Shown: positions 1 through 34,415 of the stretch, piece after piece
Numbering within the stretch: the stretch's first letter is position 1
Layout of the letters: the number at the start of each line of letters is the position of its first letter
Assembly: GCA_937860145.1 (NCBI GenBank)
Contig: CALMBF010000195.1
Span: forward strand, 1-34,415
Length of the DNA stretch: 34,415 nucleotides
Direction of reading: 5' to 3'
From: an uncultured Geobacter sp.
GTDB taxonomy: Bacteria > Desulfobacterota > Desulfuromonadia > Geobacterales > DSM-12255
The notes under the pieces: generated by a model
The model's input: the letters and a program-made list of their open reading frames with translations, nothing else
What the model was told of the DNA's origin: nothing
The model's database searches: none
Position numbers and translations under genes: made by a program

Positions 1-252
1 CCCCTGCTCCGTCACCCCCTCCCGCACGGCAAGTTCCCGGCATTTTCCCTTGTCATAGGGGGCCAGTGCCTTGCGGGCGTTAAAGCAGGCACTGGGGTTA
101 AAGAGGTACCCCATGGTACCGCAGAGTTCCGTCTCATCGCTCCGCAGGCGTCTTTCCTCCTGCCGGCAGGCATCGTAGCCACTCCCCGCGAAGGCGGTGG
201 AGCCGGCGGGCACCAGGCAGCACAGCATGGCCAGAAGCAGTCGCGTTTTCAT
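1..252 (-). CDS. Partial small secreted protein, function unknown (C-terminus beyond window)
   Basis: The frame starts at ATG 252 and stays open to the window edge (84 codons), so the C-terminus is missing. Residues 1-27 look like a signal peptide: MKTR, a hydrophobic stretch, then a TAFAG cleavage region. The visible mature part is hydrophilic and has cysteines in several places (YDACRQ, ELCGTM, SACFN, GKCREL), so disulfides or metal binding in the periplasm are possible. A purine-rich GGAGTAGGGTGG lies upstream of the start. The gap from the MazG-like gene is 13 nt, so the two are probably co-transcribed. I do not recognise a family. That it is a real gene is fairly sure; its role is unknown. 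Confidence 0.6.
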   Translation of the reverse strand, partial: MKTRLLLAMLCCLVPAGSTAFAGSGYDACRQEERRLRSDETELCGTMGYLFNPSACFNARKALAPYDKGKCRELAVREGVTEQG

Positions 253-265
253 GTCGGTATCCACC

Positions 266-637
266 CTACTCCTCATACTCGGTGTATTTCCTCGCACTCC
301 CCCGTACCTTGTCGGCCGGGTATTTACGGGCATTTATGGCGATCTTCCTCTCGGCGGCCCCGTACAGGTCGATCCCCAGCTTGTCGGCGATGCGCACCAG
401 GTAGATGAAGATGTCGGCAAGCTCCTCCTCCACCGACGGCCTGACCTTCTCTTCCAGCAAGTGACTCGTCCCCCCTTCGACCCACTGGAAGTGTTCCACC
501 AGCTCCGCCGCCTCGGCAATGAGGGCCATGGAGAGGTTCTTCGGCGTATGGAACTGGTCCCAGTCCCGTTCCGCGGCAAACTCGCGCAACCGGTCGCGGA
601 GGGACTCGATGGAATCGATGTTCCGGTTATCATGCAT
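266..637 (-). CDS. MazG-like nucleotide pyrophosphohydrolase (dCTPase/RS21-C6 type)
   Basis: This 123-residue all-alpha protein belongs to the small single-domain MazG-like group, which hydrolyses non-canonical or excess (d)NTPs to NMP and pyrophosphate in the cytoplasm. The diagnostic elements are visible: FAAERDWDQFHTPKNL near residues 19-34, the acidic metal-binding helix EAAELVEHFQW, and a second acidic helix EEELADIFIYLVRIAD. These supply the EExxE and ExxD type Mg2+ ligands. Length matches stand-alone members of the family. The start ATG at 637 has a strong GGAGG seven bases upstream. It sits 13 nt before the small secreted gene. The exact nucleotide substrate cannot be told from sequence. 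Confidence 0.88.
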   Translation of the reverse strand: MHDNRNIDSIESLRDRLREFAAERDWDQFHTPKNLSMALIAEAAELVEHFQWVEGGTSHLLEEKVRPSVEEELADIFIYLVRIADKLGIDLYGAAERKIAINARKYPADKVRGSARKYTEYEE

Positions 638-702
638 GACACACCTCCATAGTACCGTCCGGTTTCCTCCGGCAAAACCCTCAGGTCAGCACGGACGGGG
701 CA

Positions 703-1191
703 TCACCTGTGCCTGTGGGTCACCACGTGGCCGAGCAGGTAGATGATGACCCCGGCATTGGTCACGAGTACCGTCACCTTGGGCCAGGTCAAGCCGTGGG
801 TCAGTTCGAAGACCTCGAGGGGGATGTAGATCGCGCCGCTCAGGATGCCGAACCATTCGGCCCAGCGCTTGTCGAGCCAGAGCCCGGCAGCCTCGGCAAT
901 GCGGATGGCGGCATAGATGAACGCGGCTGCAGCCATGGCCCAGAGACCGGTATCGTGGATCCTGGCGGAGAGATCGAGAAAGATGCGGGGATAATGGCTG
1001 GCCGGGTTGAGATGGAAATGACGCACCAGCTCTTCCGCACCATGGTGCAGGTCCTTGTGGATGTAGGCCAGGAGGCCGAAACCGGCGAGCAGGACCAGTA
1101 CCCCCTTGGCAGCCTCGAACAGTGCGGCGACCTGCAGGCCGACCAGTCCGGAGCGTTTGCCCCGTCGTGATTTGGAAAAGCGTTTTTTCAT
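703..1191 (-). CDS. DUF2127 family membrane protein
   Basis: The product has 162 residues from ATG 1191, which is preceded by GGAG with a 7-nt spacer. The frame is open further upstream, but that extension is Pro/Arg/Gly-rich and unconvincing. A basic N-terminus is followed by about four hydrophobic segments. Family hallmarks are the conserved block AIRIAEAAGLWLDKRWAEWF and the following GILSGAIYIPLEVFEL, typical of DUF2127 inner-membrane proteins. The motifs HKDLHHGAEELVRHFHLNP after the first helix also fit. Function of the family is not established. It lies between mazG-like and PAP2 genes on the same strand with gaps of 65-77 nt. Confidence 0.82.
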   Translation of the reverse strand: MKKRFSKSRRGKRSGLVGLQVAALFEAAKGVLVLLAGFGLLAYIHKDLHHGAEELVRHFHLNPASHYPRIFLDLSARIHDTGLWAMAAAAFIYAAIRIAEAAGLWLDKRWAEWFGILSGAIYIPLEVFELTHGLTWPKVTVLVTNAGVIIYLLGHVVTHRHR

Positions 1192-1267
1192 CCCCTGGCT
1201 CCGAAACGTCCTCGCCGGACATGGGGGGGATGGTAGCCCTGCGCCCCGGCCCCCCCGCAAGGTGATG

Positions 1268-1810
1268 CTAGAAGGAACTGCTGACCCTGACGCCGAAATA
1301 GCCGGGAGCGGCCTCGCCGCTGACAGATACCGTGCTGTAGGGGGTGGTGAAAAGGTAGCTGCTGGCGACGCCGATCAATGCTCCGGCCAGCACATCGTGG
1401 ACATAGTGCTCCTTCGCTTCGACCCTGCTGTAGCCGACAAACGTGGCAACAGCGTAGGCGGGCAGACCGTACTCCCAGCCGTATCGTTTCCTGATGAATT
1501 CGGCGGAAGAAAACGAAATGGCAGCATGTCCCGAGGGGAACGAGTGGTCCTCGCCGTTGGGCCGTCTCTCGTCAACCGCGTATTTGAGCACCAGGGTGGA
1601 GCCGAGGGAGAGTGCCGTCGATTCGGCAAGCTCCTTGAGCCCGGTGTAATCCCGAAGGATCAGGGATGACATGCCGGCAGTGGCGGGGAGGAGAAACATC
1701 GTGACATCACCGGCAGACTGGATGAACTCTCCGGCCACCGCAGGACCGGGTGCCCCGGAGAGGGTGAGGAAGGAAACGAGCAGACAGATCCCGACGACAA
1801 TCGATTTCAT
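1268..1810 (-). CDS. PAP2-superfamily phosphatase, exported
   Basis: This 180-residue protein has a signal peptide (about 1-27, ending AVAGEF) and all three motifs of the PAP2/acid phosphatase superfamily: KYAVDERRP at 76-84 (Kx6RP), PSGH at 92-95, and SR at 128-129 with H135 and D139 (SRx5HxxxD). H95 and H135 are the expected catalytic histidines. Such enzymes dephosphorylate lipid phosphates, phosphatidylglycerophosphate, undecaprenyl pyrophosphate or lipid A. The start codon is 1 nt from the stop of the upstream PagL-like gene, so the two are almost certainly translated from one mRNA, which favours a lipid A or envelope lipid substrate (inference). The C-terminus ends in FGVRVSSSF, with a terminal Phe as in outer-membrane proteins. 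Confidence 0.85.
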   Translation of the reverse strand: MKSIVVGICLLVSFLTLSGAPGPAVAGEFIQSAGDVTMFLLPATAGMSSLILRDYTGLKELAESTALSLGSTLVLKYAVDERRPNGEDHSFPSGHAAISFSSAEFIRKRYGWEYGLPAYAVATFVGYSRVEAKEHYVHDVLAGALIGVASSYLFTTPYSTVSVSGEAAPGYFGVRVSSSF

Positions 1811-1811
1811 G

Positions 1812-2471
1812 TTAGAAAAACCGCCCTATCTGGAATAGAAGGGAATTGATCCCCTGGTTGTTGTGATTGAGACTACCGTTGGAGACGTGGTGAAGCCGCA
1901 CGGAGAAATACGTTCCACCGTCTCCGTTCGCCGGGAACTCTCCCCCCACGCCAACCTGGGGATTGAAGTTGAGCCGCAACCCCTGTCCTTCGACCTGGTA
2001 GTCGGTATAAATCCCGCCGATGCCGGCTTCCAGGTAAGGGCGGAAACCGGCCCGCTTCCCCAGGTCGGGATAGTAGACAGACAGCATGCTCACCGCTACG
2101 ACGGTACGAAGTTCCGGCCTGACCAGGCCACCCAGGACCCCTTCGAGCTTGAACTCCTTGTTCCCGGCGCGAACCCCGTCCCACAGCCGCCCATGGTCGT
2201 AGTGCAGGGAGAAATTGGTCGTCACCGTGCTGACCTGGAAGTTCGGGTCATAGCTGCTGGTCACCTGGAGGGCCAGCCCCTTCCTCTCCGTGACCCCGAG
2301 CCGGCTCCAGAAGCTATCCGCAGCGGCAGGTGCGGCAACGGGAGGAGGGGGCGTCCCCTCGTTCCTCGACGGCGTGGTAACCTGTCCGACGGGTTCCGCG
2401 GCCGCCGGCACCATGGCCGGAAAAGCAAGGAGCGCCAAGGGCAGAAGCAGTATGAACAGCCGTATGTGCAT
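1812..2471 (-). CDS. PagL-like lipid A deacylase (acyloxyacyl hydrolase family)
   Basis: The protein has 219 residues with a signal peptide (about 1-25) and alternating beta-strand pattern ending in IGRFF, as in small outer-membrane barrels. The stretch YLEAGIGGIYTDYQVEGQG and the C-terminal HHVSNGSLNHNNQGIN block match PagL-type 3-O-deacylases, which remove an acyl chain from lipid A in the outer membrane. The catalytic His and Ser correspond to H195 and S197. The position of the usual acidic partner (His+14) is Asn209 here rather than Glu. A Pro/Ala-rich linker follows the signal peptide. It is the upstream gene of a two-gene unit with the PAP2 phosphatase (1-nt gap). Family assignment is firm; activity is less certain because of the Asn. 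Confidence 0.85.
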   Translation of the reverse strand: MHIRLFILLLPLALLAFPAMVPAAAEPVGQVTTPSRNEGTPPPPVAAPAAADSFWSRLGVTERKGLALQVTSSYDPNFQVSTVTTNFSLHYDHGRLWDGVRAGNKEFKLEGVLGGLVRPELRTVVAVSMLSVYYPDLGKRAGFRPYLEAGIGGIYTDYQVEGQGLRLNFNPQVGVGGEFPANGDGGTYFSVRLHHVSNGSLNHNNQGINSLLFQIGRFF

Positions 2472-2529
2472 GAACCTTCCGCGCGTCGTGTGGTCTCATA
2501 CCGGGGCCGGGGTACTGACCAGCCCCCCG

Positions 2530-2579
2530 TTTGACGAAGCACATTAACCGTAACTCCCCATTTTCGCAAGCGTGAAATC
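2530..2579 (-). pseudogene. Degenerate 3' fragment of the Met/His-rich periplasmic gene at 3935-4405
   Basis: On the minus strand this stretch encodes DFTLAKMGSYG, then a frame change, then MC. This corresponds to DFTLVKKGSYGVMCKF in the intact gene. At DNA level, 2548-2579 matches 4005-4036 at 30 of 32 positions, with weaker similarity continuing to about 2530. A one-base loss shifts the frame after GSYG, so it cannot be functional. It lies just beyond the far end of the SGNH hydrolase gene, so the intact gene and this relic flank that gene as direct repeats. Confidence 0.6.
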
Positions 2580-2600
2580 AACCTGCCACACGACTCGAAA

Positions 2601-2631
2601 CGGGGATGGCCCACACCGTGAACCATCCCCG
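2601..2631 (-). terminator. Possible terminator of the SGNH gene
   Basis: A perfect 9-bp inverted repeat (CGGGGATGG / CCATCCCCG) with a 13-nt loop lies about 75 nt past the SGNH stop codon. On the minus strand it is followed only by a short TTT, so termination may be weak or Rho-assisted. Confidence 0.4.
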
Positions 2632-2703
2632 CGACTACGACCACTCACCCACGTTCCAGCTTTACCGTGGACAAGACCGAGTGCTCCACACCTGAGTACA
2701 TTG

Positions 2704-3915
2704 TCATCGAGCACCCCACAGGTAGTCGAAAATCGCCTGGGCAACCACCCGATGGCCAGCCTCGTTCCAGTGGTGATCCTCACTCCCCCGGTAGTAGAGC
2801 AGATTACCGGCCCGGTGGTTCTTCCTGACCAGGGGGAGCAGATCGAGATACGCAATCCGGTTCGCCGCAGTGAATGCCTGCAGATACGCACTGTTCTCCG
2901 CATTCAGGTGGTATTCAAGGGCTGCCATCGATTTGCTCTTCTTCGCCGAGTCACTGTAGGCATAGCCGACGGGGGAGTCGGGATCATCCTCCTTGGCAGG
3001 GATGAAGCAGAGAAGGAAGGTCGCCCCGTTGTTTTCGCTGACCCGCTGCATCTCCTTCACAAGCGCCTCGGCAAGTCTGGCCCGTTTCTCCATGTCGGTC
3101 TGGGTATAGAAAAAGGACGGCTTGTACAAGCCGGAGAAGTCCTCGCAAATCTTGCACCGGACGAAGGCCTGTTTCACCTTGGTGATGGCATTGAGCTTGC
3201 TGACGACGAACTGGTAGGTATGGACATGGTGCCTCAGGAAGGTTTTCACCCGACGGAACAGGTTATCGGGGGAGAGCAGCATCCTGCTCCTGGCCTCCTC
3301 GATATTGGGGACCGGGACGTTGTGGAGTACCAGGCCGTTCCGTTCGAGCGTGTAGTACGGTTTCGGGTGGAAGTACATCATGGAGGTTCCGATCTCTTCC
3401 AGGTCGTTGTCGGGGAACATGCCGCAGATAACGAGGTCGGGCCGGTACTTGAGCCCTTCCTGCTGCAGCCAGAGCAGTTCCTGGTCGGTGCCGTACCCCG
3501 ACACGGCACCGTTGATGATCTCGACCCGGTCACCTGCCAACCGCTGCAACTGCTCCGAGAGCACCTGGTCGTCATTGACGCCGTAGCCCCAGAAGAAGGA
3601 GTCGCCGATGAGCAGGATGCGTTTCACCCCGGGCGGCTTGGGATAGTCGATCTCTCGCGTGCCACGCAGGCCATGGCTGTTATGGCGCCGGTAAAAATGA
3701 CCGTTCGCCGTGTACCCGAGCCTGGTCTCGCCGTCAAGGAACGGCTTGTTGACCCACCCCAGGAGGGGGTCGTACTGATCGCTGATGAGCTGGTCGGTGA
3801 TCTTGTACGGATGGAAGACGGCCAGAAATCCTTCGAAGCAGAGAAGGGCAACCAGGATCGACGCGCAGCAGATCAGGGTGTTGGCGGCAAGTTTTTTGAG
3901 GAATATCCGCGGCAT
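2704..3915 (-). CDS. SGNH/GDSL hydrolase family protein, membrane-anchored
   Basis: This 403-residue protein has one N-terminal membrane segment (about 11-33) and a periplasmic hydrolase domain. SGNH blocks are in order: GDS at 104-106 in ILLIGDSFFWGYGV (nucleophile Ser), NGAVSGYGTDQELL around 135-148 (oxyanion Gly), PDND near 168-171, and DHHWNEAGH at 380-388 with the catalytic Asp/His. The DxHWN form resembles AlgX/AlgJ-type O-acetyl transferases or esterases acting on exported polysaccharide, but the substrate is unknown. It lies 19 nt after the Met/His-rich gene, so it may be the last gene of the cus transcript, although no clear ribosome binding site precedes its ATG. A relic of the Met/His-rich gene lies on its other side. 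Confidence 0.8.
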   Translation of the reverse strand: MPRIFLKKLAANTLICCASILVALLCFEGFLAVFHPYKITDQLISDQYDPLLGWVNKPFLDGETRLGYTANGHFYRRHNSHGLRGTREIDYPKPPGVKRILLIGDSFFWGYGVNDDQVLSEQLQRLAGDRVEIINGAVSGYGTDQELLWLQQEGLKYRPDLVICGMFPDNDLEEIGTSMMYFHPKPYYTLERNGLVLHNVPVPNIEEARSRMLLSPDNLFRRVKTFLRHHVHTYQFVVSKLNAITKVKQAFVRCKICEDFSGLYKPSFFYTQTDMEKRARLAEALVKEMQRVSENNGATFLLCFIPAKEDDPDSPVGYAYSDSAKKSKSMAALEYHLNAENSAYLQAFTAANRIAYLDLLPLVRKNHRAGNLLYYRGSEDHHWNEAGHRVVAQAIFDYLWGAR

Positions 3916-3934
3916 TCAAGTATCTGCAGATCTC

Positions 3935-4405
3935 TTATTTGACCGTGTACCAGAACTTGGCGCTTCTCTCTTTGCCGTCCTGGAGCTTGAACTTGCACAT
4001 GACTCCGTAACTCCCCTTTTTCACAAGCGTGAAATCGGCGCCGAAGTGACCATGCATCCCCATCAACTCCTTGGTCTGGGTGGTCTTGTCAGGCGCCTGC
4101 ACCTTTACCGCAACCTGACCTTCGGTAATGGCCTTGCCGCTCTTGACGTCGTTGAACGAAACGGAAATATGGTGCGTCTCCTTCACCCCCTTGGGCATCT
4201 CCATCCCCATTGCCTTCATGGCATCCTTCATGGTCTGGACATTGAACGTAGCCTTCACACCATCGACGACCTCCTGGTGGGCGGATGTAGCCGGGGCATT
4301 ACCGAGATAGTTCATGCCGTGTCCGCTGTGATCGTGTTCGGCAGCAAACGCGACTGGAGTGGTTACGAGCAGAACTGCAGCGATACTGAGAAGTAATTTT
4401 TTCAT
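3935..4405 (-). CDS. Met/His-rich periplasmic protein (YtkA-like fold likely), last part of cus operon
   Basis: This 156-residue protein has a clear signal peptide (cut near AFAAEH). The mature N-terminus is metal-ligand rich: AEHDHSGHGMNYLGN at 22-36. Two further Met/His clusters follow (KAMGMEMPKG with ETHH, and ELMGMHGHFG). The C-terminal half has the short beta-sandwich pattern of YtkA-like or FixH-like domains (VAVKVQAP ... GADFTLVKKGSYGVMCKF). It is most likely a periplasmic Cu(I)/Ag(I) chaperone or sensor for the adjacent RND pump; this rests on composition and position. It is not CusF: length and fold pattern differ. ATG 4405 has AAAAGGAGA upstream. It lies 110 nt after cusA. A decayed copy of its 3' end is at 2530-2579. 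Confidence 0.72.
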   Translation of the reverse strand: MKKLLLSIAAVLLVTTPVAFAAEHDHSGHGMNYLGNAPATSAHQEVVDGVKATFNVQTMKDAMKAMGMEMPKGVKETHHISVSFNDVKSGKAITEGQVAVKVQAPDKTTQTKELMGMHGHFGADFTLVKKGSYGVMCKFKLQDGKERSAKFWYTVK

Positions 4406-4515
4406 GTCGATTCTCCTTTTGAGTGTGTTCTATCAACGGCTTCGAATTTTGGCCAGATCGCCGCATAAGGAAGCGACGAGGACGGCGCCAAGATGGTGCG
4501 AAGATCGAACCCGTA

Positions 4516-7500
4516 TCAGTGCTTCATCCCGCTATACTTCAACGTCCCTTTCCTCAGTTCCCTCTTCTTCATCAGCACGAAGATCACCGGCGTCATGATG
4601 AGGACATGGATTGCCGAGGATACCATGCCGCCGATCATGGGTGCGGCGATCGGCTTCATCACGTCGGCCCCGGTGCCGCTGGACCACATGATCGGGACCA
4701 GACCAAGGAGCGCCACGGCCACGGTCATCAGCTTGGGGCGCAGGCGGAGCACCGCCCCCTCGAAGGTGGCGTCGTAGATATCCTGCTCCGTGACCGGTCC
4801 CGTGAGGAGCTTCTTGTCCAGGGCCTCGTGGAGATAGATGACCATGACCACCCCCGTCTCCACGGCGATGCCGTAGAGGGCGATGAACCCGACCCAGACC
4901 GCCACCGACATGTTGTAGCCCAGGGCGGCCACCAGGTAGATCCCCCCCACCAGGGCGAAGGGGACGGAGAGCATGACCATGCTTGCCTCAAGGGCCGAGT
5001 GGAAGGTGAAGTAGAGAAGGATGAAGATGATCAGCATGCCGGCCGGCACCAGCAGCTTCAGCCTCTCCTTGGCCCGGATCTGGTTCTCCCACTGCCCCGA
5101 CCAGGTGACGTAGTACCCCGGCGGCAGCTTCAGCTGTTTTTCCAGCACCTGCTTTGCTTCGGTGACGAAGCCCCCCATGTCCCTCCCCCGCACGTTGAGG
5201 AAGACGATGGAGCGGAGCAGCCCCCCTTCGGAGTTGATCTCCGGCGCACCGGTGGAGACCTTCAGCTTCGTCACCAGGGAGAGGGGGACCTGGGCACCGT
5301 CCATGCCGCTGACGAGGATGCGGCGGATGGCCGGGATGTTGTCCCGGTAGTCCCGCAGGTACCTGATCCGGATCGGGAATCGGTTGCGACCCTCGACGGT
5401 GGTGGAGAGCATCTCCCCGCCGAGGGCGGTCTCGATGACGTCCTGGATGTCGCCGACGGAGACGCCGTAGCGGGCCGCCGCCTCCCGGTCGATGTCGATA
5501 TCCAGGTAGTTGCCGCCGGTGACCCGTTCCGCAACCACGTCTGCCGCGCCGTTGATGGGTCTCAGGATGGCTTCCGCCCGAATCGCCAGGTCACGCAGGA
5601 CGTTCAGGTCCGAGCCGAAGATCTTCACCCCGAGGTCGGTCCGCACACCGGTGGAGAGCATGTTGATCCGGTTGATGATCGGCTGGGTCCAGCCGTTGCG
5701 CACCCCAATCTGCTGCAGCCTGGAGTCCAGTTCGGCGACGATGTCGGCTTTCCTGATCCCCGGTCGCCACTGCTCCTTCGGCTTCAGGATGATGATCGAT
5801 TCGAACATGGAGACCGGCGCCGGGTCGGTGGAGGTCTCGGCCCGCCCCACTTTTCCCAGGACGTGTTCCACCTCGGGGACGCTCTTGATGACCGTGTCCT
5901 GCACCTGGATGATCCGCTTCGCCTCGGTGATGGAGACGTTGGGGAGGGTCACCGGCATATAGAGGAGCGACCCCTCGTCCAGGGGGGGCATGAACTCGCT
6001 CCCCAGCCGCATGAACAGGGGGACGGCGATTGCCAGGGCCAGGATGTTGAGGGCGATGGTGGTCTTCTTCCAGACCAGCACCCAGCGGATGACCGGCGAG
6101 TAGAGGCGGATGAAGAAGGTGGAGACCGGGTTGGCCTCTTCCCTCGGCATCCCCCCCCGCATGAAGTAGTACATCAGCACCGGCACCAGGGTGATGGCGA
6201 TGAAGGCCGACCCCATCATGGAGAAGGTCTTGGTGAAGGCCAGGGGGTGGAACAGTTTCCCCTCCTGCCCCTCCAGGAGAAAGACCGGCACGAAGGAGAG
6301 CACGATGATGGCCAGGGAGAAGAAGATGGCCCGCCCCACCTGCTTTGCACTGGCGATGATCACCTCCAGCCGCCTCTCTTTCCGCTCTTCCGTGGAGAGC
6401 TCCGAGAGATGCCGGTAACAGTTCTCCACCATGATCACCCCGGCATCCACCAGCACGCCGATGGCGATGGCGATCCCTCCCAGGGACATGATGTTGGAGG
6501 TGACCCCCATCAGCTTCATGGTGATGAAGGAGATCAGGACCGCGATGGGGAGGGTCAGGACGATGACCAATGAGCTCTGGAAATGGAGGAGGAAGGCCAG
6601 GATGACGAGGGAGACGATGACCGACTCTTCCACCAGGGAGTGTTTGAGGGTGTCGATGGCCCGGCTGATCAGGTCGGAGCGGTCGTAGGAGACCATGATC
6701 TTCACCCCGGGGGGCAGCCCCTTCTCCAGCTCCCTGATCTTGGCCTTCACCCGGTCGATGACGTCCTTGGCGTTCTCCCCGTAGCGCATGACCACGATGC
6801 CGCCGACAGCCTCACCCTCGCCGTTCATGTCCAGCATCCCCCTGCGGATGGCGCCCCCCATCTGCACGGTCCCCAGGTTCTTCAGGTAAACGGGGGTGCC
6901 GCGCATGTCAGCTCCCACGACGATGTTCTCCAGGTCGGCGCGGGATTTCACGTACCCCTGGCCGCGGATCAGGTACTCGGCATCGGCCTGCTCGATGAGC
7001 CGGCCCCCCACGTCCTTGTTGGACGCCTTGACCGCCTCCATGATCTTCCCAACCTTGATATTGTAGGCAAGGAGTTTTGCCGGGTCGAGGTCGATCTGGT
7101 ACTCCCGGACGAGCCCGCCGATGGAGGCCACCTCAGCAACCCCCTGGACCGTGTTCAGCTGGTAGCGGACGAACCAGTCCTGCAGGGTCCGGAGCTGCTC
7201 CAGGTCAAACCCCTTCCCCTCGATGGTGTACCAGAAGACATGGCCCACCCCCGTACCATCCGGACCGAGGGTCGGGACCACGCCGGGCGGGAGGAGGGAG
7301 GCGGCGTAGTTGAGTCGCTCCAGGACCCGGGTCCGGGCCCAGTAGATGTCGGCCTTGTCCTCGAAGATCACGTAGATCATGGAGAAACCGAAGGCGCTGG
7401 AGGCGCGGACGGCGCGGACCTGGGGGAGCCCCTGCAGGTTCACCGCCAGGGGGTAGGTGACCTGGTCCTCGACGACCTGGGGGGAGCGGCCGGGATAGTC

Positions 7501-7653
7501 GGTGAAGACAATCACCTGGTTGTCGGACAGGTCGGGGATGGCGTCCACCGGGGTCTTGTAGACCGACCAGATTCCCCAGGCGATCACCAGCCCGAAGAGC
7601 ATCAGGACGATGATCCTGTTGCGGGCGGAGTATTCGATGATTTTCTCGATCAT
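4516..7653 (-). CDS. cusA: CusA/CzcA-family heavy-metal RND efflux pump
   Basis: The 1045-residue length is typical of HME-RND proton antiporters, which form the inner-membrane trimer of a tripartite Cu(I)/Ag(I) exporter. The first helix starts at once (MIEKIIEYSARNRIIVLMLF), and then come VYKTPVDAIPDLSDNQVIVF and YPGRSPQVVEDQVTYPL, standard for the family. The TM4 block AIGVLVDAGVIMVENCYRHL has the Asp/Glu proton-relay residues in the form seen in monovalent-cation (CusA) rather than CzcA pumps. The second large periplasmic loop begins after LGSEFMPPLDEGSLLYMP. The C-terminus is Lys/Met/His-rich (ends SGMKH). It is 26 nt downstream of cusB. Transcription comes from the sigma-54-type promoter before the TolC gene. 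Confidence 0.95.
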   Translation of the reverse strand: MIEKIIEYSARNRIIVLMLFGLVIAWGIWSVYKTPVDAIPDLSDNQVIVFTDYPGRSPQVVEDQVTYPLAVNLQGLPQVRAVRASSAFGFSMIYVIFEDKADIYWARTRVLERLNYAASLLPPGVVPTLGPDGTGVGHVFWYTIEGKGFDLEQLRTLQDWFVRYQLNTVQGVAEVASIGGLVREYQIDLDPAKLLAYNIKVGKIMEAVKASNKDVGGRLIEQADAEYLIRGQGYVKSRADLENIVVGADMRGTPVYLKNLGTVQMGGAIRRGMLDMNGEGEAVGGIVVMRYGENAKDVIDRVKAKIRELEKGLPPGVKIMVSYDRSDLISRAIDTLKHSLVEESVIVSLVILAFLLHFQSSLVIVLTLPIAVLISFITMKLMGVTSNIMSLGGIAIAIGVLVDAGVIMVENCYRHLSELSTEERKERRLEVIIASAKQVGRAIFFSLAIIVLSFVPVFLLEGQEGKLFHPLAFTKTFSMMGSAFIAITLVPVLMYYFMRGGMPREEANPVSTFFIRLYSPVIRWVLVWKKTTIALNILALAIAVPLFMRLGSEFMPPLDEGSLLYMPVTLPNVSITEAKRIIQVQDTVIKSVPEVEHVLGKVGRAETSTDPAPVSMFESIIILKPKEQWRPGIRKADIVAELDSRLQQIGVRNGWTQPIINRINMLSTGVRTDLGVKIFGSDLNVLRDLAIRAEAILRPINGAADVVAERVTGGNYLDIDIDREAAARYGVSVGDIQDVIETALGGEMLSTTVEGRNRFPIRIRYLRDYRDNIPAIRRILVSGMDGAQVPLSLVTKLKVSTGAPEINSEGGLLRSIVFLNVRGRDMGGFVTEAKQVLEKQLKLPPGYYVTWSGQWENQIRAKERLKLLVPAGMLIIFILLYFTFHSALEASMVMLSVPFALVGGIYLVAALGYNMSVAVWVGFIALYGIAVETGVVMVIYLHEALDKKLLTGPVTEQDIYDATFEGAVLRLRPKLMTVAVALLGLVPIMWSSGTGADVMKPIAAPMIGGMVSSAIHVLIMTPVIFVLMKKRELRKGTLKYSGMKH

Positions 7654-7679
7654 GAGTCAGAACCCGTTACCCTTCCCGG

Positions 7680-9107
7680 TCACATCTTCATATCATCCAT
7701 GTTCAGCGACTTCTTGGCCGGTGCTGGTTGTGCCGGTTGTGCCGGTTGAGGTGCCGTGTGCCCCTCGTGGCCGGCCGGCGCCGGCTGTCCCTTGGCCTCC
7801 GGCTTCATACCGGTATGCTGGCTGTGGTCCTGGCCACCCCCACCCTTGAGCTGGGACTCGGAATCGATCAGGTAGGCACCGGATACCGCCACCTTGTCCC
7901 CCGGATTCACCCCGGCGAGGATCTGGACCCTGTCGTCGCTCTGCTGGCCGACCTGGACGTCCCGGGGCTCGAACATCCCCGGCTGGCTCTCCACCCAGAC
8001 CACCCGGCGCGTGCCGGTGTCGATGACCGCGGTGACCGGCACGACGATGGCCGAGCCGAGGGGGACCTTGATGACGGCATTGACGAACATGTCCGGTTTG
8101 AGCTTCATGCCGGGATTGGCCATCTCAACCCGCGCCTTGACGGTCCTGGTCTTGGGGTCGAGGAAGGGGTAGATGTAGGCGATCCTGCCGGAAAAGGGCC
8201 GTCCCGGGAAGGACTGGGAGCGGATCTCCACTTGCTGGCCGACGTGGATATTGGGAAACTCGTTCTCGTAGACCTCCACCTCCACCCAGACCCGGGAGAG
8301 GTCGGCGATATTGAAGAGGACGTCGCCGGTATTGACGTACTGCCCCTGCTGCACCATCTTCTCGATGACCACCCCGGAGAGGGGAGTATAGATGGGGAGG
8401 CGGATGTTCGGCTTCCCCGCCTTCTCAAGCTCGGCTATCTGGCTCTCCTTCACGCCGAAGAGCATCAGCCGCTGCCGCGCCGAAGCCACGAGACCTTCGC
8501 CGCTGCCGGAGACGGAGGGGATGGGGGAATTTTTGAGCTGGTCGCGGCTCTTCACCGCCAGCAGGTACTCCTGCTGGGTGGCCACCAGGTCGGGGGAGTA
8601 GACCTCTGCCACGGGCCGGTCCCTGGAGACGAACGCCCCGACGGTGCTGACATGGAGACGGTCGATCCGGCCGGCTATCCAGGCGGTCACCTTGGCCTGG
8701 CGCGACTGGTCGAACTGGACGATACCGACAGCATTGATCTCCTTGTTCAGGGCGGACCGTTTCGCCTCCATCGTGGCCACATTGGCCATGACCCGCTGTG
8801 TCGGTGAGAGGGAGACATGGCCGAGCATCTCTGCCTGCTGTTTCTGCCCGGCGCTCTGAGCCCCCCCCTGCTCCCCGCCATCAACCTTCTTGATCAGCTC
8901 CATGCCGCAGATCGGGCAGGTGCCGGGCTTGTCCTTGACGATGAAGGGGTGCATGGAACAGGTGTAGAGGGTCTTCCCGGCGGAGGCTTTCCCCTCGCCG
9001 GCATGGTCGTGCCCCCGGTGCTGCCACGCATACCAGCCGCCACCCGCGAGGACGGCCAGGATCAGGATTAGTACCGGCACCAAGATTTTCATGTACGGTC
9101 TGCCCAT
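7680..9107 (-). CDS. cusB: CusB-type periplasmic adaptor with N-terminal heavy-metal-binding domain
   Basis: The 475-residue membrane-fusion protein links CusA to the outer-membrane channel. After one signal-anchor helix (about 6-28) there is a His-rich stretch (HRGHDH) and a heavy-metal-binding domain: YTCSMHP at 48-54 and TCPICGMEL at 63-71 (C50, H53, C64, C67). The adaptor core follows with the lipoyl/barrel pattern (GRIDRLHVSTVGAFV, IYTPLSGVVIEKMVQQGQYV, LFNIADLSRVWVEVEVYE). The tail is Met/Asp-rich (LNMDDMKM) after an Ala/Pro/Gln repeat, another likely metal-binding element. ATG 9107 has AAGGTG at good spacing. An internal ATG at 9092 is a less supported alternative. It is 13 nt after the TolC gene. 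Confidence 0.94.
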   Translation of the reverse strand: MGRPYMKILVPVLILILAVLAGGGWYAWQHRGHDHAGEGKASAGKTLYTCSMHPFIVKDKPGTCPICGMELIKKVDGGEQGGAQSAGQKQQAEMLGHVSLSPTQRVMANVATMEAKRSALNKEINAVGIVQFDQSRQAKVTAWIAGRIDRLHVSTVGAFVSRDRPVAEVYSPDLVATQQEYLLAVKSRDQLKNSPIPSVSGSGEGLVASARQRLMLFGVKESQIAELEKAGKPNIRLPIYTPLSGVVIEKMVQQGQYVNTGDVLFNIADLSRVWVEVEVYENEFPNIHVGQQVEIRSQSFPGRPFSGRIAYIYPFLDPKTRTVKARVEMANPGMKLKPDMFVNAVIKVPLGSAIVVPVTAVIDTGTRRVVWVESQPGMFEPRDVQVGQQSDDRVQILAGVNPGDKVAVSGAYLIDSESQLKGGGGQDHSQHTGMKPEAKGQPAPAGHEGHTAPQPAQPAQPAPAKKSLNMDDMKM

Positions 9108-9120
9108 GACGATTCACCTT

Positions 9121-10422
9121 TCACTTTCCGCTGTTCGTTGCCAACTCGGTCCCCACCGCCGCCTCCAGCTGGGCAAGCTTCATCATGTACTCGGCCTGGG
9201 AGTCGTACAGTTCCCGCTCGTAGTTGAACAGGGTAATCCGACTGTCCAGGAGGGTCAGGAAGTCCACCTTGTTCACCCGGTAGCCGATGACCGCCGATTC
9301 CAGTGACTGCTCGGCCTGGGGGATGATCCCCCCCCGGTAGAGCTCCACCAGCTTCCGGCGACGTTCCATCTGGGCCAGGCTGTCGTTGATGGTGAAGGCG
9401 ATCGTGTTCTGCAGGCCGTTCAGCTCTGCCGTGGCCATGCCGGTCTCGGCGGTCGACTCGGCGATCATGGCCCGCCGTCTTTCCGTCTGGAACGGCAGAT
9501 TGACGGTAACTCCGAGGCTGAACATGTCGTATCCCGGGTCCTTCGTCATCTCGGTGTCGACCTTTTCCTTGAACATGTACTCGAAGGAAACATTGAAGTC
9601 TGGATAGTACTCCTTCTCAGCCAAACGGTGCGCCGCCTCCCCCTTCTTCACCAGTTCACGCAGGCTCTTGACCTGTGGGCGCTGCTGCCCGGCCTGCTCC
9701 TGCAGCTGTTCGGCGGAGAGGGCGACCGGTGGGAGGCTGAAATCGGCGATGGGGCCGACCGGGGTGCTACCGGGACGGGAAAGCAGGTAATTGAGAGTAG
9801 CCTCCAGGCTCTTGCGCTGCTGGACGAGGGTGATCTGCATGTCGAGCATCCTGGACTTTTCCAGACCCGCCTTGTAGATGTCCTGCTGAACCCCCTGGCC
9901 AACGGAGTATTTGGATTCGGCAATGGTGACGAAATCATTCATGAGCTGCAGGTTTTTGGCTATGATGCCGAGCGACTTGTCCACTGCCCAGATCTGGTAA
10001 TACGCCTCCTTTACCATCCGGGCCAGCTCCAGCTTTCGCTCTTCCACGGCCCAGCGATAGGACTCGGCCTCGTATTCGGCCATTTCCTGCTTGATGCCCC
10101 GTTTTCCCCAGAAGGGGATTTGCTGTGAGATGCCGATCACCTTGGCCGACTGGGGGTCCTTGTCGAACACAAAGGGCTCACGGACAAGCATGTTCTGCAG
10201 CTTCACCATGACCATCGGATCGTCGAAGGAGCCGGCCTGCCTGGCCTTGGCAACGAACATATCCCAGCGGGCCCGGGATGACTTCAGCTCGGGATTGTTG
10301 GCCAGCGCCTTGTCAATAAGGGCGGGAAGGGTTTCACGGGGTACGGCGTCATCGGCATGGGCGATGCCTGCCAGGGTTGACAGGACGACAATGATGACGA
10401 GTTTGACAATCTGTAGGTTCAT
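9121..10422 (-). CDS. cusC: TolC-family outer-membrane channel of the cus system
   Basis: The product has 433 residues from ATG 10422, chosen over an upstream in-frame ATG because GAGG lies 7 nt before it and a signal peptide begins there (MNLQIVKLVIIVVLS..., cleaved near AHA-DDA). The body shows the repeated long helices and strand pairs of the outer-membrane efflux family: LPALIDKALANNPELKSSRA, later KEAYYQIWAVDKSLGI, and a second repeat near RREMIAE-like positions (LPFQTERRRAMIAESTAE). It forms the outer-membrane exit duct for CusBA. First gene of the cus transcript; predicted transcription start lies only about 25 nt upstream. Substrate metal is inferred from cusA type. Confidence 0.92.
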   Translation of the reverse strand: MNLQIVKLVIIVVLSTLAGIAHADDAVPRETLPALIDKALANNPELKSSRARWDMFVAKARQAGSFDDPMVMVKLQNMLVREPFVFDKDPQSAKVIGISQQIPFWGKRGIKQEMAEYEAESYRWAVEERKLELARMVKEAYYQIWAVDKSLGIIAKNLQLMNDFVTIAESKYSVGQGVQQDIYKAGLEKSRMLDMQITLVQQRKSLEATLNYLLSRPGSTPVGPIADFSLPPVALSAEQLQEQAGQQRPQVKSLRELVKKGEAAHRLAEKEYYPDFNVSFEYMFKEKVDTEMTKDPGYDMFSLGVTVNLPFQTERRRAMIAESTAETGMATAELNGLQNTIAFTINDSLAQMERRRKLVELYRGGIIPQAEQSLESAVIGYRVNKVDFLTLLDSRITLFNYERELYDSQAEYMMKLAQLEAAVGTELATNSGK

Positions 10423-10458
10423 GGTGCCCTCGCTGGTAATGCAGTACAACCATTCATT

Positions 10459-10474
10459 ACAACTGCCGTGCCAA
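10459..10474 (-). promoter_or_regulatory. Sigma-54-type -24/-12 promoter of cusCBA
   Basis: The minus strand reads TTGGCACGGCAGTTGT. The -24 element TTGGCACG matches the RpoN consensus fully, and the -12 element is TTGT in place of TTGC. The GG and GT dinucleotides are exactly 10 nt apart. The predicted start is near 10447, 25 nt before the cusC ATG. The same element (one base different in the spacer and a TTGA -12 box) is found before the HMA gene. Confidence 0.68.
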
Positions 10475-10541
10475 GAGCATATCTAATTGATTTTACAGAA
10501 GGTATGGCCGTGGTTACTTCGAACGGGGCGGTGAAGATGGA

Positions 10542-10569
10542 GAATATTCTACAGGACTGATAATTATTC
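10542..10569 (-). promoter_or_regulatory. Paired GAATATTC-type boxes upstream of cus promoter (activator site)
   Basis: A perfect GAATATTC palindrome at 10542-10549 is followed exactly 20 bp away by AATTATTC (10562-10569, 6 of 8 identical). Centres fall about 98 and 118 bp upstream of the predicted start, the usual range for sigma-54 enhancer-binding proteins. The proximal box is flanked by CATCTTC, which also flanks the proximal box of the twin site at 16642-16669. Confidence 0.55.
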
Positions 10570-10592
10570 TTCACCCCCACCGTCCCCACTCC

Positions 10593-10811
10593 TTACCTCC
10601 CCGTCCCGGAACCCTGCCGGACCAGCTTCATGCCGCAGAGCGAACAGTCAGCCGTCGGGTCGCTGCTGGTGATCCACGGGTGCATGGGGCAGGTATAGAG
10701 CTCGCCGCCCCCTTGTCCCCCTGTGTCCCCGCGCTTGCCGAAGAAAAACCATAGTGTCGCGCCGATAAGGGCACTACCACCGATTGTAACGACGATTTGC
10801 ATGATGTCCAT
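10593..10811 (-). CDS. Small membrane-anchored heavy-metal-binding protein
   Basis: This 72-residue protein consists of one N-terminal membrane helix (about 4-24), a Gly-rich linker, and a heavy-metal-binding domain with YTCPMHPW (C41, H44) and DCSLCGMKL (C56, C59). That is the same small module found in the N-terminus of the CusB protein here. It probably presents Cu(I) to or accepts it from the adjacent CopA at the membrane; this is inferred from the module and position. It starts 3 nt after the copA stop codon, so it is translated from the csoR-copA mRNA. A 9-residue Gly/Ser/Arg tail ends it. Between its stop and cusC lies only the cus control region. Confidence 0.82.
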   Translation of the reverse strand: MDIMQIVVTIGGSALIGATLWFFFGKRGDTGGQGGGELYTCPMHPWITSSDPTADCSLCGMKLVRQGSGTGR

Positions 10812-10814
10812 GGG

Positions 10815-13295
10815 TCAGCTCCTTTCCACCCTGAAGCCCCGCAGCCGCAGGGCGTTGGTCACGACGCTGACCGAGGAGAGCGCCATGGCCAGGGATGCGA
10901 TGATCGGGCTGAGCAGCCAGCCGGTCAGGGGGTAAAGCACCCCGGCCGCGATCGGTATGCCCAGGATGTTGTAGAAGAAGGCGAAGAAGAGGTTCTGCTT
11001 GATGTTGGCGATGGTCGCCCGGGAAAGGGCGATGCTGGAAATGACGCCTTGCAGGTCGCCCCGCACCAGGGTGATGTCGGCTGCTTCCATGGCGACATCC
11101 GTGCCGCTCCCCATGGCAATGCCCACGTCTGCCTGGGCAAGGGCCGGAGCATCGTTGATACCGTCACCGACCATGGCAACCACCTTCCCCTGGGACTGAA
11201 GCTTCCTGACCTCCTCGTTCTTCCCCTGGGGGAGGATTTCCGCCAGGACCCGGTCGACGCCGACCTGGCGGGCAATGGCCTCGGCGGTCCGCCGGTGGTC
11301 ACCGGTCAACATGATGACTTCCAGGCCGAGGGAGTGCAGTCTCTGTATCGCCTCCCGCGCCCCCTCCTTGACCGGGTCGGCTATGGCGATAATGCCGGCA
11401 GACACGCCATCCACCGCCACGAAGACCGGGGTCTTCCCGTCGTCCGCCAGGCGGTGGGCAGCCTCCTGGTCGACCTGCAGCCCCCGTTCAGCCATGAGCA
11501 GCGCGGTTCCGATCACGATGTTCCTGTCATCAACCACCGCTTCGATACCGTAACCGGGGACGGCATTGAACGCGCGAGCCGGAGACCCGACCACCCCCCT
11601 CTCCTTCGCCGAACGGACGATCGCCTCGCCCAGGGGGTGCTCGCTCCCCGCCTCCGCCGATGCCGCCAGGCGGAGCAGTTCCCGTTCATCAACGCCATGG
11701 GCGATGATGTCCGTCACCGTCGGTATGCCGCGGGTGATGGTGCCGGTCTTGTCGAGGACGACCGTCGTCAGCTTGTGGGCCGTCTCCAACGCCTCCCCCC
11801 CCTTGATGAGGATACCGCTCTGGGCCCCCCTTCCGGTACCGACCATGATGGCGGTCGGCGTGGCAAGCCCCAGGGCGCAGGGGCAGGCGATGATCAGCAC
11901 GGAGACGAAGGTGAGGAGCGCCATGGTGGTCCGGGTCTCGACCGGTGCCAGGTCGAACCAGAGGACAAAGGTCGCGATGGCGATACAGATGACCACCGGC
12001 ACGAAGTAGCCGGCGATGATGTCGGCCAGCTTCTGGATCGGCGCCTTGCTCCCCTGTGCTTCCTGGACCAGGCGTACGATCTGCTGCAGCACCGTATCCC
12101 TGCCGATTTTCGTGGCATTCATCCGGAACGAGCCGGTCCTGTTGAGGGTCGCGCCGATAACCGTGTCGCCGCTCTTTTTCTGCACAGGCAGCGGTTCGCC
12201 GGTGAGCATGCTCTCGTCAACGGAAGATGTGCCGTCGACCACGACGCCGTCCACCGGCACCTTTTCGCCGGGGCGGACCAGGACGAGGTCGCCGACCACC
12301 AGCTCGGCGATCGGGATATCCCGCTCGACGCCGTCACGCTCAACACGTGCCGTTTTCGGCTGCATGCCGACAAGTGCCCGGATGGCACCGCTGGTCCTGC
12401 TGCGGGCTCGGGCCTCCAGCAGGCGCCCCATGAGGATCAGGGTGACGATAATGGCCGAGACTTCGAAATAGACACCAACGGCAGCCGCACCGTGCCCGAG
12501 TCCATGGCCTGCGGTGACGGTCAGCAGGGAGGGCGCGACCGTTGCGACGATGCTGTACAGGTAGGCTGACAGGGTCCCCAGGGAGACAAGGGTATTCATG
12601 TCGGCAACCCGGTGCCGCGCGGCGGCCCACGCCCCGGTGAAAAACTCACGCCCGGCCCAGAACAGGACCGGCGTGGTGAGAACCAGCTCCAGCCAGTTCT
12701 TCCCCCTGAACTCCGCGATATCGGCGAGGGCCGGCACCAGATGGCCGGCCATGGCGAGCGCGGCCACGGGGAGAGTCAGTGCCAGGGCCGCCACGAAACG
12801 GGCCTTCTGCCGGCGGTATTCCGCTTCTCGGACCCGTGACTCCGCCTCGTGCAGCCCTTCCCCCTCGATCACGTCGTCCCTGGTGTACGGTTCGATGACA
12901 TCATACCCCAGGTCACGCACGACCTGACCCAGGGACGTCACGTCCGTTCTCTCCGGATCATACCGGACGGTGGCACGGCTCGTAGCGAAATTAACCGTGG
13001 CAGCGACAACTCCCGACGAGGCTCCGAGGGCCTTCTCGATGCGACCGGCACAGGACGCGCAGTGCATCCCCACCAGGGGAAGCTCGCAACGCTCCACCGA
13101 CCCTGCTTCCGGTGGTATCGTTTCGGGAAGTTCCGAACTGCCGACGTAGCGTGCAGGATCGGCAGTGAACTGTTGCTGACAGGCTGAGGAGCAGAAGTAA
13201 TAGGTCGTGCCTTCGTGGCTCCACGTTTCAGCCGCCGCTTCAGGGGCCACTTCCATGCCGCATACCGGGTCCCGGACTACAGCTGTTGATCTCAT
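10815..13295 (-). CDS. copA: Cu(I)-exporting P1B-type ATPase with N-terminal YHS and HMA domains
   Basis: This 826-residue ATPase pumps Cu(I) from cytoplasm to periplasm. It starts with a YHS-type metal domain ([16 protein letters not shown], about 8-52), then an HMA domain with GMHCASC at 76-82. Eight membrane helices include the CPC metal site ([15 protein letters not shown], near residue 470), with the actuator motif [10 protein letters not shown] before it and the phosphorylation site DKTGTIT near 513 after it. The hinge [18 protein letters not shown] follows. The final helix pair ends in a short basic tail. ATG 13295 has GGGGAGGA upstream. It is 17 nt after csoR and 3 nt before the small metal-binding gene. 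Control by CsoR is expected from the operators upstream of csoR. Confidence 0.96.
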
Positions 13296-13312
13296 GATGA
13301 TCCTCCCCTCTC

Positions 13313-13603
13313 CTACTTCAGGAACCGCGACAGCACGGTCCGTACTTCGTCGACCAGTCCCTCCCGGGACATCGCCCGGGCCATTTCATGGGCAGTGGGC
13401 TCTCCCTGACCCAGGACGCACGACTCGAGATGCCTGGTCAGCAGTTCTATCCCCAGGGCATCGAGGGCCGAGCGGACCGCCGCTATCTGGTTGAGGATAT
13501 CCACGCAGTACCGCCTGTCGACAAGCATCCGCTCGATCCCCGCAACCTGCCCGCCGATGCGGCGCACCCGGGTCACCAGTTTTTTGTCAGCTGAGCTCTT
13601 CAT
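13313..13603 (-). CDS. csoR: CsoR-family copper-sensing repressor
   Basis: The repressor has 96 residues from ATG 13603, which has GGAGG 5 nt upstream; the longer open frame starts inside the operator and is not credible. The all-helical fold shows [17 protein letters not shown], the DNA-contact helix of the CsoR/RcnR family. The Cu(I) ligand set Cys-His-Cys is complete: C33 (RRYCVDIL), H58 and C62 (TRHLESC). This points to copper rather than the Ni/Co (RcnR) or formaldehyde (FrmR) members. In the apo form such tetramers bind GC-rich palindromes and release them on Cu(I) binding. First gene of csoR-copA-metal-binding protein, with two operator sites directly upstream, so it is probably autoregulated. 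Confidence 0.92.
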
Positions 13604-13620
13604 TGCCACCTCCGAAAATA

Positions 13621-13670
13621 AATACCCGGTGGGGGTATACTTTGAATCAAGTATACCCCCACCGGGTATT
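13621..13670. promoter_or_regulatory. Double CsoR-type operator
   Basis: A perfect inverted repeat of two 20-bp arms with a 10-bp spacer. Each arm holds its own palindrome, ATACCC, five bases, GGGTAT, at 13622-13638 and 13653-13669. This is the G/C-tract pattern of CsoR operators. The distal site fills the -35/-10 spacer of the csoR promoter and the proximal site lies just past the start point, so binding would block transcription. Confidence 0.8.
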
Positions 13671-13678
13671 AGTGTCAA
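13650..13678 (-). promoter_or_regulatory. Sigma-70 promoter of csoR-copA
   Basis: The minus strand has TTGACA (13673-13678), a 17-bp spacer and TATACT (13650-13655), close to consensus. The predicted start is near 13643, about 40 nt before the csoR ATG. One operator lies inside the spacer. Confidence 0.82.
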
Positions 13679-13723
13679 TGCGGAGTTCCCCTTAACGTGC
13701 CGTACGGTGAGGAGCGGGAGCGA

Positions 13724-13779
13724 CCATCACCCTGCGGCTCAGGTCACCGTCACCACCATACCGTCCCGCAGGGTGATGG
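13724..13779 (-). repeat. 14-bp perfect inverted repeat across the 3' end of the ABC ATPase gene
   Basis: CCATCACCCTGCGG at 13724-13737 is repeated inverted at 13766-13779. The 28-nt loop contains the stop codon. The mRNA could form a large stem at the end of the cassette transcript. No U-run follows, so it may protect the 3' end or act in Rho-dependent ending rather than as an intrinsic terminator. Confidence 0.5.
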
Positions 13780-14413
13780 TCCGGTCGGCATGGCGCCCGT
13801 TATCCGGGTTATGGGTCACCATCACCACGGTCTGGCCGGCTTCGTTAAGTTCACGGAACAGGGCCATGACCTCGTCGCTGGTTTTCGAGTCCAGGTTGCC
13901 GGTGGGCTCGTCGGCAAGAAGGATCTGGGGCCTTTTCACGATGGCACGGGCGATTGCCACCCGCTCCTGCTCGCCGCCGGAAAGCTGGTTGGGAAGACGG
14001 TCGACCTTGGCGCCGAGCCCGACCCGTTCCAGGGCCTGACGTGCAGCGTCCTTTTTCGCCGGAGTACCCATCTTCACGATGGCCAGCGGCAGCATGACGT
14101 TCTCCAGAGCGGTCAGGTACGGTATCAGGTGAAAGGACTGGAACACGAACCCCAGTTTCTGGGCACGGAAATCGGCCAACTGTTCACCGGGGAGGTCGTA
14201 CAGTCGTACCCCGGCCATCTCCACCTCGCCGGACGTGGGATGATTCATCCCCCCCAGGACCGACAACAGGGTACTCTTGCCGGAACCGGACTGTCCCATG
14301 ATAGTGATGAACTCGCCTGCCTCGATGGCGATGTTCAACCCGCGCAGCGCTTCGACGGTCTCATCGCCGCTGGCATAATGCTTGGTAAGGTTAGCTATCC
14401 TGATCAAAGCCAT
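13739..14413 (-). CDS. ABC transporter ATPase (LolD/MacB type), metal-linked cassette
   Basis: This 224-residue ATPase has Walker A GQSGSGKST at 40-48, Q-loop FVFQSFHLIPYLTALENV, signature LSGGEQERVAIARAI, Walker B ILLADEPTGNLDS and the switch His in VMVTHNPD. It belongs to the LolD/MacB/FtsE group that works with FtsX-type permeases in extraction or mechanotransmission rather than in classic import. It pairs with the permease gene 21 nt upstream. The cassette order HMA protein, DUF2318, permease, ATPase resembles the iron-linked Campylobacter p19 locus in its DUF2318-permease-ATPase part, but lacks P19 and Ftr1. The substrate is unknown; copper is suggested by location and shared promoter. 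Confidence 0.85.
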   Translation of the reverse strand: MALIRIANLTKHYASGDETVEALRGLNIAIEAGEFITIMGQSGSGKSTLLSVLGGMNHPTSGEVEMAGVRLYDLPGEQLADFRAQKLGFVFQSFHLIPYLTALENVMLPLAIVKMGTPAKKDAARQALERVGLGAKVDRLPNQLSGGEQERVAIARAIVKRPQILLADEPTGNLDSKTSDEVMALFRELNEAGQTVVMVTHNPDNGRHADRTITLRDGMVVTVT

Positions 14414-14434
14414 ATCGTTTTTCCCACTATCCTC

Positions 14435-15595
14435 TCATAACGCTCTCAACGCTTCGGTCGGGTCCATCTTCGCCGCATGAAGTGCCGGATAGAGACTGGC
14501 AAGGATCCCCAGTGTCAGAGACAGCCCGAGCGAGCCTCCGGCCACCCAGACGTCCCAGAGCAGCTTGGCGTCCTTCGCCTCGGCCATGAACGGCAGCGCC
14601 AGCCGTGCCCCTCCCATGCCGGCGCCGTAGCCGATAAAGCCGGCGACAAGGCTCACCAGGGCAGCTTCGACAAGGATGATACGCATGATATGGCTCTTGC
14701 GGAAGCCGATGGCGCGGAAGACACCGATCTCCGTTGTCCGCTCGTTAACGCTCCCCATCATGGTGACGAAGACGATGAGGGAACCGATAAAGACCACCAC
14801 ACCGGCCATGGCGTAAGAAAAACGCTTGAACTGGTCGAGGGCCTTGAGGCGACCCTCAACCACCTGCTGGATGGCCGAGACCTTGGCGTCCGGAAGCTTT
14901 TCGGCAATCTGGGTCACCATGTCGCCGATGGGGCAGCCGGAACAGAGCGCGGCAACCTCGGCCAGAGTGATCTTCCCTTCCTTGCCGAGAATCTTCTGGG
15001 CCTTGGGGAGGGAGGAGAAGACGAGGGAGTCATCCTGTGAGCCGGTCTGATCGAGAATGCCCGCCACGGTAAACGTCTCCCCTTCCAGTTCCAACTGTTC
15101 GCCGGTACCGACGCCGAGCACTTTAGCCGCATCGGTCCCCAAAAGGAGTTCGTTGGCATTCCGGGGCGATTCACCAAAAACCTTCCACCATTGCTTCATC
15201 TTCAACTCACTGTCGAAATTGACGCCGACCAGCAGGACATCGTGGCCCTTGACCCTGATCCCGCCGAGCACTTTTGGCGAGATGGCGGAAATGTTCCTGT
15301 GATTGGCGATGGTCCTGATCCTGGCGAGGTCGCTCTCCCTGATCTCCCGCTGATCGAAGCTGACCCCCCCGAGGCTGATGCCGCCATAGTTCATGGCCAG
15401 CCCGTTGCTCAGGGGGGTCACCAGGATATTGGCGCCGAACTCGTCCATCTTCCGCTCGATATCGCCGGACATGGAACGGGTCAGGGTAACCAGGGTGACA
15501 ATCGTCGCAATACCCACCGCCAGGCCGATGGTGAGAAAGGCCATCTTGGCCTTGCGGCGGAGCAGGTTGTTGACGGAGATCGTGTGCAGCTTCAT
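14435..15595 (-). CDS. FtsX/MacB-type ABC permease with periplasmic CxxC
   Basis: The 386-residue permease has one N-terminal helix (about 18-40), a large periplasmic domain (about 41-250), and three C-terminal helices, as in MacB, LolC/E and FtsX. The conserved cytoplasmic coupling stretch NERTTEIGVFRAIGFRKSHI precedes helix 3. The periplasmic domain carries a CxxC pair, C218 and C221 (AALCSGCPIGDM), which suggests metal binding or thiol exchange with the Cys-rich DUF2318 partner (inference). Its ATG overlaps the stop of the DUF2318 gene by one base (TGATG), indicating translational coupling. The ATPase gene follows after 21 nt. Only one permease is present, so it likely forms a homodimer. 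Confidence 0.82.
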   Translation of the reverse strand: MKLHTISVNNLLRRKAKMAFLTIGLAVGIATIVTLVTLTRSMSGDIERKMDEFGANILVTPLSNGLAMNYGGISLGGVSFDQREIRESDLARIRTIANHRNISAISPKVLGGIRVKGHDVLLVGVNFDSELKMKQWWKVFGESPRNANELLLGTDAAKVLGVGTGEQLELEGETFTVAGILDQTGSQDDSLVFSSLPKAQKILGKEGKITLAEVAALCSGCPIGDMVTQIAEKLPDAKVSAIQQVVEGRLKALDQFKRFSYAMAGVVVFIGSLIVFVTMMGSVNERTTEIGVFRAIGFRKSHIMRIILVEAALVSLVAGFIGYGAGMGGARLALPFMAEAKDAKLLWDVWVAGGSLGLSLTLGILASLYPALHAAKMDPTEALRAL

Positions 15596-16059
15596 CAGAA
15601 GTACCTCACCCCGCCCTTCAGGTCATCCGTCCTGATGACGATGCTCGCACCGCTCAGCTGGTGCGGCAGATAGCCGGGATTGCAGCCACCGCTGGCATTG
15701 GGACCGAGACGGCCGATGGCGAATTTCTGGTTGCAGTTCTTGCAGTTCATCTTGTCACCCTGCTGCTCATACCCCTTTTTTGACTTGTAACAGGCATCGC
15801 AGGCGTCGAAGGCGGTCTTGTAACTGCCGTCCTGTGCCTTGACCGCGAAGAAGGCGACCTCCTTCCCACTGTCCTCGAACTTGTAAAAATGGACCTTCCC
15901 GTCAGCCAGCCTGGCAACCTGCACCGTGACCTGGCCGCCATTCGCCTTGACCTTCTCGTATTTGCCCAGCGAAAATGCATACACGGATACTGCACCGACC
16001 AGAACAACCAGGACGGCAACTGCCGCCCATACCACCTGTTTGCTACGATTCCCTGTCAT
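15595..16059 (-). CDS. DUF2318 (Fe-S-membrane-like) cysteine-rich anchored protein
   Basis: The protein has 154 residues from ATG 16059, which has AGGAG 6 nt upstream. One N-terminal anchor helix (about 9-29) is followed by a periplasmic domain. The DUF2318 signature is complete: CDAC at 87-90, CKNC at 106-109 followed by the QKFAIGRLG stretch, then GGCNPGYLPH with C126. The two CxxC pairs probably bind metal or a cofactor. In Campylobacter a DUF2318 protein sits in the p19 iron-uptake locus beside FtsX-type permeases and an ATPase, and FtrD-type proteins are related. Here it follows an HMA protein (16-nt gap) and is coupled to the permease. The role is unproven. Confidence 0.85.
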   Translation of the reverse strand: MTGNRSKQVVWAAVAVLVVLVGAVSVYAFSLGKYEKVKANGGQVTVQVARLADGKVHFYKFEDSGKEVAFFAVKAQDGSYKTAFDACDACYKSKKGYEQQGDKMNCKNCNQKFAIGRLGPNASGGCNPGYLPHQLSGASIVIRTDDLKGGVRYF

Positions 16060-16075
16060 AAGTCTCTCCTTGTCG

Positions 16076-16507
16076 TCAGCCCTGTTGTTTCGTCCCGCAC
16101 CCGCCAGCGGAGCCGCACCCGCCGCATCCGCCGGCAGACGCGGCACTTTTGCCGATATCCCTGCCGGTCAGCTGCCTGAACTCGGCCGGGGTGAGCACCG
16201 TCCGTAGTTGACTGGCAAACCCTGCAGCGCTGACCTTCGCTTCAAGCACAGCCGGCGTCACCCGCTTCGTGTCGTAACCGACAACGACCCACCCTCCTGC
16301 CACATCGACCTCGGTGACCGCAACCCCCTTTTCCCGGGCGAGAGCCCTGGTAATCCGCTCCGAGCAGCTGCCGCAGGTCATGCCGGTGGTACGGAGCACG
16401 GCAACGGCATCAGCAGTAGCCCCCGTCCTGACGCGAAAGCCGAGCAGTACCAGCAAGGCAACGGCAGCAGTTACGAGCAGAACGTTGACGGCTTTTATTT
16501 TGTTCAT
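16076..16507 (-). CDS. Membrane-anchored HMA-domain protein with Cys/Gly-rich tail
   Basis: The protein has 143 residues from ATG 16507, preceded by GGAGG with a 6-nt spacer. One N-terminal anchor helix (about 5-24) is followed by a MerP/CopZ-like heavy-metal domain with GMTCGSCSERI (C45, C48), so the domain is probably periplasmic. After it comes a short helix (LTPAEFRQLTGRD), and then a Gly/Cys tail with C128, C131 and C137 (GGCGGCGSAGGCG), a second likely Cu(I) or soft-metal site. It is the first gene of the cassette with DUF2318, permease and ATPase. Transcription is predicted from a sigma-54-type promoter 18 nt upstream of the ATG. It could hand metal to DUF2318 or to the permease. Confidence 0.82.
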   Translation of the reverse strand: MNKIKAVNVLLVTAAVALLVLLGFRVRTGATADAVAVLRTTGMTCGSCSERITRALAREKGVAVTEVDVAGGWVVVGYDTKRVTPAVLEAKVSAAGFASQLRTVLTPAEFRQLTGRDIGKSAASAGGCGGCGSAGGCGTKQQG

Positions 16508-16536
16508 CCCATACCTCCACTCATGCATCCTTCCTA

Positions 16537-16552
16537 TCAACTGTCGTGCCAA
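16537..16552 (-). promoter_or_regulatory. Sigma-54-type promoter of the HMA-DUF2318-FtsX-ABC cassette
   Basis: The minus strand reads TTGGCACGACAGTTGA: a full -24 match, a GG to GA distance of exactly 10 nt, and TTGA in place of TTGC at -12. The predicted start is near 16525, 18 nt before the HMA ATG. Sequence TTGGCACG, N, CAGTTG is shared with the cus promoter at 10459-10474. Confidence 0.65.
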
Positions 16553-16641
16553 CATGCTCCACCGCCCCTAACACTCCGTAATTGTGTATGATTATAATCA
16601 CGAGCAGCGGATACGGCGCAGGAACCCGTCCCGAAGATGAA

Positions 16642-16669
16642 GAATATTCGGCACGTGTGCAGAATATTC
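16642..16669 (-). promoter_or_regulatory. Paired GAATATTC boxes upstream of cassette promoter
   Basis: Two perfect GAATATTC palindromes at 16642-16649 and 16662-16669 are spaced 20 bp centre to centre, with a GCACGTGTGC dyad between them. They lie about 120 and 140 bp upstream of the predicted start. The spacing and a flanking CATCTTC are shared with the site at 10542-10569. Confidence 0.6.
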
Positions 16670-16695
16670 CCCACGATCGCAGCAAGGGAGAGGCG

Positions 16696-16734
16696 AAAAA
16701 AAAGCCGGCAGGGATGAGAACATCCGTGCCGGCT
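16696..16734 (-). terminator. Rho-independent terminator of serA
   Basis: A 14-bp stem with one mismatch (AGCCGGCAGGGATG / CATCCGTGCCGGCT) and an AGAA loop, followed on the minus strand by eight T. It lies about 30 nt after the serA stop. Confidence 0.9.
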
Positions 16735-16764
16735 GCAGGGTAGAGGAAGAATGGAGTCTACGTC

Positions 16765-18363
16765 TTACTTGCGCGGGAGATGGAGCGCCTTGATGAAAGA
16801 AGCTTCGGTTGCCTCCTTGATCTGGGCAACGACCTCCTGGGGCACGGCCGAGTCGAGGGAGAGGATGACCATGGCCTCCCCCTTCTTCTCGCTTCTGCCC
16901 AGGTTCATGGAGGCGATGTTGATATCGTGCTGCCCCATGATGGTGCCGATCTTGCCGATCATCCCCGGCCGGTCGCTGTAGTTCAGGAGCAGCATGTGCT
17001 CTTCCGGGGTGAAGTCCATGGAGTAGTCGCGCAGCCGGACGATGCGCGGCGCCCCCTCGAAGAGCGTGCCGGCGATCAGGCGGCGCTTGCCGTCTGCCCC
17101 CTCGATGACCAGGGTGACCAGGTTGGAGAAGGCGTCGGAGTGGGTCGACTTGTTCTCCGCAACCTCGATCCCCATCTGCTCGGCGATGAGGGAGGCATTC
17201 ACCATGTTCACATCCTGTTCGACCATCCTGTTGAGGAGCGCCGACAGGCCGAACACGGTCAGGGGCGAGCAGTCGTAATGGGCGATTTGGCCGGTGTACC
17301 CGAAGGTGACGCGGGAGGGGTTCTTGTCCACGAGCTGGATGGCAAAATCGGCCATGACGCGGATCAGGTTCATGAAGGGGCGCATCTGGTCCATGAGCGC
17401 CATGTCGAAGCGGGGGATGTTGACGGCATTTTCCAGGGGCTGCTCGTCCAGGTAGTTGAGTATCTCCCGGGAAACATCCACTGCCACGTTGACCTGGGCT
17501 TCGAAGGTGTTGGCCCCCAGGTGAGGGGTGACCACCAGCCGCTCCTGGGCGATCAGCTCTTTCAGGATATCGCTTTTCGGCGGTTCCGCACTGTAGACAT
17601 CGATGGCGGAAAGGGAGATCTTGCCGCTCTTCAGGTTGGCCAGCAGGGCCTCTTCGTTGATGACGCCGCCGCGGGCCACATTGAGAACGATGACCCCGTC
17701 CTGCATCATGGCGAACTCGCGCTCGCCGATCATGTTGCGGGTTTCGTCGTTGAGGGGCGTATGCACGGTGATGATGTCGCAGTTCTTGTAGATCTCGTCA
17801 TGGGAGACCAGCTTGACCCCCAGGTCGTGGGCCCGTTTCACGGCGATGTACGGATCGCAGGCGAGTACTTCGCATTCAAAGGCCTTGAGGCGGGTCGCCA
17901 CCCGGCCGCCGACCTTGCCCAGGCCGATGACCCCCGCGGTCTTACCCTTCAGCTCCACACCGGTGAAGGGAGCGCGTTTCCATTCGCCGCTCTTGAGGCT
18001 TGCATTGGCCTTGGGGACATTGCGGCAGACGGAGAGCAGAAGGGCCATGGTGTGCTCGGCAGCACTGTTGGTGTTGCCGAAGGGGGCATTGACGACGATG
18101 ACCCCCCTGCTGCTGGCATAATCCACGTCCACGTTGTCGATGCCGACCCCGGCCCGGGCCACCAGCTTGAGCTTGGTGGCCGCATCGAGCAGGTTCTTGT
18201 CGACCGTGGTGCCGCTGCGGGTGATGAGTACTTCGTAGTCGCCTATGGTTGCCAGGAGCTCTTCCTTGGAGAGGCCGAGCTTCACGTCCATCTCGATCCG
18301 CGGATCCTGCTCGAGAAGAGCCAAACCTTCGCTAGCCACCTCATCGGTTACGAGAACTTTCAT
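16765..18363 (-). CDS. serA: D-3-phosphoglycerate dehydrogenase
   Basis: The 532-residue enzyme oxidises 3-phosphoglycerate to 3-phosphohydroxypyruvate with NAD+, the first step of serine synthesis. Length and layout fit the long type: a split substrate-binding domain, a Rossmann domain with VIGLGKVGGRVATRLKAF (about 145-162), the catalytic block (HTPLNDETRNMI, NVARGGVINEEAL, HLGANTFEAQ), an intervening ASB domain (about 320-450) and a C-terminal ACT domain (MLLLNYSDRPGMIGKIGTIM) that probably binds serine for feedback control. ATG 18363 has AAGGAGA at good spacing. It is transcribed alone and ends in a strong terminator. It is divergent from trmL across a 155-bp region. Confidence 0.96.
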   Translation of the reverse strand: MKVLVTDEVASEGLALLEQDPRIEMDVKLGLSKEELLATIGDYEVLITRSGTTVDKNLLDAATKLKLVARAGVGIDNVDVDYASSRGVIVVNAPFGNTNSAAEHTMALLLSVCRNVPKANASLKSGEWKRAPFTGVELKGKTAGVIGLGKVGGRVATRLKAFECEVLACDPYIAVKRAHDLGVKLVSHDEIYKNCDIITVHTPLNDETRNMIGEREFAMMQDGVIVLNVARGGVINEEALLANLKSGKISLSAIDVYSAEPPKSDILKELIAQERLVVTPHLGANTFEAQVNVAVDVSREILNYLDEQPLENAVNIPRFDMALMDQMRPFMNLIRVMADFAIQLVDKNPSRVTFGYTGQIAHYDCSPLTVFGLSALLNRMVEQDVNMVNASLIAEQMGIEVAENKSTHSDAFSNLVTLVIEGADGKRRLIAGTLFEGAPRIVRLRDYSMDFTPEEHMLLLNYSDRPGMIGKIGTIMGQHDINIASMNLGRSEKKGEAMVILSLDSAVPQEVVAQIKEATEASFIKALHLPRK

Positions 18364-18471
18364 ATTGTCTCCTTGTCAGATAATGCACGACAGGCGCCGG
18401 CCGGAGCGGGAACGTGGCCTGATGCGGCGCTGTTTATGCGTAATTTCAAGTGCATGAAAAACGAAAAAAAG

Positions 18472-18477
18472 TATAAT
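18472..18477 (+). promoter_or_regulatory. Likely -10 box of trmL promoter
   Basis: A perfect TATAAT lies in the A/T-rich part of the serA-trmL divergent region, about 42 nt before the trmL start. No good -35 hexamer is seen at 16-18 bp, so the promoter may need an activator. Confidence 0.45.
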
Positions 18478-18518
18478 AGACCCCTGCTGCGAAAATTGCA
18501 AGACCGGCTGGAGAACGA

Positions 18519-18986
18519 ATGATGTATACCGAACCGTTCCACGTAGTCCTGATCGAACCGGAGATTCCACCCAATACCGGCAACATCGCCCGCCTCTGCG
18601 GCGCGACCTGTACCGTGCTCCACCTGGTGGGGAAACTCGGGTTCTCCACCGACGACCGCCAACTCAAGCGCGCCGGACTCGACTACTGGAGCGAGGTGGA
18701 GATCCACTACTGGCCCGACCTGGCCGCCCTGCGGCAGAGATATCCCTCCGCACGACTTGTCTACACCAGCAAAAAGGCCCTCACCAGCCACGCACGCTTT
18801 ACCTTCCGTTCCGGTGACTTCCTGGTCTTCGGCAAGGAGACCGAGGGGCTCCCCGAGCAGCTCATCGACGACAATCCCGAAACCAGCATCCGCATCCCCA
18901 TCTTCGGCAAGGTGCGCAGTCTCAACCTGTCGACGGCCGCCGGCATCGTCCTGTACGAAGCGCTCCGCCAGACCGGACGATTGTAG
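18519..18986 (+). CDS. trmL: tRNA (cytidine/uridine-34-2'-O)-methyltransferase TrmL
   Basis: This 155-residue SPOUT-class enzyme methylates the ribose of the wobble base in certain leucine tRNAs, using SAM. Family motifs are clear: VVLIEPEIPPNTGNIARLC at the N-terminus (motif 1), FLVFGKETEGLPEQLI (motif 2, the knot) and IPIFGKVRSLNLSTAAGIVLYE (motif 3). Length equals that of E. coli YibK/TrmL. Two ATG codons in tandem (18519 and 18522) both fit the GGAG at 18510-18513. The amidotransferase gene follows after 52 nt on the same strand. Confidence 0.94.
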   Translation: MMYTEPFHVVLIEPEIPPNTGNIARLCGATCTVLHLVGKLGFSTDDRQLKRAGLDYWSEVEIHYWPDLAALRQRYPSARLVYTSKKALTSHARFTFRSGDFLVFGKETEGLPEQLIDDNPETSIRIPIFGKVRSLNLSTAAGIVLYEALRQTGRL

Positions 18987-19038
18987 TTCATGGTACGTCT
19001 GTTGCAACTCTTCCGGAAAAAACTTCGGGGCAGGTGCA

Positions 19039-19767
19039 ATGAAAACAACCGTCATCCTGAAACTCGGCAGTACCATCCCCTCCCTTGCTCACGAACTGGG
19101 GGACTTCGATGAGTGGATACGCTCCCCCCTGGCCGACCTCGGCCTGCCCATGGAGGTAGTCGATCCCCGCAGCGCCGCCCCCCTCCCCCGACTCGACACA
19201 CTGGAAGGTGTCATCCTCACCGGTTCCCACTCGATGGTGACGGACAATCTGGCATGGAGCGAACGGATCGCAGCCTGGCTTCCCGATGTCGTCGCCCGGG
19301 GGATACCCCTCCTGGGGATCTGCTACGGGCACCAGCTCCTGGCTCGAGCCATGGGGGGAGACGTGGCGGACAACCCCCACGGAAGGGAGTTCGGCTCCCA
19401 CCGGGTCAATCTCCTGCCCCATGCCGCCGACGATCCCCTCCTCGGGAGTTTTACCCCTGCCATCGGAGCCCATCTCTGTCATACCCAGTCGGTTGTCCGC
19501 CTCCCCCCGGACGCGGTGCGGCTTGCCTGGAGCGAGCGGGAACCGCACCAGGCCTACCGGGTCGGCAGCTGCGCCTGGGGGGTCCAGTTCCATCCCGAAT
19601 TCGGTGAACAGGCGATGAAGGGATACATCAGGGAGTGTGCCGGACTGCTGTCCGGCGAGGGGCAGGACCCGGCAGCGCTGGAGCGGAAGGTGGTCCCCAC
19701 GCCGGCGGGGACCGGGATACTGCGGCGTTTCATGGAGATCGTGAAGGAACGGGGTGAAAGCTCCTGA
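19039..19767 (+). CDS. Class I glutamine amidotransferase-like protein (GMP synthase GATase type)
   Basis: The 242-residue stand-alone GATase1 domain has the nucleophile in LLGICYGHQLLARAMGG, the catalytic His-Glu in VQFHPEF, and GVILTGSHSMVTD before the nucleophile. Such proteins release ammonia from glutamine or hydrolyse gamma-glutamyl bonds, and several are annotated as GMP synthase-like. The partner synthetase is not nearby, so substrate is unknown; gamma-glutamyl peptide or polyamine hydrolysis is possible. ATG 19039 was chosen because the conserved first strand (MKTTVILKLGS) starts there. Probably co-transcribed with trmL. It converges with tag. Confidence 0.85.
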   Translation: MKTTVILKLGSTIPSLAHELGDFDEWIRSPLADLGLPMEVVDPRSAAPLPRLDTLEGVILTGSHSMVTDNLAWSERIAAWLPDVVARGIPLLGICYGHQLLARAMGGDVADNPHGREFGSHRVNLLPHAADDPLLGSFTPAIGAHLCHTQSVVRLPPDAVRLAWSEREPHQAYRVGSCAWGVQFHPEFGEQAMKGYIRECAGLLSGEGQDPAALERKVVPTPAGTGILRRFMEIVKERGESS

Positions 19768-19806
19768 GTCGCTCCGGCGCACCATCGCGGCCGGAGGATG
19801 CCCGGC

Positions 19807-20385
19807 TCAGGAGAGCTCCCGCCAGCGGAAACAGTCGGTCACATGGTCATTCACCATCCCGACCGCCTGCATGAAGGCATAGCAGATCGTCGAACCGACA
19901 AACGTGAACCCCCGTTTTTTCAGCTCCCTGCTCATGCTGTCGGACTCCTTGGAGGTGGCGGGGACATCCTTCAGGGACGACCAGCTGTTACGGATCGGCC
20001 TGCCGCCAACAAAGCCCCAGATGTAGGAATCGAAGCTGCCGAACTCGCGCTGCACCTCCAGAAATGCCCGGGCATTGAGCACCGCTGCCCGAATTTTAAG
20101 CCTGTTGCGCACGATGCCCGTGTCGGTGAGCAGCCGGGCGATCGTCTCCTCGTCGAAGGATGCGACCACCGTTGGGTCAAAACCGTGGAATGCCCGGCGG
20201 TAGGCTTCCCGCTTCTTCAGGATGGTGATCCAGGAGAGACCTGCCTGCGCCCCCTCCAGAACGAGGAACTCGAACAGGAGACGGTCGTCATGTACGGGCA
20301 CCCCCCACTCCTCGTCATGGTAGCTGACGTATAGCGGATCGCTTCCCGCCCAGGCGCAGCGGCATTTCAGCGCAGGTTCACCCAT
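19807..20385 (-). CDS. tag: DNA-3-methyladenine glycosylase I
   Basis: The 192-residue enzyme excises 3-methyladenine from alkylated DNA in base excision repair. The N-terminus CAWAGSDPLYVSYHDEEWG and C-terminal NDHVTDCFRW give the zinc ligands (C10, H23, H181, C185). The helix-hairpin-helix region and LEGAQAGLSWITILKKREAY are typical of Tag. E. coli Tag has 187 residues, so it is full length. The start at 20385 was chosen because family similarity starts there; a much longer open frame upstream overlaps the membrane-protein gene and has no similarity. GGGGGAG precedes the ATG closely. It is 14 nt after the small membrane protein. Confidence 0.95.
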   Translation of the reverse strand: MGEPALKCRCAWAGSDPLYVSYHDEEWGVPVHDDRLLFEFLVLEGAQAGLSWITILKKREAYRRAFHGFDPTVVASFDEETIARLLTDTGIVRNRLKIRAAVLNARAFLEVQREFGSFDSYIWGFVGGRPIRNSWSSLKDVPATSKESDSMSRELKKRGFTFVGSTICYAFMQAVGMVNDHVTDCFRWRELS

Positions 20386-20399
20386 ATCTCCCCCGTTTT

Positions 20400-20780
20400 T
20401 CACGACTTCATCCTCATCATACCCGATACCGCCCCGCTGCAGAAGGCTACCAGCCAGCAGCTGTAAATGGTCATGCTGACGCGATGGAACACCAGGTTGA
20501 CCGCCTCGGCCCTCCTGGTCAGGGAGGCGATCAGCGCCAGCAGGAAATGAAATGCCATGCCGGAGAGCGAAGCGATGCCGGAAACATTGTGCCACGCGGG
20601 TGCTTTTCCGTAGGCTGCCGCGAACAGGTTCATCTGGTGGGTTCCGAAGAAATCGCACACCAGCCCGATGCCGAAAATGATCAGGTGCTTGAGGTGTAAC
20701 CCCTGGCGACGGCCGCTGAAAACGGCCCAGGTATAAAAAATCAGGGCCAGCAGCATCCAGATGACCGCTTGGACGAGCAT
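20400..20780 (-). CDS. Small four-helix membrane protein
   Basis: The protein has 126 residues from ATG 20780, preceded by AAGGA. Four hydrophobic segments are visible (about 3-20, 30-48, 64-82, 100-118). Histidines lie near helix ends (LKHLIIF, THQMN, AWHNVSG, AFHFLL, VFHRVS), so heme or metal binding by a helical bundle is possible. It resembles the TIGR03987/HsmA-like set of uncharacterised membrane proteins, from memory and with low certainty. It lies between the GNAT gene (46-nt gap) and tag (14-nt gap) on one strand, probably one mRNA. No function can be given. Confidence 0.62.
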   Translation of the reverse strand: MLVQAVIWMLLALIFYTWAVFSGRRQGLHLKHLIIFGIGLVCDFFGTHQMNLFAAAYGKAPAWHNVSGIASLSGMAFHFLLALIASLTRRAEAVNLVFHRVSMTIYSCWLVAFCSGAVSGMMRMKS

Positions 20781-20826
20781 TGGATATCCTTTCAGGTAGC
20801 GAGGGGACGGGCCGGAGAGTGACCGG

Positions 20827-21306
20827 CTACAGAGCCAGACGAAGGGGGACCATTGACGACCGGGTGAAGCCATGGCGCTCATAGAAGCGGATGGCGCCGG
20901 AGTTGTCGTGGTCGGTGAGCAGGGTAATCCGGCGGCACCCCTTCTCCCTGCAGTGCTCGATCGCGCCGCGCAACAGGCGCGAGCCGGCCCCCCCGCGCCG
21001 GTAGTCGGGGTGAACGACCATGTCCTCCAGGATCGCCACGGACTCGCCCAGGGCGGTACTGACGGTGTAGAGGAGGTTGACCATGGCGACGACCTCGCTC
21101 CCCCGCTTCAGGACCAGGATATCCCCGATCCCGGGATCGGCGATGATGCGCTGCAACCCAGCGCACTGCTTCTCCGGGTCGGGCCGGAAATCAGCCTCCT
21201 GGGTGAACAGCAGGGTCAGCAACTCGCTCAATTGGGGGATGTCCGCCCGGGTCGCGGACTGGGGCACAGCAGGGAGGTCGGTACCCCTCCCCATCATCAC
21301 GTCCAT
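20827..21306 (-). CDS. GNAT-family N-acetyltransferase
   Basis: The protein has 159 residues from ATG 21306, which has GGAG 6 nt upstream; the longer frame adds a low-complexity stretch without support. The GNAT core is clear: strand 4 ILEDMVVHPDYRRGGAGSRLL with the acetyl-CoA pyrophosphate loop RRGGAG, then the helix IEHCREKGCRRITLLTD and the Asn/Tyr motif NSGAIRFYERHGFTRS. It transfers an acetyl group from acetyl-CoA to an amine; the acceptor is unknown. First gene of a likely operon with the small membrane protein and tag. Confidence 0.88.
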   Translation of the reverse strand: MDVMMGRGTDLPAVPQSATRADIPQLSELLTLLFTQEADFRPDPEKQCAGLQRIIADPGIGDILVLKRGSEVVAMVNLLYTVSTALGESVAILEDMVVHPDYRRGGAGSRLLRGAIEHCREKGCRRITLLTDHDNSGAIRFYERHGFTRSSMVPLRLAL

Positions 21307-21375
21307 CTGTTTCTCCGCATAAAGGGATTTCGTGGCGGGAAAAAACAAACTAGCAGAAATCGTGCCGGCAGGAAA

Positions 21376-21397
21376 CCCTTGTCGTGACCGGCAAGGG
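21376..21397 (-). terminator. Weak terminator-like hairpin after the 98-residue secreted protein gene
   Basis: A 9-bp stem with one mismatch (CCCTTGTCG / CGGCAAGGG) and TGAC loop, followed by TTT on the minus strand. It lies about 80 nt past the stop codon at 21479. Confidence 0.35.
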
Positions 21398-21478
21398 ACC
21401 CGGAAACGAGAGGAGGCGGGAAGAGACGCCTTTGACCCGACAGGCGGGGCCGCCGACGCCCCGGCATCCACGGTCTAC

Positions 21479-21775
21479 CTAGTCACGGAGAGCAGCTCCC
21501 CTCCACAGGTCCAGCCACTTCTGCTGGGGCGTACGGGAATCGCCGAACTGGACGATCACCCCGTCACCCCTCTGGTAGGAACATGACCAGCCCGGCTTGT
21601 CGGCCCCGTTGAACGTTGGATAGTCGTTGGGGTGGTCAAGGGCGTTGTAGGGGGCCGAGTAGGTGCCGTCGTCCTTGGGAGGGGGGCACCGCTCGTCACC
21701 CACGTACCACGCCGGGGGTTCATGGGACAGCACGGCGGCAACGGTTGCCATCAGTACCAGGGCAGTTCTTTTCAT
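21479..21775 (-). CDS. Small secreted protein, function unknown
   Basis: This 98-residue protein has a signal peptide (MKRTALVLMATVAAVLS) and a mature part rich in Pro, Asp, Tyr and Trp, with two cysteines (ERCPPP and WSCSYQ) that could form one disulfide. Start ATG 21775 has a strong GAGGTGAT. It is 26 nt after the 271-frame secreted protein gene, so both are probably expressed together. I do not recognise a family. Codon use and the strong ribosome binding site support a real gene. Confidence 0.68.
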   Translation of the reverse strand: MKRTALVLMATVAAVLSHEPPAWYVGDERCPPPKDDGTYSAPYNALDHPNDYPTFNGADKPGWSCSYQRGDGVIVQFGDSRTPQQKWLDLWRGAALRD

Positions 21776-21801
21776 GGATCACCTCGTAATACCGGCGGAG
21801 G

Positions 21802-22575
21802 TTACCGCACGCCGCCAGGCTCCACCTGCCGGGTGTCATACCTGTCATATGCCGACAGAGCACTCTTCAGATAGGTCTCGCCGTCGTAGAAAATGTCACC
21901 ATCGTCATAGACATGGAGCCAGGTTCCGTTCCGGTAGAAAACATACTTGTCGTTGCTGGATCCCCTGACAAACGCTCTTCCATACCTGCTCTTGAACTCG
22001 TCCATGACGGGTCTGAAGTCGGGTGCCGTCCCCTCCTTGCGGAGGGGGGTCAGCCGGAGGGAGGTCAGCACCACCGGCAGGTAGATGACGGTCCCTTTTT
22101 GCAGCATCCACGGCAAGGAATCTTTCCTGGTATCGTACAGATAGGCGCCATGGCCTTCCGAAACGGAATTGAACTGCAACGTCGCTTCATACGCCACATC
22201 ATGAATCAGAACCGGAGAATATGTCAAGTTGAGCCCCGTCCCGACCTGGATCCCGATCCCCTTATAGTTCAGCAGGCTGACGTTCTGTTCCGGCCCGAAG
22301 ATGTACAAGGGCACATCAGCTGTCACATCCAGGTCGACAGGCGAGTCGCAGCCGATGGCTTTCGTGCCGAAGCTTTTCCTGGCGGGCAGCGGTTGCATGG
22401 CACACAGTTTCGCGACTGCCTCGACGACAGTGTCTCCCCAGGCAAACGGGGGGTGGGGTTTCAATATCTCCCCGGTAGCTGTTTTGGGTGCCGATTTCGG
22501 CTTGTGCCTCTTCTCCGCGGCACCGGCAGGGCATGCCCCCAGCGCGCAGATCAACAGGGTACAGATAATCCTCAT
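21802..22575 (-). CDS. Secreted protein of unknown function
   Basis: The protein has 257 residues from ATG 22575, with GGAAGGGA upstream. Signal peptide MRIICTLLICALGACPAGAA is followed by a Lys/Pro-rich segment (KRHKPKSAPKT). The mature part begins HPPFAWGDTVVEAVAKLC, a pattern of periplasmic proteins with a short opening helix, then mostly beta strands (YIFGPEQNVSLLNYKGIGIQ, YEATLQFNSVSEGHGAYLYD). It ends with WLHVYDDGDIFYDGETYLKS. Cysteines near the N-terminus of the mature part (C54 and C72 region) could pair. I do not recognise a family. The gene follows the receiver-PilZ gene after 51 nt and precedes the small secreted gene. Confidence 0.68.
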   Translation of the reverse strand: MRIICTLLICALGACPAGAAEKRHKPKSAPKTATGEILKPHPPFAWGDTVVEAVAKLCAMQPLPARKSFGTKAIGCDSPVDLDVTADVPLYIFGPEQNVSLLNYKGIGIQVGTGLNLTYSPVLIHDVAYEATLQFNSVSEGHGAYLYDTRKDSLPWMLQKGTVIYLPVVLTSLRLTPLRKEGTAPDFRPVMDEFKSRYGRAFVRGSSNDKYVFYRNGTWLHVYDDGDIFYDGETYLKSALSAYDRYDTRQVEPGGVR

Positions 22576-22626
22576 CGTTGTTCCCTTCCAGAAAGTGACT
22601 CGTACCGGGATGTTCAAACGGGCGTG

Positions 22627-23322
22627 TTACTTCCCTATAAACGACACGGGGCCATCGATGGAAGCGACATAGCCGTCTATTGCGGCACGGTGCGCCATAG
22701 AAAGACCGATGAACTTGATACCGTAGAGGTTCTCGCATTCGACCGTCGTCATGAAACGGATGACCTCCCCTTCCGTTTCGATCCGGGCAGAACCGGGAAG
22801 GGTGAAGTGGCAGACAATCCGGCTACCCAGGGCAAGGTGATATTCGGTTTCCAGAAGCATCCCGGAATTACTTATGTCATGGGAGGTACACAAGAATTCC
22901 AGGTCCGACTTTTTGCTTGTGACCTTGACCTTCAGCACGACCCGCTTGCTCCTCCCGATGTGCGTGTCGATGAAACTGCCGACCGTCTCCAGGAGCTTTA
23001 TGGGATCTACCGGTTTCAACAGCATGGCACTTGCGCAACTCTGCTCGATTCTCTCTATGCTCCCCGAGAGGTTATGACAGATGAGTATGATGGGGGTATG
23101 GTGCGTCGTCTCATTCTTGTGGACCAGGGTACAGAGGGTGCACCCGCTCATGTCATCCAGTCTCAGATCCGCCAGGATCAGGTCAAAGCCATACTCGTCA
23201 TGCATCTTGAGGGCATCGGCACCGTTGGTTGTCGTGAAGAGCTGGAAGCCCCTCCCCCGCAGAAGATTCGAGTTCCTTTTCAGAAACACCTTGGATGCAC
23301 TTGCGATGAGAACCTGCTTCAT
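22627..23322 (-). CDS. Response regulator with receiver and PilZ domains
   Basis: This 231-residue protein has an N-terminal receiver domain (about 1-118) with phospho-acceptor D52 in LILADLRLDDMSG and Lys in AMLLKPVDP, and a C-terminal PilZ domain (about 122-225). The PilZ domain keeps the Arg-rich entry (GRSKRVVLKVKV) and the SHDISNSGM loop (D/NxSxxG form), so cyclic-di-GMP binding is plausible. It would couple phosphorelay input to cyclic-di-GMP output, for example in motility or surface behaviour. No histidine kinase is adjacent. It lies 119 nt downstream of a diguanylate cyclase gene on the same strand, a natural source of the ligand. Confidence 0.88.
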   Translation of the reverse strand: MKQVLIASASKVFLKRNSNLLRGRGFQLFTTTNGADALKMHDEYGFDLILADLRLDDMSGCTLCTLVHKNETTHHTPIILICHNLSGSIERIEQSCASAMLLKPVDPIKLLETVGSFIDTHIGRSKRVVLKVKVTSKKSDLEFLCTSHDISNSGMLLETEYHLALGSRIVCHFTLPGSARIETEGEVIRFMTTVECENLYGIKFIGLSMAHRAAIDGYVASIDGPVSFIGK

Positions 23323-23441
23323 GGATTCACCCTATGGTCACGTTTTCAGACTGATGGTTCGTCGTACGGGGGGCATGGCCGGATGTCGGTGGAACCATGC
23401 ATCGTACCCCATGAGGGAACGGCGAGGCACGATCGCCCCCG

Positions 23442-25604
23442 TCAGAGGGGCGAGCCCGAGACGACAATCTTGTTCCGTCCCCCCTGCTTGGCCTGGTACA
23501 GGGCGGTATCTGCCCTACGCAACAGGTTGGCCACGTCCGTTTCGTTCGGCCTCGCCTCGGACATGCCGATGGAGACGGTAACGGGCGGCAACTCCTTGTT
23601 GCGGCAGTAGAGGCAGAGGTGCATGATCATCTGCCGGATGTTGTCGAGGCGTGGCAGGGCGTTCTCGACGGTCGAGCCGGAGAGGATGACCGTCAGCTCT
23701 TCCCCGCCGTAGCGGCAGGCGATGTCGCCGCCACGCAGGGAGCGGCGGAGAAGGTTGCCGATCTCTTTCAACACGATGTCGCCAGCTTCATGGCCGTATT
23801 CGTCGTTGAACGACTTGAAGTGGTCGAGGTCCAGCATGGCAACGGTAAGGGGCTCCTTGGTACGCTGGTGATTCAGCAGTTCGAGGGACAGCGTTTCCTC
23901 CAGGTAACGGCGATTGAAGAGCCCGGTGAGAGGGTCGTGGATCGCCTCCTCCCGCAGGGCCTCGCGTAGCAGCAGGTTGGACAGGGCCAGCGTGATCGAT
24001 TCGCTCATGGTCATGGCAAGATTGTACATCTCGTCGAATTGTTTCGTGGGCACGCTTTCGGAAGAGATGATCTGCAGGAGGCCGAGGATGTTCCCCCGGG
24101 CCATCAGGGGCATGCAGAAATGGGGGTGCTCTCCCCGGCCCTGGTAGAGCTTGCACCCCAGGTAGTGGGAGGGGTCGTCTATTTTGTGGGGGGCCCGCCG
24201 ACGCAGTGCCCAGCAGTCGTTCAGCGGAAACGTCAGGTTCATGCCGACCTCATCCCCCCAGCAGACCACGACCTCGAATTCGGACGTCTTTTCTGAGTAG
24301 ATCGCCAACCCGCCGCTGTAGGGTGCAAACAGCATCTCGGCGCTGTTGCTGATAATGGCGTATGCTTCCTCGCGGCTTTCGGCGGAGATGAGCAGATCGT
24401 TCATCTGGTTCAGCATGACCATCCAGGTATCATGGCGCTTCAACTCGGCAAAGGTGAGCCGCAGCGTCTCTTCCATCTCCTTGCGCTCGGTAATGTCCCG
24501 GATGGAGCCGAACAGCACCAGCTCCCCGTCATGCTGGCCTTTCTCGCAGAGGCATTTCTCAGCTATCCAGCGAATGTCGCCCCTCTTGGTGACCAGCCTG
24601 AACTCGATGATCTTGATGTCGCCCGGGACCATCCTGATGAGTTCGTCGGCCACATGCTGCCTGTCTTCGCTGTGGACGAAGGGGAGGAAGCACCCCGCCT
24701 CGGAGATCTCCTCGATGCTGTATCCCGAGATGAAGCCTACCGAACCGCCGATCCACTGGATGCGAAAAGGATCGGTGCCGGTCCGGGAACATTTATGAAT
24801 AGAGTCAGACGTAAGATTTGCGAAGTTGCGATAGTTCTCCTCGCTTATTTTCAGCTGCCGCTCGATATCCTTCTGCCAGGTGATATCGATGGCATCGATT
24901 CGTGCCACCCCGACCACGGGCACCAGATGGATCGTTTCCGCAAACACCCTGTCCATCACAACCACTTCCCGGAAGTAGAGTTTTTCCCCCTTGCCGTCCC
25001 ACTCTGCCAGGAGCGCGTGCAGATCCTCCGGGAAGAACGCCGAGATGCAGGTCTTCCCCTTGCCGATGCTCTCCATGACTTTCAGGGCTGACGGATTGAA
25101 ATACGTGACATCGCCATCCCGGTTCATCTCAATGACCGGGTTTGGATTCAACTCGGGAAATGTCGACAGGTGCAGAACACTCTCTTCGAAACGTTTGTGC
25201 TCGGTGATATCCTGCCCCACGGCCTGGTAGCGGACCGGCCTGCCGTGCTCATCGAAAAAAGCCCGGTTGGTCCATTGCTGCCATCGCTTGCTCCCGTCAG
25301 GCATGGTGTAGAGCTGGTCATGGGTGTCCGTCGGATTATCTGGGGAGAGCCGCTGCAAGCGCTCGCGAAACTTCTCGGCCTCGTCCCGGGGCAACATGTC
25401 GTAGAAGCGCATGCCGATGAGCTCATCCATGCGCCTGCCCGTTGTCCTGGCAAGCAACTCGTTGACAAACGTCAGGGTCCCGTCGGGGAGAAACGCGGAG
25501 AAAAAGACCGGGCTGTCATCCAGCATCCTGCGATAGTCTTCATTGCTGTGAGCGGGAAGTGCGGTGTGTGTGGCGCTGTTCTCCATCTTGACGTCAGTCT
25601 CCAT
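23442..25604 (-). CDS. Diguanylate cyclase with PAS, GAF and GGDEF domains
   Basis: The protein has 720 residues from ATG 25604 (AGGAG upstream). It has three PAS-type modules (about 20-135 with LDDSPVFFSAFLPDG; 140-245; 250-370 with EENYRNFANLTSDSIHK), a GAF-like segment (about 390-545), and a C-terminal GGDEF domain. The active site is RYGGEEL, with metal Asp in MLDLDHFKSFNDEYGHEAGD, so it should make cyclic-di-GMP from two GTP. An inhibitory I-site RGGD lies five residues before GGEEL. No membrane segment is seen, so sensing is cytoplasmic. PAS ligand is unknown. The receiver-PilZ gene follows after 119 nt. Confidence 0.93.
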   Translation of the reverse strand: METDVKMENSATHTALPAHSNEDYRRMLDDSPVFFSAFLPDGTLTFVNELLARTTGRRMDELIGMRFYDMLPRDEAEKFRERLQRLSPDNPTDTHDQLYTMPDGSKRWQQWTNRAFFDEHGRPVRYQAVGQDITEHKRFEESVLHLSTFPELNPNPVIEMNRDGDVTYFNPSALKVMESIGKGKTCISAFFPEDLHALLAEWDGKGEKLYFREVVVMDRVFAETIHLVPVVGVARIDAIDITWQKDIERQLKISEENYRNFANLTSDSIHKCSRTGTDPFRIQWIGGSVGFISGYSIEEISEAGCFLPFVHSEDRQHVADELIRMVPGDIKIIEFRLVTKRGDIRWIAEKCLCEKGQHDGELVLFGSIRDITERKEMEETLRLTFAELKRHDTWMVMLNQMNDLLISAESREEAYAIISNSAEMLFAPYSGGLAIYSEKTSEFEVVVCWGDEVGMNLTFPLNDCWALRRRAPHKIDDPSHYLGCKLYQGRGEHPHFCMPLMARGNILGLLQIISSESVPTKQFDEMYNLAMTMSESITLALSNLLLREALREEAIHDPLTGLFNRRYLEETLSLELLNHQRTKEPLTVAMLDLDHFKSFNDEYGHEAGDIVLKEIGNLLRRSLRGGDIACRYGGEELTVILSGSTVENALPRLDNIRQMIMHLCLYCRNKELPPVTVSIGMSEARPNETDVANLLRRADTALYQAKQGGRNKIVVSGSPL

Positions 25605-25907
25605 CACGAATACTCCTGATCCCCCGCGAGCCACACGGCGGACAGGGTGACAACCTGCCGTCTCGCATCCTCCGCACACCGATCGTGCGACACCGAGGGC
25701 ATGACTTCAAGGTGCTACGGACCCGTCTGCGCATGAACTCAGGCATGCCGTAGGGCGGACTTTTTCCACTTAGGCAATTTTAACACAATGTTGAAAAAAA
25801 GAAGGCCCTTTCCCAAAGAAAAGAGCCTTCCATGATTTTTTACCATGCCGGCCGCGGATCTGCTCCACCGCCACCCTTCACCTGTAGGGCGAACTGACCC
25901 GTCCCGC
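25605..25907. other. 303-bp intergenic region between mutL and the cyclase gene
   Basis: Apart from the terminator at 25794-25841 no gene or RNA was recognised. The part next to the cyclase should hold its promoter, but no clear sigma-70 or sigma-54 pattern was found. Confidence 0.5.
25794..25841. terminator. Terminator of mutL, possibly bidirectional
   Basis: An 11-bp stem with one mismatch (GAAGGCCCTTT / AAAGAGCCTTC) sits between an A-run at 25794-25800 (T-run for mutL on the minus strand) and a T-run on the plus strand at 25835-25840. Confidence 0.8.
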
Positions 25908-27719
25908 TCACGTCCGCCTGAACATCTTCTCTATCTCACGGTGGGTGACCCTGGCGATCACCGGGCGACCGTGGGGACAGTGTGCGGCAAAATCAGTCTC
26001 ATCCATTCGCTGGAGGAGCTGCTGGATCTCCGGAGCCGACAGATGCCGCTGTCCGCGTACGACGGAATGGCAGGCAATGGTCGCCAGGATGTCGTCGATG
26101 ATCTCGGCGGAGACCCCGCTCCTCCCCAGGGAGCAGAACTCCTCCAGGGTATCACGTAACGCCTGCTTGTAATCGAAATCAGCCAGCAGCTGCGGCACCC
26201 CCTTCAAGAGCCAGGTCATGCCGCCGAAATGCTCCAGCTCGAAGGCCAGTTTCTCCAGCTCGTCACCATGCTCCCTGACAGCCGACGACTCTGCCGGGGA
26301 GATCTCGATGGTCTCGGGGAAGAGGAGACTCTGCCCCGCGAGGCGGCCCCCCTCGCGGGACCGTTTCAGCTCCTGGAAGACCACCCGCTCATGGGCCGCG
26401 TGCTGGTCGATGAGCACCAGGTCCGAACCGTCCTGACAGACTATGTAGGCACCGCGGAACTGGCCGATCACCTGGAGCGAGGAATAATACCCACCGGCAC
26501 GGGGGGAGGCGGTTTCAGCCACCTCTGCCGGGGGGTCAATGGGGGGAGCGACAACGGGAGGCCGCTCGTTCCGGGAGGGTGGAAACGATGCGCGCTCCAG
26601 GGGGAGGTGATCCTGACGGACCGCATACCGCAGGAGCGACTCCTTGACCTCGTCGACCCTGGTGAGGGAGACGGTGCCGGGTGCTGACGGCGGCGTCCTG
26701 GGGAGCAGCCCTTCCCCCTTCCGGAGCCATGGCGCGCCACGCAGCACCTGTTCGACCCCGTTCTGGATAACGGCGTGGATCCTGGCCTGTTCGCGAAACC
26801 GGACCTCGTGTTTGGTCGGGTGCACATTGACATCCACCTCTTCCGCCGGGACGGTGATGAACAGCACCAGCACGGGATATCGTCCGCGCTCCAGGACGTT
26901 ACGGTACCCCTGGAGGAGCGCATGCTGGACGACCTTGTCCCTGATGTAGCGGCCGTTAATGTACGTATACAGGTGGGACGCCGCTGAGCGGCTCACCGCC
27001 GGGCTCCCCAGGAGCCCCCTGAGCACGACGCCGTTGTCGTCCATCTCCAGGGGGTAAAGTTCCGCAGAGGCTGATCTGCCGAGGATCTCCGCTGCACGGT
27101 CCCCCATCTCTCCGGGGAGAAGCTTGAAAACGGTCTTGCCGTCGCAGAGATAGGTAAAACGGACATCGGGGCGGGAAAGGGCCAGCCGATTGAGAAACTC
27201 GCCCACATGCCCCGACTCCGTCTCCCTGCTTTTCATGAACTTGAGCCTGGCCGGCGTATTGAAAAACAGGTTCCGCACCGCGACAACGGTCCCTTCCGCC
27301 ATGCCGCAGGCCTTGACCTCGCGGATGCGCCCCCCCTCGGCGTAAATTTCCGTCCCCTCGAGGGCTCCCCGCTCCCGGCTTGCCAAGACAAAACGGGATA
27401 CGGAGGCGACCGAAGGGAGCGCTTCCCCCCTGAAGCCGAGGGTATGCAGGTTGAACAGGTCGGCATCAGTCAGTATCTTGCTGGTGGCATGCCTCTCCAT
27501 GGAGAGGAGCGCATCCTCCCTGGACATGCCGCTGCCATTGTCAGTCACCCTGATAAGGCGCTTGCCCCCATCCTCTATTTCAACGGTGATATCGGTTCCG
27601 CCGGCATCGAGGGCATTCTCCACCAGCTCCTTGACGACCGATGCGGGACGTTCCACCACCTCACCCGCTGCAATCTTGTTGGTCAGCTGCTCGGGTAATA
27701 TTCTGACTCGTGTCGCCAT
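25908..27719 (-). CDS. mutL: DNA mismatch repair protein MutL
   Basis: The protein has 603 residues from ATG 27719, where the conserved RVRILPEQLTNKIAAGEVVE begins. The GHKL ATPase domain shows ELVENALDAGGTDI, DNGSGM, TLGFRGEALPSVASVSRF and later GRYIRDK. The C-terminal dimerisation/nuclease domain has DQHAAHE at 438-444, ACHSVVRGQRH and CPHGRP near the C-terminus. This is the endonuclease type used by bacteria lacking MutH, but the motif's last Glu is Gln449 (followed by Glu450). It coordinates MutS mismatch recognition with strand removal. Divergent from amtB; terminator downstream. Confidence 0.96.
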   Translation of the reverse strand: MATRVRILPEQLTNKIAAGEVVERPASVVKELVENALDAGGTDITVEIEDGGKRLIRVTDNGSGMSREDALLSMERHATSKILTDADLFNLHTLGFRGEALPSVASVSRFVLASRERGALEGTEIYAEGGRIREVKACGMAEGTVVAVRNLFFNTPARLKFMKSRETESGHVGEFLNRLALSRPDVRFTYLCDGKTVFKLLPGEMGDRAAEILGRSASAELYPLEMDDNGVVLRGLLGSPAVSRSAASHLYTYINGRYIRDKVVQHALLQGYRNVLERGRYPVLVLFITVPAEEVDVNVHPTKHEVRFREQARIHAVIQNGVEQVLRGAPWLRKGEGLLPRTPPSAPGTVSLTRVDEVKESLLRYAVRQDHLPLERASFPPSRNERPPVVAPPIDPPAEVAETASPRAGGYYSSLQVIGQFRGAYIVCQDGSDLVLIDQHAAHERVVFQELKRSREGGRLAGQSLLFPETIEISPAESSAVREHGDELEKLAFELEHFGGMTWLLKGVPQLLADFDYKQALRDTLEEFCSLGRSGVSAEIIDDILATIACHSVVRGQRHLSAPEIQQLLQRMDETDFAAHCPHGRPVIARVTHREIEKMFRRT

Positions 27720-27892
27720 GACACCCCCTCTCTCCACCCCGAGACTATAGACAGCGCCAGCGAAAAAATCCACCTGCATTTCAGCCGACGAACGCACAAC
27801 TGTTAACCACCCATGCCCAATAAATAATCAAACCCGGGCGGGGGTTACGCCGCGCCACACTCATTAATCACGTCATTTCAGGCAATTACGTT

Positions 27893-27909
27893 TTGGCAGA
27901 ATTGTTGCT
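27893..27909 (+). promoter_or_regulatory. Sigma-54 promoter of amtB
   Basis: TTGGCAGAATTGTTGCT: GG at 27895-27896 and GC at 27907-27908 are exactly 10 nt apart, with a perfect TTGCT -12 element. The predicted start is near 27920. This fits nitrogen control by an NtrC-type activator; no clear activator site was found upstream. Confidence 0.8.
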
Positions 27910-27919
27910 GGAGATGATG

Positions 27920-27964
27920 CTGTTCACAATGAATGGTGAACAGACTATTACCAACGGGGGTAAT
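27920..27964 (+). promoter_or_regulatory. Two-hairpin amtB leader, candidate ANTAR-protein RNA target
   Basis: From the predicted start the RNA folds into P1, an 8-bp perfect stem CUGUUCAC/GUGAACAG with loop AAUGAAUG (27920-27943), a 3-nt linker, then P2, a 6-bp perfect stem AUUACC/GGUAAU with hexaloop AACGGG (27947-27964). P2 has A at loop position 1 and G at position 4, as in ANTAR targets. P1 has A1 and G4 but an 8-nt loop. P2 includes the GGGGG ribosome binding site 2 nt before the start codon region. No U-run terminator is seen. Confidence 0.6.
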
Positions 27965-27966
27965 GT

Positions 27967-29187
27967 ATGGAACAGGTTTCATCCCTTGCGACGCTGCGGG
28001 CCAGCACCGACGTTCTTTTTCTCATGCTCGGCGCTGCCATGGTCTTTGCAATGCACGCCGGTTTCGCTTTTCTCGAAGTGGGAACGGTCCGCAAGAAAAG
28101 CCAGGTGAACGCCTTTGTCAAGATTCTCACCGACTGGGCGGTATCCACGGTCGTCTACTTCCTCATCGGATTTCCCCTTGCCTACGGCATCTCCTTCCTC
28201 AAACCAGCGGATCAGCTCGTTGCCGAAAGCCAGGGGTATGACCTGGTCCACTACTTCTTTCTCCTCTGCTTTGCAGCCTGCATCCCGGCCATCATTTCGG
28301 GGGGGATCGCCGAGCGGGCCAAATTCTGGCCCCAGGTGATCGCCGGAGCGATCTTCGCCGGGCTGACCTACCCGCTCTTCGAATCCCTCATCTGGGGGAA
28401 GAACGCGTCCCTCCTCCAGGACATCTTCAAGAGCCTGGGAGGTGCCGAGTTCCACGACTATGCAGGTTCGGTGGTCGTCCATTCCCTCGGCGGCTGGCTG
28501 GCTCTTCCCGCCGTCCTGATTCTCGGCCCGCGCATGGGTCGCTACTCGAAAACGCGCTCGAACCCGATCCCGGTCAGCAACATCCCCTTCCTCGCCCTCG
28601 GCTCGTGGATCCTCGCCGTCGGGTGGTTCGGCTTTAACGTCATGAGCGCAGGCCACATTGACAAGATTTCCGGTCTGGTGGCGGTCAACTCCCTTCTGGC
28701 CATGGTCGGCGGCGTCGTCGCGGCCCTGATTGCCGGCAAGAACGACCCCGGCTTCATCCACAACGGCGCCCTGGCCGGCCTTATTGCGGTCTGTGCCGGC
28801 AGCGACATCATGCACCCCCTGGCGGCCTTTGTAACGGGCGGCATCGCAGCGGTCATCTTTGTCTACGGCTTTCATATCGAGCAGGAGAAACTGAGGATCG
28901 ACGACGTTCTCGGCGTCTGGCCCCTCCATGGCGTCATCGGTTCATGGGGAGGTATCGCGGCGGGTATATTCGGCCAGAAGTGGCTCGGTGGAATCGGCGG
29001 CGTGTCGTTCATCTCCCAGGTCGGCGGCACGCTGGCGGCAATCGTCACGGCCCTTGCCAGCGGCTTCCTTGTCTACGGTTTACTGCACAAGACCGTCGGC
29101 ATCAGGCTCAATGAAGATGAGGAGTTCGCCGGACCGGACCTGACCATCCACCACATCGGTGCCTACCCTGAAGACAGCGTCAGGTAG
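27967..29187 (+). CDS. amtB: Ammonium transporter, Amt family
   Basis: The 406-residue trimeric channel moves ammonium across the inner membrane. Eleven membrane segments are expected. Conserved residues are present: D164 (HDYAGSVVVHSLGG), H172 in the same motif and H321 (GVWPLHGVIGSWGG), the twin-His pore pair. The signature FAACIPAIISGGIAERAKFW lies at 102-121. There is no N-terminal signal peptide of the E. coli type; helix 1 starts about residue 15. Start ATG 27967 sits directly after the leader hairpin. No glnK gene is adjacent, although PII normally regulates AmtB. Regulation by nitrogen is expected from the sigma-54 promoter. A bidirectional terminator separates it from mreC. Confidence 0.96.
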   Translation: MEQVSSLATLRASTDVLFLMLGAAMVFAMHAGFAFLEVGTVRKKSQVNAFVKILTDWAVSTVVYFLIGFPLAYGISFLKPADQLVAESQGYDLVHYFFLLCFAACIPAIISGGIAERAKFWPQVIAGAIFAGLTYPLFESLIWGKNASLLQDIFKSLGGAEFHDYAGSVVVHSLGGWLALPAVLILGPRMGRYSKTRSNPIPVSNIPFLALGSWILAVGWFGFNVMSAGHIDKISGLVAVNSLLAMVGGVVAALIAGKNDPGFIHNGALAGLIAVCAGSDIMHPLAAFVTGGIAAVIFVYGFHIEQEKLRIDDVLGVWPLHGVIGSWGGIAAGIFGQKWLGGIGGVSFISQVGGTLAAIVTALASGFLVYGLLHKTVGIRLNEDEEFAGPDLTIHHIGAYPEDSVR

Positions 29188-29204
29188 TCTCCCCAGTTCT
29201 GAAT

Positions 29205-29237
29205 AAAAAAAAGCCCGCGTTGCGCGGGCTTTTTTTA
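29205..29237. terminator. Bidirectional terminator between amtB and mreC
   Basis: GCCCGCG / CGCGGGC with a TTG loop, flanked by A8 on the left and T7 on the right, serving both converging genes. The mreC stop codon lies within its outer edge. Confidence 0.93.
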
Positions 29238-30056
29238 TTCCGGCCGGTGCAGGAGCACCAGGACCTCTTCGAGTCGCGAGATATTGACTGCCGGGCGGAT
29301 GTCGACGGCCTGGAACATGCCGTACTCCCCCTTCCGCACCATGGAGACCTCTCCGATGGCAATCCCCTTCGGGAAGATGCCCCCTATGCCCGAGGTGATG
29401 ACCGCATCACCCACCTTGACATCCTCTTCGCGCAGGGCGAATTCGAGGGAGCAGGTCCCCCCCCCTTTCCCCTTGACGACCCCCCGGGCCCGGGATCTCT
29501 GTATCATGGCCGCGATGGAGCTCGCATGGTCGGTAAGGAGCAGCACCCGTGAACTGTTGGGGGAGACCTTGACGAGACGGCCGACGATGCCGCTTGTGGA
29601 CACCACTGGCATCCCCTCTTCGAGACCGTCCACGCCTCCGCGGTCTATGACGATCGTCCTGTACCAGGGGGCGCTCTCCTCGCCGATGACATTGGCAGCC
29701 ACGGAGGAAATCTTCTGGGACGACTTGAGATCGAGCAGTTTCCGGAGGCGGTCATTGGCGATGATCGCCTCCTGGCTGTCGAGTACCCTGCGGTTCATGA
29801 CCTTGACCGCCTCCCGCAGTTCCCTGTTCTCCTTCTGGGCCCCGACAATGGCGATGTAGTCGGTCCAGACCGTCTGCACCTCCCTGTTGACATTGGCAAT
29901 GACCCCCATGACCGGGGCGGTCATGGTTATCACCATCCGCTCGAAGAAATTGGCATGATCCCTGTTTCTGAGATTCATGGAATAGATGAAGATGGCGACA
30001 AAGATCGCTATGGCGGCGAGAAGAAGCAGTTTCTGTTTTTTGAGAAGTTCCCACAT
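29235..30056 (-). CDS. mreC: Rod shape-determining protein MreC
   Basis: This 273-residue protein has one N-terminal membrane helix (about 9-26), a coiled coil (about 60-100, including REVQTVWTDYIAIVGAQKE), and two beta domains with hallmark blocks APWYRTIVIDRGGVDGLEEGM, PVVSTSGIVGRLVKVSPNSS and SGIGGIFPKGIAIGEV. It lies in the periplasm and links MreB filaments to cell-wall synthases in the elongasome. It is last in a unit that starts with mreB but is separated from it by five sugar genes. mreD, mrdA and rodA do not follow; the terminator is immediate. Confidence 0.94.
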   Translation of the reverse strand: MWELLKKQKLLLLAAIAIFVAIFIYSMNLRNRDHANFFERMVITMTAPVMGVIANVNREVQTVWTDYIAIVGAQKENRELREAVKVMNRRVLDSQEAIIANDRLRKLLDLKSSQKISSVAANVIGEESAPWYRTIVIDRGGVDGLEEGMPVVSTSGIVGRLVKVSPNSSRVLLLTDHASSIAAMIQRSRARGVVKGKGGGTCSLEFALREEDVKVGDAVITSGIGGIFPKGIAIGEVSMVRKGEYGMFQAVDIRPAVNISRLEEVLVLLHRPE

Positions 30057-30108
30057 GAATCTGATCCAGACGGATGATATCCTGTCAGCGGCGTGAGGCC
30101 TGCGTCAC

Positions 30109-30597
30109 CTACTCAAGGACGAAGGGTGAATCCTCGACTTCCTCGTGGCGGACCTCGTCAACCGGCTCCTTTTTCCCTTCACCGGCATAGAGCTTGTCCG
30201 GCGCATTGAAGACGATGCCGTTCTCCGAGCTGACATTCTTGTAGGCATGAACCACCCCCGGCGGCACGATCACCGCCATGGGGCTGTCGACGCCGCAGAA
30301 AAGGAACTGCTTGACGCCGTAGGTGGGAGAATCCTTCCTGGCATCCCAGAGATAGACCTTGAAATTTGCAGGACCGATGAAGCAGAAGTAGTCGGTCTGG
30401 CTCACGTGCTCGTGGGGTCCCCGGGCCACCCCCGGGCGGGTCATGGAGATGTAGGCCATGGCCGGCAGGATCTCCTGAGGGAGTTCGTCGTGACGAAACA
30501 TCTCCGCCAGCCATCCCCGCTCGTCGAGAAACTTGGTCAACGGCTTGACCACCACGTCGTGAATCCGACCTCTCACATACTGTACCGTATCACTCAT
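30109..30597 (-). CDS. rfbC: dTDP-4-dehydrorhamnose 3,5-epimerase family protein (RmlC-like cupin)
   Basis: The 162-residue cupin resembles Rml[50 protein letters not shown]. It would epimerise dTDP-4-keto-6-deoxy-glucose on the way to dTDP-rhamnose. The active-site region is [14 protein letters not shown] rather than the usual RGLHYQ form, and it is shorter than typical RmlC (about 180), so it may act on a related sugar nucleotide. ATG 30597 overlaps the rfbA stop by 4 nt (ATGA). rfbB and rfbD are not in the window. The gene symbol is therefore tentative. Confidence 0.72.
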
Positions 30598-31496
30598 GAC
30601 ATCCTCCCGGTGACTCCGCAGAGTCCGGCTTCATTGTATACCCTGACAAGATACTCCCGGTAACTTGATTTCGGCGTATCGGCGATCACCTGCGCCATTT
30701 TTTCACAATCGATGTACCCCATGCGGAGCGCGACTTCCTCCAGGCATGCAATCTTCAGTCCCTGCCGGGCTTCCAGGGTGCCGATGAAATGACTTGCCTC
30801 GAGCAGGCTCTGGTGGGTCCCCGTATCGAGCCAGGCGATGCCGCGACCGAGCTTTTCGACCATCAATTGGCCGCGCCGCAGGTACTCCCTGTTGACATCG
30901 GTTATCTCCAGCTCGCCGCGGGGGGAAGGTGTGCTGTTCCTGGCTATATCGACCACGCTGTTGTCGTAGAGGTAGAGACCGGGCACGGCAAAATTGGATT
31001 TGGGCTCCGCCGGTTTCTCCTCGATGCCGATGGCCCGCCCGTCACCGTCGAACTCCACCACGCCGTACCGCTCGGGATCGTTGACGTAATAGCCGAAGAT
31101 CCTCGCTCCGGAGGTAAACTCACTGGCAAGACGATCGAGCCCCATCTTGCCGTAAAAAATGTTATCCCCCAGGATCAGGCAGACCGGGTCCTGGCCGATG
31201 AACTCCTCACCGATGAGAAACGCCTGGGCGATCCCCTTCGGTTCCGGCTGGACCTTGTAGCTGAGCCTGATACCCCAGCGTGAACCGTCCCCAAGAAGCG
31301 ACTCGAACCGAGGGACGTCATGGGGGGTCGAGATGATCAGAATATCGTTGATGCCGGCCATCATCAGGGTCGAGAGCGGATAGTAGATCATCGGCTTGTC
31401 GTAGACCGGCTGCAGCTGCTTGCTGGCAACCAGCGTAAGGGGGTAGAGCCGGCTTCCCGCCCCGCCGGCCAGGAGGATACCTTTTTTGATAGACAT
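30594..31496 (-). CDS. rfbA: Glucose-1-phosphate thymidylyltransferase
   Basis: The 300-residue enzyme makes dTDP-glucose from dTTP and glucose-1-phosphate. The nucleotide loop [15 protein letters not shown] starts at residue 7, and [48 protein letters not shown] and [15 protein letters not shown] are all characteristic. ATG 31496 has AGGA 8 nt upstream; an in-frame ATG 30 bases earlier is unlikely. It is 19 nt after gmhB and overlaps rfbC by 4 nt, so its product feeds the dTDP-sugar branch of envelope polysaccharide synthesis. Confidence 0.93.
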
Positions 31497-31515
31497 TGCA
31501 CTTATCCTGTACGTT

Positions 31516-32088
31516 TTATTGAGCACCTGCAGATTTATCCTGGGAGAGTATCATCGTTGCCGCTGCCAGCAGATCAGCCACCACGGGCACCCCCGGGGGA
31601 AGCCCGTCGGCCTCGGCCGCACCGTAACCGGTCCTTACCATGATGGTCCGGCACCCGGCGGCGCGACCCGCTTCCATGTCGGCCTTCTTGTCGCCGACCA
31701 TCCATGAGGAGGCGACGTCTATGTCCAGCTCACGGACCGCCTGCAGCACCATGCCCGGAAGGGGCTTGCGGCAGGAGCACTCCACTGCATAACTCCCGAC
31801 GCCATGGTGCGGATGATGGGGGCAGAAATAGTAGTCATCGACGGCCGCCCCCACCCTCTCCAGTTCGGACTGCATATGGCTGTGGAGACGCTCGAGGTCC
31901 GCCTCTCCGTAATACCCGCGACCGATTCCGGACTGGTTGGTCACCACGACCACCAGGTAGCCGGCATCCTTCAACAGCCTGATGGCTTCGACAGCACCGT
32001 CGATGAACGTGAACTCCTCGACCCGCCAGAGGTAATCCTTCTCCTCGTTGATCGTCCCATCCCTGTCGAGAAACACCGCGCGCCGCAT
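31516..32088 (-). CDS. gmhB: D-glycero-D-manno-heptose-1,7-bisphosphate 7-phosphatase
   Basis: The 190-residue HAD phosphatase removes the 7-phosphate in ADP/GDP-heptose synthesis for the LPS core. FLDRDGTIN gives D8 and D10; TNQSGIGRG and [12 protein letters not shown] are the other HAD motifs. The zinc loop has C89, H91, C104 and C106 (CPHHPHHG ... ECSCRKP), corresponding to the four ligands of E. coli GmhB. It starts directly after the gmhA stop. The alpha or beta anomer preference cannot be read from sequence. Confidence 0.94.
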
Positions 32089-32682
32089 CTACCGGGCCAC
32101 GGTGCCGGCGAAAAGAGCCTGCTCCAGCAGATCGCAGAGGATGTGAATGACGGTTATATGCCCCTCCTGAATGCGCGGTGTCGTGGCACTCGGGATGACC
32201 AGGGGGAGGTCGACCAACTCCCGGATCGACCCGCCCCCCTTGCCGAGGAGTCCGATGGTACGGCAGCCGAGCCGGCGCGCCTCCTGCAGGGCCAGGGCAA
32301 TGTTGGTCGAGTTGCCGCTTGTGGAGATCCCGACCACCACATCGCCCGGATGGGCAAGAGCTTCCACCTGGCGGGAAAAGATGGTGTCAAAACCGTAATC
32401 GTTGCCGATGGCGGTGAGTGCCGAGGTGTCCGTCGTCAGGGCAATCGCGGGGAGGGCACGTCGCTCCAGCATGAAACGCCCCACCATCTCGGCGGCAAAG
32501 TGCTGGGCGTCGGCTGCCGAGCCGCCGTTCCCCATGACGAGCAGCTTGTTCCCGCTGGAAAAGCCTGCCACGAGCATGTTGACAGCTTCTGCAATACCCC
32601 CCGCAAGCTCACTCTCCATCCGTTCAAGGAGAGATCTCTGCTCCGCAAGTTGCGATCTGATCGCATCGACTGTTGACTGCAT
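32089..32682 (-). CDS. gmhA: Sedoheptulose-7-phosphate isomerase (phosphoheptose isomerase)
   Basis: The protein has 197 residues from ATG 32682 (GGGAG upstream). SIS-fold enzyme converting sedoheptulose-7-phosphate to heptose-7-phosphate, the first committed step of LPS heptose synthesis. Motifs: [41 protein letters not shown] and [16 protein letters not shown] with the zinc and active-site His and Glu. Its first 59 bases overlap the end of the glycosyltransferase gene in another frame. The gmhB gene follows without a gap. Confidence 0.94.
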
Positions 32683-33760
32683 CCGTAGCTCCCTTTTCGG
32701 CGTAATATGCACGGCGGCACTCATCTATCATCCCGAGGAACGAGTGCAGTGACGTACAAGAAGGATCGGTGTCCACATCACGGGCTATGACCACGCTTAC
32801 CATGTCCGGAGAAGCGCCCGCCAGGCTGGCCAGCTTTTTTTTCATGGCACGGCCGGTGAATAAAGGGGGCAGCGTCTCGACAGATATGTTTGCGTGGCGC
32901 AGAGGGTAACCGTTGTCAGAAAATTTTCTGGCAATGCCCCTGTCAGCCAGGATGGTGATAATGTTCCCCTGCCGGGCAGCAGCACGGAGACCCGGCACAA
33001 GCTCTTCCAGGGCCGACTCGGCTTCCGGACCGGCGAGCCCGAAACAGAAATGGTGCTGACCGCCCCATCTCTGCCGATACATCAGCTCGCCGTTGCGGAT
33101 ACGTTCTTCGCGCCGGGGAATCGAGCCGAGCTGTTGCGGTTCGCCGTAAGCAAGGGCGCAGCCGGTGACACGGACAGTGCGGAAACCCGCGCGCTCCGCC
33201 CGCCGGGAATAGTCCCGGAGACACCAGAGCCCACCGTCCATATGTTCATCCAGGCCGCCGATTGCTTCGTAGAGGCCGCGACGCAGCATCATGACCCCCA
33301 ACGAGCCGTGATCCACTTCGCAAAACTGCGCGGTTCCGGAAGAGGGCCGGTGTTTGCCCGCACCGGCAGAGGGGATGGCCAGGCCGATGTCCTGGTGTGA
33401 CGTCATCGTCTCAACCAGCACGTCAAGCCAGTTACCCCTCACCGTCACGTCATCCTGCACGATGACCACCAGGGGGGCTGAGGAGAGCCGGATACCGTGG
33501 TTGAGCGCGGCGACCCGTCCGACGTTCCGCTCCGTCGAAACCAGCATCGCCCGGTCATCCAGCGCATCGGCAAACTCGTCCAGAATCCGTTCCGTTTCCC
33601 TCTCGCTGCCGTAATTGACCATGATGAGCCTGGCTTCCGGCGAGTTCTCAACCAGGGCGGCAAGACAGGCACGGGTCTCGACGGGACGGTTCCAGACAGG
33701 GATGACGATGTCGACGGGATTGATCATGAAACGGTTCTGTTCATAAAAGTAAAGGGCCAA
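32624..33760 (-). CDS. Family 2 glycosyltransferase with extra C-terminal domain
   Basis: The protein has 378 residues from TTG 33760, supported by AGGGG six bases upstream. ATG 33727, which starts the conserved [15 protein letters not shown], has no ribosome binding site but remains possible. GT-A core: [30 protein letters not shown], DxD-like VIVQDDVTV, and a long variable acceptor part ([20 protein letters not shown]). Residues about 240-378 do not match a domain I know. The neighbours gmhA and gmhB suggest transfer of a sugar to LPS core or related glycan. The end overlaps gmhA by 59 nt. It lies 43 nt after mreB. Confidence 0.8.
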
Positions 33761-33803
33761 AGGAAATCCCCTTCAGCCCCGAGAAACGTCACGCTGCCTT
33801 GCC

Positions 33804-34415
<612 letters not shown>

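Follow-up and report, generated by a model that had tools for sequence, protein, structure and literature searches.

Both cusCBA and the HMA-FtrD-FtsX-ABC cassette in the window (the whole 34,415-nucleotide stretch of Geobacter DNA analysed here, which is contig C195 of its assembly) are quite probably driven from RpoN promoters by a single two-component system encoded elsewhere in the same genome, on contig C19. The promoters, the boxes upstream of them, their phasing, the linkage of boxes to one regulator family in relatives and the domain make-up of the candidate regulator can be read directly from sequence. The relevant features of the window, all on the minus strand, are as follows.

16638..16673 (core 16642-16669), minus: tandem activator palindromes of the HMA operon, both exact GAATATTC, 20 bp from core to core
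16537..16552, minus: sigma-54 -24/-12 element of the HMA operon, TTGGCACG-N4-TTGA (motif scan)
16076..16507, minus: HMA protein, membrane-anchored, with a Cys-rich tail (ATG at 16507 after GGAGG)
15595..16059, minus: FtrD-like (DUF2318, PF10080) protein (inferred start)
14435..15595, minus: FtsX/MacB-type permease
13739..14413, minus: ABC ATPase
13622..13678, minus: sigma-70-like promoter TTGACA-17-TATACT (13678-13650), overlapped by a dyad that holds two CsoR type 2 sites (TAC-X9-GTA)
13313..13603, minus: csoR-family repressor gene with C-H-C residues (inferred start)
10815..13295, minus: CopA-like P-type ATPase (YHS-HMA; CPC, YN, MALSS)
10593..10811, minus: small heavy-metal-binding-domain protein (HMBD)
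10538..10573 (core 10542-10569), minus: tandem activator palindromes of cusCBA, with a degenerate distal box (2 mismatches)
10459..10474, minus: sigma-54 -24/-12 element of cusCBA, TTGGCACG-N4-TTGT (motif scan)
9121..10422, minus: cusC, outer membrane efflux protein (ATG at 10422)
7680..9107, minus: cusB, adaptor with HMBD
4516..7653, minus: cusA, RND pump

Sigma-54 promoters and tandem boxes

An earlier note on this DNA had placed a sigma-54-like promoter on the minus strand ahead of each operon, with a GG to -12 dinucleotide spacing of 10, and a direct check of the sequence agrees on the positions and on the spacing at both. Exact matches to TTGGCACG-N4-TTG number two in the window (10460-10474 and 16538-16552, both minus strand); at up to two mismatches there are 12, close to the mean of 8.8 in shuffled sequence. 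The consensus -12 dinucleotide of sigma-54 promoters is GC, from which cusCBA (GT) and the HMA operon (GA) differ, and across the window and the sites of relatives the -12 base is mostly A or T rather than C. A longer open reading frame for the HMA gene, extending to 16555, would run into its promoter.

The two box pairs described upstream are likewise in place, and three of the four boxes are exact copies of GAATATTC (10542-10549, 16642-16649 and 16662-16669), but the distal box of cusCBA is degenerate (GAATAATT) and the cus pair therefore has two mismatches. The CATCTTC flank fared less well, since across 57 sites it is mainly the CA that is conserved; we have discarded it as an element of its own and, judging from these sites, the conserved CA forms one arm of an extended palindrome, TG-N2-GAATATTC-N2-CA. 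In a scan of the whole genome the two pairs of the window rank best, followed by nine others at three mismatches, compared with three pairs for the reversed pattern at the same threshold. These nine were rejected as further targets, none having a sigma-54 site downstream by the criteria set in this analysis.

Conservation and phasing among relatives

Conservation in relatives had been set beforehand as one of the points on which the proposal could fail, and the boxes proved to be kept: among 141 genomes in the order, 54 carry a pair at no more than one mismatch, against one for the reversed pattern. The pair is absent from all 136 genomes of the class lying outside the order, which together with the reversed-pattern control rules out a chance origin. 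Counted over the window and 60 fetched stretches rather than every place in the 141-genome scan, 57 of the 65 unique pairs have an oriented sigma-54 site 45-110 bp behind them, phased at ~10.75 bp; the Rayleigh p for this phasing is nominal, since it is computed on related sites and with a period chosen from a scan. Four near-identical places in G064, one in G050, G099 and places that the scan did not list fall outside these counts and those of target classes; one of these G064 places and the G050 place have poor sigma-54 sites when scored. The arrangement seen here, paired enhancer sites ahead of a -24/-12 promoter at a constant helical phase, is the one characteristic of NtrC-family activators.

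In relatives the boxes stand ahead of the HMA cassette, of cusC, of a gene for a His/Met-rich protein or of the kinase gene, each class being assigned by the nearest reference match within 1000 bp of the site (by which one locus, L122, joined the cassette class, another assignment having chosen the kinase gene). Outside the order the palindrome scan found no strict palindrome pairs; with a looser scan, 10 sites turned up in seven of 25 loci, compared with one site in 56 control loci, and other palindromes gave 0 to 3 sites in the same 25 loci.

A candidate activator on another contig

As the earlier note had observed, the window itself has no activator gene: a domain search finds no Sigma54_activat match on contig C195, and about 30 in the genome. 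In relatives, an NtrC-family response regulator and a histidine kinase lie near the boxes, and 26 of 30 activator genes in box stretches are closest, at 64-74% identity, to one protein of the window's genome, encoded behind hisS at C19:12683-14056 with a histidine kinase at C19:11565-12683. This regulator has the receiver, Sigma54_activat and Fis-type HTH domains of the NtrC family (PF00072, PF00158 and PF02954, all above cut-off), is the single orthologue in its genome and has the same recognition helix as its relatives. Boxes occur at 13 of 19 orthologue loci and at none of 57 loci of other activators, although the latter include two (L156 and L159) with a kinase of the C19 kinase family. 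The orthologue is present in 51 of 54 box-bearing genomes. Counting against the assignment, it is also present in 62 of 87 genomes without a pair at one mismatch or fewer, and G061 and G015 have the pair with no orthologue above 49%. Likewise, when 40 stretches of about 4.8-8.5 kb with the orthologue at their centre are inspected, only six contain a box, and the cassette promoter often lies beyond them. On the sequence evidence, we regard the C19 regulator as a strong candidate for the missing activator.

The kinase and the sensed metal

The C19 kinase has a short N-terminal multi-helix membrane part, DUF4118-like below the Pfam cut-off. Three histidines of this part (28, 39 and 76) never vary, and hydropathy puts them on the periplasmic side; HAMP is not among the kinase's Pfam matches up to E 0.1, and the kinase core resembles AtoS and ZraS (NCBIfam models). 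CusA, which scores 1164 bits against a cut-off of 701 for the CusA/CzcA RND family TIGR00914, aligns to 3k07 with methionine at all three positions of the methionines of E. coli CusA (M573, M623 and M672), as in Cu(I)/Ag(I) pumps. The P-type ATPase passes the copper subfamily TIGR01511 (629 vs 397) and has CPC, YN and MxxSS, the motifs of P1B-1 copper ATPases; it also passes the cadmium subfamily TIGR01512 (436 vs 313.5). The CusA methionines, the copper-type ATPase and CsoR make copper or silver the likely signal.

The same regulator and boxes might instead answer to silver alone, to another soft metal, or to envelope or thiol stress accompanying metal exposure, which we consider unlikely though worth weighing. 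The AtoS/ZraS-like core and the match to the cadmium model would accommodate such a signal, as would the kinase loci outside the order, seven of 20 of which have neither a cus gene nor a P-type ATPase in the stretch read. Against it stand the CusA-type methionines, the presence at this very locus of a copper-type ATPase and of CsoR residues, the recurrence of a His/Met-rich secreted protein as target, and the presence of cusA near related regulator-kinase pairs in Acidobacteria and Candidatus Eisenbacteria.

Because the C19 pair has left the cluster, and in the window's genome no box accompanies it, it might also be argued that the regulator family binds the boxes in relatives and that a different activator has taken over here; this we think improbable. 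The pair is hisS-linked in G000, G005 and G012, and the approximately 30 Sigma54_activat matches would supply substitutes, yet all three of those genomes retain the boxes, the lone orthologue has an unaltered recognition helix, and a tree of 80 regulators (duplicates and rows below 420 residues having been dropped) places the C19 protein among cluster-linked copies with moderate support. Least credible of all is that some other regulator, unconnected with sigma-54, uses the GAATATTC pairs as operators beside incidental -24/-12 matches, for while the boxes resemble many repressor sites in being AT-rich palindromes, the -12 elements are imperfect and unannotated open reading frames near the boxes could include another recurring regulator gene, such operators would sit badly with oriented, phased sigma-54 sites behind most pairs and with the lack of boxes at other activator loci.

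Proposed mechanism

In proposing that the C19 system controls both operons, we infer that its kinase would bind a periplasmic metal, probably copper or silver, through the short membrane part with its three histidines, and would then phosphorylate the NtrC-family regulator. Two regulator dimers would occupy the tandem palindromes, on a helical face determined by how far these lie from the -24 element, and would activate sigma-54 polymerase, so that a pair displaced to C19 would serve the boxes of the window and induce CusCBA and the HMA-FtrD-FtsX-ABC cassette. Cytoplasmic Cu(I) would be answered separately by csoR-copA, within the second operon, through sigma-70 and CsoR. The original idea of an RpoN activator common to both operons is thereby given conserved promoters, shared sites and a candidate gene with a partner kinase; its copper signal is supported, as a conjecture.

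Relation to known systems

CusSR-type two-component systems control periplasmic copper defence, including cusCBA, and regulators of the CusR/CopR/PcoR type are OmpR-type with sigma-70 promoters. The C19 system would resemble CusSR, CopRS and PcoRS as a two-component system for periplasmic copper defence, and differs in that its regulator has a sigma-54 domain; PcoRS and CopRS are described as two-component copper systems in PMC10141476.

A copper-responsive sigma-54 scheme is not unprecedented. According to PMC3707914, CorSR of Myxococcus xanthus (curA operon) is a two-component system whose sigma-54 response regulator turns on copper genes; CorS combines a single membrane helix with a periplasmic sensor and HAMP, and the operon also has a multicopper oxidase and copA. 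Compared by these descriptions, the C19 system is alike in its mode of regulation and unlike in its kinase, which is multi-helix with no HAMP match, and in its proposed targets, cusCBA and the HMA-FtrD-FtsX-ABC cassette. ZraSR (HydHG), a zinc/lead system named in PMC12316311, likewise pairs an NtrC-family activator with a membrane kinase in a metal response, but the C19 proteins fall short of the NCBIfam models for ZraR (383 bits against 760) and ZraS (211 against 479), and the regulator also of those for AtoC (499 against 714) and NtrC (464 against 558.6). No mention of copper, heavy metal or RND was found in the main text of the RpoN regulon paper on G. sulfurreducens, nor any of GAATATTC or copper in that of the Desulfovibrio regulator-mapping paper.

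The findings suggest that placing periplasmic copper defence under sigma-54 is a strategy of the lineage as a whole rather than a peculiarity of Myxococcus. We would put at about even the chances of a broader reading, that this unnamed system, whose histidine sensor is embedded in the membrane, is an ancestral periplasmic copper switch of much of the phylum and is shared with Acidobacteria and Candidatus Eisenbacteria, doing through RpoN the work of the OmpR-type CusSR and using tandem GAATATTC-like enhancers whose sequence drifts beyond the Geobacter order. For Geobacter-type metal reducers, a candidate regulator, binding site and target set can now be named for copper efflux, together with a candidate copper-sensing membrane domain of few conserved histidines.

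A nested csoR-copA unit

The csoR gene in the second operon had been overlooked by the earlier note, whose description of a scheme distinct from CsoR finds no support as worded. Its product has the residues RRYC...RHLESC and matches PF02583 above cut-off, but reaches 62 bits against the cut-off of 175 for the NCBIfam RicR model; with the C-H-C residues go two sites that fit the TAC-X9-GTA operator rule for CsoR (PMC3902906). Since csoR lies behind a sigma-70-like promoter with these tandem operators, csoR-copA seems from its sequence to have its own sigma-70/CsoR control, and the locus becomes one where two different switches would read periplasmic and cytoplasmic copper. The unit is like other CsoR-controlled copA operons in having TAC-X9-GTA sites across a sigma-70-like promoter, and unlike them in being nested within a sigma-54 operon and in that its two operators form one long dyad.

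Two operons behind matched control regions

Two minus-strand operons are arranged in tandem in the window, the second (HMA) ending immediately before the cus control region:

10422 down to 4516, minus strand: cusC-cusB-cusA operon
16507 down to 10593, minus strand: HMA protein, FtrD-like DUF2318 protein, FtsX-type permease, ABC ATPase, csoR, CopA-like P-type ATPase, small heavy-metal-binding protein

The HMA-DUF2318-FtsX-ABC cassette described in the earlier note is present, but its operon extends further and includes a CsoR-family gene; spacing and common strand suggest that the genes from HMA to the heavy-metal-binding protein form a single transcription unit. The two matched promoters reported there are borne out, TTGGCACG-N4-TTG occurring exactly twice in the window, as are the paired boxes, since all three exact copies of GAATATTC lie inside the two control regions. 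One box pair, an exact GAATATTC-N12-GAATATTC, stands 90 bp from TGGCAC, and the other, with two mismatches, 68 bp from its sigma-54 site. A genome-wide scan ranks these as the best two pairs in 3.96 Mb, and none of nine further pairs with three mismatches has a sigma-54 site behind it by the site criteria used here.

Conservation and helical phasing

Comparison with relatives, which the earlier note had proposed, found a pair with at most one mismatch in 54 of the 141 genomes of the Geobacter order, against one of 141 for the reversed-pattern control. Of the 277 genomes of the class, 29 have an exact pair, and every one of these belongs to the order. From 60 stretches around the listed places, together with the window, we obtained 65 unique pairs (at most one mismatch), with the consensus box unit TG-N2-GAATATTC-N2-CA. 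A sigma-54 score of at least 8/10 was found in the better orientation for 59 of these 65, and of at least 9 for 44; the opposite orientation attains 8 in three, and of random positions, scored in the better of two orientations, 14% attain at least 8 and 2.2% at least 9. Distances from box to sigma-54 site (57 sites, 45-110 bp) peak near 57, 68, 80 and 90 bp, giving a vector length of 0.79 at 10.75 bp and a nominal p of 4e-16, which is overstated, given the relatedness of the sites and the choice of the period from a scan. Such phasing is what an activator obliged to face the polymerase would need. Near-identical one-mismatch pairs of the GAATATTCGTGCTAATTCGTGAAAATTC type, at four places in genome G064 and at G050:C1:778083, look like a dispersed repeat rather than a control region.

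A candidate activator and its sensor kinase

The box stretches contain 30 activator genes. For 26 of them (one gene lies in two overlapping stretches and enters the count both times) the closest protein in the window's genome, at 64-74% identity, is a single regulator, C19:12683-14056; against these genes the genome's other activators score about 49% at most. This regulator has receiver, sigma-54 and Fis-type domains and is directly preceded by a histidine kinase gene. Boxes are present at 13 of 19 orthologue loci as against none of 57 other-activator loci (823 kb in all), and in just 6 of 40 further orthologue-centred stretches of about 4.8-8.5 kb each. An orthologue occurs in 113 of the 141 genomes and in 51 of the 54 that bear boxes, the exceptions being G014 (a partial match, 68%) and G015 and G061 (nothing above 49%). 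Of the 87 genomes that lack a pair at this stringency (at most one mismatch), 62 have it as well, so the boxes are looser, or the targets wider, than our search pattern.

The kinase-regulator pair lies behind hisS in the window's genome, in G005 of the same genus and in G012, and in a tree the hisS-linked copies fall, with moderate support, among the cluster-linked ones. The recognition helix of the window genome's regulator is unchanged, and no second copy was found in that genome. The kinase begins with a short membrane part, DUF4118-like but under the cut-off, in which H28, H39 and H76 are invariant across 56 unique orthologues and H34 is retained in 45; helices drawn by eye from hydropathy would place these histidines on the periplasmic side.

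Target genes

Assigning 69 unique sites (at most two mismatches) to the nearest match within 1000 bp placed 33 upstream of the HMA/FtrD/FtsX/ABC cassette (including the doubtful L122, for which another comparison chose the kinase gene), 13 upstream of cusC and eight upstream of a His/Met-rich secreted protein (YtkA-like, under the Pfam cut-off); the rest precede the kinase gene (2), the regulator gene (1), a P-ATPase (1) or other genes (11). The His/Met-rich protein recurs as a box target in relatives; at its sites (L075:2866, L096:15811, L119:3418 and five more) the distance is always 56-58 bp and the -12 element reads ATGC or GTGC. GC is the consensus dinucleotide at -12 of sigma-54 promoters; the base following TTG is A in 31 of the 69 sites, T in 20, C in 16 and G in two, and being mostly A or T it sets this regulon apart from that consensus. 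In genus g12 (L090, L091, L092) box and sigma-54 site lie 80-81 bp apart and the putative target gene is uncertain; in the sequence read around the regulator copies of these species (L250, L254, L256), a kinase of this family is absent.

The likely metal and a proposed nested CsoR layer

Several features make copper or silver the likely metal. CusA retains all three methionines known from its E. coli counterpart. The P-ATPase scores above the cut-off of the copper model (628.9 bits, cut-off 397) and also above that of the cadmium model (436.3 bits, cut-off 313.5), and it carries the motifs CPC, YN and MALSS; C-H-C residues are present in CsoR. Nested within the sigma-54 operon is a putative csoR-copA control element:

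13678-13650, minus strand: sigma-70-like promoter TTGACA-17-TATACT before csoR, 11/12 matches

A 48-base dyad over this promoter (promoter and dyad together 13622-13678, minus strand) contains two TAC-X9-GTA sites, as in the CsoR operator rule given in PMC3902906. G005 has a similar element before csoR, in which one of the two sites is exact and the other has X8 as its spacer. Given this promoter and dyad, a separate cytoplasmic layer would act, in which Cu(I) would control csoR-copA while periplasmic copper would switch on the surrounding operon via sigma-54.

Precedents

This kind of system is already known from CorSR of Myxococcus xanthus, a sigma-54 copper two-component system (PMC3707914), whose sensor differs from the kinase here. 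The main text of the G. sulfurreducens RpoN regulon paper (PMC2725144) does not contain copper, heavy metal, RND, GSU132 or GSU133. The accessible sections of PMC4641369 and PMC12316311 treat metal-responsive activators in general terms, the latter naming ZraR, and neither mentions copper there. A review (PMC10141476) names PcoRS, CopRS, DsbRS and CorE, with no match to NtrC or CorS in the portion available. Metal-ion transport genes are reported in the neighbourhood of sigma-54 activators generally (PMC3162934), and G. sulfurreducens is reported to have four RND systems, one of them cobalt-induced (PMC7726332). The present system did not appear in the titles and abstracts listed by searches of open-licence PubMed Central papers.

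Distribution outside the order

Among loci retrieved by way of the activator, cusA accompanies the regulator in Acidobacteria (three contigs, of which one gave no kinase match), in Candidatus Eisenbacteria (one contig) and in Desulfuromonas (one contig, with a short cusA end); the remaining 56 more distant activator loci (L155, L157-L211) gave no CusA match. The kinase membrane part has matches, many of them weak, in 96 of the 395 phylum genomes searched (E <=1e-6). In 20 kinase loci outside the order, picked from the better matches, a regulator of at least 50% identity is present in 15 and cusA in seven, and seven lack both cus genes and a P-ATPase within the sequence read. Sigma-54 sites scoring at least 9/11 are preceded by a degenerate box pair in five of 25 loci of this kind, compared with none of 56 control loci, and in none of the five from beyond the phylum set. 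At four regulator loci outside the order (L340, L342, L350, L351), strong sigma-54 sites follow boxes that have diverged, for example GACTATTC-N12-GACTATTC.
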